Positions 1 to 53,428 of a DNA stretch of 53,428 nt are shown in pieces. Numbering within the stretch: position 1 is the first letter of the stretch; each line of letters starts with the position of its first letter. The position numbers and the translations under genes were made by a program. The notes under the pieces were generated by a model. The model saw only the letters and a list, made by a program, of their open reading frames with translations, did not search any database and had not been told where the DNA came from. This stretch comes from Gemmatimonadota bacterium (GTDB lineage Bacteria; Gemmatimonadota; Gemmatimonadetes; Longimicrobiales; Gaopeijiaceae): contig JAJDXM010000062.1 of the NCBI GenBank assembly GCA_022823225.1, positions 1 through 53,428 on the forward strand, read 5' to 3'.

Positions 1-1
1 G

Positions 2-109
2 ATGAGCGAGGTCATCCGCATACTGCTCCGGCCCAAGAATCCCGTCGCCCGGGCGACGATGGAGCGGCTACAGGGCCGGTCTGTCACGGAGGAAAAGGTG
101 GCGGAATGA
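2..109 (+). CDS. C-terminal end of an unidentified protein (partial)
   Basis: An open frame enters from the left edge and stops at TGA 107-109. The visible 35 residues begin MSEVIRILLRPKNPVARA and end in a charged, hydrophilic tail (VTEEKVAE). An in-frame ATG stands at position 2, but I cannot tell whether it is a start or an internal methionine, since nothing upstream is visible. It converges on polA, whose stop codon lies 39 bases away. I do not recognise the family. Confidence 0.4.
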   Translation: MSEVIRILLRPKNPVARATMERLQGRSVTEEKVAE

Positions 110-148
110 CCCGGTTTCGTCAAGTTGGCTTTATAATCCCCAACGGGA

Positions 149-3013
149 TCACCCCTTGCAGTCGTACCAGGTCCTCCCGGTTCCCACATCCACGCGGAGC
201 GGCACCTTGAGCTCCATGGCGGACTCCATGAGCCCCACCACCGTCTCCGTCACGTCCCCCACGCGCGCCTCGGCCACCTCGAAGACGAGTTCGTCGTGCA
301 CCTGGAGCAGCATGCGCGCCCCGGGGTCGCCGCCCAGCGCACCGTGGATCCGGATCATCGCGACCTTGATCAGATCGGCTGCAGTCCCCTGGATCGGGGT
401 GTTCTGCGCGACCCGTTCGCCGAACTGCCGCACATTCCACGCCCTGGCCCGCAACTCCGGGATCTGCCGCCGCCGCCCCATGAGGGTGGCCACGTAGCCC
501 AGCTCCCTGGCCTGCGCGACCTGCTCGTCGAGAAAGCGCCGCACCCCAGCGAAGCGTTCGAAATACTGCGCGATGAACCGCTTCGCGTCCTCCATCGGAA
601 TCCCCAGCTGGCGCGCGAGCCCGAAGGGCCCCTGGCCGTAGAGCGTGGCGAAGTTCACCGTCTTGGCCTGGTTGCGCATCGTGCCGGTGACCTCTTCGAC
701 GGGGACCTCGAAGATCACGGCCGCGGTCTCGCGGTGGACGTCCTTCCCCTCCCGGAAGGCCCGCACGAACACCTCGTCGCCGGAAAAGTGCGCCAGGATC
801 CGAAGTTCGATCTGCGAGTAGTCGGCGGCCAGCAGCACGGCGCCCTCCGGGGCGACGAATCCACGGCGGATCTCGCGTCCCTCGGCGGTCCGGATCGGGA
901 TGTTCTGCAGATTGGGGTCGGAGGAGGAGAGGCGGCCGGTCGCGGCCACAGCCTGGTTGAAGGTGGTGTGGATGCGGCGCGTGTCGGGATTCACCAGCGC
1001 CGGAAGCGTGTCGACGTAGGTGTTGCGCAGTTTTTCGAGCAGCCGGTAGTCCATCATGAGGCGCGGCAGTTCGTGGCCGAGTACGGCGAGCTCCTCCAGC
1101 ACCGACGAATCGGTGGACGGGCCGGTCTTGGTGCGCTTGATGACCGGCAGACCTAGTCGATCGAAGAGGATATCGCGCAGCTGCGGGGTCGAGTTGATGT
1201 TGAACTCGGTGCCGGCGACCCGGAAGATGTCCTCCCGGATGAGACGCAGTTCGTCCCCCAGGCGGGCGCTCATCTCCGCGAAGAAGCCCGCGTCGATCCC
1301 GACCCCGTTCATCTCCATCTCGGCAAGGACGGGGATCAGGGGCGTCTCCAGGTCGTCGAAAAGCGCTTCCAGCCTCTGGGCGGCCAACCGCTCCGCGAAC
1401 AGGCCCCAGAGTCGCAACGGCAGATCGACCTGCTCGCAGGCGAAGGAAAGGACCTCCTCGGGGGCGATTTCGCCGAATGCGCGACGCTTCCTGCCCGTAC
1501 CCATTACCTTGGCCGGCGGGGTGACCTCCCGCCCCAGATGATCGCTGGCCAGCGCGCCGAGGTCCCGGTGGCGGCGGCCCGGGTCCAGGACATAGGACGC
1601 CACCATGACATCCTTGAACGGACCGGCGAGTTCGACGCCCGCCCGCCGGCAGGCGATCAGCGAACGCTTGAGATCGTGCCCCACCTTGGTGATCTCCGGG
1701 TCCGCGAGCACCGACCGAAGCGGCTCCAGCGCCTCGCCGTCTAGCGGCGGGAGGTTCGCCGGCCGCCCCTCCTCCCCCCCGCCCAGCCCCAGCGACATCG
1801 CGTCCTCGTGCCCGAAGGGGAGGTAGCAGCACCGCCGCGGCCCTGGGGGCGCCCCGGCCCTCACGTCCACCGCGTCCCCGGCAGCCCGCCCCACACCGTG
1901 CCCCCGCCCAGCCCCCACCCCCACCGCCACACCCGCCACCCGGTCTCGTGCGGGAACCAGCGACCGGTTCAGCACCGCGACCGAGATCACCCCCGCTTCC
2001 CGGCATGCGCGCGCCACGGCCTCGACCTCGTCCGGATCGGCGACGAGCACGTACTCGGCCCGCGCGTCGCCCGCCCCGCCGGCCTCACCGGGTCCGCCTT
2101 CCCCCTCCGCCCCCGTCCCGGCCCCTTCCAACCGCCCCAGCAGCGTCCGGAACTCCAGCTCCACGAACAGGTCGCGCAGCCGCGCGTTGTCCGGCGCCGA
2201 CACCTTCAGCTCGGCGATGTCCGTGTCGAGCGCGACGTCCGTGCGGATCGTCACCAGCTCCCGCGACAGCAGGATCTGCTCCCGGTTTGCCATCAGCGAT
2301 TCGCGGGCCCGCTTCGCCTTGACCTCTTCGGCGCGGTCCAGGACTTCCTCGAGGGTGCCGTAGCTCTCCAGCAGCTTCCGGGCCGTCTTGGGTCCGATAC
2401 CGGGCGCCCCGGGCACGTTGTCGGAGCTGTCGCCCACCAGCGCCAGGTAGTCGACCACGCGTTCCGGCGCGACCCCCATCTTCGCGGTCGCACCCTTCTC
2501 GTCGACCCACTCCGCCGCGACCCCCTGCGGACCGCCCCTCCCCGGGTTCAGCAGGCGCACGCCGTCGCCCACCAGCTGCAGGAAGTCCTTGTCACCCGAA
2601 ACTATGACCGCCTCGAGCCCCTCCGCCCTGGCGCGCGCGGCCAGCGTGCCGATCACGTCGTCCGCCTCCCACCCGTCCACCGCGATCACGCGGTCGCCGA
2701 AGGCCTCCACCAGTTCGCGGATCCGGGGCAGGCTGTCGCGGAGCTCCTGCGGCATCTTTTCGCGGGTCGCCTTGTATTCGGCGTACAGCTCTTCGCGGTG
2801 ACTGCGCCCCGCGTCGAAGACCACGGCGATGTAGTCGGGCTGGTAGTCGTCGCGGATCCCGTACAGGAAGTTGGCGAAGCCGAAGGGCGCCGAGGTGTTC
2901 TCGCCCCGCGCATTGGTGAGCGGCCGGTGGATGAAGGCGAAGAACGACCGGTAGATCAGCGCATAGGCGTCGATCAGGAAGAGCCGGGGATCGGTCTTGG
3001 TGGGTGTGTCCAT
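149..3013 (-). CDS. polA: DNA polymerase I, proofreading site degenerate
   Basis: A 954-residue family A polymerase for Okazaki fragment maturation and repair synthesis. The N-terminal 5' nuclease (about 1-290) has LFLIDAYALIYRSFF, GWEADDVIGTLA, SGDKDF and GDSSDNVPGAPGIGPKTA. The C-terminal polymerase has motif A (DYSQIELRILAH), the O-helix (RNQAKTVNFATLYG, keeping R, K, F and Y) and motif C (VHDELVFE, H about 906). The middle 3'-5' exonuclease domain is present but its metal ligands look lost: where E. coli has DTE this protein reads VLN, the second Asp (LKYDRG) is Ser in LKRSLI, and the third site (YAAED) reads FACEQ. The domain also holds a Gly/Ala/Arg-rich stretch near 360-390. It should polymerise and remove flaps or primers but not proofread, as in Taq polymerase. 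Start ATG 3013 has no strong ribosome-binding site. Confidence 0.97.
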   Translation of the reverse strand: MDTPTKTDPRLFLIDAYALIYRSFFAFIHRPLTNARGENTSAPFGFANFLYGIRDDYQPDYIAVVFDAGRSHREELYAEYKATREKMPQELRDSLPRIRELVEAFGDRVIAVDGWEADDVIGTLAARARAEGLEAVIVSGDKDFLQLVGDGVRLLNPGRGGPQGVAAEWVDEKGATAKMGVAPERVVDYLALVGDSSDNVPGAPGIGPKTARKLLESYGTLEEVLDRAEEVKAKRARESLMANREQILLSRELVTIRTDVALDTDIAELKVSAPDNARLRDLFVELEFRTLLGRLEGAGTGAEGEGGPGEAGGAGDARAEYVLVADPDEVEAVARACREAGVISVAVLNRSLVPARDRVAGVAVGVGAGRGHGVGRAAGDAVDVRAGAPPGPRRCCYLPFGHEDAMSLGLGGGEEGRPANLPPLDGEALEPLRSVLADPEITKVGHDLKRSLIACRRAGVELAGPFKDVMVASYVLDPGRRHRDLGALASDHLGREVTPPAKVMGTGRKRRAFGEIAPEEVLSFACEQVDLPLRLWGLFAERLAAQRLEALFDDLETPLIPVLAEMEMNGVGIDAGFFAEMSARLGDELRLIREDIFRVAGTEFNINSTPQLRDILFDRLGLPVIKRTKTGPSTDSSVLEELAVLGHELPRLMMDYRLLEKLRNTYVDTLPALVNPDTRRIHTTFNQAVAATGRLSSSDPNLQNIPIRTAEGREIRRGFVAPEGAVLLAADYSQIELRILAHFSGDEVFVRAFREGKDVHRETAAVIFEVPVEEVTGTMRNQAKTVNFATLYGQGPFGLARQLGIPMEDAKRFIAQYFERFAGVRRFLDEQVAQARELGYVATLMGRRRQIPELRARAWNVRQFGERVAQNTPIQGTAADLIKVAMIRIHGALGGDPGARMLLQVHDELVFEVAEARVGDVTETVVGLMESAMELKVPLRVDVGTGRTWYDCKG

Positions 3014-3107
3014 GGTGTGGCGCCGTCTGCCGCCCGGCGGATCGGGCCCGGGCGGGTTATCCGCGGACCGGCGGCCAGCTGCGGCACCCGGCGGACGGCG
3101 GAAGTGG

Positions 3108-3308
3108 TCAGGCGCGCATCACGTTGGCGGCCTGCTGTCCGCGATCCGTCTCCAGCACCTCGAACTCCACCTCTTCGCCCTCGGCGAGCGTTCGAAAGCC
3201 CTCGCCCTGAATCGAACTGAAGTGAACGAAGATGTCGCCGCCCGACGGACGGGCGATGAAGCCGTAACCCTTCGAATCGTTGAACCACTTGACGGTCCCT
3301 CGCGCCAT
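3108..3308 (-). CDS. csp: Cold-shock domain protein (CspA family)
   Basis: A 66-residue single cold-shock domain, the normal family length. It binds single-stranded RNA/DNA through RNP1 (KGYGFIAR) and RNP2 (DIFVHFSSI) and acts as a nucleic acid chaperone in the cytoplasm. The start at 3308 ([10 protein letters not shown]) is fixed by AGGAGG about ten bases upstream and by the family's conserved N-terminus; the frame stays open further upstream but that part is not conserved. It lies between a beta-propeller gene and polA, with about 95 bases to polA. A candidate promoter sits at 3388-3417, leaving an untranslated leader of about 70 bases, common for csp genes. Confidence 0.95.
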
Positions 3309-3387
3309 TTCCCACAGTCCTCCTGATGATGGGGTTTTCACTCGTGCGGCACCCGCGCCGACGGGCCCGCGCCGCGGTCGATGAGTC

Positions 3388-3417
3388 ATCATGGGAAGGG
3401 TGGCGGGGGGTAGTCAA
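3388..3417 (-). promoter_or_regulatory. Candidate sigma-70 promoter for csp
   Basis: On the minus strand a TTGACT -35 (3412-3417) is followed after 18 bases by CATGAT (3388-3393), 5/6 and 4/6 matches to consensus. The -35 overlaps the stop codon of the upstream beta-propeller gene. The predicted leader to csp is about 70 bases. Confidence 0.4.
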
Positions 3418-4559
3418 GCGGGCGCGATCGTCAGGAACGTCACCTCGATCTGCGTAGCCAGGATGAGCCGGTCCGGGAGGACGATTGCGTCAACGACTTC
3501 CCGATCCGGATCGACCGGCTCCCGGTCCAGGCGAAGGGAAGTGGTGCCGCCATCGAGGGGGATGCTGAACGTCAGCGGCTTGTCTGGACCGTATCCCAGA
3601 CCCCCCGCTACCACCCACAACCTTCCGCCAACCATCCTTGCACCCCTGATCGTCATCGCCATCACGTCCGGGCCGCCCATTTCCGAAGTCTCACGCACGA
3701 TCCGCCGCACATCCGAGGGCACCGGAAGCTCCGCGATGGTATCGATCCGCTCCCCGCCGTCGTCGAGCACCAGACGCCATGTACTCAGGTCTCGGCCGCT
3801 GATTACTACCGCAATCTCGTTCGGCGAGATCGCGGCCATGCTCCAGCCTACGATCCGGCCCATTAGCCCACCCTCAACAAGGGCATCCGGGACACCCGGC
3901 GGGCTACTGATCTCCAGCATGTCGCCGGTGCCGAAGTAGTAGGACAGCAGCCGTTCCTTGCTCGGCTCGCCCGGGGTGATCACGACATCCCTTCCAGAGA
4001 CCGACCCGGTAGGCCGCGGGACGACCGAAAGCACGATGCCATCGCCGAATGGCACGAACGGGCCGCTGGGCTGTTCAATTCCGGAGACTTGCTCTACCAC
4101 CTCGGCACCCTCGCCATACCGCATCGCCCGCCCATTCCCCGGATCGTAGACCCACGCACCTCCACCGATGGCCGGCTGAATACCACTCGGCGACTTCAGC
4201 TCCCCCGGGCCCTCACCCTCACCCCCCATCGAGCCCAGAAGGTTTCCGTCCAGGTCAAGGTGGTGGACGGTGTGAGCGTCCAGGACGTAGACGCTCCTGC
4301 CATCCTCCGCCAGCGCCATCCCTCGCACGGTTTCCAGGAACAGGGAGCCGCCCGGGGAAGGGAAAACAGCGAAGGTATCGCCCGGGACCACGTGCACCGC
4401 GGTGAGAGACCCGGCGGTATCGCGGTCGAGAGCGTCCGGGGTCGCGTCACCACATGCCAGGAGGAGTGGGACCGCCACGGCGAACAGCCGGCGAGCCAAC
4501 GCTCGAGGAGCATTGACGAGCCCGCCAACCGACCCGCTGTGCCCAGTCTGTGCCTTCAT
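3414..4559 (-). CDS. 6-bladed beta-propeller lipoprotein
   Basis: A 381-residue exported protein. A hydrophobic signal (about 22-36) ends in PLLLAC, a lipobox with Cys36 as probable lipid anchor. Repeating blades carry NHL/TolB-like phrases: GRSVYVLDAHTVHHLDLDG, then GGEGEGPGELKSPSG, where the GEGPGE turn recurs in this window's other propellers. It is the last of three propeller genes in a row; 140 bases separate it from the next one upstream, so it may be transcribed on its own. It is likely a surface or periplasmic binding protein; the ligand is unknown. It lacks the DSA(D/G)IEIVEN opening seen in the 38-53 kb propellers. Confidence 0.75.
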   Translation of the reverse strand: MKAQTGHSGSVGGLVNAPRALARRLFAVAVPLLLACGDATPDALDRDTAGSLTAVHVVPGDTFAVFPSPGGSLFLETVRGMALAEDGRSVYVLDAHTVHHLDLDGNLLGSMGGEGEGPGELKSPSGIQPAIGGGAWVYDPGNGRAMRYGEGAEVVEQVSGIEQPSGPFVPFGDGIVLSVVPRPTGSVSGRDVVITPGEPSKERLLSYYFGTGDMLEISSPPGVPDALVEGGLMGRIVGWSMAAISPNEIAVVISGRDLSTWRLVLDDGGERIDTIAELPVPSDVRRIVRETSEMGGPDVMAMTIRGARMVGGRLWVVAGGLGYGPDKPLTFSIPLDGGTTSLRLDREPVDPDREVVDAIVLPDRLILATQIEVTFLTIAPA

Positions 4560-4699
4560 CCTGCTTTCCCCACTGGGTATCCTTGGGGATCAGCCGCGGC
4601 CAGTGACCGACGGCACCATGTCGGCGCAGGGCCGCACGGTACAGATACTCCGGACGACACTTTGCACGCTTCGCTACTTGCGGAGTCGACGCAAGGTAC

Positions 4700-5794
4700 T
4701 TACTCCCGTTCTCCAGGCCAAGTTCCATTCAGAACCGGTTCCATCAGATGGATGTACGGCACTCCGGCCTCCGACTCTTCGTAAGCGAACACATAGCGGG
4801 AACCGGGAGCAAACCCCTTCAGGAAACCGTCACTCCAATGGCGCGCGATCGTTCGCCCCGTCGAAGGATCGACGAGGTCCACCCAACTGTCGACAATCGT
4901 CCGCATCGGCCGGGCGGGCGGTCTCTCGGACCCGTCCGGATCCCAGCCGGGCTCCGGTGCCCGCCAGACGATCCACAGGCCGTTCTCGTCAAGCATCGAA
5001 CCCAGATTCGCGGCGCCGGGCCAGGTCTCCGGATCATGGCGGTCGAATTCCTCGATTGCCCGCTCAAAGACCCGGGAGATCGTCGGCTCCTCCGCGAGAT
5101 CCCACCTGATCAGCCGATTCGATTCGTATTGCACGAGCCATAGCGCTTCGTCGTCGCCGGCCACAGAGGTCGCCATCAGTTCCTCCTGGTTTCGGCCTCG
5201 GTAAACGGATCCATCGCCTCCGTGCGACGAGATCTCACCCGTTGGCCGAAGGAGATGGAGAGGATGCCCGACAGCCTCGCGGGTCCGCAAGTCTGCGGTA
5301 AATGCGATGACGTCGGACTCCGTTACCCAGCTGTACGAGACCTGCACGGGAACGATGTCGATCTGGACCGGGTTGAATTCATGGTCGAGTAGCGTGCGGC
5401 GGCGCATGTCAAAGACATGGATGTAGCGGGGACCCGCATTGATGTGAGAGATGAATGCGTACTCGCCGGGACCCTGTCCGGAACGTCCCACGGTCCGCAG
5501 GAACGTGCCCGTGGAATCAAACACCGAGAAGTGGGAAACACGGCCCTCGGATATGAGGATTCGACCCAGCCGGTCGACCGCGACCTCGGAGGTGCTCCTG
5601 AGGACTTCCAACCCGGGCCCGTCGAGCCCGCCGATCGTGACCACGGTGTCCAGTGTGATCACGCAGTCACCGCAAATGATGTCGTCGGCGGCCACGGTAA
5701 CGGTGTCCTGGGCCGACAGGGAGAGGGCGATGGTGTGCGCGACGGCCGCCGAGGCGAGGGCCGTGGCGCGGCCAGGGCGGGGCCTGGGTTTCAT
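4700..5794 (-). CDS. 6-bladed beta-propeller protein, secreted, CGDC motif
   Basis: A 364-residue protein with a Sec signal peptide (basic N-terminus, hydrophobic stretch to about 28, cleavage near LSLSAQ). The mature N-terminus carries ICGDCVITLDTVVTIGG, matched in the propeller at 42346-43485 by MCRDCISLETVAVLGG, so the two form a subfamily with a paired-cysteine entry strand. Blade phrases include DSTGTFLRTVGRSGQGPGEY. It has no lipobox and is probably periplasmic or secreted. Its ATG overlaps the TGA of the upstream propeller fragment (ATGA), so translation is probably coupled. Function and ligand unknown. Confidence 0.7.
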   Translation of the reverse strand: MKPRPRPGRATALASAAVAHTIALSLSAQDTVTVAADDIICGDCVITLDTVVTIGGLDGPGLEVLRSTSEVAVDRLGRILISEGRVSHFSVFDSTGTFLRTVGRSGQGPGEYAFISHINAGPRYIHVFDMRRRTLLDHEFNPVQIDIVPVQVSYSWVTESDVIAFTADLRTREAVGHPLHLLRPTGEISSHGGDGSVYRGRNQEELMATSVAGDDEALWLVQYESNRLIRWDLAEEPTISRVFERAIEEFDRHDPETWPGAANLGSMLDENGLWIVWRAPEPGWDPDGSERPPARPMRTIVDSWVDLVDPSTGRTIARHWSDGFLKGFAPGSRYVFAYEESEAGVPYIHLMEPVLNGTWPGERE

Positions 5795-6216
5795 CGTTGC
5801 CGGCCGGGGCCGGTTGGCACATCAGAACGTTCCGCAAGAAACGCCTCCAGAATGACAACGGAGAGTTCATCCGGAGTTCGACGATACCAGAGGTCGTCCT
5901 GCATCGGGTGTGGAGCATCGCGAAAGGAATCGAACCGAACGGATGCGACCAGGCGACCAGCAGGAGTGAACGCCTCAATAACGATATCCCTATACCAGAT
6001 CGACTCGGCAGCGAAGTCCTCAAGATCGCCAACTCCGCCCGGCCAAGTGTGCCTACGCAACACATAGCTGTCGCTGTTGGCGGACCACACGCCCACCTCA
6101 TCCGCCGCGGTCAGCAGCAGATAGGCCCGCATGGGCGCAAGCACCCCCGCGGGCCGGATACTGTCCCCGTGTATCTCGAAGAGTCGATAGGCTTCACCAG
6201 CCGGAGCAGCAATCAA
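5791..6216 (-). CDS. Beta-propeller lipoprotein, C-terminal piece (frameshifted gene)
   Basis: A 141-residue frame that makes sense only as the continuation of the gene at 6213-6758. The upstream frame ends VLMEGGH at a TGA at 6213-6215; this frame continues in the next phase (IAAPAGEAYRLFEIHGDSIRPAG) with typical propeller blades (ESIWYRDIVIEAFTPAGRLV). A TTG at 6216 could reinitiate in a TTGA overlap, but this piece has no signal peptide and half a propeller cannot fold, so one frameshifted gene is likelier. It ends in an ATGA overlap with the next propeller. Either a young pseudogene or a one-base sequence error. Confidence 0.6.
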   Translation of the reverse strand: MIAAPAGEAYRLFEIHGDSIRPAGVLAPMRAYLLLTAADEVGVWSANSDSYVLRRHTWPGGVGDLEDFAAESIWYRDIVIEAFTPAGRLVASVRFDSFRDAPHPMQDDLWYRRTPDELSVVILEAFLAERSDVPTGPGRQR

Positions 6217-6758
6217 TGCCCGCCCTCCATAAGTACCGCCCCCGCGACCCCGCCAACGGCTTGAACACGGAATGAGCGCAGGGACCCATCGCTTATCGAG
6301 TACTTGTGCACCAGGTGATGGCCGGTAAAGACGAAGAACTCGTCGCCGGAAGTTTGCACGAGACTCGAAGCGAAATCGAACTCTCCCGGACCCTCGCCCG
6401 CGCCCGTTCCGTGGACATCAATCACCTTGCCATCCGGTCCCCAAAGCGCAAGCCTTCCGGGCGTGTAGGTTCCGGTCAGATACGTGCCATCCCAGAGGGC
6501 AAGCACGGGACTGTTGGGTGCAATGCCGTCGATGCTTCCCTCCAGCCTGACAATCTCACGAAACTTGAGGTCGCACAGGGCCGTGTTGTCATCGGCGTGG
6601 CCAGCGGCGGACAGCCATTCGCATTCACCTGCGGGCATCGATTGGCCAGAGGCGTCCAACGACTTTTCGCCCTCGGGACGACACCCGACGCCGACAGCGA
6701 CGATCAGCGCAGCAGCAACCCGCGCCCACTTCCCGGAGTCATCCCCCACAATCCTCAC
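6213..6758 (-). CDS. Beta-propeller lipoprotein, N-terminal piece (frameshifted gene)
   Basis: A 181-residue frame from GTG 6758, which overlaps the TGA of the ABC permease fragment (GTGA). The N-terminus MRIVGDDSGKWARVAAALIVAVGVGC is a lipoprotein signal with the lipobox Cys in VGVGC. Propeller blades follow, including ALWGPDGKVIDVHGTGAGEGPGEF. It stops after SFRVQAVGGVAGAVLMEGGH, in mid-propeller, and the missing blades are encoded directly downstream in another phase (5791-6216). Coupling to an ABC exporter suggests an envelope role linked to that transporter. Substrate unknown. Confidence 0.6.
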   Translation of the reverse strand: MRIVGDDSGKWARVAAALIVAVGVGCRPEGEKSLDASGQSMPAGECEWLSAAGHADDNTALCDLKFREIVRLEGSIDGIAPNSPVLALWDGTYLTGTYTPGRLALWGPDGKVIDVHGTGAGEGPGEFDFASSLVQTSGDEFFVFTGHHLVHKYSISDGSLRSFRVQAVGGVAGAVLMEGGH

Positions 6759-7405
6759 CCCGTAAACTCCAGCCGCTCGACCCGCGACCGAATACCGCGT
6801 GCCACCATGCGCGGCATCACGACCGCCGCGAGCGCGAGGAGGGCGAGCAGCCCCAGTGTGAAACCCGTGCTGGAATAGCCCACCCACAGCATCAGCGGGA
6901 GGAGCGCGGCAATCACCAGGCCGACGGTGATCATGCCCATGAGATAGCCCATCCTGCCCCCCTTCTTCGCGGGTTGGGAGAACGGGAGCCGGGGCGCCAC
7001 CAGGAGCAGTACCTGAATGGAGATGTGGGCCAGCAGCGCCAGGACCAGGGCGTGCGCCGCAGCGTGCCAGAGGTTCCCGAACGACCACGCGAAGATCGCG
7101 GCCAGGAGCAGCGTGTAAGGGACAATGAAGAACGCCGTCACGCAGATCCCCGAATTCACAACCAGTCTGTCCCGGGCAACCGGGGCGGTAAAGAAGATCC
7201 AGGCGGCGGCGAAGGATTCGCTTTTGAACAGGGTTTCGAGCAGGGCCAGCGGGAAGCCGAGCGCGGCGAGGTGAAGCAGCCAGAGCCTGCCCGACTCGAA
7301 CCCCAGGTGGACGAAGGGATCGAGCAGCGGGCCGTCGCGCATCGCCAGGAACAGATAGAGAAGGGTGGCGGGGACCATGCCCAGCACGCCGAGCCTGAAG
7401 GTCAT
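6755..7405 (-). CDS. ABC exporter permease, C-terminal part (frameshifted gene)
   Basis: A 216-residue membrane piece with about six hydrophobic helices (MVPATLLYLFLAM, WLLHLAALGFPLALL, ICVTAFFIVPYTLLLAAIFAW, ALVLALLAHISIQVLLLV, ITVGLVIAALLPLMLWVG, LLALLALAAVVM). The same phase is open upstream of its ATG and reads AAAKSARPRPGQRRFSREFNAVATLIRGQFRDD, here quoted only in part as SREFNAVATLIRGQFRDD, joining naturally to the end of the 7452-8429 frame (MATSSEG). I infer one permease of about 550 residues, the length of the putative ABC_tran_2 family, broken by a frameshift near 7495-7525. The piece has no ribosome-binding site of its own. Confidence 0.6.
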   Translation of the reverse strand: MTFRLGVLGMVPATLLYLFLAMRDGPLLDPFVHLGFESGRLWLLHLAALGFPLALLETLFKSESFAAAWIFFTAPVARDRLVVNSGICVTAFFIVPYTLLLAAIFAWSFGNLWHAAAHALVLALLAHISIQVLLLVAPRLPFSQPAKKGGRMGYLMGMITVGLVIAALLPLMLWVGYSSTGFTLGLLALLALAAVVMPRMVARGIRSRVERLEFTG

Positions 7406-7451
7406 GTCGTCGCGGAACTGTCCCCGGATCAGCGTCGCGACCGCGTTGAAT

Positions 7452-8429
7452 TCACGTGAGAAGCGCCGCTGTCCGGGTCGTGGGCGGGCACTCTTTGCGG
7501 CGGCCCTCGCTGGACGTGGCCATCAGGCCCAGGCGTTCCGCATAGGAGAATGACAGCCTTGCGCTCGCATAGTAGAGCAGCAGCGCGACGGTGCCCGCAG
7601 CGGCAAGGGCCGCGACCGCGAGCCCTACGCTCCACTCCCCGCCGAAAAGCGACTGGAAGCTGGCGAACCACGCGGGAGGAATCAGGAGCAGCCAATCCGG
7701 CGTCGGGAATCCACCCTGCAGCTCGGCCCTGTCGAAGATCGGTTCCAACGCTTCGCCCAGGAGGAGGGGCGCGCCGATCACGGCCATGAAGAAGATCATG
7801 TGGACGTAGGAGATGACCCGCTTCAGCCGCTGCGGATGCACAAAGCGCAACAGGGCGGCGTAGCCACAGATGATCCCCAGAGTCGTCGCCAGGATTACGC
7901 CGACCACCCCAAGGAGCCAGCCGGCCGCGGCGGCCGGTCCGGAGAGCACAAGGACCGGGAAGAAGGCGGGGACGCCGACCAATCCGCCGATGATCGTCGC
8001 GTACACCATCACGTTGGTCAGCTTGACCAGGAAATAGGTTCGGGAGGAAACGGGCTGGTGGGCCAGGATGTCGTAGTCGTCGGGCGAGATGACAACCGTC
8101 TGGAAATCGATGAGGATGGCCATCCCAAGCATCGTCGCCACCAGCGCCATCCCCACCGTCCCGCCCAGCAGAGTTCCGCGGTGGACGATCTCGGTCGAGT
8201 CCGTGCCCGATATCCAGGCCGTCGCACCGACGATCGCGGCCACGTACAGCCCGATCAGCGCGTACCATACCAGCGAGAACCAGAAGGCCTTGTTGCCGCC
8301 CTGCGACTCCGTGCCGCCCATCTGAATCCCGCTTGCGGACCTGAAATCGCACTTCAGCATCGTGCGCGTCAGGGCGCGCCACTGCGCGTAGTCGGCGCCG
8401 AAGGCCTCGACGGCCCGGCTGACGATCAT
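7452..8429 (-). CDS. ABC exporter permease, N-terminal part (frameshifted gene)
   Basis: A 325-residue membrane protein starting 7 bases after the ATPase gene stop. A cytoplasmic N-terminal region (RALTRTMLKCDFR) is followed by about seven helices (FWFSLVWYALIGLYVAAIVG, GGTVGMALVATMLGMAIL, IIGGLVGVPAFFPVLVL, VVGVILATTLGIICGYAAL, VHMIFFMAVIGAPLLL). The loop VISPDDYDILAHQPVSSRTYF resembles phrases in putative ABC_tran_2 permeases. After SFSYAERLGLMATSSEG the frame reads 15 unnatural residues and stops, while the expected continuation is in another phase (see 6755-7405). With the upstream ATPase it should form an exporter of unknown substrate. A sequence error or real inactivation would look the same. 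Confidence 0.65.
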   Translation of the reverse strand: MIVSRAVEAFGADYAQWRALTRTMLKCDFRSASGIQMGGTESQGGNKAFWFSLVWYALIGLYVAAIVGATAWISGTDSTEIVHRGTLLGGTVGMALVATMLGMAILIDFQTVVISPDDYDILAHQPVSSRTYFLVKLTNVMVYATIIGGLVGVPAFFPVLVLSGPAAAAGWLLGVVGVILATTLGIICGYAALLRFVHPQRLKRVISYVHMIFFMAVIGAPLLLGEALEPIFDRAELQGGFPTPDWLLLIPPAWFASFQSLFGGEWSVGLAVAALAAAGTVALLLYYASARLSFSYAERLGLMATSSEGRRKECPPTTRTAALLT

Positions 8430-8436
8430 TGCGGTG

Positions 8437-9237
8437 TCACGGGCGGTCGGACGGGCCGGTCGCCTCGTCGCCCGACGAGGAGAGTGCGGCCAGCAGGTCG
8501 CGCGTCACATCGGCCGCGTCGCGCACGCCGGTCAGCTCGGCGAAGGCGGCCTCCAGCGTCGAGGTGCCGGTCCGGGCGGCGATCTCCGCCGCGGTCCCGT
8601 CCACGATAGTGCTCCCCTCGTTGATGATCACGATGCGGGTGCAGATCCGCTCCACGACCTCGAGGATGTGCGAGCAGAAGAGGATCGTGCGCCCCTGCGA
8701 CGCCAGCTCGCGCAGCAGCTGCTTCATCACCAGCGCCGCATTCGCGTCCAGGCCGTTCAGGGGCTCGTCCAGGAAGAGCACCTCCGGGTTGCTGATCAGC
8801 GCCGCGCTGATGAGCACCTTCTGCTTCATCCCCTTCGAGTATTCGCTGAGGCGCTGGTCGCGGGCGTCGATGATGCCGAAGAGGCCGAGGAACTCGTTGA
8901 TCTTCCGGTGCGCGTAGTCGCCTTCGATGCCGCGCAGGTTGGCCACCATGCCGAGGTACTCCGCCGCGGTGAGGGACTCATAGAGCGCCCCGGCCTCCGG
9001 CACGTACCCCAGGCGCCGCTTGACCTCCATCGAGTCCTGCTCGACATCGTAGCCTGCCACCCGGGCCGACCCCCTCGTCGGCTTGATCATGCAGGTCAGG
9101 ATCTTCACGGTGGTCGACTTCCCGGCGCCGTTCGGGCCCAGGAATCCCAGGATCTCCCCGGGCTCCACGCTCAGGTTGAGGTCGCGCACGGCGACCGTGC
9201 TGCCGAAGGTGCGGGTCAGGCCCTTCGTCTCGATCAT
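8437..9237 (-). CDS. ABC transporter ATP-binding protein
   Basis: A 266-residue nucleotide-binding subunit. Walker A GPNGAGKST (about 35-43), signature YSKGMKQKVL (about 133-142), Walker B VLFLDEPLNGLD (about 153-164) and switch His in CSHILEVVE are all intact. The DrrA/CcmA-type layout (GYVPEAGALYESLTAAEYL) points to an exporter. It pairs with the permease pieces directly downstream and sits 18 bases after the lytic transglycosylase gene, in one apparent operon with exbB and three beta-propeller genes. Acts on the cytoplasmic face of the inner membrane. Substrate cannot be read from the sequence. Confidence 0.9.
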   Translation of the reverse strand: MIETKGLTRTFGSTVAVRDLNLSVEPGEILGFLGPNGAGKSTTVKILTCMIKPTRGSARVAGYDVEQDSMEVKRRLGYVPEAGALYESLTAAEYLGMVANLRGIEGDYAHRKINEFLGLFGIIDARDQRLSEYSKGMKQKVLISAALISNPEVLFLDEPLNGLDANAALVMKQLLRELASQGRTILFCSHILEVVERICTRIVIINEGSTIVDGTAAEIAARTGTSTLEAAFAELTGVRDAADVTRDLLAALSSSGDEATGPSDRP

Positions 9238-9255
9238 CTGTCGTCCTCCGGACTG

Positions 9256-11664
9256 CTATCGCCGGGCGTTGCCGGGAGCCTGGTCACCACCGCCGTAGAG
9301 CCAGCGGTACAGCGCCCTGTTCCTTGTTACGTTCTTCACGTAGCCTCTCGTCTCCGCGAACGGAATCCGTTCCGTGAACCGGGGCGGATCTCCCGCCTCG
9401 GGGAAGCGACGCCAGCGGTTCGCCCGGGTGGGACCGGCGTTGTAGGCCGACAGGAAGAGGGGCACGTCTCCGTCGTAGCGCTCCAGCATCTCGGCGAGGA
9501 AGCTCGTGCCCAGAAGGACGTTGATCTCAGCGTTTTCGAGCGTCTCGGTTGTGAAGCCCCGGACCCCGCTGGCCCGGGCCAGCTGCCTTCCCGTCGCCGG
9601 CATGACCTGCATGAGCCCGATCGCACCGGCCGGTGAAACGATTGCGGGGGCGAACGCGCTCTCCTGGCGGACGAGTCCGGCCACCAGGTAGGGGTCCAGC
9701 CCCAACTCCTCCGCCCGCGCGGTCAGCAGCTTCCGGTAGGGGAAGGGGTAGACGACCCGAAGCAGGGGGCAGTCCCAGGCGCGCTCCCGGTTCCGGAGCT
9801 CCAGGCCGAGCCGGATTCCGTCGATGGTGCGGCCGGCCTCGTTCAGCGCGGTGCCCAGTCGCAGGAGTAGTTCGTCGGAGTCCCAGACCGCGGACCTGAT
9901 GCCGTCCAGGTGCGCGTCCGCGCCCTCGCCGAGCCTCGCCTCCTCCAGGGTCGCCAGCACCTCTAGCTGCCGGGCGAGCCAGTCGGGCGCGGGCGGTACG
10001 AGGCAGTCGCTCGGGGGGGGTCCGAAGGGCACATCGTCGCCCGCCTCCTCGGCGGCAAGGAAGGCATAGTACGAGAAGGGGCTGCTTCTGCGGAGACGTT
10101 CCACCAGCCAGTCGGCGCCGGCGTCGTCGCCCGCTTCGCGAGCCGCGTGCGCGCCCCAGTAGCTCGCCTCCTCCCGGCGCCGACCGTTCGGGAATTCCTC
10201 CAGGTAGGCGCGGTACACCTCCGCCGCGGCCGAGAATTCCTCGCGCCCGAGGTGAATCTGCGCCCAGCGCATGCGTGCGAGCCCCGCCCTGTCCGCCCCC
10301 GGCCGCATCGACACGACCTGCCGGTAGTGCGCGATCGCGTCGTCGAGGCGGCCCGTGTCGTGGTGGCCATCGCCCCGGAAGAAGATCACGTCCAGCGCCC
10401 CCGGGCTGCGCGGGTAGCGCTCCACAAGCCACCCCTCGACCGTGCGGGCGTCGCCGTGCCTTCCCTGCCGGGCGCGGACGCTCGCCCATTCCTGCAGCAC
10501 GGTCGCCGCGAAGTCGGGGTCGTCGGACTCCGCCAGTTCCCGAAAGATGACGATGGCCGCGTTCCGGTCGCCGCTCCCGCTCAGCGCCCGCGCCTCCGCG
10601 AAGCGGTCGCGTTCGGAGAGTACGCCGCCCGCGCGACGCACCAGGCGCCACCCGATCGCCGCCGTGCCGAACTCGCCCCCGTTGGCGTGCGCGACCGTGA
10701 CCATGCGAAGCACCTCCGGTCCCGAGTTCGTGGCGACTCTCCAGTGGGCCTTCGCGGCGGCAAGCGCCTCGCTCCCGCGGGTTGTGAGCCGCAGCAGGGA
10801 TTCCATCGCCGCCACCGCGCCCGCCGAGTCCCCCAGCGCGAGCCGGTAGCGCCACTCGCGGGCCAGCACCTCGCTGCGGGGCGGCGCCCACGCGTCGGGA
10901 GCGCCTTCCGCGGGGGCCTCCGTCGCCACCTCCTCCGTCGCGGTCGAGTTCATCGCCGCAACGGCTTCCAGCGCCTCCAGCGCTCGCGCGGTGTCTCCCG
11001 ATTCGGCCAACGCATCGGTCTCCAGCGACCACCCGCGCCGGCGCACCGCCGGATCGGCGATCAGGGCCAGCACCTCCGTCACCGCGTCGGCGTCTCCCCT
11101 CGATGCCAGGGTTCCGGCCACGGCAAGCGCGGCCCAGCCGGCCACGACCGGGGAATGCGCGTGCAGCTCCTCCAGTGCCTCGATCGCCCCGTCCGCGGCG
11201 CCCATCTCCGCCAGAAGCGCCGCAACGCGCGCACGCGCCGCCAGCGTCTCGCGTGACTCGGTGCCGGGCGCGTCCAGGAAGCGTCCCAGATCCCCCGCGG
11301 CCCCGTCCCGGTCGCCGGTCGCCTCCCGCGCGACCCCCAGCAGGTACCACAGCCGCGCTGGAGCCTGGGCCGTGTCCACGGGGCCGGCCGAGAGGGCCGA
11401 AATCGCGCCGTTCCAGTTCTTCCAGCCGGCTTCGGCCTCGGCCAGCACCAGCCTCGCGCCCAGCGACGCGGACGCCAGCGGCTCAAGGTGGACGCGCAGG
11501 GCCAGGCTGGCCTTGCGGTAGCGACCGTCGGCCATGTCGCGCCGTATGGAATCGGGGAGGAGCGCACCCGGCGTGCCGGATACGGGCACCTCCTGCGCCG
11601 GGAGAGCCTCGGGCGCGAAGAAGGCGAGAGCGACCGCGAAGAGTAGTGCGGCCGCTCTCGCCAT
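9256..11664 (-). CDS. Soluble lytic murein transglycosylase, Slt70-like with TPR-like repeats
   Basis: An 802-residue exported protein: signal peptide (AAALLFAVALAFFAPEALPAQ), a long alpha-helical TPR-like superhelix (about 30-620, repeated ALxxLxxxAxxR patterns) and a C-terminal SLT goose-lysozyme domain (about 650-795). The catalytic Glu is in VRQESAF (about Glu668), followed by GAIGLMQVMPATGRQLA and LSAYNAGPTRANRW, all family signatures. It cleaves the beta-1,4 bond between MurNAc and GlcNAc in the periplasm, forming 1,6-anhydro ends. It follows an ExbB/TolQ channel gene by 40 bases and precedes an ABC exporter, suggesting an envelope-remodelling operon. Confidence 0.93.
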   Translation of the reverse strand: MARAAALLFAVALAFFAPEALPAQEVPVSGTPGALLPDSIRRDMADGRYRKASLALRVHLEPLASASLGARLVLAEAEAGWKNWNGAISALSAGPVDTAQAPARLWYLLGVAREATGDRDGAAGDLGRFLDAPGTESRETLAARARVAALLAEMGAADGAIEALEELHAHSPVVAGWAALAVAGTLASRGDADAVTEVLALIADPAVRRRGWSLETDALAESGDTARALEALEAVAAMNSTATEEVATEAPAEGAPDAWAPPRSEVLAREWRYRLALGDSAGAVAAMESLLRLTTRGSEALAAAKAHWRVATNSGPEVLRMVTVAHANGGEFGTAAIGWRLVRRAGGVLSERDRFAEARALSGSGDRNAAIVIFRELAESDDPDFAATVLQEWASVRARQGRHGDARTVEGWLVERYPRSPGALDVIFFRGDGHHDTGRLDDAIAHYRQVVSMRPGADRAGLARMRWAQIHLGREEFSAAAEVYRAYLEEFPNGRRREEASYWGAHAAREAGDDAGADWLVERLRRSSPFSYYAFLAAEEAGDDVPFGPPPSDCLVPPAPDWLARQLEVLATLEEARLGEGADAHLDGIRSAVWDSDELLLRLGTALNEAGRTIDGIRLGLELRNRERAWDCPLLRVVYPFPYRKLLTARAEELGLDPYLVAGLVRQESAFAPAIVSPAGAIGLMQVMPATGRQLARASGVRGFTTETLENAEINVLLGTSFLAEMLERYDGDVPLFLSAYNAGPTRANRWRRFPEAGDPPRFTERIPFAETRGYVKNVTRNRALYRWLYGGGDQAPGNARR

Positions 11665-11704
11665 TCCTGTCGCTATGCCTCGATGAGGTCTGTCAGCTCC
11701 TCAA

Positions 11705-12412
11705 TCAGCCCGAGCCCGCCCTACCGGTCTGCATGGCGAAGAGCGCGTCGATCATCTTCTGGGCCGACTCCTCCATGTCGAGGATCAGGTGATCGATGCG
11801 GGAGACGAAGAAGTTGTGCGCGATGCTTACCGGGATCGCGATGGTGAGCCCCGCGGCCGTGGTCGTCAGGGCGATCTTGATCCCCTCCGCCACCGTGACC
11901 GCGTCCACCTCGCCCGCCAGCTCGATGGCGTGGAAGGCCGCGATCATCCCCATCACGGTGCCCAGGAAGCCGAGGAGCGGCGCCACGTTGGTCAGCGTGG
12001 CCAGAACGACCAGGCCGCTCTCCAGCCTGGAAAGCTCGATAAGCCCCTGGTTCTCGATCGCCTTCATGACGCGGTCGGTCCCCTCGTCGTGCCGCTCCAG
12101 CCCCGCGTAGAGGATGTTGGCGGCCGGCGAGTCGGACTCGCGGGTCACCTCCAGCGCCTCCTTGAGCTGCTGCTGGGCGAGGAGCTCGTCGACTTCGCGC
12201 AGGATCCGCTTCGTGGACCCGCTCTTGCGCAGGATGTCGATGAACTTCCAGAGGATCACGATGATCCCCACGAGGATGCACAGTCCCAGGGGCCAACGCA
12301 TGATTCCAGCATCTTCCCAGGTCTGGGCCAACCACTCCATGGCGGTGAGGTCCGGGGTCTCTACACCCGGGAGCTGAAGGATAGCGCCGTACACGTTCAT
12401 CAAGCTGGCCAA
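11705..12412 (-). CDS. exbB: ExbB/TolQ/MotA-family proton channel
   Basis: A 235-residue inner-membrane protein with the three-helix ExbB/TolQ layout: first helix WPLGLCILVGIIVILWKFIDIL (about 39-60), a cytoplasmic helical region, then the conserved pair (VLATLTNVAPLLGFLGTVMGMIAAF and IKIALTTTAAGLTIAIPVSIAHNFF). It conducts protons to power outer-membrane transport or envelope maintenance with an ExbD/TolR partner. No exbD/tolR gene follows; the next gene is the Slt transglycosylase. The start is TTG 12412: AGGAGG lies five bases upstream of it, while the first ATG is 12 bases further in and too distant. A good promoter lies at 12517-12545. Confidence 0.9.
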   Translation of the reverse strand: MASLMNVYGAILQLPGVETPDLTAMEWLAQTWEDAGIMRWPLGLCILVGIIVILWKFIDILRKSGSTKRILREVDELLAQQQLKEALEVTRESDSPAANILYAGLERHDEGTDRVMKAIENQGLIELSRLESGLVVLATLTNVAPLLGFLGTVMGMIAAFHAIELAGEVDAVTVAEGIKIALTTTAAGLTIAIPVSIAHNFFVSRIDHLILDMEESAQKMIDALFAMQTGRAGSG

Positions 12413-12516
12413 GGAAACCTCCTGGTTCGTTCCTGTTCTGACGGATTGAGTCGGCCGCGCGACCTCGCGCGGCTCATGAGCTGCGGGCCTTCGGACCCGT
12501 GCGCCAACGGCTTGCC

Positions 12517-12545
12517 ATAATGTGGCGCGGTCACGGGACTGTCAA
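12517..12545 (-). promoter_or_regulatory. Sigma-70-type promoter for the exbB-slt-ABC operon
   Basis: On the minus strand a perfect TTGACA -35 (12540-12545), 17-base spacer, then CATTAT -10 (12517-12522, 4/6). Transcription would begin near 12510, about 100 bases before the TTG start of exbB. The 198-base gap between exbB and lipM holds nothing else I can identify. Confidence 0.55.
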
Positions 12546-12610
12546 CCCTGAATATGACCGCAGGGCAGGGAATGTTCCACCGTCGGCAGAAAAGAGCGCC
12601 GCGCGACCAG

Positions 12611-13396
12611 TCATCTGCGCCACGTCCAATCGGCCGAAGCGTATCGGGTTTCGAGTTCCGTCGCCAGAGTTTCTTCGCTGCCGGTCAGCGTTCCCGGTCG
12701 CCAGTCTCCGCCGAGCACGAGCGCGAATCCCCCACGGAACGCGGCCACGAGGCGATCCCAGGACGGAACCTCGGCGAGCAGTTGCGAAAGCGTGACGGGC
12801 CCGGGCGAAACGCCCCCGTTTTTCCGGCCTGGCCCGTCCAGCAGCGGACTCTGGTCCGCGACCAGCAGCACCGACCCGTGCTGCAGCACCGCACCTCCGA
12901 TGCGCGCCTGCGCGCTTCCGACCAGTTTCCTGCCCCCGACCACGACCTCACCGCCGACCGGCTCCAGAAAGCAGGGGCCGGCATCCGGCGGCAAGGCCCT
13001 TCCCCCCGCCGCCCGGGCGTCCACACCGAGGCCGCGCAGTCCCTCCACCAGGCCTTCGTTCACCCTCCGGTAGGCACCGCGCGGGCCCCCGAACACGCGC
13101 GCCGGCATAGCCACCGAATAGGTCAGCTCCCGGTCGTGGATGACCGCCCGGCCCCCGGTCGGGCGGCGCACCACCCCGATCTCGGGCCGGCGGCGCAGGA
13201 AGCCGCGATACTCCACGGTGACAGGTTCGTTGCGTCCGAGCGAAAGCGTGGCCGGCGACCACCGATAGAAGCGAACGGTGCCCGTGCCGGGCGGCAGCGC
13301 CGCCGCGATGGAGTGGTCCCGAGCCATGTTGGCCGCTCCGGACAGCGGCCCGTCGACGAGAACCCGCCAGTCGAGGCCTTCAGGGGACGAAGACAT
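12611..13396 (-). CDS. lipM: Lipoyl/octanoyl transferase, LipM type (BPL_LplA_LipB fold)
   Basis: A 261-residue member of the biotin/lipoate ligase superfamily. RRPTGGRAVIHDRELTYSV is the lipoate-binding loop; GPCFLEPVGGEVVVGGRKLVG, quoted here in parts GPCFLEP and GGRKLVGSAQAR, gives the acyl-accepting Cys of LipM (B. subtilis Cys150 region) and the conserved Lys. LipM moves octanoate from acyl carrier protein onto GcvH-type lipoyl domains, where LipA inserts sulfur. It is the last gene of gcvH-gcvP-UPF0173-lipM and overlaps the hydrolase gene by 17 bases; GcvH is its natural acceptor. A lipoate-protein ligase role is possible, but the Cys favours octanoyltransferase. The ATG at 13396 is the likely start. 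Confidence 0.8.
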   Translation of the reverse strand: MSSSPEGLDWRVLVDGPLSGAANMARDHSIAAALPPGTGTVRFYRWSPATLSLGRNEPVTVEYRGFLRRRPEIGVVRRPTGGRAVIHDRELTYSVAMPARVFGGPRGAYRRVNEGLVEGLRGLGVDARAAGGRALPPDAGPCFLEPVGGEVVVGGRKLVGSAQARIGGAVLQHGSVLLVADQSPLLDGPGRKNGGVSPGPVTLSQLLAEVPSWDRLVAAFRGGFALVLGGDWRPGTLTGSEETLATELETRYASADWTWRR

Positions 13397-14066
13397 CTCC
13401 CGGCTCCATGACCTCCACGCGCGCCTGCTCGCCCACGAGGGCCCGGAAGTATTCGGGGTCCTGCTCGATCAGCGGCCAGGTGTTGTAGTGGACCGGGATC
13501 ACGACCTTCGGCTCGATGAAGCCGACGGCGCGGGCCGCGTCGGCGGGCCCCATCGTGAAGTTGTCGCCGATGGGCAGGATCGCGACATCCACCTCGCCGC
13601 GCAGAAGCTGCATGTCGAGCAGCAGCGCCGTGTCGCCCGCGTGGTAGATTCGCTTGCCGTCCAGGTGCATCAGGAAGCCGCCCGGAACCGTGGTGAACTG
13701 TCCGGTGGTGTCGCCGTGGACCTGCCCGCCGTGCAGCGCGGCGGTCATCTTGACCCGGCCGAAGGGGAAGTCGTAACCGCCGCCGATGTGGAGCGGATGA
13801 CCGTTCGCCACCCCCTGGGTCTCGGCGAAGGAAACGATCTCGAAGGTGGAGATCAGGGTGGCCCCGGTCTCCTGCGCGAGCGGGACGGCATCGGCGAAGT
13901 GGTCGTAGTGGCCGTGCGTGCAGAGGATGTAGTCCACAGCGCCCACGTCGGCCCGCTTCACGTCGGAAACCGGATTGTCGTCGAAGAATGGGTCGATCAC
14001 CAGACGCGTCCCGTCGTCCGTCTCGATGGTGAAGGTCGATTGTCCATGAAACTTCAGCTTCGCCAC
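13380..14066 (-). CDS. Metal-dependent hydrolase, UPF0173 (metallo-beta-lactamase fold)
   Basis: A 228-residue cytoplasmic protein with the two-metal motif THGHYDH (HxHxDH), the downstream ALHGG and HAGDTALL strands and a C-terminal VIPVHYNTWP, matching the UPF0173 YtkL-like family across its length. The start is GTG 14066 (MAKLKFHGQSTF), preceded by AAGGAG eight bases upstream; the open frame further upstream is not conserved and would run into gcvP. The physiological substrate of the family is not established. It lies between gcvP (41 bases) and lipM (17-base overlap) and is probably co-transcribed with the glycine cleavage genes. Confidence 0.9.
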   Translation of the reverse strand: MAKLKFHGQSTFTIETDDGTRLVIDPFFDDNPVSDVKRADVGAVDYILCTHGHYDHFADAVPLAQETGATLISTFEIVSFAETQGVANGHPLHIGGGYDFPFGRVKMTAALHGGQVHGDTTGQFTTVPGGFLMHLDGKRIYHAGDTALLLDMQLLRGEVDVAILPIGDNFTMGPADAARAVGFIEPKVVIPVHYNTWPLIEQDPEYFRALVGEQARVEVMEPGDVFVP

Positions 14067-14107
14067 TTTTGTCGCTCCTTCGGTGATTCGGTTGTTGTAC
14101 CCCGGAC

Positions 14108-16993
<2,886 letters not shown>

Positions 16994-16999
16994 GCGCTG

Positions 17000-17389
17000 C
17001 TACTCGTCGATGTGGACTCCGTAGTCGGCGCTGTCCATCAGCCGCTCCAACTCCGACGGATTGTCGACGCGCAGCTGGACCATCCATCCTTCCCCATAGG
17101 GATCGCTGTTGACCAGGCCGGGGTCGTCGTCCAGCGTTTCGTTGATCGCCACGATCTCGCCCGAGAGGGGACAGTAGAGGTCGCTGACGGCCTTGACCGC
17201 TTCGATCGTCCCGAAGGAGTCCATCTCGGCGAAGATGTCGCCCGGTTCGGGCAGTTCCACGTACACCACGTCACCCAGTTCGCCCTGCGCGTAGTCGGTG
17301 ATCCCGACGAAAAACACGTCCGGCTCGTTCGCTTCCTTGAGGTATTCGTGCTCGGTGGTATACCTGAGTCCGTCAGGGACTTCCGACAT
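17000..17389 (-). CDS. gcvH: Glycine cleavage system H protein
   Basis: A 129-residue lipoyl-carrier protein. Lys66, in SFGTIEAVKAVSDLY, is the lipoylation site, followed by CPLSGEIVAINE. It shuttles the aminomethyl group from GcvP to GcvT and the electrons to Lpd, and is also the normal first acceptor for LipM, encoded two genes downstream. It is the first gene of its operon, divergent from an acyl-CoA dehydrogenase gene across 152 bases that hold a terminator-like hairpin. Confidence 0.97.
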   Translation of the reverse strand: MSEVPDGLRYTTEHEYLKEANEPDVFFVGITDYAQGELGDVVYVELPEPGDIFAEMDSFGTIEAVKAVSDLYCPLSGEIVAINETLDDDPGLVNSDPYGEGWMVQLRVDNPSELERLMDSADYGVHIDE

Positions 17390-17435
17390 TGGCGTCTCCG
17401 CTGGGGTTGTCGTGAGCGTGGATTGCGAGCGACAG

Positions 17436-17454
17436 AAAAAAAGCCGGACCCGGC
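17436..17454 (-). terminator. Terminator-like hairpin in the gcvH leader
   Basis: On the minus strand GCCGGGTCCGGC (17443-17454) can fold into a short GC-only stem and is followed directly by seven T (17436-17442), the layout of an intrinsic terminator. It lies 46 bases upstream of the gcvH start and points towards gcvH. It could attenuate gcv transcription or stop read-through from further right. The stem is short (4-5 pairs), so it is weak on its own. Confidence 0.4.
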
Positions 17455-17541
17455 AGAGGCGTCAAGCGGAACATCGGCGGGCCGGTTAGATTACCATCCC
17501 CTGACAGCCCCGGATACCGAGGGATTCTTCCTGGAATTGGC

Positions 17542-18705
17542 ATGACCACGCTGGCGCATACCCCGGCACTGACGACGCTGAACGAGGACGAGGCCATGTT
17601 CCGCGAGGCGGTTCGCGAGTTCGCCGAATCGGAGGTGGCCCCGAGGGTTCCGCGGATGGAGGCCGACCAGGCGATCGACCCCGACCTGATCTCCATGCTC
17701 TTCGATCTGGGCGTGATGGGAATCGAGGTCCCCGAGCACTACGGAGGTCTCGGCGGCAGCCTCTTCACCGCCGTCCTGGTGGTCGAGGAACTCTCGCGCG
17801 TCGATCCGTCGGTGGGGGTGCTGGTCGATGTCCAGAATACCCTGGTCAACAACGCAATCCGCCGCTGGGGTACCGCTGGGCAGCAGGGCCGCTTTCTTCC
17901 CGGTCTGGCTTCGGGAACCGTCGGCGCCTACGCACTCTCCGAGGCCGGAAGCGGTTCCGACGCCTTCGCCCTGGCGCTGCGGGCGGTCCCCGACGGTGAC
18001 GATTGGGTGCTCAACGGGAACAAGCTGTGGATCACCAACGGGGGCGAGGCCGGCCTGTACATCATCTTCGCGAACGTCCAGCCCGAACTCCGCCACAAGG
18101 GAATCACGGCCTTCCTGGTGGAGAGGGGCACGCCCGGGTTCACCGTCGGCAAGAAGGAGGAAAAGCTCGGAATTCGGGCGTCGTCCACCACGGAGCTGAT
18201 CCTCGACGGCGTGCGGGTTCCCGAGGAGAACGTCCTCGGCGAGATCGGGATGGGCTACCGGGTGGCCATCGAGACGCTCAACGAGGGAAGGATCGGGATC
18301 GGGGCGCAGATGGTGGGCCTCGCCCAGGGCGCCTTCGACCACACCCTGAAGTACGTGCAGGAACGGGAGCAGTTCGGCCGCCCCGTGGCGGAGTTTCAGG
18401 GCGTACAGTTTCAGCTGGGAGAAATGGCCACCGAGATCGAGGCTGCGCGCCTCATGGTCTACAACACGGCGCGGCTGAAGGACGACGGATCCCGCTTCCT
18501 GAGGGAGGCCGCGATGGCCAAGCTGTTCGCGTCCCGCGTGGCGCAGAGGGTATCTTCACGGTGCATCGATCTGCACGGCGGTTACGGCTTCACCACGGAG
18601 TACCCGGTCGAGAAGCTCTACCGCGACTCGAAGATCGGCACCATTTACGAGGGCACCGACAACATGCAGCTTCAAACCATCGCAAAGGACCTGCTTCGTG
18701 AATAG
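17542..18705 (+). CDS. Acyl-CoA dehydrogenase (short/branched-chain type)
   Basis: A 387-residue flavoprotein, full family length. It oxidises acyl-CoA to trans-2-enoyl-CoA and passes electrons to ETF. Signatures: YALSEAGSGSDAFAL (FAD-binding middle region, first signature), the C-terminal QFGRPVAEFQGVQFQLGEMA, and the catalytic base Glu370 in IYEGTDNMQLQTIA. The position of Glu in YEGT matches short-chain and 2-methyl-branched-chain dehydrogenases. It heads a plus-strand cluster with tatA, an MFS transporter and a tRNA methyltransferase; these look co-transcribed rather than functionally linked. Cytoplasmic; substrate length is not proven. Confidence 0.95.
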   Translation: MTTLAHTPALTTLNEDEAMFREAVREFAESEVAPRVPRMEADQAIDPDLISMLFDLGVMGIEVPEHYGGLGGSLFTAVLVVEELSRVDPSVGVLVDVQNTLVNNAIRRWGTAGQQGRFLPGLASGTVGAYALSEAGSGSDAFALALRAVPDGDDWVLNGNKLWITNGGEAGLYIIFANVQPELRHKGITAFLVERGTPGFTVGKKEEKLGIRASSTTELILDGVRVPEENVLGEIGMGYRVAIETLNEGRIGIGAQMVGLAQGAFDHTLKYVQEREQFGRPVAEFQGVQFQLGEMATEIEAARLMVYNTARLKDDGSRFLREAAMAKLFASRVAQRVSSRCIDLHGGYGFTTEYPVEKLYRDSKIGTIYEGTDNMQLQTIAKDLLRE

Positions 18706-18741
18706 CGGCTATCCAGGGAACCGAGGACCGGAGGACCTGCC

Positions 18742-18924
18742 ATGATGGGATTGGGGATCAAGGAACTCCTCTTTGTCCTCCTCATTGTGGTCCTCATAAT
18801 GGGGGCCAGGCGGCTGCCCGACATTGCCAGGGGTCTGGGTTCCGGCATCCGGAATTTCAAGGGGTCGCTGAAGGACGGAGCGGAGGGCGACTCCGGCCAG
18901 GGTGAAGAGCGGCACGGTTCCTGA
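18742..18924 (+). CDS. tatA: Sec-independent translocase TatA/E
   Basis: A 60-residue TatA-type subunit: short N-terminus, one membrane helix (IKELLFVLLIVVLIMG, about 7-22), a hinge, an amphipathic helix (LPDIARGLGSGIRNFKGSLK) and a charged tail. RRLPDIARGLG is the family signature; the usual Phe-Gly hinge is Met-Gly. It multimerises in the inner membrane to pass folded proteins with twin-arginine signals. Substrates in this window probably include ActB (RRDFLK) and the deacylase at 35181-36884 (RRDFL). GGAGGA precedes the tandem ATGATG; either ATG could serve. tatC is not in the window. Confidence 0.93.
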   Translation: MMGLGIKELLFVLLIVVLIMGARRLPDIARGLGSGIRNFKGSLKDGAEGDSGQGEERHGS

Positions 18925-18943
18925 CCGGGGAGGCGGACTGAAG

Positions 18944-20134
18944 ATGCGGGGCGGTGCGGACGGAGGACGCGACCGCCTCGGCGTCCTCTTCCTGACGGTA
19001 CTGGTCGATCTCGTCGGGTTCGGGATCGTCCTTCCGATTCTGCCCTTCTACGCCCGCGGTTTCGGCGCCGACGGACTCGAGACCGGCCTCCTTGTCGCGG
19101 TCTACTCCCTCGTCCAGCTCGTGATGGCGCCGCTGTGGGGAAGGCTCTCCGACCGTGTGGGGCGCCGTCCGGTCCTCATTCTCGGGCTGCTGGGGAGCGC
19201 CGCCGCGTACATCGTCTTCGCACGGGCCGACTCCCTTGCCGTGCTGTTCCTGTCACGGGTCATCGGCGGGATCGGCGGCTCCACGATCCCGGTGGCGCAG
19301 GCCTACATCGCCGACGTCACCCCGCCGGAGAGGCGCGCGGGGAACATGGGGCTCATCGGCGCCGCCTTCGGGCTCGGCTTCGTGATCGGCCCCTTCCTGG
19401 GCGGCATCCTCTCCGAGTCGTCGCCCGGCGCGCCGACCATCCCCGGATACACCGCCGCCGCGCTCTGTCTGGCCAACGCGATCGTCGCGATCCTCTTCCT
19501 GCCCGAATCGCGTGCCCGGGGGGCAGCCACCTCCGCACGGTTCGCTCTTCGCGCGGCCCTGGCCCGCGTCGCCCGATCCAGGCAGATCCTGCTCACGCTC
19601 GCGACCTACCTGTGCGTGACCATGGCGTTCGCCGCCCTGCACCCCACCCTCTCGCTGCTGGCATCCGAGCGCTTCACGATGGGCCCACGAGAGGCGGGGT
19701 ACCTCTTCGCCCTGCTCGGTGTCGTGTCGGCGATCGTGCAGGGCGGAATCGTGCGCCGCGTGGTCCCCCGCACCGGCGAGCTGACCCTCCTGCGGGCCAG
19801 CGCCATTCCCTTCGCGGCCGGGTTCGCGCTCGCGGGCCTGTCCTCCGGCACGCCGCTCTTCCTGACCGGACTGATCCTGATCGGCATCGGCTACGGCGGC
19901 ACGGTCCCGAGCGTCCTGGGGCTGCTCTCCCGCGCCGAGGAACCCGACCGTCAGGGGGCGGTGCTCGGCGTCGGCCAGAGCGTGGGCTCCTCGGCCCGGG
20001 TTCTGGGCCAGTACATGGCCGGCGGCCTCTTCGACGTGCGCCTGTTCCTGCCGTATCTGGCCGCGGCGGCGCTGGTCGGCGTCGCGGCCGCCATCGGCTC
20101 CGGGTTGCGGCAACCGGAGGAGCAGGCCGGGTGA
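18944..20134 (+). CDS. MFS transporter, TetA-like drug:H+ antiporter family
   Basis: A 396-residue, 12-helix major facilitator protein. The first helix has DLVGFGIVLPILPFYARG, motif A follows helix 2 (GRLSDRVGRRP), the helix 4 arginine is in SRVIGGIGGS, and motif C lies in GLGFVIGPFLGG. This pattern is that of TetA-type efflux pumps; resistance to a particular drug cannot be inferred. I chose ATG 18944, with GGGAGG about nine bases upstream, over an earlier GTG at 18902 lying inside tatA. Its TGA overlaps the GTG start of the next gene (GTGA). Confidence 0.9.
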   Translation: MRGGADGGRDRLGVLFLTVLVDLVGFGIVLPILPFYARGFGADGLETGLLVAVYSLVQLVMAPLWGRLSDRVGRRPVLILGLLGSAAAYIVFARADSLAVLFLSRVIGGIGGSTIPVAQAYIADVTPPERRAGNMGLIGAAFGLGFVIGPFLGGILSESSPGAPTIPGYTAAALCLANAIVAILFLPESRARGAATSARFALRAALARVARSRQILLTLATYLCVTMAFAALHPTLSLLASERFTMGPREAGYLFALLGVVSAIVQGGIVRRVVPRTGELTLLRASAIPFAAGFALAGLSSGTPLFLTGLILIGIGYGGTVPSVLGLLSRAEEPDRQGAVLGVGQSVGSSARVLGQYMAGGLFDVRLFLPYLAAAALVGVAAAIGSGLRQPEEQAG

Positions 20135-20904
20135 ACGTCACCATCGTGCTGCACGAGCCGCAGGATCTCGTGAACATCGCGGGCGTCGTGCGGGCGATGT
20201 CCAACATGGGGCTCGCGCACCTCACGCTGGTCGATCCGGCCGAGTTCGACCCCTGGCGCATCACGGGGATCGCGCACCGCACGGAACACATCGTCGAGGG
20301 CGCGCGGGTGGTCGCCACGCTCGATGAGGCGCTCGCGGACGCCACGTACGTGGTGGGCACGACCGCCCGGCCCCGCACCGCGCAGCGCAACTACCGCCGC
20401 CCCCGGGAGCTCGCCGGGCGCATTCTGGCGCGCGCCCGCGAGGGCCGGACCGCGATCGTCTTCGGGCGCGAGGACCGCGGGCTGTCGAACGAGTCGCTCG
20501 ACCGCTGCCACGAGGTGATCGTGGTCCCGACCAGCACCGGCCATTCGTCGCTGAACCTGGCCCAGGCCGTGCTGCTGGTCGCCTATGAACTGCTCCTCGC
20601 GGGAGCCGAAACCCCCGACCCCCTTCCCACCGGCAAGCGGTCGCTGGGGCCCGCCGGCGCGGCCGAGCTGGAGGAGATGTACAGCGCGCTCGAATCGGGC
20701 CTCACAAGCGTCGAGTTCTTCAAGGCGCGCAAGCCCGAAAGCGTGATGCGCGTGCTCCGCACCGTCTTCGGGCGCACCACGCTGGACGCCCACGAGGCCC
20801 GCCTGTTGCGGTCCATCGGCTACGAGATGCGCAACCGGGTGGAACGCGCCATGGAATCGGCCCCGGAGGAGGCCCAGTCAGGGGAAGGCGGCCGGGGCGA
20901 CTGA
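20131..20904 (+). CDS. trmJ: SpoU/TrmH-family RNA methyltransferase, TrmJ-like
   Basis: A 257-residue SPOUT methyltransferase. The order IVLHEPQDLVNIAGVVRAM (motif 1), FGREDRGLSNESL (motif 2) and VPTSTGHSSLNLAQAVLLVAYEL (motif 3, knot and SAM-binding) is that of TrmJ, which 2'-O-methylates position 32 of tRNA. A C-terminal helical extension after about 170 is also TrmJ-like. It starts at GTG 20131 overlapping the MFS stop codon, so translation is probably coupled. TrmH/TrmL specificity is possible. It converges with actF across 54 bases with no obvious terminator. Confidence 0.88.
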   Translation: MNVTIVLHEPQDLVNIAGVVRAMSNMGLAHLTLVDPAEFDPWRITGIAHRTEHIVEGARVVATLDEALADATYVVGTTARPRTAQRNYRRPRELAGRILARAREGRTAIVFGREDRGLSNESLDRCHEVIVVPTSTGHSSLNLAQAVLLVAYELLLAGAETPDPLPTGKRSLGPAGAAELEEMYSALESGLTSVEFFKARKPESVMRVLRTVFGRTTLDAHEARLLRSIGYEMRNRVERAMESAPEEAQSGEGGRGD

Positions 20905-20958
20905 ATCGCCGGCCACGTGCGAAGCCGCGTTGCTCCGCCCTTGAGGCGCGAAGCGTCG

Positions 20959-22254
20959 CTACCCTTCCGCCTCCATCGGCTCCGGGTCGACGGGCGGCTG
21001 CCAGATCTGCACGGCCGGGAAGGTCGCCAGGAACCACCGCACCGCCATCAGGAAGAGGCCCAGGAACATCAGCCCGATCAGGGGCGTGGCCGCCGAGAAG
21101 ACCGGGTCGCCCTCATGGTGCAGCGACGGGAAGATCAGCAGGTACTGCCAGAGCCAGATCGCCGCGAGGACGTTGGTGGCAAAAAAGAGCAGCAGTGCAG
21201 GCGTCTTCTTGGGGCGCACGCCCAGCAGTCCGAAGAACGGCACGACGAAGCAGAGCACGATCGCGAGCAGCGAAAGGCCGCCCCATGGGTCGCCGGTGCG
21301 CGTGTTGATCCACGCCTGTTCCCAGGGGAGCTTCCCATACCAGATGACGATGTACTGCGACCAGAACAGATAGGTCCAGAAGACGGCGAGGGCGAAGACG
21401 AGCTTGCCCAGGTCCCAGAGCACCGGCGGGCCGACGTAGTCGCGGAAGACCCGGTCGCGCCGCCGCAGCAGAATGGCGGCAACCGCCGACGCCGCAAAGC
21501 CGCCCCAGAAGGCTCCCATGAAGAACCAGCCGCCGAAGAGCGTCGAGAACCAGTGCGGCTCGAGCGACATGGCCCAGTCGAAGATCAGCATGGTCATGAT
21601 GGTGGCGTAGACCACCAGGAACGCGGGCGCGAGGCGCGTCATGAGCTGGTAGCTGCGCTCCTCTTCGGCGGCCTGTCCGGCCCATCCCCGGGTAAAGCGC
21701 TCACGCCACCACGAGGCTTTGCCTTCGCGCTCGGCGGCGGTCCGTGCTTGGTGGACGCGCCCCAGGTCGGGCCGAAGCGCCAGATACACGAAGCCGAGCG
21801 CCATCGAGAAGAGTGCCAGCACCCCCACCAGGTTGCGGCTGAGCAGGAAGGGGACGTTCAGGTACGCCGCCTTTTCCTGGACGATCGGGTCGTACTCCAT
21901 CATTTCGATCCAGGGGAAGTAGTCCTCCCGCAGGTTGAACAGCATGGGGATGAAGAGGACGAACGCGATCGGCAGGAACGCCGCGAAGGACTGGTGCACC
22001 CGCCGCACGGGCCAGTTCCACTTGGCCTTCACGATCCAGGTCACGATTGCCACCATCACCCCGCCCAGCGAGATCGAGGTGAAGTAGAGCCAGTTCACCA
22101 CATACGACTTCCAGGCCAGCGCCGAATCGCTGTAGAGCGTGTAGAAGAAGGTGACCGCACCCACGAGCACGAGGAGCCGGAGCACATTGGTGCCAAACCG
22201 GCCGCGCTCCAGGTTGCGGAGCGCTATGTCCCGGGGAATCGCGTGGTGCGCCAT
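20959..22254 (-). CDS. actF: Alternative complex III, subunit ActF
   Basis: A 431-residue integral membrane subunit with about ten helices (VLVGAVTFFYTLY, WLYFTSISLGGVMVAIVTWI, LPIAFVLFIPMLF, LVGVLALFSMALGFVYLAL and others), the ActC/ActF-like quinol-oxidoreductase membrane fold. Conserved phrases are WPVRRVHQSFAAFLP, IFDWAMSLEPHWFSTLFG and FWTYLFWSQYIVIWY. ActF helps form the proton-path half of the complex. It is the last gene of actABCDEF, 2 bases after actE; no cytochrome oxidase genes follow, although they often do in other genomes. Confidence 0.93.
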   Translation of the reverse strand: MAHHAIPRDIALRNLERGRFGTNVLRLLVLVGAVTFFYTLYSDSALAWKSYVVNWLYFTSISLGGVMVAIVTWIVKAKWNWPVRRVHQSFAAFLPIAFVLFIPMLFNLREDYFPWIEMMEYDPIVQEKAAYLNVPFLLSRNLVGVLALFSMALGFVYLALRPDLGRVHQARTAAEREGKASWWRERFTRGWAGQAAEEERSYQLMTRLAPAFLVVYATIMTMLIFDWAMSLEPHWFSTLFGGWFFMGAFWGGFAASAVAAILLRRRDRVFRDYVGPPVLWDLGKLVFALAVFWTYLFWSQYIVIWYGKLPWEQAWINTRTGDPWGGLSLLAIVLCFVVPFFGLLGVRPKKTPALLLFFATNVLAAIWLWQYLLIFPSLHHEGDPVFSAATPLIGLMFLGLFLMAVRWFLATFPAVQIWQPPVDPEPMEAEG

Positions 22255-22256
22255 CT

Positions 22257-22934
22257 TCAGTTGCCCGTGGCGGCGCTGTCCGCCGGGGATTCGGGCTCGG
22301 GCTCCTGACCCAGGCCCTGGATCTCATGACGGACGTAGTTCACGATGTGCCAGCGGTCGTAGTGCGCGATCTGGTGTGCATAGGGCGGCATCACGTTTCG
22401 TCCGACCCGGATGATCCCGTAGATGTACCCGTCGCTCCGCGCGATCGAGGCCTCGCTGGTCAGGTTGGCGGCGATCGTCTGCAGATACGGATAGACCGGG
22501 AAGATGTACGCGGTCACGCCGGTGCCGTCCGGCCCGTGGCAGACGATGCAGACGCGCTCGTAGAGCTGTTCGCCGCGCGCCAGGGACTCCGGAGTCGCCG
22601 GCACCGGGTTCGTCAGGCTGTCCGCCACCTCGGGCCGCTGGGTCATCTCCATCTGGGTGAAGGGCGGCGGCACGTCGGCGCTCCCCTCCGGCTGTCCCAC
22701 ATTCACATCGAAATGCCCGGCCGGATAGTTCCCCGCCGAGAAGGGCACCGAGCCCTCCGGCGGCAGCAACTCGTTCTGCAGCTCGTTCTCGTAGGGGTCG
22801 AAGGAAGGCTGGTCGCGCATGCTCCTGCCGAAGATCGCCGCCATCGCGTCGTCGAGCGGGGTGCAGGCGCCCGAGGTGAGTCCGGCGAACGCGAGTGCGG
22901 CCAGCGCGATTGCGGTGCGTCGCGAGCTAGACAT
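22257..22934 (-). CDS. actE: Alternative complex III, ActE mono-haem cytochrome c lipoprotein
   Basis: A 225-residue exported cytochrome c. The signal (ALAALAFAGLTSGAC) ends in a lipobox Cys, fitting a lipid-anchored subunit. One haem site, CIVCH, lies about residue 140, with a distal Met in VGRNVMPPYAHQI. ActE carries electrons from the ActA/ActB side to downstream acceptors. I chose ATG 22934, which overlaps the actD stop (ATGTCTAG), over an upstream in-frame Met because the signal peptide then begins normally. Earlier residues 30-110 (FDPYENELQNELLPPEGSVP) are typical of ActE. Confidence 0.9.
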   Translation of the reverse strand: MSSSRRTAIALAALAFAGLTSGACTPLDDAMAAIFGRSMRDQPSFDPYENELQNELLPPEGSVPFSAGNYPAGHFDVNVGQPEGSADVPPPFTQMEMTQRPEVADSLTNPVPATPESLARGEQLYERVCIVCHGPDGTGVTAYIFPVYPYLQTIAANLTSEASIARSDGYIYGIIRVGRNVMPPYAHQIAHYDRWHIVNYVRHEIQGLGQEPEPESPADSAATGN

Positions 22935-23472
22935 CGAATCCCTCCGGGTCCTCACGCAGCTCGGCGGGCTCGAAGCTGCTCAACAGGTCCCTGACCGCGT
23001 CGGCCCTGGCGGCGGGCGCTGTCACGTACACCCCGAAGCTGCCGTCGGAGCAGGCGGGATGGTAGGCGACCATGGGGCGGAAGTTCGGCAGTCCCGCGTT
23101 GATGAACAGCCCGATCACGGTCGACAGGGCACCGAACAGGATCGCGCACTCGAAGGCGATCACCACATAGGCCGGGATCGACATGAGCGGCTTGCCCCCC
23201 GTCACGAGCGGCCAGTCGAGCGAAGTCCACGTCGTGAAGGCGAACCCGGTCGCCGCGCCGGTCATGCCACCGGCCAGGGTGAACACCCGCACCGGGCTGT
23301 GCTTCAACGCCAGGCCCTCCTCGAGGAGGTTGTGCTCCGGCAGGGGCGCATACGCCCGGAACTTCCTGTGCCCGGCTCCCCGCAGCGCCTTGCAGGCGTC
23401 GATCGTCGTGTCGAGGTGCTCGAAGAGCGCGAAGAATCCGCGGTGTCCCTGGCGCCGTCTGGCTCCGATCAT
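22927..23472 (-). CDS. actD: Alternative complex III, subunit ActD (DUF3341)
   Basis: A 181-residue membrane subunit of the DUF3341 family. The N-terminal soluble part (GFFALFEHLDTTIDACKALRG, about 12-60) is followed by two helices (VFTLAGGMTGAATGFAFT and AYVVIAFECAILFGALSTVIGLF) and a C-terminal domain (NFRPMVAYHPACSDGSFGVYV). It anchors and stabilises the complex rather than carrying a cofactor. It overlaps actE by 8 bases and follows actC by 16. Confidence 0.92.
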   Translation of the reverse strand: MIGARRRQGHRGFFALFEHLDTTIDACKALRGAGHRKFRAYAPLPEHNLLEEGLALKHSPVRVFTLAGGMTGAATGFAFTTWTSLDWPLVTGGKPLMSIPAYVVIAFECAILFGALSTVIGLFINAGLPNFRPMVAYHPACSDGSFGVYVTAPAARADAVRDLLSSFEPAELREDPEGFDV

Positions 23473-23488
23473 GACGTGGCCTCATGAA

Positions 23489-24859
<1,371 letters not shown>

Positions 24860-24862
24860 CGG

Positions 24863-27800
24863 CTAGTGCCCGCCGTCTTCCACGTCGTGATGCGTGACCT
24901 TCTTCAGGTAGTGCACCGCGGGCTGGGTGTTGATCAGGGCATCCAGCACCCGGTAGGTGCGCTCGTCCTCCGCAAGGGCAGCCACCTCGGAGTCATGATC
25001 CCTGATGTTGCCAAAGGTGATCACGCCGGCCGGGCAGACGCTCTGGCAGGCGGTGTGGACTTCGCCGTCCCGCACTTCGCGCCCCTCGATCGCCGCCCGG
25101 TTCTGCGCTTCCCGGATCCGCTGCACGCAGAAGGTGCACTTCTCCATGACGCCGTTGTTGCGGACGGTCACGTCGGGGTTGAACTGCCAGTTCATCGGCT
25201 CCGGGATGTTCCCCCCCTCGGAGGGGTCCATCGTGTAGCGATACCAGTTGAAGACGCGAACCTTGTACGGGCAGTTGTTGGCGCAGTAGCGGGTGCCTAC
25301 GCAGCGGTTGTAGGCCTGCGCGTTCAGCCCGTCGGGCGTGTGGTAGGCCGCGAACACCGGACAGACCGGCTCGCAGGGCGCGTTGTTGCAGTGCTGGCAG
25401 AGCATCGGCAGGAAGCGGACGTCCACCGGGCCGGAATGCGACGCGTCGACCGTCTCGTAGTACCGCTCCAGCCTGAGCCAGTGCATCTCGCGGCCGATCA
25501 CCGCCTGGTTCTCGTTCACCCAGGGGATGTTGTTCTCGGCCTGACAGGCGGTCACGCAGGCGCTGCACCCGGTGCACCTGTCCAGGTCCATGGCCATCGC
25601 CCAGCGCGGATGTTCGTCCGCGTACGGCCCGAAGTCGGAGCCGGGAAGCGGGAAGTCCTCGGCCCGTCCCTCGGTTTCGACCGGGCGGAACCCGCCCATC
25701 TCCTGAAGTTCGCGGAGCTGGCCGTGCCCGCCTTCTTCGGCGTGCTCCTCTTCGGCGGCGTGGCCAAGCGCGGACAGAGCCAGGGCGGGCGCGACGTTGC
25801 GGTTGTCCTGGTCGCTCGAGCCCTCGTTCGTGACGAGGCGCTGCCAGGCCCCCGTCGCGGTCACGGTCGCACCGGCCGCAATCAGGGCCAGCGTGCCGGA
25901 ATCCGCGTCGCTCGCGGCCGAAAGGAGTCCCATGGGATTGACGCCGTTGCCGTCGGCGAACTGCCCGTAGGCGGTGTGGCCGCCGCCCATCGCGATCGCG
26001 ATCACATCCTCGCGGATGCCGGGATAGGGCCACACGGGCACCTCCACCGCGCCCTCGGCCGTCTCGACACTCACGATGTCGCCCCGGACGAGACTGAGCC
26101 GCTCGGCGGTGGCCGGATTCATCTCGACCCAGGAGTGCCACATCACCTTGGAGACCGGATCGGGCAGCTCCTGCAGCCACGGCCGGTTTGCGTGGGTGCC
26201 GTCCCCGAAGCGCGGGGAGGGGTAGACCAGAAGCGTCAGCTCGCCGTTCCCGGACCCGGCCACGCCGGGCGCGTCGAAGTCCACCGCGGTCATGGGCGGC
26301 TGCAGGGAAGTGACCCTGTCCGACAGGTCTACATGCGTCACCGATCCCTCGCGGAGGAGGTCGCGCCACACCCTGTTCGGGTCACCGGCAAGCCCCGTCC
26401 GCATCCCGTCGCGCGCGAGCCAGCCGTCGAAGGCGGCCCGCAGGTATTCGCGGAAGGAGGCCGCGCCGAAGTCCTGGCCCAGCCGCTGTCCGGTCTCGAT
26501 CAGGACATCGGCCATGGCGCGGGACTCGAAGAGCGGCACGGGCCGCATCACAGGCTGCCTCACCGCGTAGGTCCCCGGCCCGGGCCGGCTGTCTCCCCAC
26601 GACTCCAGCGGGTGCGTGTCGGGGAGCACCAGATCGGCCATCGCCGCCGTCTCGTCGAGCGTAGTGGCGAAGGCCACCTTGAAGGGCACCGCTCCGAACG
26701 CATCGGCGAACCCGGCCCCGGGCGGCAGCGTGTACGCGGGGTTCGTTCCCGAGACGACCGCGACGCCGTAGCTTCCCGCGCCCATCTGCGCGATCGCGTT
26801 CGCCATGCCCCGGAACGAGGAGGGCCGGTCGGCGGGCGCGGTCTCGATGTGCATCGTACTGCCGAGGCTACCCGCAGCCGCGTTCAGGATCAGCACCGCG
26901 AGATTGGCCGCCGTCGCCGCCTGGTGGTTGCCGGCCAGCCCCGGCCCGAGCGCCAGGGCGTCACCTTCGGCGAAGTGGTCGGCGAGCGACTGCAGCGCCT
27001 CGGTCTCGATCCCGGCGGCCTCGGCCGCGTCCTCCAGACCGTACCCGCGCACGACTTCGCCGTACGGGCCGGCATCGGCCCCGCGCCGAACCAGTTCGCC
27101 TGCAACGGCGAGCGCGATGTGCGCCTCGGAACCGGCCCGCGCGGGGATCCACTCGTCGGCGTTCTGTCCCGTCAGCGAGAGCCGCGGCCCCACGAAGACG
27201 AACCGGCCCTTTTCGCCGTGATCCACCCCGTGCATCTCGGCGAAATCGGCCGCGAACTTCACGGGCGACAGCCAGGTCTCGAGGAAATCGGCACCGAACG
27301 ACACCAGGAATCTCGCGGCGGCGATCTCGTAGCGCGGCAGCGTGTTGACTCCGAAGGCGATGTTCACCGCCGCCCGGAGCGCGGTGTCGTCCAGGGCGTC
27401 ATGAACCACCCGCTGACCGCCCACCGCCTCCATGAACTCGTCGAGAAGCGCGCTTTCGGTCGGGCCCTTGGGCCCCGTCAGGAAGATGGACCGCCCCCCC
27501 CCGTCCAGCCGGCTGGCCAGAAGCTGCAGTGCTTCGTCCCAGCCGATAGGCTCGAAGCCGTCGCTGCCCGCGCGCAGCGGTGTTGCGAGCACCTTCCTGT
27601 CCGCGGTATAGAGTCCCTGAAGCGCCGAGACCCCGCGCGAGCAGAGCCCTCCCCGGGAAACCGGATGGTCCGGATTTCCCTCGATCATCACGGCGCGGCC
27701 TTCGCGGGTTCGCACCCGGATCCCGCACCCACTCGGACATTCCCCGCAGGTCGACGCGTACCAGGTCGCCACCCCCGGCGTGATCTCCTCCGGCGGAACC

Positions 27801-27910
27801 ACGTAGGGAATCAGGCGCTCCACCTCGTCGGTCGAGCACCCGGTGACGGCCGCGCCGGCGCCGCCCACGCCGAGCACCTTGAGGAAGTCGCGCCTCTCCA
27901 GGCCGCTCAC
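24863..27910 (-). CDS. actB: Alternative complex III, ActB molybdopterin-like/iron-sulfur fusion
   Basis: A 1015-residue periplasmic subunit fused from a molybdopterin oxidoreductase-like half (about 40-690) and a four-cluster ferredoxin half (about 745-1015). The N-terminus RRDFLKVLGVGGAGAAVTGC is a twin-arginine signal ending in a lipobox-like Cys. The first half keeps CGECPSGCGIRV and CSRG; family ActB proteins nevertheless bind no molybdenum cofactor. The second half has CTGCSACVTACQAEN, CQHCNNAPCEPVCPV, CVGTRYCANNCPY and CTFCVQRI plus CQSVCPAG. Electrons from quinol oxidation pass through these clusters to haems. The start is GTG 27910. Confidence 0.96.
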   Translation of the reverse strand: MSGLERRDFLKVLGVGGAGAAVTGCSTDEVERLIPYVVPPEEITPGVATWYASTCGECPSGCGIRVRTREGRAVMIEGNPDHPVSRGGLCSRGVSALQGLYTADRKVLATPLRAGSDGFEPIGWDEALQLLASRLDGGGRSIFLTGPKGPTESALLDEFMEAVGGQRVVHDALDDTALRAAVNIAFGVNTLPRYEIAAARFLVSFGADFLETWLSPVKFAADFAEMHGVDHGEKGRFVFVGPRLSLTGQNADEWIPARAGSEAHIALAVAGELVRRGADAGPYGEVVRGYGLEDAAEAAGIETEALQSLADHFAEGDALALGPGLAGNHQAATAANLAVLILNAAAGSLGSTMHIETAPADRPSSFRGMANAIAQMGAGSYGVAVVSGTNPAYTLPPGAGFADAFGAVPFKVAFATTLDETAAMADLVLPDTHPLESWGDSRPGPGTYAVRQPVMRPVPLFESRAMADVLIETGQRLGQDFGAASFREYLRAAFDGWLARDGMRTGLAGDPNRVWRDLLREGSVTHVDLSDRVTSLQPPMTAVDFDAPGVAGSGNGELTLLVYPSPRFGDGTHANRPWLQELPDPVSKVMWHSWVEMNPATAERLSLVRGDIVSVETAEGAVEVPVWPYPGIREDVIAIAMGGGHTAYGQFADGNGVNPMGLLSAASDADSGTLALIAAGATVTATGAWQRLVTNEGSSDQDNRNVAPALALSALGHAAEEEHAEEGGHGQLRELQEMGGFRPVETEGRAEDFPLPGSDFGPYADEHPRWAMAMDLDRCTGCSACVTACQAENNIPWVNENQAVIGREMHWLRLERYYETVDASHSGPVDVRFLPMLCQHCNNAPCEPVCPVFAAYHTPDGLNAQAYNRCVGTRYCANNCPYKVRVFNWYRYTMDPSEGGNIPEPMNWQFNPDVTVRNNGVMEKCTFCVQRIREAQNRAAIEGREVRDGEVHTACQSVCPAGVITFGNIRDHDSEVAALAEDERTYRVLDALINTQPAVHYLKKVTHHDVEDGGH

Positions 27911-27932
27911 TACCGAACCCTCCGCGTGCCGG

Positions 27933-28502
27933 CTAATAGTGGCATACCGTGCAGTCGCGGGAAGCCCCGCGCTCCAGGTGGCAGGAAATGCACCAGCCCA
28001 TCTTCAGGTCCCCCGCCTCCGGGGCCACGTGCTCCAGCACGCCCATCTCCTGCACTTCACCGTGGCACGTCTGGCAGGCGATCTCCGCCGCGACGTGCCG
28101 CATGTGCGGGAAGTGAACGTGGTCGGAAACCTTGTAGATGCGCCGCCAGGGAATCGGCTCGCCGCGGGCGTGGTAGTCCCGGACCTTCAGCACCTCCTCC
28201 GGGTTGGTCCGCCCGTCGATGGCCCCTTCGCGGTGACAGCCGATGCAGGTCTCCACGGGCGGGATGCCGGCGTCCACCGAGCGTTCCGCGGAATAGTGGC
28301 AGTACTGGCAGTCGATCAGGAACTGGCCGGCGTGGGTGTCGTGGGGAAACTGGATCGGCTGGGACCCCTCCGCCGGATCCGCGCCGGCGGCCTCGGTGTC
28401 GCCGGGAGCCTGCCGACCGCCGATTACGGCAAACGCCAGGAGGACGGGGATCGCTCCCGTTCCAGCGACCAGCCACAACCTTTTCATTATTGCGGTAGGC
28501 AT
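27933..28502 (-). CDS. actA: Alternative complex III, ActA pentahaem cytochrome c
   Basis: A 189-residue periplasmic multihaem cytochrome with five CxxCH sites (CQYCH, CIGCH, CQTCH, CISCH, CTVCH), the usual ActA number. An N-terminal helix (LWLVAGTGAIPVLLAFAVIGG) is a signal or anchor. FPHDTHAGQFLIDCQYCHY and FPHMRHVAAEIACQTCHG are class III-like His-rich phrases that provide axial ligands. It is the first gene of the operon, behind the promoter at 28572-28600. Met at 28502 or Met at 28487 (MKRLWLVAG) could start; the second looks like a cleaner signal peptide, but neither has a strong ribosome-binding site. Confidence 0.93.
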   Translation of the reverse strand: MPTAIMKRLWLVAGTGAIPVLLAFAVIGGRQAPGDTEAAGADPAEGSQPIQFPHDTHAGQFLIDCQYCHYSAERSVDAGIPPVETCIGCHREGAIDGRTNPEEVLKVRDYHARGEPIPWRRIYKVSDHVHFPHMRHVAAEIACQTCHGEVQEMGVLEHVAPEAGDLKMGWCISCHLERGASRDCTVCHY

Positions 28503-28571
28503 TCAGAGCCCGCTGCCGGGCCCGGTTGAACGTGGATGATGGGTTCAGTCGAATAGCGGAAAAGCCGACGC

Positions 28572-28600
28572 AAGGTAGGAACCGCCCACCACCGTGTCAA
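28572..28600 (-). promoter_or_regulatory. Sigma-70-type promoter for actABCDEF
   Basis: On the minus strand a perfect TTGACA -35 (28595-28600), 17-base spacer and TACCTT (28572-28577). Only the first, second and last -10 bases match, but spacing and -35 are ideal. The start would fall near 28565, leaving a leader of about 60 bases to actA. Confidence 0.5.
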
Positions 28601-28759
28601 CGAGCGCAGCGGAATCGCGGAGCCGGTTCCGTCGGGGCCATCCGGCTCGGGCCCGCGTGAGAGCACCCGAAATCTCCATTCGGCGGACATTGCGGGGTGC
28701 GGTCGGGGCGGCGGTTCGCTAGACTTCTACACGTCTCGCGCGGTGCCGTTGGCACTCCG

Positions 28760-28802
28760 ATGTAAAGAAGACCTTACATGTGTAATCCCTACATGACACT
28801 GG
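28760..28802 (+). promoter_or_regulatory. 43-base element shared with 45972-46014
   Basis: An ungapped block matching 45972-46014 at roughly three quarters of its positions. It holds TGTAA and TTACA boxes in inverted array (TGTAA, 8 bases, TTACATGTGTAA) and ends in CATGACA. It lies about 160 bases before the small protein at 28963; the second copy lies about 150 bases before a deacylase gene, in the same orientation. It is probably a promoter or operator. No protein is encoded between 28503 and 28962 as far as I can tell. Confidence 0.45.
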
Positions 28803-28962
28803 CCGCGTACGAGCGCCACTTGCCAGCCCGGTGCCTCGCCGCTCCAGGTGCTCGCGGGGCCGTGTCCACGGACTGCTGACGATGGAACCCAGGCCTCTGT
28901 TCCCGGAAGGACCGCATGAGGATCAAGGATCCGAAAGTGGCGGAGGGGGGCGTGACGATGCC

Positions 28963-29208
28963 ATGCACCTGACCACTTTCACGCACGAGGGTCGGTTCTG
29001 GGAGGTGTACCTCGAGTTCGTGGAGGATCCCTCGGCGCCGGGTTCCTGCCGGGCCCGCCTTTGCTATGTGCCGACCGACCGGGCCGACCACGAGGAACCC
29101 GTGCGCACCGCGGTGATCATCATCGAACCCAGCCGGGAGGAGGCGCGCGCAGCCGCGCTGGCTCTGGAGCGCTATCACCTCGCCGCGTTGCTTCGCTCCG
29201 TGAGCTAG
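28963..29208 (+). CDS. Small hypothetical protein
   Basis: An 81-residue soluble protein beginning MHLTTFTHEGRFWEVYLEF. It looks folded: beta-type segments (FWEVYLEFVEDP, CRARLCYVPTD, PVRTAVIIIEPS) then a C-terminal helix (REEARAAALALERYHLAALL). There is no signal peptide or membrane segment. I do not recognise the family. I chose ATG 28963, with a GGAGGGG run about 14 bases upstream, because earlier in-frame Met codons (28831, 28882) add low-complexity sequence only. It precedes the amidotransferase gene by 67 bases and may be co-transcribed. Confidence 0.55.
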   Translation: MHLTTFTHEGRFWEVYLEFVEDPSAPGSCRARLCYVPTDRADHEEPVRTAVIIIEPSREEARAAALALERYHLAALLRSVS

Positions 29209-29275
29209 GAGCCCCGGTGGACGGTCCCCGCGTGTTGCCGTGGGCGACAGGGCGCCGGGCTCGCCACACCCCGGC

Positions 29276-30037
29276 ATGACACGCCTCGCCCGCCCCCTCC
29301 GGTGCCTTCTCCTCCAGGTCCGTGACCCTGCCGACCCGATGGGGCCCCACGAAATCGCCTCCTTCAGGCGGGCTCTTGCGCCCTTCGAGGTGGACATCGC
29401 CCTCTTCGATCTCCTCACCCGGTCGCTCGAGCCCCGGAACCTGAACGGCATCGACCTCGTGCTGATGGGGGGCAGCGGCGACTACTCCGCCGCCCGAGCG
29501 GACCCCTGGCTCGCCCGCGCGCTGGACTCGCTCAGGGAGGTGCATGTCGCGCGAGTCCCGGCATTCGCGTCCTGCTGGGGATTCCAGGGAATGGCCGCGG
29601 CGATGGGCGGCGAGGTGGTCCACGATCGCGGCCGTGCCGAGGTGGGCACCCACGAGCTGGTCCTCACGCCCGAGGGGCTGGCCGACCCCGTCTTCGCGAT
29701 GCTCAGCAGTCCCTTCAAGGCCCAGCTCGGACACGAAGACCACGTGGACCGGCTCCCCCCGCACACCACGCTGCTTGCCTCGTCGGCCAGGGTGGCCCAC
29801 CAGGCCTACCGTTTCGACGATGCCCCCATCTACTGCACCCAGTTCCACCCCGAACTCGACATGGCGGGGCTCTACGCGCGGTTTGCGGCGTATCCGAGAT
29901 ACGTGGAGGAGGTCGCCGGCACGTCCTTCGAAGTGCTGGTTTCCCGGCTGGCGGAAACTCCCGGCGCCAATGGGCTGATCCGGCGTTTTGCGGAGCTGCA
30001 TGTGGGGCGCCCGGCCGACCGCCCTACGCCTCCCTGA
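29276..30037 (+). CDS. Class I glutamine amidotransferase-like protein
   Basis: A 253-residue protein of the GMP-synthase-type glutamine amidotransferase fold. The catalytic triad is visible: Cys100 in ASCWGFQG (nucleophile elbow), His191 and Glu193 in QFHPELD. An oxyanion-type loop GGSGDYS precedes. It should release ammonia from glutamine or hydrolyse a gamma-glutamyl bond; no synthetase domain is fused, so the acceptor is unknown. ATG 29276 is preferred to 29240, which adds an unconserved tail. Its 3' end overlaps the convergent ABC permease gene by 14 bases. Confidence 0.82.
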   Translation: MTRLARPLRCLLLQVRDPADPMGPHEIASFRRALAPFEVDIALFDLLTRSLEPRNLNGIDLVLMGGSGDYSAARADPWLARALDSLREVHVARVPAFASCWGFQGMAAAMGGEVVHDRGRAEVGTHELVLTPEGLADPVFAMLSSPFKAQLGHEDHVDRLPPHTTLLASSARVAHQAYRFDDAPIYCTQFHPELDMAGLYARFAAYPRYVEEVAGTSFEVLVSRLAETPGANGLIRRFAELHVGRPADRPTPP

Positions 30038-31283
30038 CCCACCGAACCAGCTCCTTCAGCGTGGGCCGCTTCCCCTGCATCAGGATTCCCACCCTGTAGA
30101 TTCGCCCCGCCAGCCAGGCCGTGCCGACGATCGCGGCGGCCATCAACACCAGCGACAGCCCCGTCATCCACCAGGGCACCGCCCCCGTCGCCGCACGCGG
30201 GAACATCATGACCGGGCTGAAGAAGGGGAAGAGCGCCACCCAGTCGAGCCACTTCATCGAGGTGCCCTCGATCGAGGCCATCTGCAGGACGAAGGGAATG
30301 ACCAGAAGCGCGATCACGGGGAGCTGCGCCTGGCCGGCTTCCTCCTCGGTCGCGCACATCGCGCCCACTGCCGCGAAGAGGGACGAATAGAGGAAGTAGC
30401 CGAGGAGGAAGAAGACCAGAAGCAGGACGAGCACGCCGGGGCCGGGCAGGAAACCGGTCAGTTCAGAGAGGTCCGCGGCCGGAATCTGCGCCGCGACCAT
30501 GGGAGCCGCGACGAGCAGCAGAAGGATTGCGCACCCGGCCCAGATCCCCATCTGGGTCAGCCCCATCGAGCCAACGCCGAGGACCTTGCCGAGAAGCAGC
30601 CGCCATGGGCTGATCGACGAGACCACCACCTCGACGACCCGGTTGCGCTTTTCGTCCAGGACGGAGCGCAGCACGAAGGCACCGTAGAGCAACATCGTGA
30701 TGTAGAGGGCCATCGCACCCCCGAAGCCGATCGCGATCCCCGAAACCCGCGCCGCCTCGGCCTCCTCCTGGTCCTCCACGCCGAGCGGGGACTCGAACTC
30801 CAGCCGCCCTCCGCGTATGAGTTCCCGCAGGCCCTCCGCGCCGCTGGCTGTGGACAGGTAGTTCGCCAGTGCGACGTCCCTGACCACGGCCTCGAACAGG
30901 GCTATCCGCGTCCGTCCGGGCGGGACGAGGGACCTGTAGGCAAAGACCCCTTCTGCCATCGTCAGGTTGTCCAGCACCACGTATCCCTCGAGCTCCTCCT
31001 CCGTGACCTGGCGGTCCATTTCCTCGAGGTCCGCCTCGGGTCCGGCCAGCTCCAGCTCATAGCCGACCTGGTCCAGCCGCTCGGCCACTTCTTCGCCCAT
31101 GACGCCGGTCAGATCGACCAGAACCAGCTCGCGGTCGGACTGCGCGACCTGCAGCGCGATGAAGATGTTCACGCCCATGATCGCGATCAGCACCAGAGGA
31201 ATGGCGAGCGTGCCGATGATGAAGCCCTTTGTCTTGACCCGCTCCAGATATTCGCGCCGCAGTACCACCCACACCTGTCTCAT
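30024..31283 (-). CDS. ABC-2 type exporter permease, NatB-like
   Basis: A 419-residue membrane protein with an N-terminal helix (FIIGTLAIPLVLIAIMGVNIFIAL), a large extracytoplasmic domain (about 50-225) and five or six C-terminal helices (IAIGFGGAMALYITMLLYGA, GIWAGCAILLLLVAAPMVAAQ, VLVLLLVFFLLGYFLYSSLFAA, LPVIALLVIPFVLQM, MTGLSLVLMAAAIVGTAWLAG). The start VWVVLRREYLERVKTKGF is typical of NatB. RSVLDEKRNRVVEVVVSS is the conserved coupling region. It overlaps natA by ATGA. Substrate unknown; NatAB was first described as a sodium exporter, which is not proof here. Confidence 0.88.
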   Translation of the reverse strand: MRQVWVVLRREYLERVKTKGFIIGTLAIPLVLIAIMGVNIFIALQVAQSDRELVLVDLTGVMGEEVAERLDQVGYELELAGPEADLEEMDRQVTEEELEGYVVLDNLTMAEGVFAYRSLVPPGRTRIALFEAVVRDVALANYLSTASGAEGLRELIRGGRLEFESPLGVEDQEEAEAARVSGIAIGFGGAMALYITMLLYGAFVLRSVLDEKRNRVVEVVVSSISPWRLLLGKVLGVGSMGLTQMGIWAGCAILLLLVAAPMVAAQIPAADLSELTGFLPGPGVLVLLLVFFLLGYFLYSSLFAAVGAMCATEEEAGQAQLPVIALLVIPFVLQMASIEGTSMKWLDWVALFPFFSPVMMFPRAATGAVPWWMTGLSLVLMAAAIVGTAWLAGRIYRVGILMQGKRPTLKELVRWVREA

Positions 31284-32221
31284 CGGGCACCTCCCATCGC
31301 GGTCATGGCGGGTTCCGCCGCCTCTTCTCCGGCGTGGCGCACGAAGATCTCGTGGAGACGGGGTTCCAGTACTTCGAAGCGTCGCACGCTCACCCCCGAG
31401 GCCACTGCCGCGGCAAGGATCTCGTCGTGGCTCACGCGGCTGTTCATGGGGATGTGGAACGCGTCGCCGACGATCTCGTAGTTCACGATCCCGAGTCGGT
31501 CGAGCCAGCCCCCGTCGCCCTCGAACTCGATGGCCGCCGCACCCGACCGCTCCCGGCGCTTGACTTCCCTGAGGTCGCCGTCGAGCACCTTGTGCGCCCT
31601 GGAGATCAGGCAGACGCGCTCGCAGAGCCGCTCGGCCTGCTCCATGAGGTGCGTGGAGAAGAGAATCGTTTTGCCCCGGTCCCGCTCCTCCCGGATGATC
31701 GACTCGAGGATGTCCTGATTGATGGGATCGAGGCCGCTGAACGGCTCGTCAAGGATCAGTAGATCCGGGTCGTGGAGGACCGTGCCGATGAACTGGACCT
31801 TCTGCTGCATCCCCTTCGAGAGGTCCTGCACCTTCTTCGGAGCCCAGTCCGAGAGGCCCAGCCGATCCAGCCATTGCATCGCCCGGCGCTGAGCCTGCTT
31901 TCGGGGCAGCGCTCTCAGCTCGCCGAGGAAGATGAGCTGATCCAGGACCTTCATCTTCGGGTAGACGCCCCGCTCCTCGGGCAGGTATCCCACGCGGCTT
32001 CTGCGAGACATGTCCGGGGGCCCGCCGAGGAGTTCGACTTCGCCCTGATCGGGGAGAAGGATGGCCATGATCATGCGGATCATGGTCGTCTTTCCCGAGC
32101 CGTTCGGTCCCAGAAGCCCGAGGATCGTGCCCCTGGGGATGTCCAGATCGAAGTTGGAGACGGCGGTGTGAGCGCCGAAGGACTTGGTCACGCCCGATAG
32201 TCGGACTGCCGCTTCGTTCAA
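31280..32221 (-). CDS. ABC transporter ATP-binding protein, NatA-like (DUF4162)
   Basis: A 313-residue nucleotide-binding subunit with Walker A GPNGSGKTT, signature LSKGMQQKVQ, Walker B LLILDEPFSGLD and switch His in STHLMEQAE. A C-terminal DUF4162-type domain (about 225-300) is typical of NatA. The start is TTG 32221 (MNEAAVRLSG), supported by GGGAG seven bases upstream and by the absence of a nearer ATG in frame. Translationally coupled to the permease. Confidence 0.9.
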   Translation of the reverse strand: MNEAAVRLSGVTKSFGAHTAVSNFDLDIPRGTILGLLGPNGSGKTTMIRMIMAILLPDQGEVELLGGPPDMSRRSRVGYLPEERGVYPKMKVLDQLIFLGELRALPRKQAQRRAMQWLDRLGLSDWAPKKVQDLSKGMQQKVQFIGTVLHDPDLLILDEPFSGLDPINQDILESIIREERDRGKTILFSTHLMEQAERLCERVCLISRAHKVLDGDLREVKRRERSGAAAIEFEGDGGWLDRLGIVNYEIVGDAFHIPMNSRVSHDEILAAAVASGVSVRRFEVLEPRLHEIFVRHAGEEAAEPAMTAMGGAR

Positions 32222-32397
32222 GGATCGACTCCCGTGTTGATTTGCAGGTGAGTGTGACGGCCACGCCCGTCGGGGGTCTGCCGCGTCCCCGGCGCACGCG
32301 CCAGTTCAGGGTACGAGCGTCCGCCGAGATTTGTTCAGCGCCCGCAGGCAGGCCGGCACCGGCGGTCCAGCCATCCCTTTCCCGGCTCCGTCAATGT

Positions 32398-32405
32398 TAT
32401 ATTTG
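32398..32405 (+). promoter_or_regulatory. TAnnTTTG -7 element upstream of abrB-like gene
   Basis: TATATTTG matches the Bacteroidota -7 promoter element TAnnTTTG. It stands 68 bases before the abrB-like start. No TTTG -33 partner is present at 19-21 bases upstream, so the assignment is tentative. A second match lies before the DUF2157 gene (37244-37251). Confidence 0.3.
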
Positions 32406-32431
32406 GATGTGGGCGGCTGGATGGGATTCCT

Positions 32432-32451
32432 GGTCCATGAGTTCATGGACC
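32432..32451 (+). promoter_or_regulatory. Perfect 9+2+9 palindrome in the abrB-like leader
   Basis: GGTCCATGAGTTCATGGACC is a perfect inverted repeat of nine bases with a two-base centre. It lies between the TAnnTTTG element and the ribosome-binding site AAGGAG at 32463-32468 of the abrB-like gene. Position and symmetry suggest an operator for a dimeric or tetrameric regulator, possibly the AbrB-like protein itself. Confidence 0.5.
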
Positions 32452-32472
32452 GGTAAGAAACTAAGGAGTTTG

Positions 32473-32664
32473 ATGGCAATCTACCGAACCCTCTACTACG
32501 GCGACGTCACTGTCGGAACCGGGGGACGCGTGACGATCCCGCTTGGCATTCGCTCCGATTGCGGGATCCGTAAGGGAGACACACTGACCGTTCGCGTGGA
32601 GGAAACGCCGAAGGGAACCCGCCAGTTGGTCATGTGGCGGAGCGAATCCGAATCCGGGGACTGA
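32473..32664 (+). CDS. AbrB/SpoVT-type swapped-hairpin protein (orphan)
   Basis: A 63-residue protein. The core VTVGTGGRVTIPLGIRSDCG followed by IRKGDTLTVRVEE matches the AbrB/MazE-like swapped-hairpin DNA-binding fold (typical phrase GRVTIPKEIREKLGIKEGD). Start ATG 32473 has AAGGAG four bases upstream; the frame is open further upstream but without conservation. It stands alone: no VapC/MazF-type toxin gene is adjacent, and luxC converges with only 2 bases between stops. It is probably a transcription factor or an antitoxin that lost its toxin. The 251-base gap upstream holds a TAnnTTTG element and a palindrome. Confidence 0.75.
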   Translation: MAIYRTLYYGDVTVGTGGRVTIPLGIRSDCGIRKGDTLTVRVEETPKGTRQLVMWRSESESGD

Positions 32665-32666
32665 GT

Positions 32667-34061
32667 CTACCGAAGTTCGCCCCAGCGAACGAGTTCGCGC
32701 AGCGGGCGGCTGCCGTCGTGGAACCAGTCGGCCTCGGGGAAGGGGACTCGATCGAGGGGCACGATTCTCGTGGCTCCCAGCGAACAGAGCGCTTCCGCGA
32801 AGCCGGCGCGGCCGTCCAATCCGGCCAGTCCCACGGTTTGAAGCACCGGTGACAGAGAGGACAGGACTCCCAGCGCCCCCTCGGGGTCCGCTACCTGCAC
32901 GACCCAGACGGTCCTTCCCCCGCCCGGCTCGAAAGCCTCCGATGGGCCGAGCACCACCGACCAGCCGGCGCCGTCCGAAGTCCAAAGGCGGATCGCCGGT
33001 GAAGCCGCCGCCTTCATGGCGACGCGACCCTCGAGTTGACGCCGCGCGGACAGTTCGCCCGGAGTGGAGGGGCCGGCAGGAAGCGCCGTCGCGGTCGCGG
33101 CAAGGCTCGCCGCGAGCTCGCCGCACCAATGCGCGGCCAGGTCGCGGCCGGACAACAGAAGCACGAGGTGCGTGCTCACGCAGCCACGCTGGTCGAAGAG
33201 AGCCGCTGCCCGCGCGGTGGAAGCCGCCGCGCCCGGGGCCCCCACCGGATCCACGATGGCGACGCCAATGCGGTGCGGGTGTTCGATCAGCCGCGTCGAG
33301 GCGGGGGCGCGCGCTCGGATGGCCTCGATCGTCGCGCCGCTGCCTTGGACGACCACCTGATCGGCGCCGGTGAGGAGGCCGCGCTCCCAGCTCTCCCACT
33401 GCGGCGCGCCTCCCGGCCAGTACTGGACCGCGGCGGCGCCGGCAAGGCGCGGGTCGGCGCGGTGAAGGAGCCGCGCAAACCGCACTGTGAGCGCGATGTC
33501 GCCGGCCCCGGGTTTGACGAGCACCGCGGACTTGACCAGCAGCGCCCGGATCATGGACGTGACGCTCACCCCCGGGACGGAACCCGCCCCGAAGTGCAGT
33601 GTGACCGGAGGCGCGGCAGCGCGCACCCGGCGCTTCGCGCTCGCATCGGTGGACTCGCCGGCGCGCGGCTCCGTCTCCGCGACGAAGCCGTCGAGTGCGC
33701 GCGGGTCGGGGAACTCGGTCCGGACCAGGCGATCGAGCGCGTCCGTGTTCCACGACGCGGCCATACCGTCGAGGATCACGCGCGTCATGGGGGATGAAAG
33801 GCGCGCGTTCGCGGCGACCTCCTGGATGCTCGCGCTGCCGATTTCGACGGTGAGGGTTTCGGCGGCGGCGCCCACCATTCGCACCAGGTCGCCGGACGGG
33901 ATCGCGGCAAGGACGCGGTGGCCATTGCGCAAGGCGGCGAGGAGCGCTTCGGGCTTCCCGGCGTCCGGCGCGGGATGGCGCAGCACGAGATCGCCGGCCC
34001 GGCGCCGCACGTGCGCGGAGGGCCCCGGGAGCCCGGGTGGCCAGATCCAGGCTTCGGTCAC
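32667..34061 (-). CDS. luxC: LuxC-type acyl-CoA/acyl-protein reductase
   Basis: A 464-residue protein of the LuxC family (aldehyde-dehydrogenase fold). FDQRGCVSTHLVLLL carries the catalytic Cys294; TLHFGAGSVPGVSVTSMIRALL, read here as FGAGSVPGVSV, is the nucleotide-binding phrase and KSAVLVKPG follows. LuxC reduces an activated fatty acyl group to a fatty aldehyde with NADPH, taking it from LuxE. I chose GTG 34061, which overlaps the luxE stop (GTGA); the longer upstream frame runs inside luxE. No luciferase (luxA/B) or acyltransferase (luxD) is nearby. The aldehyde may serve wax, lipid or secondary metabolism. Confidence 0.82.
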   Translation of the reverse strand: MTEAWIWPPGLPGPSAHVRRRAGDLVLRHPAPDAGKPEALLAALRNGHRVLAAIPSGDLVRMVGAAAETLTVEIGSASIQEVAANARLSSPMTRVILDGMAASWNTDALDRLVRTEFPDPRALDGFVAETEPRAGESTDASAKRRVRAAAPPVTLHFGAGSVPGVSVTSMIRALLVKSAVLVKPGAGDIALTVRFARLLHRADPRLAGAAAVQYWPGGAPQWESWERGLLTGADQVVVQGSGATIEAIRARAPASTRLIEHPHRIGVAIVDPVGAPGAAASTARAAALFDQRGCVSTHLVLLLSGRDLAAHWCGELAASLAATATALPAGPSTPGELSARRQLEGRVAMKAAASPAIRLWTSDGAGWSVVLGPSEAFEPGGGRTVWVVQVADPEGALGVLSSLSPVLQTVGLAGLDGRAGFAEALCSLGATRIVPLDRVPFPEADWFHDGSRPLRELVRWGELR

Positions 34062-35191
34062 GAGGTTGCCGCCCTCGCGCCGGCGCCGCGCCCAAGCGCC
34101 CGCAGGAAGGACTCCGCCGCGAGCGAGCAGCCGCGCAATTCCGCGCCCGGGGCACGGCCCAGCAGCCGCACCCCACCGTCTTCCGTGGTGTGGCCGTAAT
34201 CCTCGGTCAGGAGGTGGCACACCGAGGCCGCGTTGGCCAGGTCGAAGTGCGCAAGCAGCCCCGGACGGCCGGGCGGCAGCGCGGCGAGGTCGGCCGGATC
34301 CAGCGCCCGGGTGCGCACCCAGGGCGGGAAACGGAGCACACGTTCGCTGGTGCGCCGCCCCTCGCCAGCCACATGGTCATAGGCCTGCGACAGCATCTCG
34401 GTCATGCCGTACTCGTTCACGATGTGTGACCGAGGTACTCCGAGGGTGCGCTCCGCGCGACCGTAAAGGGTGGCCTGATCCATCTCGATGGCGCGCCCCT
34501 TGAAGCCGCCCGTCTCCATGATGCGAGAGCCTTCGGGAAGTCGGGAGCGTTCGCGGCCCAGTCCATCGAGCAGTTGGACCAGGGCGAAGGCCGTCGAGAG
34601 GAGGAGGATGGGCCGGCGATCCGACACCGCCGCCGCGGCCGCCTCGCGAAACGCATCGAGGTCGACGCCGCGGCCGGGGTGGAAGGCCCAGGTTGTGCGT
34701 GCCACCTCCGGCTCCCGCGCGATGAACCCGGACATTGTGGCCAGCGAGGAATCCGGGACGGTCGCGGGACTTGGGACGAGCGAGATGACGTCGACCATCG
34801 CGGCGCCCCCGAACAGGTGGCGGCGGTAGTTGTTCCTGGCCGCCGCCCGGTAGAGTTCGAGGCTCGCAACGTGATGTTCACCGCGCCGGCCCGCGCCCCC
34901 GGTCGTGCCGCTCGTCCGGAAGACAACCTCCGCGCGGCCCGCGACGATCGGCACTTCACGGAACGCCTGGACCGGCACGGGCGGGATCTCGTGCCACGCC
35001 GAGGGTTCGTCCGGCGATGCGGCTCCCCAGAAGCGGCTCAGGACCGGGTTGCAGACTCGCTGGGCGGCGTGAACCCTGAGCGCGAGGCTGTCGAAGGCGC
35101 CGTGACGGTCGAGCCCGGCTCCGGCCTGCCGGAAGAGCAGCAGAAGCTCGTCGGTGACCTCCGCTATTTCGGGGAGAAGTTCATCCGGCAT
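34058..35191 (-). CDS. luxE: LuxE-type acyl-protein synthetase
   Basis: A 377-residue ANL-fold enzyme of the acyl-protein synthetase family. The adenylation loop FRTSGTTGGAGRRG (about 107-120), IMETGGFKGRAIEM and VNEYGMTEMLSQAYD are family motifs; the C-terminal RGCSLAAESFL places a Cys at about 355, where LuxE carries its acyl thioester. It activates fatty acid with ATP and hands the acyl group to LuxC. Start ATG 35191 overlaps the end of the deacylase gene by 11 bases; its own stop overlaps luxC. Confidence 0.85.
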   Translation of the reverse strand: MPDELLPEIAEVTDELLLLFRQAGAGLDRHGAFDSLALRVHAAQRVCNPVLSRFWGAASPDEPSAWHEIPPVPVQAFREVPIVAGRAEVVFRTSGTTGGAGRRGEHHVASLELYRAAARNNYRRHLFGGAAMVDVISLVPSPATVPDSSLATMSGFIAREPEVARTTWAFHPGRGVDLDAFREAAAAAVSDRRPILLLSTAFALVQLLDGLGRERSRLPEGSRIMETGGFKGRAIEMDQATLYGRAERTLGVPRSHIVNEYGMTEMLSQAYDHVAGEGRRTSERVLRFPPWVRTRALDPADLAALPPGRPGLLAHFDLANAASVCHLLTEDYGHTTEDGGVRLLGRAPGAELRGCSLAAESFLRALGRGAGARAATS

Positions 35192-36884
35192 GGAGGCTCC
35201 CCCGCACCGCCCTCCCCCCCATCTCCCCCGTCTGCTCCCCGTCCCGGATCGTGTGGACGCCCGACACCACCACATGCCCGATCCCCGCCGGGTACTGGTG
35301 CGGGTCGTCGAAGGTGGCACGGTCCCCCACCCGGTCCGGATCGAAGACCACCACATCCGCCACGGCGCCCTCGCGCAGCACCCCGCGGTCCCCGAGCCCG
35401 AGTTTGCTCGCCGGCAGCCCCGACATCTTGTGGAGGGCGGTCTCAAGCGGCATCGCGCGCCGCTCCCGCACGTAGTGGCCAAGCACGCGCGGGAAGCTCC
35501 CGTAGCCGCGCGGGTGCGGCGAAGAGCGGGAGAGCGGCCCGTACGGGGCGTAGGCGCCGCCGTCCGAGCACACCATGCCGAGCGGGTGGGTCAGCATCCG
35601 CTCCGTGTTCTCCTCGGACATGCCGAACCCGATCATCCCCACGCTCCCGTTCGCCTCCCGCAACAGTCGCACGGTGAGCGCGTACGGATCCTCGCCGAGC
35701 TCGACCGCCAGTTCCCCGAGCCGACGCCCCCGCGCGGCCGCGTTGGGGCCGCCGATCCGGGAGATCTGGACCGCGTCCCAGGACCCCAGCAGCGCGATCT
35801 TGTCCCGGCACGCCTGCTCCAGCGCCGGGGCGGTCTCCGGATCGGCGAGCCGCGCGAGGAACCTCGCCGTGCCACCGGCCCGCGCCGATGCGGGGAAGAG
35901 GTTCGAGAGCCCCGTCGCGTACGCCACATATGGATAGCGGTCGAAGTGCACGTCCACCCCGGCGGCCCGCGCGGCCTCGATCGCGGCGAAGGCGGCGTCG
36001 GCCTTCCAGTGATTGCGCTCTCCCTGCGCCTTAAGGTGCGAGATCTGGACCGCCACCCCGGCCACACGGCCCACGTGCAGCGCCTCCTCGAGCGCCGCGA
36101 GGAGGCGGTCGTCCTCGTTGCGCATGTGCGACGCGTACGGATAGATCGTCCCGCGCAGCTCCGACGCCAGCGCGACCAGTTCGTCCAGCGGGGCGAAGCT
36201 GCCGGGCGTGTATTCGAGCCCGGTCGAGAGCCCCACCGCCCCCTGCGCGAGCGCTTCGCGGACCAGCGCGCGCATCCGCCCAAGCTCCGCCTCGGTCGCT
36301 GGCCGGTCCGTGCCGCCCACAACATGCCCCCGGACGGCGCCGTGCCCGATCATCGACGCGACGCACACCGCCGGGCGCTCCCGGTCGATCCGGTCGAGGA
36401 ACCCCCCGACGTCGCGGAAGTCGATCTCCACGTCGAAGTCGCGGCGGTAGCGGTCGCGCGTGTACGCGAAGTAGCCGTCGCTCCAGGGGCCGATCGACGA
36501 GCCATCCTGGCCGACGACCTCCAGCGTGACCCCCTGCCGCACCCGGCTCTCCGCGCGGGGATTCACCAGCAGGGAGAGGTCCGCGTGCGAATGGATGTCG
36601 ATGAAGCCGGGCGCGATGGCCATTCCCCGCGCGTCGATCTCGGCGGTGCCCGCCGCGAGGCCGCGCCCGATCCGCGCGATGCGGTCGCCGACGATGGCGA
36701 TGTCGCCGGTGCGCGGGGGGACTCCCGTGCCGTCGTAGATCGTGCCGCCGCGGACGACGAGGTCATTGCGCCAACGCCTCCCCGCGACGAAGGGCGTGGC
36801 GGGCCTCGCTCCGAGGCCCGCCAGCCCCGCCAGCCCGACGAACACACCCTTCGTGCCGCCGGTCAGGAAATCGCGCCGCTTCAC
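35181..36884 (-). CDS. TAT-exported N-acyl-D-amino-acid deacylase family amidohydrolase
   Basis: A 567-residue amidohydrolase. The N-terminus KRRDFLTGGTKGVFVGLAGL is a twin-arginine signal. The metallo core follows: GFIDIHSHADLSLLVNP (HxH), MIGHGAVRGHV, ISHLKAQGERNHWK, DRYPYVAYATGL and a late CSDGGAYAP Asp, as in D-aminoacylases. Where Alcaligenes D-aminoacylase has the zinc Cys of the NCG motif, this protein reads VVGQDG, a common family variant. It should remove an acyl group from N-acyl-D-amino acids outside the cytoplasm. It starts at GTG 36884 overlapping the preceding small gene (GTGA) and overlaps luxE by 11 bases. Confidence 0.85.
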   Translation of the reverse strand: MKRRDFLTGGTKGVFVGLAGLAGLGARPATPFVAGRRWRNDLVVRGGTIYDGTGVPPRTGDIAIVGDRIARIGRGLAAGTAEIDARGMAIAPGFIDIHSHADLSLLVNPRAESRVRQGVTLEVVGQDGSSIGPWSDGYFAYTRDRYRRDFDVEIDFRDVGGFLDRIDRERPAVCVASMIGHGAVRGHVVGGTDRPATEAELGRMRALVREALAQGAVGLSTGLEYTPGSFAPLDELVALASELRGTIYPYASHMRNEDDRLLAALEEALHVGRVAGVAVQISHLKAQGERNHWKADAAFAAIEAARAAGVDVHFDRYPYVAYATGLSNLFPASARAGGTARFLARLADPETAPALEQACRDKIALLGSWDAVQISRIGGPNAAARGRRLGELAVELGEDPYALTVRLLREANGSVGMIGFGMSEENTERMLTHPLGMVCSDGGAYAPYGPLSRSSPHPRGYGSFPRVLGHYVRERRAMPLETALHKMSGLPASKLGLGDRGVLREGAVADVVVFDPDRVGDRATFDDPHQYPAGIGHVVVSGVHTIRDGEQTGEMGGRAVRGSLHAG

Positions 36885-37189
36885 GATCGACGCCCTCCAT
36901 CCTGCAACCTCGGTCGCCGCCCGAAGGACTCGCCGGAGCGCCGCAACCCGCCCGAAGCGATCCCGCCGGCCCGCAGAACCTTCGCCTGCTGTCGTGCCTG
37001 CTCGCGGTTCACGAGATCCGTCACCGCTCCCAGGTGTTCCTCCATTTCGGCGTAGTCGTCCGCCGGGTAGCCGTCCGCCTCGGACTCATCCAACCCCTCG
37101 CGCAGCCCTCTCACCTCGCGCTTCGCCTTCTCAAGCGCCCTGCGCAACCTGGCCAGCGCGCGGCGGGTCTCTGCCTCCGGAGTCTTCAT
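36881..37189 (-). CDS. Small coiled-coil protein
   Basis: A 102-residue hydrophilic protein with a long predicted coiled coil (MKTPEAETRRALARLRRAL then EKAKREVRGLREGLDESE), an acidic middle (PADDYAEMEEHLGAVTDLVN) and a basic, Arg-rich tail. No signal peptide or known domain; I do not recognise it. ATG 37189 is chosen where the helix begins; the frame upstream is not protein-like. Its TGA overlaps the GTG of the TAT deacylase, so it leads the luxCE operon. Confidence 0.6.
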   Translation of the reverse strand: MKTPEAETRRALARLRRALEKAKREVRGLREGLDESEADGYPADDYAEMEEHLGAVTDLVNREQARQQAKVLRAGGIASGGLRRSGESFGRRPRLQDGGRRS

Positions 37190-37243
37190 GCCATGAAGGA
37201 TGGGCCCGGGCCGGGGGCGGATCAATGGCAGGATGGGACATAT

Positions 37244-37251
37244 TACATTTG
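37244..37251 (+). promoter_or_regulatory. TAnnTTTG -7 element upstream of DUF2157 gene
   Basis: TACATTTG fits the Bacteroidota -7 consensus TAnnTTTG and lies 42 bases before the DUF2157 start, inside an AT-rich patch (ATATTACATTTGG) that is unusual for this genome. On the opposite strand the same patch reads TAATAT and could serve the divergent coiled-coil gene. No TTTG -33 element is seen. Confidence 0.35.
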
Positions 37252-37292
37252 GACCAGGCGAACGGGGATGACTACGCGGGCGGACAGCCAGA

Positions 37293-38426
37293 ATGAGCAA
37301 ATCCGACATCGACTCCGCGCTACGGCAGTGGCGGGACAGCGGGCTGATCTCCAGCGAACTGGCCGAACGTCTGCTGACCGACCACACCGAAAGAAAACGG
37401 GCCGGGCGCCGCCGGTTCCTGCAGTATGCCGTCTCGGCGACAGCCGGGATCCTCCTGGTGATTGCCGCGGTCACCTTCTTCTCCTGGTCCTGGCCCGACC
37501 TGGGACCCGGGGTGCGCACATGCGTGATCGCGGGCGCCGGGATTGCAGCCTTGCTGCTCGGGATGCGTTTCGAGGCCGCGCAGCGGTTTGTGCCGGTGAC
37601 CTGGGCGCTTCAGACCAGCGGGCTGATCCTGCTCCTCGCCGCCTTCCTGTACTCCATGCAGGCCTGGAACAACGGAACGGCGGGAGGCGTTGTGGTCGGC
37701 CTGCTGGCGCTCGCGATTCCCGCCGCGACCATACCGATCTTCGTGCGCCGCAACCCGATCATGCCGGCGGTTGCCACGGCTCTCGCCTACGCCTTCCTGG
37801 CGGCGTTTCTCCTCAGGGCCTTCGATCTGGACGCCGACATCATCATCTGGATCGTCGACGGGGCACTGGTCACGACGCTGGCGGGGCTGGGCCTGCTGCT
37901 CTACACCGGACGCGCCGAGTCCGTCTCGCGCCGAACCCTCTACGCCTTCTCGGTGTGTCTCTACGGGGGCTATCCGATGGTCGGAATGACGGCGATCGGG
38001 CCCCTCGAACTCGACGACAACGCGCTCCTGGCGCTCGATGCCTGGCTGCTGGTGATCACGGCTCTCGCGCTATGGGGCATCCACCGGGCACCCGCAGCGC
38101 TGCGTTCGGCACGCTATGTCCATCACCTTGCGGCGTCGGTCCTGCTCGCCATCCCGCTCGGTTTCGGAACCACGCTGGAGGTGTACGAACTTCCCCCCCT
38201 GGGCGCCGCCGCCACGATCGCGGGGGCCGGTGCCTGCGGGCTCTGGTACGGACTCGCCAGGGACGCCCGGTCCGTGGTGGTGTGCTCGTGCGTCACCATC
38301 CTGTGCGCGGCCTGGTATCTGGGGGTCGACGCGGGCGAACGGCTCGGCACGGCGCTCGCCCTGGCCTTCACCGCGGTCCTCTTCTTCTGGGTCGCCACCC
38401 GGCTGGGACGAATGCGGGAATCATGA
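37293..38426 (+). CDS. DUF2157 membrane protein
   Basis: A 377-residue polytopic membrane protein. The cytoplasmic N-terminus (IDSALRQWRDSGLISSELAERLL) is the DUF2157 signature; about ten helices follow (AGILLVIAAVTFFSW, TCVIAGAGIAALLLGM, TSGLILLLAAFLYSM, VVVGLLALAIPAATIPIF and further). The family has no established function. It stands alone, divergent from the luxCE operon across 103 bases. In other genomes a GDYxxLxY-domain partner often follows; here none does. Confidence 0.85.
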   Translation: MSKSDIDSALRQWRDSGLISSELAERLLTDHTERKRAGRRRFLQYAVSATAGILLVIAAVTFFSWSWPDLGPGVRTCVIAGAGIAALLLGMRFEAAQRFVPVTWALQTSGLILLLAAFLYSMQAWNNGTAGGVVVGLLALAIPAATIPIFVRRNPIMPAVATALAYAFLAAFLLRAFDLDADIIIWIVDGALVTTLAGLGLLLYTGRAESVSRRTLYAFSVCLYGGYPMVGMTAIGPLELDDNALLALDAWLLVITALALWGIHRAPAALRSARYVHHLAASVLLAIPLGFGTTLEVYELPPLGAAATIAGAGACGLWYGLARDARSVVVCSCVTILCAAWYLGVDAGERLGTALALAFTAVLFFWVATRLGRMRES

Positions 38427-38472
38427 TGCCGGGGGAGCGGCGGGTGCCGGCGGAGGAGCCGGAGCCGACGGC

Positions 38473-38520
38473 GAATTCCAGCGCCGTGGCGGCGATCAGC
38501 AGGTCCGGGACCGTGTCAAC
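38473..38520 (-). pseudogene. Possible PIN-domain (VapC-like) remnant
   Basis: On the minus strand this stretch reads VDTVPDLLIAATALEF, much like the conserved C-terminal PIN segment (PDxLIAATALxHGLTLVT). Neither flank continues as PIN and no start or full frame exists, so it would be a scrap of a lost toxin gene between DUF2157 and a beta-propeller gene. The match is short and could be chance. Confidence 0.25.
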
Positions 38521-38599
38521 TGCGGTGGAGGGGCTCCGAACCCTCAAGGCCGCGGTCCAGCTGCGCTACGACGGTGACGTTCCACGAGGTGCCAGCCAG

Positions 38600-39853
38600 C
38601 TAACGGGTCAGCCGATAGCCCTCCACCAGCTGAAGCCCGAGGTCGCGGTCAAAGTTGAATCCGAGGATGAGATCCTCGCCGATCCACTCGACGTGCTGCA
38701 GAGGGACGGTCACCAGGCCCAGCCACCGTCCCGCGGGGTCGAAGACACTCCACTGGCTGGCGTTGCGATCCACTTTGTCCGCGACCCACAGGTAGCCGTC
38801 CGAATCGACAAGAAGCCCGACGACTGCGGGGTGGTACTCCCGCGGTGGCAGCTGGGCCATCGCCCGCTCCCAGACGGGCCAGCCCTCGGGTGGGTAGGAC
38901 GAAGCCCAGGCCTCCTTCCATTCTTCGATCTCCGTAGCCGTGATGGGTATCGGATCGGTTTTGCGCCGGATGATTCTGCGGAGGGCCCCGGTCCTCGAAA
39001 ACTGATGAACGTCGTACCTGTCCCCATTGCTGATGTACACCGAGAGCGGGGTTCCTCCAGACGCCAACTGGGCTCCGGGCGGAAACGGCACGCGCTGGGA
39101 AGCAGGAAACGCCAGGAGGACCCTTTCGCGACCTTCCCACCAGCCGAACGACTGGGTCGAATGATCCGAATCGATCCTCATGAATCGTATCGGTCTCCGG
39201 TAGAGCTCCCCGGGTGTCGGACTCCAGTCACTCCGCCCCACCTGTACCATGAATGAGCCATCCTTCAGCGGCATATGGACCCGTTCGGGCGCGGTCAGGC
39301 CTGGCGTCCGTGTCGCGGCGAACAAAGCGCCGACGTCGATGGACCGCTGCCTCAGCAGATTGCCGGTCGGGTCGAAGTAGGCAACCGGGCCCATCATGTA
39401 ATCCCACACGACCAGGGTATCGCCAGGAAGAATCTGGAGGTGCTCCGGATAGCCGAATTCGCCGGGTCCGCGTCCCTCCCGCCCGATCGATCCAGCGAAA
39501 TCGCCGGTGGGTTCAAACAGAAGCAACTTTTTCTCACCTGCGGAGAGAATGGCCACGCCGCCATCCGAAAGGCGGGCGGCATCGCTGATATTCCAGACGA
39601 GATGCGACGAGTCGGCGGCCTCCGCCTCCCCGTTGTAGCCGCCGATAGCGAACTCCGGCTCGTGGGCAACAGTCCAGGCTTCGCCCACGCTCCATGTGGG
39701 GACATGGTTTTCGACGATTTCGATATCGGCGGAGTCTCGGATCGTGACAGCCGGCGGTTGGACGGTCGTTTCGGGATGCTCGCACGCGGTGCTTGCAACA
39801 AAAAGGGCCGTGCACGAAATGAGGGAGAGCAGCCGCTCATGTCTTCGGTGCAT
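38600..39853 (-). CDS. 6-bladed beta-propeller lipoprotein, copy 1 of the duplicated pair
   Basis: A 417-residue lipoprotein. The signal (LLSLISCTALFVASTAC) ends in a lipobox Cys, then AVTIRDSADIEIVENHVPTW, the subfamily opening. Blades include LLLFEPTGDFAGSIGREG, GRGPGEFGYPEHLQILPGD and a closing WSVFDPAGRWLGLVTVP strand. It is closely related along its length to the propeller at 43782-45026 (both have VGALFA and PITA(T/E)(E/D)IEEWK). ATG 39853 begins the signal; an upstream in-frame Met lies inside the preceding gene. It follows the nine-cysteine gene by 61 bases and presumably shares its sigma-54 promoter. Ligand unknown; possibly the cysteine-rich partner. Confidence 0.78.
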   Translation of the reverse strand: MHRRHERLLSLISCTALFVASTACEHPETTVQPPAVTIRDSADIEIVENHVPTWSVGEAWTVAHEPEFAIGGYNGEAEAADSSHLVWNISDAARLSDGGVAILSAGEKKLLLFEPTGDFAGSIGREGRGPGEFGYPEHLQILPGDTLVVWDYMMGPVAYFDPTGNLLRQRSIDVGALFAATRTPGLTAPERVHMPLKDGSFMVQVGRSDWSPTPGELYRRPIRFMRIDSDHSTQSFGWWEGRERVLLAFPASQRVPFPPGAQLASGGTPLSVYISNGDRYDVHQFSRTGALRRIIRRKTDPIPITATEIEEWKEAWASSYPPEGWPVWERAMAQLPPREYHPAVVGLLVDSDGYLWVADKVDRNASQWSVFDPAGRWLGLVTVPLQHVEWIGEDLILGFNFDRDLGLQLVEGYRLTR

Positions 39854-39914
39854 CGGTCCCACCTCTGGTCCTGGCCGCGGGGGGGAGGAAGCTATCAACT
39901 GGACAGCGTCGAAC

Positions 39915-40469
39915 CTATGGTTGCAGGACGCCAAGCGCAAGCGTGGCCGCCTGCAATTCGCCCATCAGTGCTTCTCGAACCTCTGGGACGACCGGGATGG
40001 TATGGTATGGCCGATAAGGGTCACAGGGCAAAAGGAGGTCAATGCGTCCACTCTTGGGAATGAACTCAACGGAAACACCAACTCGGTCGCGGAGCAATGC
40101 TGAGGCGACTACCGCGATATCATCGCTGTCGAGCGCCTCACGGATTTCCATCAACGCGGCCATAGCATCACCCTCGGGACCGCAGGCTATGTGGCACGGA
40201 CCCGGATCGTCATACCCGTGGCAGGTCGACGTGCGGCCGCAACGGGCACAGCTCATTTGGTCCCCGTGACCGCTTCCTTCCCATCCGCACAGCTCGCCGT
40301 TGACAATGAAATGGTGCACGAGGGGTCCACCCCCCGGATGCCAATCTCCTCCAGATTCCCAGCACCACGCGCAGGTCAAGTCTTGGTCCTGCCCCTCGAC
40401 TGGCGCGCTCCCGGCCAGGGACAAGAACAACGCGGCCATGAACAGGTACATCTTCCGTGGGATCGCCAT
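39915..40469 (-). CDS. Secreted nine-cysteine protein, copy 1
   Basis: A 184-residue exported protein of no family I know. The signal peptide (KMYLFMAALFLSLAGSAPVEG) is followed by a Cys-rich domain: CAWC (33, 36), Cys61, CARC (74, 77), Cys83, CHIAC (92, 96), then a helix-rich part and Cys149 in RIDLLLPC. All nine cysteines, and CxRCG(R/K)TSxCH and CHIACGPEGDA, recur in the paralogue at 45023-45544. Cys pairs suggest metal binding or disulfides. Start ATG 40469 follows AGGAG. A sigma-54 promoter lies at 40553-40567. The downstream neighbour is a beta-propeller lipoprotein. Confidence 0.7.
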   Translation of the reverse strand: MAIPRKMYLFMAALFLSLAGSAPVEGQDQDLTCAWCWESGGDWHPGGGPLVHHFIVNGELCGWEGSGHGDQMSCARCGRTSTCHGYDDPGPCHIACGPEGDAMAALMEIREALDSDDIAVVASALLRDRVGVSVEFIPKSGRIDLLLPCDPYRPYHTIPVVPEVREALMGELQAATLALGVLQP

Positions 40470-40552
40470 AGTGGTCTCCTCTGTGACAACTGGTGGGGTG
40501 TCCCACCCAGAGCGTTTCCCCGGTGGAACGGCGCTGCGCATTCGTATGGTAC

Positions 40553-40567
40553 GCAATCACTATGCCA
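40553..40567 (-). promoter_or_regulatory. Sigma-54 (-24/-12) promoter, copy 1
   Basis: Minus-strand TGGCATAGTGATTGC: TGGCAT at -24, five bases, TTGC at -12, against consensus TGGCAC-N5-TTGC. The start would be near 40541, about 70 bases before the nine-cysteine gene. The paralogous gene has an even better match at the same distance (45626-45640). Confidence 0.75.
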
Positions 40568-40641
40568 CAACCTTCCGATCCTGTCTAAGACATTTTTTGG
40601 TCACTTAGGATGTATCATGTCCTATCCCTGGCTACCTCGAA

Positions 40642-40678
40642 GTGCCGACTGATCGGCACCAGGTACCAACTGGTCGGC
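40642..40678 (-). promoter_or_regulatory. Tandem dyad operator, probable activator binding site, copy 1
   Basis: Two related 14-mers on the same strand, GCCGACTGATCGGC (40644-40657, itself within an 18-base dyad GTGCCGACTGATCGGCAC) and ACCAACTGGTCGGC (40665-40678), begin exactly 21 bp apart, two helical turns. They lie about 75 bases upstream of the -24 element, the usual place for a sigma-54 activator site. The 313-base gap 40470-40782 holds this, the promoter and no gene. Confidence 0.65.
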
Positions 40679-40782
40679 GTTCCGCATCGAACATCAATCC
40701 ACGCCTGAGGTCGCCTGTCCGCTGGCCCTGCCGAGACGGTTCTGCGCAGCCCGGATCACTCCACCCATGCATCCGTCCATAG

Positions 40783-42012
40783 TCACAGCTTCTTCAACCG
40801 CGAATCAAGCGTCGAGCGGGGCATGTCGAGCATCCGCGCCGCCAGAGCGATGTTCCCGCCCGAACGGCTGAGAGCCTCCCGGATGTGGCGTTCCGTCGCC
40901 TCCTCAAGGGTAAGAAAGCGGTTCGGGCCGTCAAAGGGCTGGAGGTCGTCGTGCCGGTGGCCAGCGCTGTTCCCGTCAAGCAACAGATCGGCGCGGCGCG
41001 CGGCGTGGATTGCCGCGAGATCCAGTTCCGGACGTCCGCGGCACGCGCCGGCCGCCCGAATCACCACGCTGATGAGTTCCCGCACGTTGCCCGGCCAGAG
41101 TTCAGCCAGAAAATGGCGGCGCACTTCCTGCGTGATCCGCGGACATGCCGCGTTCCCGTTCGAACACGCATCGAGGGCTAGGTCGGCCAGGAGAAGCACG
41201 TCGAGCCCCCGGTTTCTCAGCGGCGGGATGATCTGCGGACGGAGCCACAACCGGTCGCGGAGGTCGGGTCGCAGGTTCTCCAGGCTCTCGGGTTGAATCG
41301 AGGCAAAGAGCCTGAGCTGCCGCGCCTTCCCGCGCCCGATGTCAACCGGCGTGTCCGAGCCCACGGGGCGGATGATCCCGTCGTCGAGCGCGGACAGGAG
41401 CTTCGCCTGGACCGGTTTCGGACACTCCCCGATGTCGTCCAGAAAGAGCGCATTGTTGGATTCGGCAGCCTTTCGGATGACACCCAGCCGCCGGAAGGTC
41501 GCGCCGGTGAACGCCCCCTTCACATGCCCGAAAAGCTCCGAATCCGCAAGGTCGGGCGATGTCGCCGCGAGCGAGAAGAGGTGTATCGTGGGGTTCCGGG
41601 CGTTGACGGCCAACTCCCGATGGATCGCCCGCATCAGCTGCCCTTTCCCTGTCCCCCGCTCCCCGATCAGCAGAACGGGGTGGGGACTCGCGGCGAGGTC
41701 TCCAATCGACGACCTGATGCCGACGATCTCGCGATGGTAGCCGACGAACGAGGTGTCCCGGTCAAACTGATCGGCTTCTTCCCGCGTCGTCCTGACCACA
41801 CCGGACAGGTAATGGACGACCCACGCGTACGCTTCGGGCAGACCTCCGGTATCGGGAGCGATGGTTCCAATCTGCTTCGCTGCGTCGGTGCCCAGTCGGT
41901 CCTCGGCGGCAAGGCGCACTGAGTCGAGCGCACGCTCCCCGCTCTGGCGGCCCCACCGCCGTGCGAGGCGCCGCAGCCATTGGTACAGGTCGACGAGTTC
42001 CTGGTCGTTCAT
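40783..42012 (-). CDS. Sigma-54-dependent transcriptional activator (NtrC-type, no receiver)
   Basis: A 409-residue bacterial enhancer-binding protein. The AAA+ domain (about 88-325) has Walker A GERGTGKG (117-124), the sigma-54 loop GAFTGA (166-171), Walker B ALFLDD (188-193; usually DE), an arginine-finger region LRPDLRDRLWLRP, and WPGNVRELISVV. A Fis-type HTH ends the protein (ATERHIREALSRSGGNIALA and onward to the C-terminus). The N-terminal 87 residues are helical and lack a receiver, PAS or GAF signature, so the signal is unknown. It lies between two sigma-54 promoters and its 3' end is 105 bases from the copy 1 operator, making it the likely regulator of both nine-cysteine operons. Confidence 0.9.
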   Translation of the reverse strand: MNDQELVDLYQWLRRLARRWGRQSGERALDSVRLAAEDRLGTDAAKQIGTIAPDTGGLPEAYAWVVHYLSGVVRTTREEADQFDRDTSFVGYHREIVGIRSSIGDLAASPHPVLLIGERGTGKGQLMRAIHRELAVNARNPTIHLFSLAATSPDLADSELFGHVKGAFTGATFRRLGVIRKAAESNNALFLDDIGECPKPVQAKLLSALDDGIIRPVGSDTPVDIGRGKARQLRLFASIQPESLENLRPDLRDRLWLRPQIIPPLRNRGLDVLLLADLALDACSNGNAACPRITQEVRRHFLAELWPGNVRELISVVIRAAGACRGRPELDLAAIHAARRADLLLDGNSAGHRHDDLQPFDGPNRFLTLEEATERHIREALSRSGGNIALAARMLDMPRSTLDSRLKKL

Positions 42013-42152
42013 CGGTGCTCCGCTGTTGAGAATAATGCCGGTACGGCGAACTCCCTCCCCTTACTTACATAGACGCTCTTACGCAGAGAAGATGAGGAGT
42101 CATTTTCGGCAACAGGCCGAAAGCGCTTTGGAGGCGCTGCTGGCGGAGGTCG

Positions 42153-42335
42153 ATCTGCACCAAAAGCGTTGGCCAGGATGAGGAGCTTCCGCATGACGGC
42201 CGTCGGGGCGACCTTCGGCAGCCTCCCCTTGGCGACGAGCGCCTCGTACTTCTGCTTGAGGTCGGGATTGTGACTGAACCGCGACCCTGCCGGCATGTAG
42301 AGCATTCTGCGGACCCGGTGCCAGCCGCCACTGGA
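42153..42335 (-). pseudogene. IS110-family transposase, C-terminal remnant
   Basis: The minus strand reads VRRMLYMPAGSRFSHNPDLK then KYEALVAKGRLPKVAPTAVM and RKLLILANAF, the C-terminal part of IS110/IS116/IS902 transposases (RxALYMAAL..RHNP....AKGKPKKVALTAVMRKLL). There is no catalytic DEDD part, start codon or intact end. It fills the 333-base gap between the sigma-54 activator and a beta-propeller gene, with no other gene there. It marks an old insertion beside the duplicated units. Confidence 0.65.
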
Positions 42336-42345
42336 TGAAGCTCCG

Positions 42346-43485
42346 TCACTTCCAGTTTCCGGATAGAGACGAGGGGCGGAAACGAGGAGAACGGAGCTCC
42401 CAGAGAGGCACCCCAAGGTCGTCGGCCGCGAGATGTAGGATAGTCCCGTCGGGGAACAGTCGGTCCATTGCCCCGTCGAACTTCTGGCTCGCGACAACTT
42501 CATTGACCGCCAAGTCAATGACCTCGACAATTGTATCGAATTCACTGTCGAGGAGATCTGCCCGTTTTGGAACCGGAGGCGCGTCCGGGGCCGGGGGAGT
42601 CCAACTCGGATCCTTTATAATCACAATGGTCCACAGGAGCGAACCGTCTAGATAGATGTCTGACACGTAGGGGGAGCCCGATACTTCTCGTGAACTTGAT
42701 CTCTGGGGAAACCAATCGGCCTCACGGGTCCACACCGCTTCAAGCGAGCGTCCGTTCCAACGCTCGATCCGATACGGTCTACCCGATGTCGAAGTGGACA
42801 GGAAACGGCTGTCGTCGAGAATCATCATTCTCCGAAACCCGACCCCCTCCGTCCCGGGTATGAAGTTCACCTCCGGACCAAACGACTCAAGAATCGTCCC
42901 GCTGATGTGCACGAGATGAAACGGCAGGCCTGCCTGTTCGGGCGTCTGGATGGATGCCGCGACCAAGAGCACGGAGTCGTTGAGTGGATGCGCCTGATTG
43001 ATCCTGTGAGGAAAGTAGCGCGACTCCACGAAGGTCCCGTCCTCTTCCAGGATCGAGAGGCGTACGTTCGCTTGGTCGAACACGACCACCCGGCGGTTGG
43101 GCAACTCGACGATAGGCATCGGGTCCACGTATTCGCCCGGCCCCTCGCCCTCCTGCCGGATAGTGAACTTGAGCTCGCCATCCGATGTATAGAAGAACAT
43201 TTCGGCCGCGCCCGCACCGAAATCGTGAACATAGGTCCGGCCACTTCTCGATCGCGTCACATAGGCGCTCCCCGTTAGTAGATCGTCGCCGTCGTAGTCT
43301 CCACCGAGCACGGCCACCGTCTCGAGACTGATGCAATCCCGGCACATGTCCGAGGCCTCTTTCAACTCGATGATCTCTTGGCCAGCCAACCCGGGCGAAG
43401 CCAGTCCGACGAGGAGAGCACCGACAATTGATGCAGGAGTACCCTTCGACTTCAAGGGTCCAGTACATCGAGAAACCTTACTCAT
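42346..43485 (-). CDS. 6-bladed beta-propeller protein, CRDC subfamily
   Basis: A 379-residue exported protein. Signal peptide ASIVGALLVGLASPGLAG, cleavage near GLAGQE, then EASDMCRDCISLETVAVLGG, matching the entry strand of the 4700-5794 propeller. Blades include FFYTSDGELKFTIRQEGEGP and RLSILEEDGTFVESRYFP. It has no lipobox. It sits between an IS110-like and an IS1595-like remnant, so it may have been brought in or isolated by transposition. No clear ribosome-binding site precedes ATG 43485. A candidate promoter lies about 200 bases upstream (43695-43723) and a dyad like the sigma-54 operators at 43648-43661. Confidence 0.7.
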   Translation of the reverse strand: MSKVSRCTGPLKSKGTPASIVGALLVGLASPGLAGQEIIELKEASDMCRDCISLETVAVLGGDYDGDDLLTGSAYVTRSRSGRTYVHDFGAGAAEMFFYTSDGELKFTIRQEGEGPGEYVDPMPIVELPNRRVVVFDQANVRLSILEEDGTFVESRYFPHRINQAHPLNDSVLLVAASIQTPEQAGLPFHLVHISGTILESFGPEVNFIPGTEGVGFRRMMILDDSRFLSTSTSGRPYRIERWNGRSLEAVWTREADWFPQRSSSREVSGSPYVSDIYLDGSLLWTIVIIKDPSWTPPAPDAPPVPKRADLLDSEFDTIVEVIDLAVNEVVASQKFDGAMDRLFPDGTILHLAADDLGVPLWELRSPRFRPSSLSGNWK

Positions 43486-43542
43486 GGTTCAGAGAAACCC
43501 CATCCTGAAGCGATCCTTACTTGTCCTTCGCCCACGAGCGTC

Positions 43543-43635
43543 AAGCACCTGTTCCGGTACGTGAAGGAGTTCGCGGGCCGGGAGAACGCGGCCACGACAC
43601 CATCGCCGGAATCGACCGGATCATCGCCGAGGGCG
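43543..43635 (+). pseudogene. Possible IS1595/ISXO2-type transposase remnant
   Basis: The plus strand reads KHLFRYVKEFAGRENA and, after a phase shift, HDTIAGIDRIIAEG. Together they resemble the C-terminal end of ISXO2-like DDE transposases (YVxEFAGRHNxRxxDTxxqM). No other part of the transposase remains. It lies upstream of the 42346-43485 propeller gene in a 296-base gap. Short and frameshifted, so tentative. Confidence 0.4.
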
Positions 43636-43647
43636 CCGTCACCGACT

Positions 43648-43661
43648 GCCGACTGGTCGGC
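43648..43661 (-). promoter_or_regulatory. Single dyad resembling the sigma-54 activator operator
   Basis: GCCGACTGGTCGGC is a dyad (GCCGA, 4 bases, TCGGC) that shares ACTGGTCGGCGTTCC with the second half-site at 40670-40684. It lies 163 bases before the 43485 start, near the 175-base distance at the two complete operators. I see no -24/-12 promoter between it and the gene. Confidence 0.4.
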
Positions 43662-43694
43662 GTTCCCCCCGTGCGCCCTCTCCAACCGGGACGC

Positions 43695-43723
43695 AACGTA
43701 GGGCGCTCCGTAGCTTACGTCAA
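43695..43723 (-). promoter_or_regulatory. Candidate sigma-70 promoter for the CRDC propeller
   Basis: On the minus strand TTGACG (43718-43723), 17 bases, TACGTT (43695-43700). The -35 is 5/6; the -10 is weak. The leader to ATG 43485 would be about 200 bases and would contain the dyad and the transposase scrap. Confidence 0.3.
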
Positions 43724-43781
43724 GAGCGGATACATCGGGTTTTCACGAGCAGCCAGAGGGACTGCCAGCGCCGAGCTTGGT

Positions 43782-45026
43782 TTAGCGGCTCAGCCGATAC
43801 CCCTGCACCACCTCCACCCCGGTATCCGGATCCGTGTTCACCCCGAGAATCAGATCCTCGCCGATCCACTCGACGTGCTCCAGCGGTATCGCCAGGGTCC
43901 CCAGCCAGCGCCCGGCCGGGTCGAAGACGCTCCACTCGCTCCGTGCGCGATCCTTCCTGTCCGCAACCCACAGATAGCCCTCCGAATCGACAAGGAGTCC
44001 CACAACGGGCGGGCGGAACTCCCGGGGCGGCAGCTTCGCCATGGCTTCGTCCCAGAGCTCCCATTTCCAGGGAAGCGAGAACCCGGCCTTCCACTCTTCG
44101 ATGTCTTCGGCCGTAATCGGAATCGGATCCGCCGTGCGCCGGATGATACGGCTTAGGGTTCCGGTGGTGGAGAACCGTTGCACTTCGTATTGGTCGCTAT
44201 TGGTAATGTATACCGAGGGCGGCCCAACACCTGCCGCCAAATGGACGCCAAATGCAAATGGCACCAATGTTGTCAGGCCTTCCTGCAAGACAACTTCCCT
44301 CCGCGCCCACTGCCCCAGCGAATGAACCGTGTACGAGGAATCGATCCTGAGGAACTCTATCGGCGATCTGAAGGGGACTCCAACTGGGAGTGGGGAGTCG
44401 ACCGGGCTGAGGAAAGTCTGGACAATGAACGACCCATCTCCCAGTGGCAAGAACACTGATTCGGGCACTCGCTCGCTCACTCTCCTCACTGTGGCAAACA
44501 GCGCACCGACATCGATCCGCCAGTCCCTCAGCAGCTGTCCGGAGGGATCGAAATAGCTGATCGGCCCAAGCATGAAGTCCCAAACCACAAGGGTATCGCC
44601 CGGCAGAACCTGGAGGTGCAGAGGATGGCCGAATTCACCCGGTCCACGCCCCTCCCGCCCGATCGATCGCGCGAATTCGCCGGTCCGCTCGAAGAGAAGC
44701 AGCTTCTTTTCCCTGCTGGAAAGCACCGCCACCCTTCCGTCCGAAAGCGGAGCGACATCGGCGACCGACCAGACAAGGTGACTGGAATCGGGGGTTTCGC
44801 CTGCGCCCCGGTAGCCGCCGATGACGATTTCGGGCTCGGTCGCCACCGTCCAGGAGTCGCCCTCGCCCCACGACGGTGCGTCGTTCTCCACGATTTCGAT
44901 GTCCGCGGAGTCGCGGATGGTGACGGCTGGGGCGAGGGGCGTGGTGTCCGTCCGGTCGCATCCAGTCGCTGCGATGACCGACGCCGCAACGCCGATTGGC
45001 AGTACCTGTGGCGGGAATCGAATCAT
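43782..45026 (-). CDS. 6-bladed beta-propeller lipoprotein, copy 2 of the duplicated pair
   Basis: A 414-residue lipoprotein whose signal (LPIGVAASVIAATGC) ends in a lipobox Cys, followed by AVTIRDSADIEIVENDAPSW. Blades match copy 1 closely, for example GRGPGEFGHPLHLQVLPGD against GRGPGEFGYPEHLQILPGD, and WSVFDPAGRWLGTLAIP. Its ATG overlaps the stop of the nine-cysteine gene (ATGA), so the two are translationally coupled. An internally deleted copy of this gene lies at 45840-45953. Exported and probably outer-membrane- or inner-membrane-anchored by lipid; ligand unknown. Confidence 0.78.
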   Translation of the reverse strand: MIRFPPQVLPIGVAASVIAATGCDRTDTTPLAPAVTIRDSADIEIVENDAPSWGEGDSWTVATEPEIVIGGYRGAGETPDSSHLVWSVADVAPLSDGRVAVLSSREKKLLLFERTGEFARSIGREGRGPGEFGHPLHLQVLPGDTLVVWDFMLGPISYFDPSGQLLRDWRIDVGALFATVRRVSERVPESVFLPLGDGSFIVQTFLSPVDSPLPVGVPFRSPIEFLRIDSSYTVHSLGQWARREVVLQEGLTTLVPFAFGVHLAAGVGPPSVYITNSDQYEVQRFSTTGTLSRIIRRTADPIPITAEDIEEWKAGFSLPWKWELWDEAMAKLPPREFRPPVVGLLVDSEGYLWVADRKDRARSEWSVFDPAGRWLGTLAIPLEHVEWIGEDLILGVNTDPDTGVEVVQGYRLSR

Positions 45027-45544
45027 TGACCGTCAATCGGCTCCTGGAGTTCTTCAATCAGCGCTTCGCGAAGTTCAGGTACGACCGGGATAGTACGGAA
45101 CGGCTCGTTGGGTTCGCAAGGAAGGAGTAGATCGATGCGGCCACCCTCGGGTATGAACTCCACGAGAACGCCCGGCCTCTTGCTTGTCAACGCTGATGCG
45201 ACTACGGCGATGTCCTCCGCTTCCAGAGCCTGCTGGATTTCGGTCAGTGCTGCCACGGCATCGCCTTCCGGACCGCAGGCGATATGGCAAGAGCCGGGCC
45301 AAGGTGCGGCATGACATTCTGAGGTCTTCCCGCATCGAACACACTGAGGAGGAATCGGGTGGCCCGGGTAGCTCCCCTCCGAACCGCAATCTCGTCCATT
45401 CATAGTGAAAAGGTGTTCGCCGTCTTCCTCAATGCACCACCAGCATACCACCTCCCCGAGAAACTGCGCCTCCGCCGGCGAACTCGCCGCCAAGAACACG
45501 AACAGCGTGGCTCCGAACAGGTACATCCTTCTTGCGATCCCCAT
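45023..45544 (-). CDS. Secreted nine-cysteine protein, copy 2
   Basis: A 173-residue exported protein. Signal peptide RMYLFGATLFVFLAASSPAEA, cleavage near AEAQ, then CWWC (34, 37), Cys53, CVRC (68, 71), Cys77 in SECH, CHIAC (86, 90) and Cys143 in RIDLLLPC. All nine cysteines align with copy 1, as do GPEGDA(M/V)AAL, DDIAVVASAL-like AEDIAVVASAL and TIPVVPE(V/L)REAL. Loops differ in length between cysteines 2 and 4. Start ATG 45544 follows AGAGGAG. It ends in an ATGA overlap with the propeller gene. Family unknown. Confidence 0.7.
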   Translation of the reverse strand: MGIARRMYLFGATLFVFLAASSPAEAQFLGEVVCWWCIEEDGEHLFTMNGRDCGSEGSYPGHPIPPQCVRCGKTSECHAAPWPGSCHIACGPEGDAVAALTEIQQALEAEDIAVVASALTSKRPGVLVEFIPEGGRIDLLLPCEPNEPFRTIPVVPELREALIEELQEPIDGQ

Positions 45545-45625
45545 GACATTCTCCTCTGTGAGGGTTGTAGTGCCGCCCAACGGAACGAGCCCTTCCCTGA
45601 GACGGCGTTGCGTGTCGTGAACTAA

Positions 45626-45640
45626 GCAATTGGCGTGCCA
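45626..45640 (-). promoter_or_regulatory. Sigma-54 (-24/-12) promoter, copy 2
   Basis: Minus-strand TGGCACGCCAATTGC followed by TT is a perfect match to TGGCACG-N4-TTGCW. Transcription would start near 45614, about 70 bases before the nine-cysteine gene, the same distance as at copy 1. Confidence 0.85.
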
Positions 45641-45717
45641 CACTCGCCGATAGTCCATAAGACCTGTTCCGGACAACTACTTAGCCTCCTGGTGGCGATC
45701 AGTCGTCCTTCCTCGAC

Positions 45718-45754
45718 GTGCCGACTGGCCGGCACCGGGTACCGACTGGTCGCC
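45718..45754 (-). promoter_or_regulatory. Tandem dyad operator, probable activator binding site, copy 2
   Basis: GCCGACTGGCCGGC (45720-45733, within GTGCCGACTGGCCGGCAC) and ACCGACTGGTCGCC (45741-45754) again begin exactly 21 bp apart. They lie 78 bases upstream of the -24 element. Compared with copy 1 the dyad arms have changed while symmetry is kept. Confidence 0.65.
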
Positions 45755-45839
45755 ACTTTGCCCTCGCCATGCGGAGACGGTTCTGGCGCAGTCGGCGGGA
45801 TTTTCTACATGGCACACGAGGTGCTGAATTGACCGACTC

Positions 45840-45953
45840 TCAGCGATTCAGCCGATACCCCTGCACCACCTCCACCCTGTATCCAGATCCAGCTTACGCG
45901 ATGACCGACGCCGCAACGCCGACTGGCAGTACCTGTGGCGGGAATCGAATCAT
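45840..45953 (-). pseudogene. Beta-propeller lipoprotein remnant with internal deletion
   Basis: The first 19 codons (MIRFPPQVLPVGVAASVIA, start 45953) and the last dozen or so codons (VVQGYRLNR and stop, 45840-45892) of the 43782-45026 propeller lie side by side. Everything between, over 1.1 kb, is missing; a TAA stops the frame at the junction near 45895. The match at both ends is nearly identical and also includes the final codons of the nine-cysteine gene up to about 45969. It is the scar of a third unit. The 45545-46165 gap otherwise holds the sigma-54 site, dyads and the 43-base element. Confidence 0.8.
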
Positions 45954-45971
45954 TGACCGGCAATCGGCGCA

Positions 45972-46014
45972 ATGTAAAGGCAAGTTGACATGTGTAATGC
46001 TTCCATGACATTGC
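45972..46014 (+). promoter_or_regulatory. 43-base element shared with 28760-28802
   Basis: Matches the element before the 28963 gene without gaps. The best-kept parts are ATGTAAAG at the start and ACATGTGTAAT and CATGACA further in. It begins immediately after the propeller remnant and ends about 150 bases before the deacylase start at 46166. A TTGACA occurs inside it (45985-45990), but no good -10 follows at 17 bases. Confidence 0.45.
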
Positions 46015-46165
46015 GGGCTTCATGAGCACCGCATTTCAGTGCGGAGACGTCGCCGCCGGTTGCGGTGCCACACCCACCAGTATACCTCTAGTCTCCCATT
46101 CACCACGCCGACAAAGAGGACGAACACCATTGAGCGAACTGCACGAGAGGCAACGGTCCAGCCCG

Positions 46166-47683
46166 ATGCATCGATTCCGAACGCTCGTCGCCGCAGCGCT
46201 CACCGCCCTCGCGGCAGCCGCCCCGGCCGGCCTTCTTGCCCCCGCCCCCCTCGCCGCCCAGGACGCCCACGACATCGTGCTGTCGGGAGGGCGCGTCATG
46301 GACCCCGAAACGGGCCTCGACGCGCTCCGCAACGTCGGGATCCGCGCGGGGGAGATCGTCGCCATCTCGGAGGATCCCCTCACGGGCGACATCGTGGTTG
46401 ACGTCGCGGGGCTGGTCGTCGCGCCCGGCTTCATCGACCTGCACGCGCACGGGCAGTCGAACCGCGCGAACGAGTTCCAGGCCCGCGACGGGGTCACCAC
46501 CGCACTCGAGATGGAAAGCGGGGTTGCGAGCCCGGCCCTGTTCCTGGCGCGGAGGGGCGAGGGCGCGATCCTGAACTACGGCGCGACCGTTTCACACATG
46601 TCGAACCGGGCCTGGGCCATGCCCGAACGGGTCGCGGAGCTGGAACGGGCCCGCGCGATGGTGGCCAGCGACCCCAATGCCGCGATGCGCCAACTCGGGT
46701 CGGCCGGTTCGGCGGGCCGCTACGATGCGGTCGCCCGCGAGGACTACCCCGCGCTCCGGGACGCACTCGCACGCGGGCTCTCGGAGGGCGCTCTCGGCAT
46801 CGGGATGGCGCACCAGTACTACCCGGGCGCCTCTCTGGAGGAGATCCTCGAGGTCTTCAAATTCGCGGCCGAAGCCAACACGACCATCTACACCCACGTC
46901 CGCGACATGACGATCAGCGCCATGCAGGAGGTACTGGCGAATGCAGTGGCCACCGGTGCTTCGCTCCACATCGTACACGTCAACAGCTCCAGTCTGTGGA
47001 ACATCGGACCCATCCTCGACCTGATCGGCGGCGTCCAGAGCCGCGGATTCGACGTCACGACCGAGGCCTACCCCTACACGGCGGCCTCGACCGGCATCGA
47101 GTCGGCGATCTTCGACCCCGGATGGCAGGAGAAGCTGCAGATCAGCTACGGCGATGTGCAACTGCAGGACACCGGCGAGCGGCTGACGGAGGAGACGTTC
47201 CGCAGCAACCGGCAGGAGGGCGGCACGGTGATCATCCACATGATGCGGGACGAGTGGATCCGCGAGGCGCTGGCAAGCAGTTTCGTGATGGTCGCCTCGG
47301 ACGGAATGCGTTATGCGCCAGGCGCGCACCCGCGCGGCGCGGGCACCTTTTCGCGCTTCCTGGGACACTATGCGAGGGACGGGGGTCTCCTTCCGCTGAT
47401 GGACGCGCTGGCGAAGGTCACCATCATGCCGGCCCGTCGGCTCGAGGGGATGACCGACCAGGCGGCGCGCAAGGGGCGGCTGCAGGTCGGGATGGACGCC
47501 GATATCACGGTCCTCGACCCGGACCGCATCATCGACACCGCAACCTTCGAGGAGGACCTGTCCTACTCCATCGGGGTGGTCCATGTCCTGGTGAACGGCG
47601 AGTTTGTCGTCCGCGACAGCGAAAACGTGGACGGTGCGATGCCAGGACGGGCAATCGTCGGAAGGATGATGAGCGAGAGATGA
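46166..47683 (+). CDS. Exported N-acyl-D-amino-acid deacylase family amidohydrolase (1)
   Basis: A 505-residue metallo-amidohydrolase with a Sec signal peptide (ALTALAAAAPAGLLAPAPLAAQ). The core has GFIDLHAHGQSNRANEF (HxH), HVNSSSLWNIGP, TEAYPYTAASTGIE and MVASDGMRYAPGAHPRGAGTF with the catalytic Asp. The usual NCG zinc Cys is replaced by EMESG. The substrate is probably an N-acyl amino acid or a cyclic amide; D-aminoacylase naming is by family. ATG 46166 begins the signal; the frame upstream runs into the intergenic element. Its stop overlaps the next deacylase start (ATGA). Confidence 0.83.
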   Translation: MHRFRTLVAAALTALAAAAPAGLLAPAPLAAQDAHDIVLSGGRVMDPETGLDALRNVGIRAGEIVAISEDPLTGDIVVDVAGLVVAPGFIDLHAHGQSNRANEFQARDGVTTALEMESGVASPALFLARRGEGAILNYGATVSHMSNRAWAMPERVAELERARAMVASDPNAAMRQLGSAGSAGRYDAVAREDYPALRDALARGLSEGALGIGMAHQYYPGASLEEILEVFKFAAEANTTIYTHVRDMTISAMQEVLANAVATGASLHIVHVNSSSLWNIGPILDLIGGVQSRGFDVTTEAYPYTAASTGIESAIFDPGWQEKLQISYGDVQLQDTGERLTEETFRSNRQEGGTVIIHMMRDEWIREALASSFVMVASDGMRYAPGAHPRGAGTFSRFLGHYARDGGLLPLMDALAKVTIMPARRLEGMTDQAARKGRLQVGMDADITVLDPDRIIDTATFEEDLSYSIGVVHVLVNGEFVVRDSENVDGAMPGRAIVGRMMSER

Positions 47684-49446
47684 CCGCGATGAACCGCATT
47701 GGGCCGCGCACCGGATCCCTCACCGCCTTCGGCCTGCTCGCCGCCGCCTTGCTCGCCGCCCCCTCCCCCGCCGCCGCCCAGGACTACGACATCATCATCC
47801 GCGGCGGGCGCGTCATCGACGGCACCGGCAACGACTGGTTCCGGGCCGATATCGCCATCAGCGGCGACCGGATCGTCCGAATCGGCCGCATGCCCGGGGC
47901 AACCGCCCGGCGGGTCATCGACGCAGCCGGCATGTACGTCAGTCCGGGCTTCATCGACCTGCACTCGCACGCCGACCGCGCCATGACGTCCATCTACCTC
48001 GAACCGCGGCGGGCCAGGAGCCTCAACAGCCAGGGCCTCACCACGGTGATCGGGGGCCCCGACGGCCGCAACGCCGGCTGGCCGATCACCTCGGAGGTGG
48101 AAGCGCTCCGGTCCCAGGGCCACGCGATGAACTTCGTCCCGATGGTGGGTCACACCACGGTGCGCAGCGTCGTCATGGGGAGCGACTACGAGCGGCCGGC
48201 CACCGAGACCGAGATTGCGCGGATGCAGGAGCTGGTCCGGCAGGGGATGGAGGCCGGGGCGTGGGGACTCGGCGCCGGGATCGAATACCGGCCCGCCCGT
48301 TTCAGCACGCCGGACGAGGTCGTCGCGCTCGCGTCGGTCGTGGCGCCGTACGATGGATTCTACGTCGCGCATCAGCGCAGCGAGGCGATCATGCCGCTCT
48401 GGCAGCTCCCCAGCATGGTCGACGACTGGCCGGTGGACGGCCTGCAAGGGCTGGAGGAGACGATCAACATCGCGCGCGAGACCGGGATCCGCGTGGTCGC
48501 GAGTCATCACAAGTCCCGCGGGCGCTCCAGCTTCGGGCGCTCCGCCCACGACACGGTGGTCGTGAACGCGGCCCGCGCGGACGGGCTGGAGGTCTACCTC
48601 GACGTCTACCCGTACGAGACCTTCGGCGGCGGCGCGCGCCCGATGATCCCGCGCTGGAGCCTCGTGCACGACAGCGTGGACACGAGCGGCGGCCGCGACA
48701 GCCCCGTCTACAACACGGACGGGATCTTCGACGACGCCCGCCAGCACCTCACCAGGCGCTGGAACGACCCGGCCAGCCGGGCCCTCATCGAGCGTGACAT
48801 CGCCTGGATCGTGGATCACAACGGCGGGGCGGACCGGGTGGTGGTGGTGGATTATCCCGACCGCGACTTCGTGGGCAGGACGCTTGCCGAACTGGGCGCC
48901 GAGATGGACATGACCTACCAGGAAGTCGTCGTGCACATGGCGCTCAACGGCTACCCTGGCATGCTCGGCGGTGCCCGGACGCGCGGGTACGGCATGCACG
49001 ACATGGACGTCGTCAACTACTACCGGCAGGAGTACACCGCGACCGCTTCGGATGCCGGGGTAAGCGGGATCGACGGGGTTCCCGGCTTCGCATCGGTTCC
49101 GGGGGCGCACCCGCGGCACTTCGGCGCCTTCACCCGCAAGATCGCGCGCTACGTGAAGGAGCTGAACGCCATCTCGCTGCCCTTCGCGATCCGCTCGATG
49201 ACCGGGCTGCCCGCGCGCATCATCGGCCTGCAGGACCGAGGCCTGCTGCGCGAGGGGTTCAAGGCGGACATCGTCATCTTCGACTACGGCCGCATTCAGG
49301 ACCGCGCGACCGTGCTCGAACCCGCGCTCTACAGCGAGGGCGTCGACTACGTGATGGTGAACGGGGTGCTGACGGTCGATGGCGGCGAGTTCACCGACGC
49401 GCTGCCGGGCGAGGTGGTGCTGCGGCAAGGGCGGCCGATCAGCTGA
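47680..49446 (+). CDS. Exported N-acyl-D-amino-acid deacylase family amidohydrolase (2)
   Basis: A 588-residue relative of the preceding enzyme. Signal peptide (FGLLAAALLAAPSPAAAQ), then IIIRGGRVIDGTGNDWFRAD, GFIDLHSHADRAM (HxH), MVGHTTVRSVVMG, ASHHKSRGRSSFGRS and DVYPYETFGGGARP, the D-aminoacylase plan. The zinc Cys position reads GGPDG. The C-terminal SMTGLPARIIGLQDRGLL and DIVIFDYGRIQDRAT are family-typical. Coupled by ATGA to the first deacylase and directly adjacent to ypdA, so three genes form one operon. Role probably in using or recycling N-acyl amino acids or D-amino acid peptides outside the cytoplasm. Confidence 0.85.
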   Translation: MTAMNRIGPRTGSLTAFGLLAAALLAAPSPAAAQDYDIIIRGGRVIDGTGNDWFRADIAISGDRIVRIGRMPGATARRVIDAAGMYVSPGFIDLHSHADRAMTSIYLEPRRARSLNSQGLTTVIGGPDGRNAGWPITSEVEALRSQGHAMNFVPMVGHTTVRSVVMGSDYERPATETEIARMQELVRQGMEAGAWGLGAGIEYRPARFSTPDEVVALASVVAPYDGFYVAHQRSEAIMPLWQLPSMVDDWPVDGLQGLEETINIARETGIRVVASHHKSRGRSSFGRSAHDTVVVNAARADGLEVYLDVYPYETFGGGARPMIPRWSLVHDSVDTSGGRDSPVYNTDGIFDDARQHLTRRWNDPASRALIERDIAWIVDHNGGADRVVVVDYPDRDFVGRTLAELGAEMDMTYQEVVVHMALNGYPGMLGGARTRGYGMHDMDVVNYYRQEYTATASDAGVSGIDGVPGFASVPGAHPRHFGAFTRKIARYVKELNAISLPFAIRSMTGLPARIIGLQDRGLLREGFKADIVIFDYGRIQDRATVLEPALYSEGVDYVMVNGVLTVDGGEFTDALPGEVVLRQGRPIS

Positions 49447-50511
49447 ATGGCCGACCCCCTGGACCTGGCGATCGTCGGCGCCGGCCCCTGCGGGCTGGCC
49501 GCGGCGGTGGCCGCAAACGAGCACAGCCTCACGCACGCCGTCTTCGACCGCGGCTGCATCACCGAGTCACTGACGCACTACCCCTACTACATGACCTTCT
49601 TCTCGACGGCGGAGCGGCTGGAGATCGGGGGCGTGCCGTTCACGATCCCGGAGGCGAAGCCGACGAGGCAGCAGGCGCTCGCGTACTACCGGCGTGTGGT
49701 GGCGCATCACGGGCTGGTGGTCCGCCAGTATGAGGAGGTGACGGGGATCGATCGGCGGCCCGGCGGCGAATTCACCCTCCACACCCGCGTCCGCGGGGGC
49801 CGCATCCGCGCCCGCGCCGTCGTCATCGCCACCGGCGGCTTCGGCAACCCCAACCGCCTCGATCTGGAGGACGGACAGCCGCACGACCGCGTCATCCACT
49901 ACTACAAGGAGCCCTACCCGTTCTTCGACCAGGACGTGATCGTCGTGGGCGGCGGCAACTCGGCCGTCGAGGCGGCGCTGGAGCTCTATCGGAACGGCGT
50001 GCGCGTGCGGATGGTGCACTTTCTGGACGTCTTCGACCGGGGCGTAAAGCCATGGGTCCGCCCGGACATCGATAACCGGGTCGCGAGCGGCGAGATCCCC
50101 ATGCACTGGGGGTCACGGGTCGCGCGCCTTGGCCCCGGCACGGCCACAATCGCGCGGGAGGACGGCGCCGCGCCCACGGCAGTCCAGGGCGACACCGGCG
50201 CCGCCACCACCGGGCTCGGCGAAAGCGCTACCGGGCCCACCGACACCGCCGCCACCACCGAAGTCCCCTGCGACTGGGTGCTCGCCATGACCGGGTGGCG
50301 CCCGGACCGTACTCTCCTGCATAGCCTGGGCGTCCACACCGATCCCGTGACCGGCATCCCCGACCACGACCGCGCCTCCATGGAGACGAACGTGCCGGGC
50401 GTCTATATCGCCGGCGTTATCGCGGCCGGGTTCAACGCGAACAAGATCTTCATCGAGAACGGGCGCGAGCACGGGGGGTTGATCGCGGCGGCGGTGGCGG
50501 GCCGGCAATAG
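49447..50511 (+). CDS. ypdA: YpdA-family FAD/NAD(P)-dependent bacillithiol-disulfide-reductase-like protein
   Basis: A 354-residue flavoprotein. FAD-binding IVGAGPCGLAAAVAA (8-22), YPYYMTFFSTAERLEIGG (YpdA signature), NAD(P)H site VIVVGGGNSAVEAALELYR (about 165-183) and C-terminal NVPGVYIAGVIAAGFNANKI. YpdA reduces bacillithiol disulfide with NADPH in Firmicutes. Whether this organism makes bacillithiol cannot be seen here. A Thr/Ala/Gly-rich insertion of about 35 residues (about 240-275) interrupts the domain and is unusual. It begins right after the deacylase stop. Confidence 0.82.
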   Translation: MADPLDLAIVGAGPCGLAAAVAANEHSLTHAVFDRGCITESLTHYPYYMTFFSTAERLEIGGVPFTIPEAKPTRQQALAYYRRVVAHHGLVVRQYEEVTGIDRRPGGEFTLHTRVRGGRIRARAVVIATGGFGNPNRLDLEDGQPHDRVIHYYKEPYPFFDQDVIVVGGGNSAVEAALELYRNGVRVRMVHFLDVFDRGVKPWVRPDIDNRVASGEIPMHWGSRVARLGPGTATIAREDGAAPTAVQGDTGAATTGLGESATGPTDTAATTEVPCDWVLAMTGWRPDRTLLHSLGVHTDPVTGIPDHDRASMETNVPGVYIAGVIAAGFNANKIFIENGREHGGLIAAAVAGRQ

Positions 50512-50544
50512 GCGTCATGGTCACGACGGCCCTCCTGGCCAGAA

Positions 50545-50835
50545 TCAAGCCGGGATCGGTACCCGCTCGACATCGATCCGGTCGGCGTTCTTCATGGCCT
50601 GCGCAAGCTCATAGGCCGATTGAAGGCGATACCAGGTCTCCGCTCCGCCTCCAAACGCCTTGTCCAGGCGAATCGCCATTTCGGGAGAGATGCCCGAACG
50701 GCCGTTGACCAGTTCCGAAAGCTGCTTTCGGCTGACTCCAAGCCGCTGCGCAGCCTCCGTCACGGTGAGCCCCAGCGGCTCCAGACAATCATGGCGCACG
50801 GACAGGCCCGGATGGGGCGGGTTCTTCATCGGCAC
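50545..50835 (-). CDS. higA: HigA-type antitoxin (XRE helix-turn-helix)
   Basis: A 96-residue XRE-family antitoxin of the VapI/HigA group. [20 protein letters not shown] leads into the [23 protein letters not shown] and the C-terminal [20 protein letters not shown], the family signature. It neutralises HigB and represses its own operon. GTG 50835 is the start: GGAGG lies eight bases upstream, overlapping the higB stop codon, while the ATG two codons later is too far. Follows the HigB-like gene by 12 bases, the usual toxin-first order. Confidence 0.9.
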
Positions 50836-50847
50836 GTCGCAAACCTC

Positions 50848-51057
50848 CTAATGGTAGTCGACCAGATCCACATCCCTGACATCACCCCCGTCGAAGCGGA
50901 AGACCACGCGCCAGTTGGCGGACACCTTCACCACGTAGTCGACCCCCAGTTCGTCCGTGTCAATCACGTACATCCGGTCTTCCCTGATCGACCTCACCGA
51001 CATCGAGCCGAAGCCGGCCGGCAGTTCGGGAACAAACGGTCGGCGTAGGCTGGACAT
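50848..51057 (-). CDS. higB: HigB/RelE-family toxin, N-terminally shortened or divergent
   Basis: The C-terminal half, DELGVDYVVKVSANWRVVFR then FDGGDVRDVDLVDYH, matches HigB (GxWxVxVxGNWRxxFRFEDGDAxDVDxxDYH), an mRNA interferase. A normal HigB is about 92 residues; here ATG 51057 gives 69 and ATG 51072 gives 74, and the N-terminal helices (KGLxxLFExG...) are missing, replaced by SLRRPFVPELPAGFGSMSVR. It may be inactive, leaving an antitoxin with a remnant, or a short variant. It is divergent from the propeller at 51221. Confidence 0.65.
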   Translation of the reverse strand: MSSLRRPFVPELPAGFGSMSVRSIREDRMYVIDTDELGVDYVVKVSANWRVVFRFDGGDVRDVDLVDYH

Positions 51058-51220
51058 CGGTCGCTTCCTCATGCAGGTGTAAACGCAAGCCAGCCGGTTT
51101 CGGGGGTGCGCCCCTCTGGCCGCGGACTCAGCTCTGTCGCAAAGCTGCTTCTTGCACCCCTGGCGCCCAGGGACGAGACTATCACGACCAGTGTTCCTCG
51201 GCAACGCGCACGGACTGGTC

Positions 51221-52495
51221 ATGTTCTCATTGCAAGGTCTTACCCCAAGGCTCCGCCTGGCGACCACCATCGCCATCACAGCCGCCGCCTGCGAGCAGCC
51301 CCCGCCCGAACCCGAGGCCCCGCGCGTAACGGTGTGGGACTCGGCCGGCATCGAAATCGTCGAGAACCACGCCCCCGAGTCGGGCGACTCCGCCTTCTGG
51401 AGCGTGGATCCGGAACCCGCATTCGTGATCGGCGGCTCGGCCGTGGCGGATACGCGGGACGATCCGTCCCACCTCGTGTGGCAGGTGCAGGGCTTGGCCC
51501 GTCTCTCGAACGGCAGGGTGCTGGTGCACTCCGGCGGTGAGGAGGCGGTCTTCCTCTTCGAGCCGACCGGCGAATTGGTGACGAGGATCGGGCGCAAGGG
51601 CCAGGGTCCCGGAGAGTTCGTCCGACCCCAGCACATTCAGGTGCTGCCCGGCGACACCATTGTCGTCTGGGACTATGGCTTCACCCGGGTCAACTACTTC
51701 GACTCCATGGGGACTTTCGTCGGCGCGCGGCAACTTGATGTCGCGACCGTGCTCGCCAACACACGGACGGCCACCGAATACTCCCCGGAGAACATCAAGA
51801 TTCCCCTTCCGGACGGCTCATTCATTGTGCAGCGCGGGCTCAACGACCAAGCTCCGCCTGCCCCAGGCGAAATACAGCGGCGTCCCGTGGAGTACCTGCG
51901 GATCGACACCGACTATTCCGTTCATTCCTTCGGCTGGTGGAGATGGAGAGAAGGGCTCGGCACGACCACCCTGTTCTCCTACCCGTGGCCGCCGTTCCCG
52001 GTGTACCCGCGTGTAGCGGCCGGCGGAAACCCGCTGTCGGTCCATGTGGCGGACGGAGGGTGGTACGGCATCCATCAGTTCGCACCGGATGGCACCCTCC
52101 GGCGGATCATCCGGCGCGAAGCCGACCCCGTTCCCATAACCCCCGAGGAGCTGAGTGAATGGAAGCGTTCCGCGAGAGACGATTACCCCGGCCTCGGTTG
52201 GTCGGAATCCGACTTCGGTTGGCCGGAATGGGAGCGAGCGCTGGCCTCGGCACCGCCGCGGGAGTTCCACCCGGCGATCCAGTGGCTCGTCGTGGACACC
52301 GAAGGCTTCCTGTGGGTCTGGGGCCCGAGAGATTCCGGAGCCGACGTATTCGACCATGGCGGACGGTGGCTGGGGACCGTGGAGGGTGTGCCCGCCGGTG
52401 TACGGTGGATCGACGAGGAGATGATCCTTGTGATCGGGGTAGATCCGGATACCGATGTTGAGAGGATCGAGGGGTATCGGCTTCGGCGGGATTGA
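51221..52495 (+). CDS. 6-bladed beta-propeller lipoprotein (DSAGIEIVEN subfamily)
   Basis: A 424-residue lipoprotein. The signal (LRLATTIAITAAAC) ends in a lipobox, then EQPPPEPEAPRVTVWDSAG and IEIVENHAPES. Blades include AVFLFEPTGELVTRIGRKGQ, GQGPGEFVRPQHIQVLPGD and FDHGGRWLGTVEGVP. Its N-terminal region is nearly identical at DNA level to the partial gene at the right edge, so the two are recent duplicates. No nine-cysteine gene precedes it; instead higBA is divergent upstream and vapBC follows. ATG 51221 begins the signal; earlier in-frame starts add an unlikely tail. Confidence 0.77.
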   Translation: MFSLQGLTPRLRLATTIAITAAACEQPPPEPEAPRVTVWDSAGIEIVENHAPESGDSAFWSVDPEPAFVIGGSAVADTRDDPSHLVWQVQGLARLSNGRVLVHSGGEEAVFLFEPTGELVTRIGRKGQGPGEFVRPQHIQVLPGDTIVVWDYGFTRVNYFDSMGTFVGARQLDVATVLANTRTATEYSPENIKIPLPDGSFIVQRGLNDQAPPAPGEIQRRPVEYLRIDTDYSVHSFGWWRWREGLGTTTLFSYPWPPFPVYPRVAAGGNPLSVHVADGGWYGIHQFAPDGTLRRIIRREADPVPITPEELSEWKRSARDDYPGLGWSESDFGWPEWERALASAPPREFHPAIQWLVVDTEGFLWVWGPRDSGADVFDHGGRWLGTVEGVPAGVRWIDEEMILVIGVDPDTDVERIEGYRLRRD

Positions 52496-52514
52496 GTGGG
52501 ATGACGCCCCCACC

Positions 52515-52543
52515 TTGACCGCCGACTCCGATGACATCATCAT
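52515..52543 (+). promoter_or_regulatory. Candidate sigma-70 promoter for vapBC
   Basis: TTGACC (52515-52520), 17 bases, CATCAT (52538-52543). Each hexamer matches consensus at 4-5 positions. The leader to the antitoxin ATG is about 30 bases and contains GGAG six bases before the start. Confidence 0.35.
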
Positions 52544-52578
52544 TTGACTGCAGTTGAAAGCACTGTTCTGGAGTCATC

Positions 52579-52824
52579 ATGAAGGCCATCACCATCCGCA
52601 ACGTACCGCCCGAACTCGCCGCCGCTCTCGAGCGCGAAAAGCGGCGGCGCGGTCAATCCCTCAATCGCACCGCGATCGAGCTGCTCAAGCAGAGCCTGGG
52701 CGTCGGAACCCGCCGTTCCAACGGCCTGGGCCGGCTGGCCGGCGAGTGGAGCGAAGAGCGCGCCCGGGAGTTCACCTGCCTCCTCGCCCCGTTCGGCGAC
52801 ATCGATCCCGAGATGTGGAAGTGA
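52579..52824 (+). CDS. vapB: VapB/FitA-type ribbon-helix-helix antitoxin
   Basis: An 81-residue protein. The N-terminal MKAITIRNVPPELAAALERE and RGQSLNRTAIELLKQSL form the Arc/MetJ ribbon-helix-helix domain of FitA-like antitoxins; the C-terminal tail (RLAGEWSEERAREFTCLLAP then FGDIDPEMWK) is the toxin-binding part. It binds VapC and represses the operon as a complex. Its TGA overlaps the GTG start of vapC (GTGA). Confidence 0.87.
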   Translation: MKAITIRNVPPELAAALEREKRRRGQSLNRTAIELLKQSLGVGTRRSNGLGRLAGEWSEERAREFTCLLAPFGDIDPEMWK

Positions 52825-53225
52825 GCCGCTACTGTCTCGACACGTCCGCCTACATCGAGTTCCTGCGGGGCGACTCCCGTGCCGTCGCGGCGATAGACGG
52901 GGCCAGCTGGATCGGCTTCCCCGTGATCGCCCTGGGAGAGCTGTACACGGGATTCGTCCTGGGCAGACGGCACGGGCGGGATGCGGAGCGCCTGAGAGAG
53001 TTCCTGGCGCACCCCGTGGTCGAAACCATCCCGCTGGACGACGAGGTCGCCCACGAGTACGCTCATCTGGTCGCGGAACTGCGGACTGCCGGAACACCGC
53101 TGCCCGCCAACGACATCTGGATCGCTGCCTGCGCCGCGCGCACATCGAGCGTGATCCTGACTTGCGACGCTCACTTCGCGCGGGTCGAACGTGTCGGGTG
53201 CGTGGTGTTGCGGGGGGATCGGTGA
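52821..53225 (+). CDS. vapC: VapC toxin, PIN-domain ribonuclease
   Basis: A 134-residue PIN protein. Acidic metal ligands are visible in YCLDTSAYIEFL (Asp), IALGELYTGF (Glu), PANDIWIAACA (Asp) and TCDAHFARV (Asp). VapC toxins cleave specific RNAs, often initiator tRNA or the sarcin-ricin loop. GTG 52821 overlaps the antitoxin stop and gives the conserved N-terminus SRYCLDTSAY. Its TGA overlaps the GTG start of the next beta-propeller gene, an odd coupling of a toxin to a lipoprotein. Confidence 0.9.
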   Translation: MSRYCLDTSAYIEFLRGDSRAVAAIDGASWIGFPVIALGELYTGFVLGRRHGRDAERLREFLAHPVVETIPLDDEVAHEYAHLVAELRTAGTPLPANDIWIAACAARTSSVILTCDAHFARVERVGCVVLRGDR

Positions 53226-53428
53226 GAGTCAGCGGCTCGCGAACCCTGATCGCCCTGGCGATCGCCGGGATCGCCTGCGACCAGCCCCCGCCCGAACCCG
53301 AAGCCCCGCGCGTAACGGTGTGGGACTCGGCCGGCATCGAAATCGTCGAGAACCACGCCCCCGAGTGGGGCGACTCCGCACGATGGAGCGTGGATTCGGA
53401 ACCCGAATTCGTGATCGGGGGCACCAAT
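53222..53428 (+). CDS. 6-bladed beta-propeller lipoprotein, N-terminal part (runs off the window)
   Basis: The first 69 codons of a propeller lipoprotein. Signal RTLIALAIAGIAC ends in a lipobox Cys, then DQPPPEPEAPRVTVWDSAG and IEIVENHAPEWGDSARW. From about 53283 to the edge the DNA is more than 90 percent identical by eye to 51296-51430 of the complete propeller. The start GTG 53222 overlaps the vapC stop (GTGA). The rest lies outside the window. Confidence 0.72.
   Translation, partial: MRVSGSRTLIALAIAGIACDQPPPEPEAPRVTVWDSAGIEIVENHAPEWGDSARWSVDSEPEFVIGGTN

Follow-up and report, generated by a model that had tools for sequence, protein, structure and literature searches.

What does a pair of sigma-54-like elements mean when each stands before one of two paralogous genes and a gene for a sigma-54 activator (bacterial enhancer-binding protein, bEBP) lies between the two units? 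This arrangement occurs in a 53,428-nucleotide stretch of an uncultured Gemmatimonadota genome, the whole of which was analysed and is called the window below. The original prediction had placed both sites at equivalent positions beside the activator gene and had called the downstream genes paralogues; both statements hold, the encoded proteins sharing 62% identity. The stronger site, promoter B, reads TGGCACGCCAATTGCT on the minus strand (45625–45640) and matches TGGCACGN4TTGCW with 0 mismatches, as had been said of positions 45626–45640, and it is the only perfect consensus match in the 4.19-Mb assembly. From a first-order Markov simulation one would expect 0.003 perfect matches in the window and about 0.2 in the genome, and 0/100 dinucleotide shuffles of the window produced one, in keeping with the claim that a full match by chance is expected far less than once.

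The second site, promoter A (TGGCATAGTGATTGCG), is also real, with GG, GC and the spacing between them intact. It departs from the consensus at three places rather than at the single one first claimed (position 6, C>T; position 7, G>A; and the final W, which is G), and agrees with it at 9/11 core positions. Because TGGCN7TTGC alone is expected 1.2–1.7 times per window, promoter A owes its credibility solely to where it lies and what surrounds it. It overlaps a sigma-70-like match at 9 of 12 positions (TAGACA-17-CATAGT with a TG extension), which is not conserved in the relatives. When +1 is placed 12 nt past the C of the -12 element for both predicted promoters, the leaders come to about 70 nt for B and about 72 nt for A, in agreement, given this assumed +1, with the leaders of about 70 bases that had been proposed for both paralogues.

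Consensus matches of this kind carry limited weight in the genome as a whole. The G+C content of the window is 67%, and sites with at most one mismatch to the consensus number 15 in the genome, compared with 36 for a reversed-pattern control; hence a consensus match alone is weak evidence in a GC-rich genome, and we sought independent evidence. The genome-wide scan for -24/-12 elements, which used consensus patterns rather than a matrix, returned a single perfect match, promoter B; consensus-only scanning, showing no enrichment over the control, was dropped as evidence. The original prediction rated the second site too highly, and likewise what a match to the consensus can prove by itself. The rpoN gene is present, and it encodes a complete RpoN with activator-interacting (AID), core-binding (CBD) and DNA-binding (DBD) domains and the RpoN box ARRTVAKYRD.

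The strongest evidence that these are sigma-54 promoters is a feature absent from that prediction. Upstream of each site lie two TGCCGAC-NN-GTCGGCA palindromes whose starts are 21 bp apart, equivalent to two helical turns, the nearer palindrome ending 76–79 bp before the -24 element (Table 1). Pair B shows 0 mismatches in the pair-pattern search. At no more than 2 mismatches, the single palindrome is found 5 times in the window against 0.69 expected, while the combined enhancer-promoter pattern has exactly 2 matches in the window's own genome (G000), namely units A and B, and 0 for the reversed control. At glnA, the sites for NtrC are found at about -90 and -140 (PMC7408454), and reconstructed sigma-54 regulons as a rule have multiple upstream activating sequences (UAS) ahead of the sigma-54 site (PMC6615313). 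The upstream enhancers here take the form of conserved predicted palindrome pairs at a fixed distance. For the orphan palindrome at 43647–43662, a -24/-12 element at the usual distance was sought and none was detectable; it is perhaps what is left of a unit that has lost its promoter.

The enhancer pair and promoter recur together in three other members of the genus (G003, G010 and G017, all Gemmatimonadota), each of which was reached by a different route. With 0 mismatches, the pair pattern occurs at five places in 121 family genomes (A and B in G000, and in G003, G010 and G017), each with a sigma-54 site, a specificity that is partly fitted since the pattern was designed after these sites had been seen. 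Matches to the combined pattern in other genera showed no excess over the control, lay mostly in unrelated contexts and were discarded. A footprint of the five regulatory regions shows that TGGC and TTGC are invariant in 8/8 columns, compared with 14/80 spacer columns (Fisher p 5e-6), and that the proximal palindrome is invariant in 10/14 (Fisher p 1e-4 against the same spacer). Between A and B, spacer identity has drifted to 38/80 while the core is kept at 8/8. This element-specific conservation amid drifted spacers rules out chance and speaks against recent duplication as the sole cause.

Other observations concern the same regions. Between the enhancers and the promoter (40567–40640 and 45640–45715 in the window, and the corresponding parts of L056, L074 and L095), AAGT stands 39–42 bp before the -24 element and (C/A)TTA stands 21–22 bp before it, each in 5/5 sequences; this third conserved element may be a site for a bending protein or a second regulator. 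In G017, a tandem copy of the Cys-rich target is directly preceded by a second enhancer pair (G017:C125:580-614, L129), which has no -24/-12 element. A sigma-54-like site near the G017 activator (L057 8702) has no enhancer pair and was treated as unproven.

The presumed regulator, encoded at 40783–42012, matches Sigma54_activat (104 bits), an AAA lid and, at its C terminus, the Fis-type HTH_8 (40.6 bits), and it contains the Walker A sequence GERGTGKG and a GAFTGA loop located in ELFGHVKGAFTGA. The acidic pair of its Walker B motif is DD, as in all four orthologues (40783–42012, L056, L057 and L058), compared with DE in a solved NtrC-family relative, and the G003 and G017 activators have GSFTGA in place of GAFTGA. 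Residues 1–85 matched no Pfam or NCBIfam domain, and the protein has none of the known regulatory domains (receiver, GAF, PAS, V4R) that are optional in the bEBP class. Activators of this class without a known regulatory domain exist, and such an absence does not disqualify the protein. A structural model built from the single sequence reached a pLDDT of 44, too poor for use.

Orthologues of this activator are found in 3/153 other genomes of the order, at 56% identity in G003 and G017 and 37% in G014, and they have similar gene neighbourhoods; the genes for activator and Cys-protein share one contig in G003 and one genome in G017. The genomes with activators 56–100% identical (G000, G003 and G017) share the palindrome core CCAGTCGG and the recognition helix PRSTL. 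The G014 activator has HRSTL instead, and its genome has no CCAGTCGG-type palindrome; a perfect TGGCACGACAATTGC lies downstream of that 37% activator, between it and a secreted-protein gene. In G010 the enhancers have a slightly different core and the assembly contains only a fragment of a G014-type activator, so that the regulator there is missing, unassembled or different. From these sequence comparisons we strongly infer that the palindromes belong to the 40783–42012 activator. At G010:C38:15961-16134 (L137) and G019:C52:10674-10772 (L138), pieces of the N-terminal domain of the activator are present and the remainder is missing; the G019 piece adjoins a propeller gene.

The proteins encoded immediately downstream of the two promoters have the motif C-x-W-C...CxxCG...CH...CHxxCG, in which C34, C37, H44, C53, C68, C71, C77, H78, C86, H87 and C90 are invariant. 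Sequence searches of Pfam, NCBIfam and the PDB matched no family, viral contigs searched alongside contained no relative, and a structure search gave no fold match with a low-confidence model (pLDDT 61, only the C-terminal half being confident). A propeller gene follows each target, and both (43782–45026 and 38600–39892) score above the PF17170 cut-off. The first of these is placed in the operon of target B because its start overlaps the end of the target gene. In G003 and G017 the targets, again followed by a propeller, belong to another type of small, secreted protein with Cys residues. Most other Cys-rich paralogues in the genus have no sigma-54 site, and we therefore rejected a general linkage of the family to sigma-54.

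The segment 45842–45968, immediately upstream of enhancer pair B, joins the start of a propeller gene (91% over 82 nt) to its end (94% over 36 nt). We read this as the scar of a deleted propeller copy, a sign that the cassette has been duplicated and lost. In genome G019, a perfect TGGCACGAAAATTGC (G019:C182, L130 392-406) precedes a short secreted relative of the Cys-rich family, and a different, 42-bp perfect palindrome lies about 130 bp upstream, perhaps marking a sister system with another activator.

Table 1. Predicted regulatory features and genes of the window, with the corresponding sites in same-genus relatives.
Feature	Position	Strand	Remarks
Target A, secreted Cys-rich protein paralogous to target B	39915–40469	-	184 aa
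Six-bladed beta-propeller (DUF5128, PF17170)	38600–39892	-	30.3 bits; downstream of target A
Sigma-54 promoter A, TGGCATAGTGATTGC	40553–40567	-	predicted +1 about 40541; footprint; overlaps weak sigma-70-like match
Enhancer pair A	40643–40679		palindromes 40643–40658 and 40664–40679; starts 21 bp apart; centres about -110 and -131
Sigma-54 activator (bEBP), presumed regulator	40783–42012	-	409 aa; AAA+ with GAFTGA, Fis-type HTH
Propeller-like protein	42346–43485	-	22.1 bits, just under the cut-off of 22.9; between operon B and activator
Orphan enhancer palindrome (TGCCGACTGGTCGGCG)	43647–43662		about 160 bp upstream of propeller gene 42346–43485
Six-bladed beta-propeller (DUF5128, PF17170)	43782–45026	-	37.8 bits; downstream of target B
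Target B, secreted Cys-rich protein	45026–45544	-	173 aa; putative signal peptide; no Pfam/NCBIfam family
Sigma-54 promoter B, -24/-12 element TGGCACGCCAATTGC	45626–45640	-	predicted +1 about 45614; consensus match and five-sequence footprint
Candidate third, weaker enhancer half-match, unit B (GTGGCGATCAGTCG)	45692–45705		inverted repeats I1 and I12; not conserved in relatives
Enhancer pair B	45719–45755		palindromes 45719–45734 and 45740–45755; starts 21 bp apart; centres about -113 and -134
G003 (L056), promoter TGGCATGGGAATTGC	palindromes 144 and 165; promoter 259		found via activator orthologue
G010 (L074), promoter TGGCACGCCAGTTGC	palindromes 10866 and 10887; promoter 10980		found via Cys-rich protein
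G017 (L095), enhancer pair and promoter			found via combined pattern

It is very probable that A and B are true sigma-54 promoters, as was originally proposed, an interpretation supported by the complete RpoN, the activator with its GAFTGA and Fis motifs, the enhancer pairs at fixed spacing and the recurrence in relatives. We put at nearly nine in ten (about 0.88) the probability that they serve two paralogous operons switched by the 40783–42012 activator acting on the palindrome pairs. By analogy with established sigma-54 biology, RNA polymerase-sigma-54 would be held in a closed complex at the -24/-12 element, and activator dimers would bind both palindromes (about -110 and -131, on the same DNA face) through the Fis HTH. 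The activator would then oligomerise and reach sigma-54 by DNA looping through its GAFTGA loop, and ATP-driven opening of the promoter, with transcription from the predicted start, would ensue once its N-terminal domain received a signal. The two operons, each a Cys-rich secreted protein followed by a propeller, make up all of the regulon that could be detected in this genome, and the system most likely represents a small sigma-54 regulon, two operons in size and restricted to the genus. Published sigma-54 regulons comprise one to six operons per activator, usually clustered with the activator gene (PMC6615313). Points that weigh against our explanation are the imperfect promoter A (9/11) with its sigma-70-like overlap, the lack of an intact activator in G010, the DD of Walker B, the GSFTGA of G003 and G017, and the lack of a sigma-54 site at most other Cys-rich paralogues.

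Other readings of the locus keep some of these elements and reassign the rest. The promoters could be real and another activator of the genome could serve both them and the palindromes, as G000 does encode other activators and G010 has an enhancer pair and promoter with no intact orthologue of the 40783–42012 protein. We consider this very unlikely, since in G000 the activator sits between the only two regulated units, and the genomes with the CCAGTCGG core are exactly those with the closely similar, PRSTL-bearing activators, whereas G014, with HRSTL, has no such palindrome. It is very unlikely, in turn, that only B is a sigma-54 promoter and A a decaying duplicate read by a housekeeping sigma factor. 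The three departures of A and the sigma-70-like string over it would fit such decay; however, that string is unconserved in relatives, A has retained TGGC, TTGC, the spacing and both palindromes despite the drift of its spacer, and TGGCAT-N5-TTGC is the sigma-54 consensus of Clostridiales (PMC6615313).

A palindrome by itself does not distinguish an activator from a repressor, and these could bind a repressor unrelated to sigma-54 that acts at another promoter. Their location 110–134 bp upstream of the predicted start, which is typical of enhancers, and not over a promoter, makes this highly improbable. Chance, with consensus-like strings arising from GC-rich sequence and the upstream likeness left by recent duplication only, gains some credit from the one-mismatch matches, no commoner than in the reversed control, and from the frequency of TGGCN7TTGC; yet we regard its probability as close to negligible. 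Chance or recent duplication alone is rejected by the footprint statistics: conservation is specific to the elements in four genomes with diverged spacers, the enhancer-promoter distance is fixed, and the combined pattern is unique genome-wide. Apart from this locus, the stop codon of a different activator gene is directly followed by a sigma-54 consensus site in G000 (TGGCACGGGTATTGCG, G000:C87:27794-27809, L025) and in G019 (TGGCACGGGTGTTGCA, G019:C196, L131 5147-5161), where an AAA ATPase gene follows; these sites are candidates for a second, unrelated sigma-54 switch.

The switch that we propose, a sigma-54 promoter pair under the 40783–42012 activator, is of a well-known type, while the regulon, the enhancer motif, the activator subfamily and the targets are new. 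It resembles NtrC/NifA-type regulons such as glnAp2-NtrC in its -24/-12 promoters, tandem palindromic enhancers (at about -110/-131 here) and AAA+/Fis activator encoded nearby, but differs from them in its TGCCGAC-NN-GTCGGCA palindrome, in an activator with no receiver domain, and in targets that lie outside nitrogen or carbon metabolism, namely secreted Cys-rich proteins and propellers. The PEP-CTERM/PrsR system reportedly also ties a sigma-54 activator to secreted surface proteins and is in this respect similar; in contrast, the present activator has no receiver domain and reaches 138.9 bits with PEP_resp_reg, for which the cut-off is 502.6, and none of the PEP-CTERM models of Pfam or NCBIfam matched the targets. 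The single-activator regulons of Clostridiales likewise have one activator, one to six usually clustered operons and multiple UAS upstream (PMC6615313), whereas here the phylum and UAS motif are different, the N-terminal domain matches no family and the targets are non-metabolic. Predicted secreted or envelope targets agree with the view that sigma-54 governs the exterior of bacteria (Francke et al. 2011, PMC3162934), to which this locus adds a Cys-rich family with no Pfam or NCBIfam model. Our search of the open-access literature found no described sigma-54 system of this sort in uncultured Gemmatimonadota.

A more far-reaching idea, which we consider unlikely, is that of a cassette confined to the genus. 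Its activator, with a DD Walker B and a sensor domain of an undescribed type at the N terminus, would reserve sigma-54 for the secreted Cys-rich proteins and the propellers that partner them, and the whole might serve secretion or communication, the secreted product or its partner feeding back on the activator. The analysis provides, for an uncultured Gemmatimonadota, a predicted set of promoter, enhancer, activator and target in which each element is independently conserved, and further members can be sought with the signature of palindromes and promoter. In addition, it links a secreted Cys-rich family with no assigned function to a mode of regulation, and the signal of the activator would tell when these proteins are needed.
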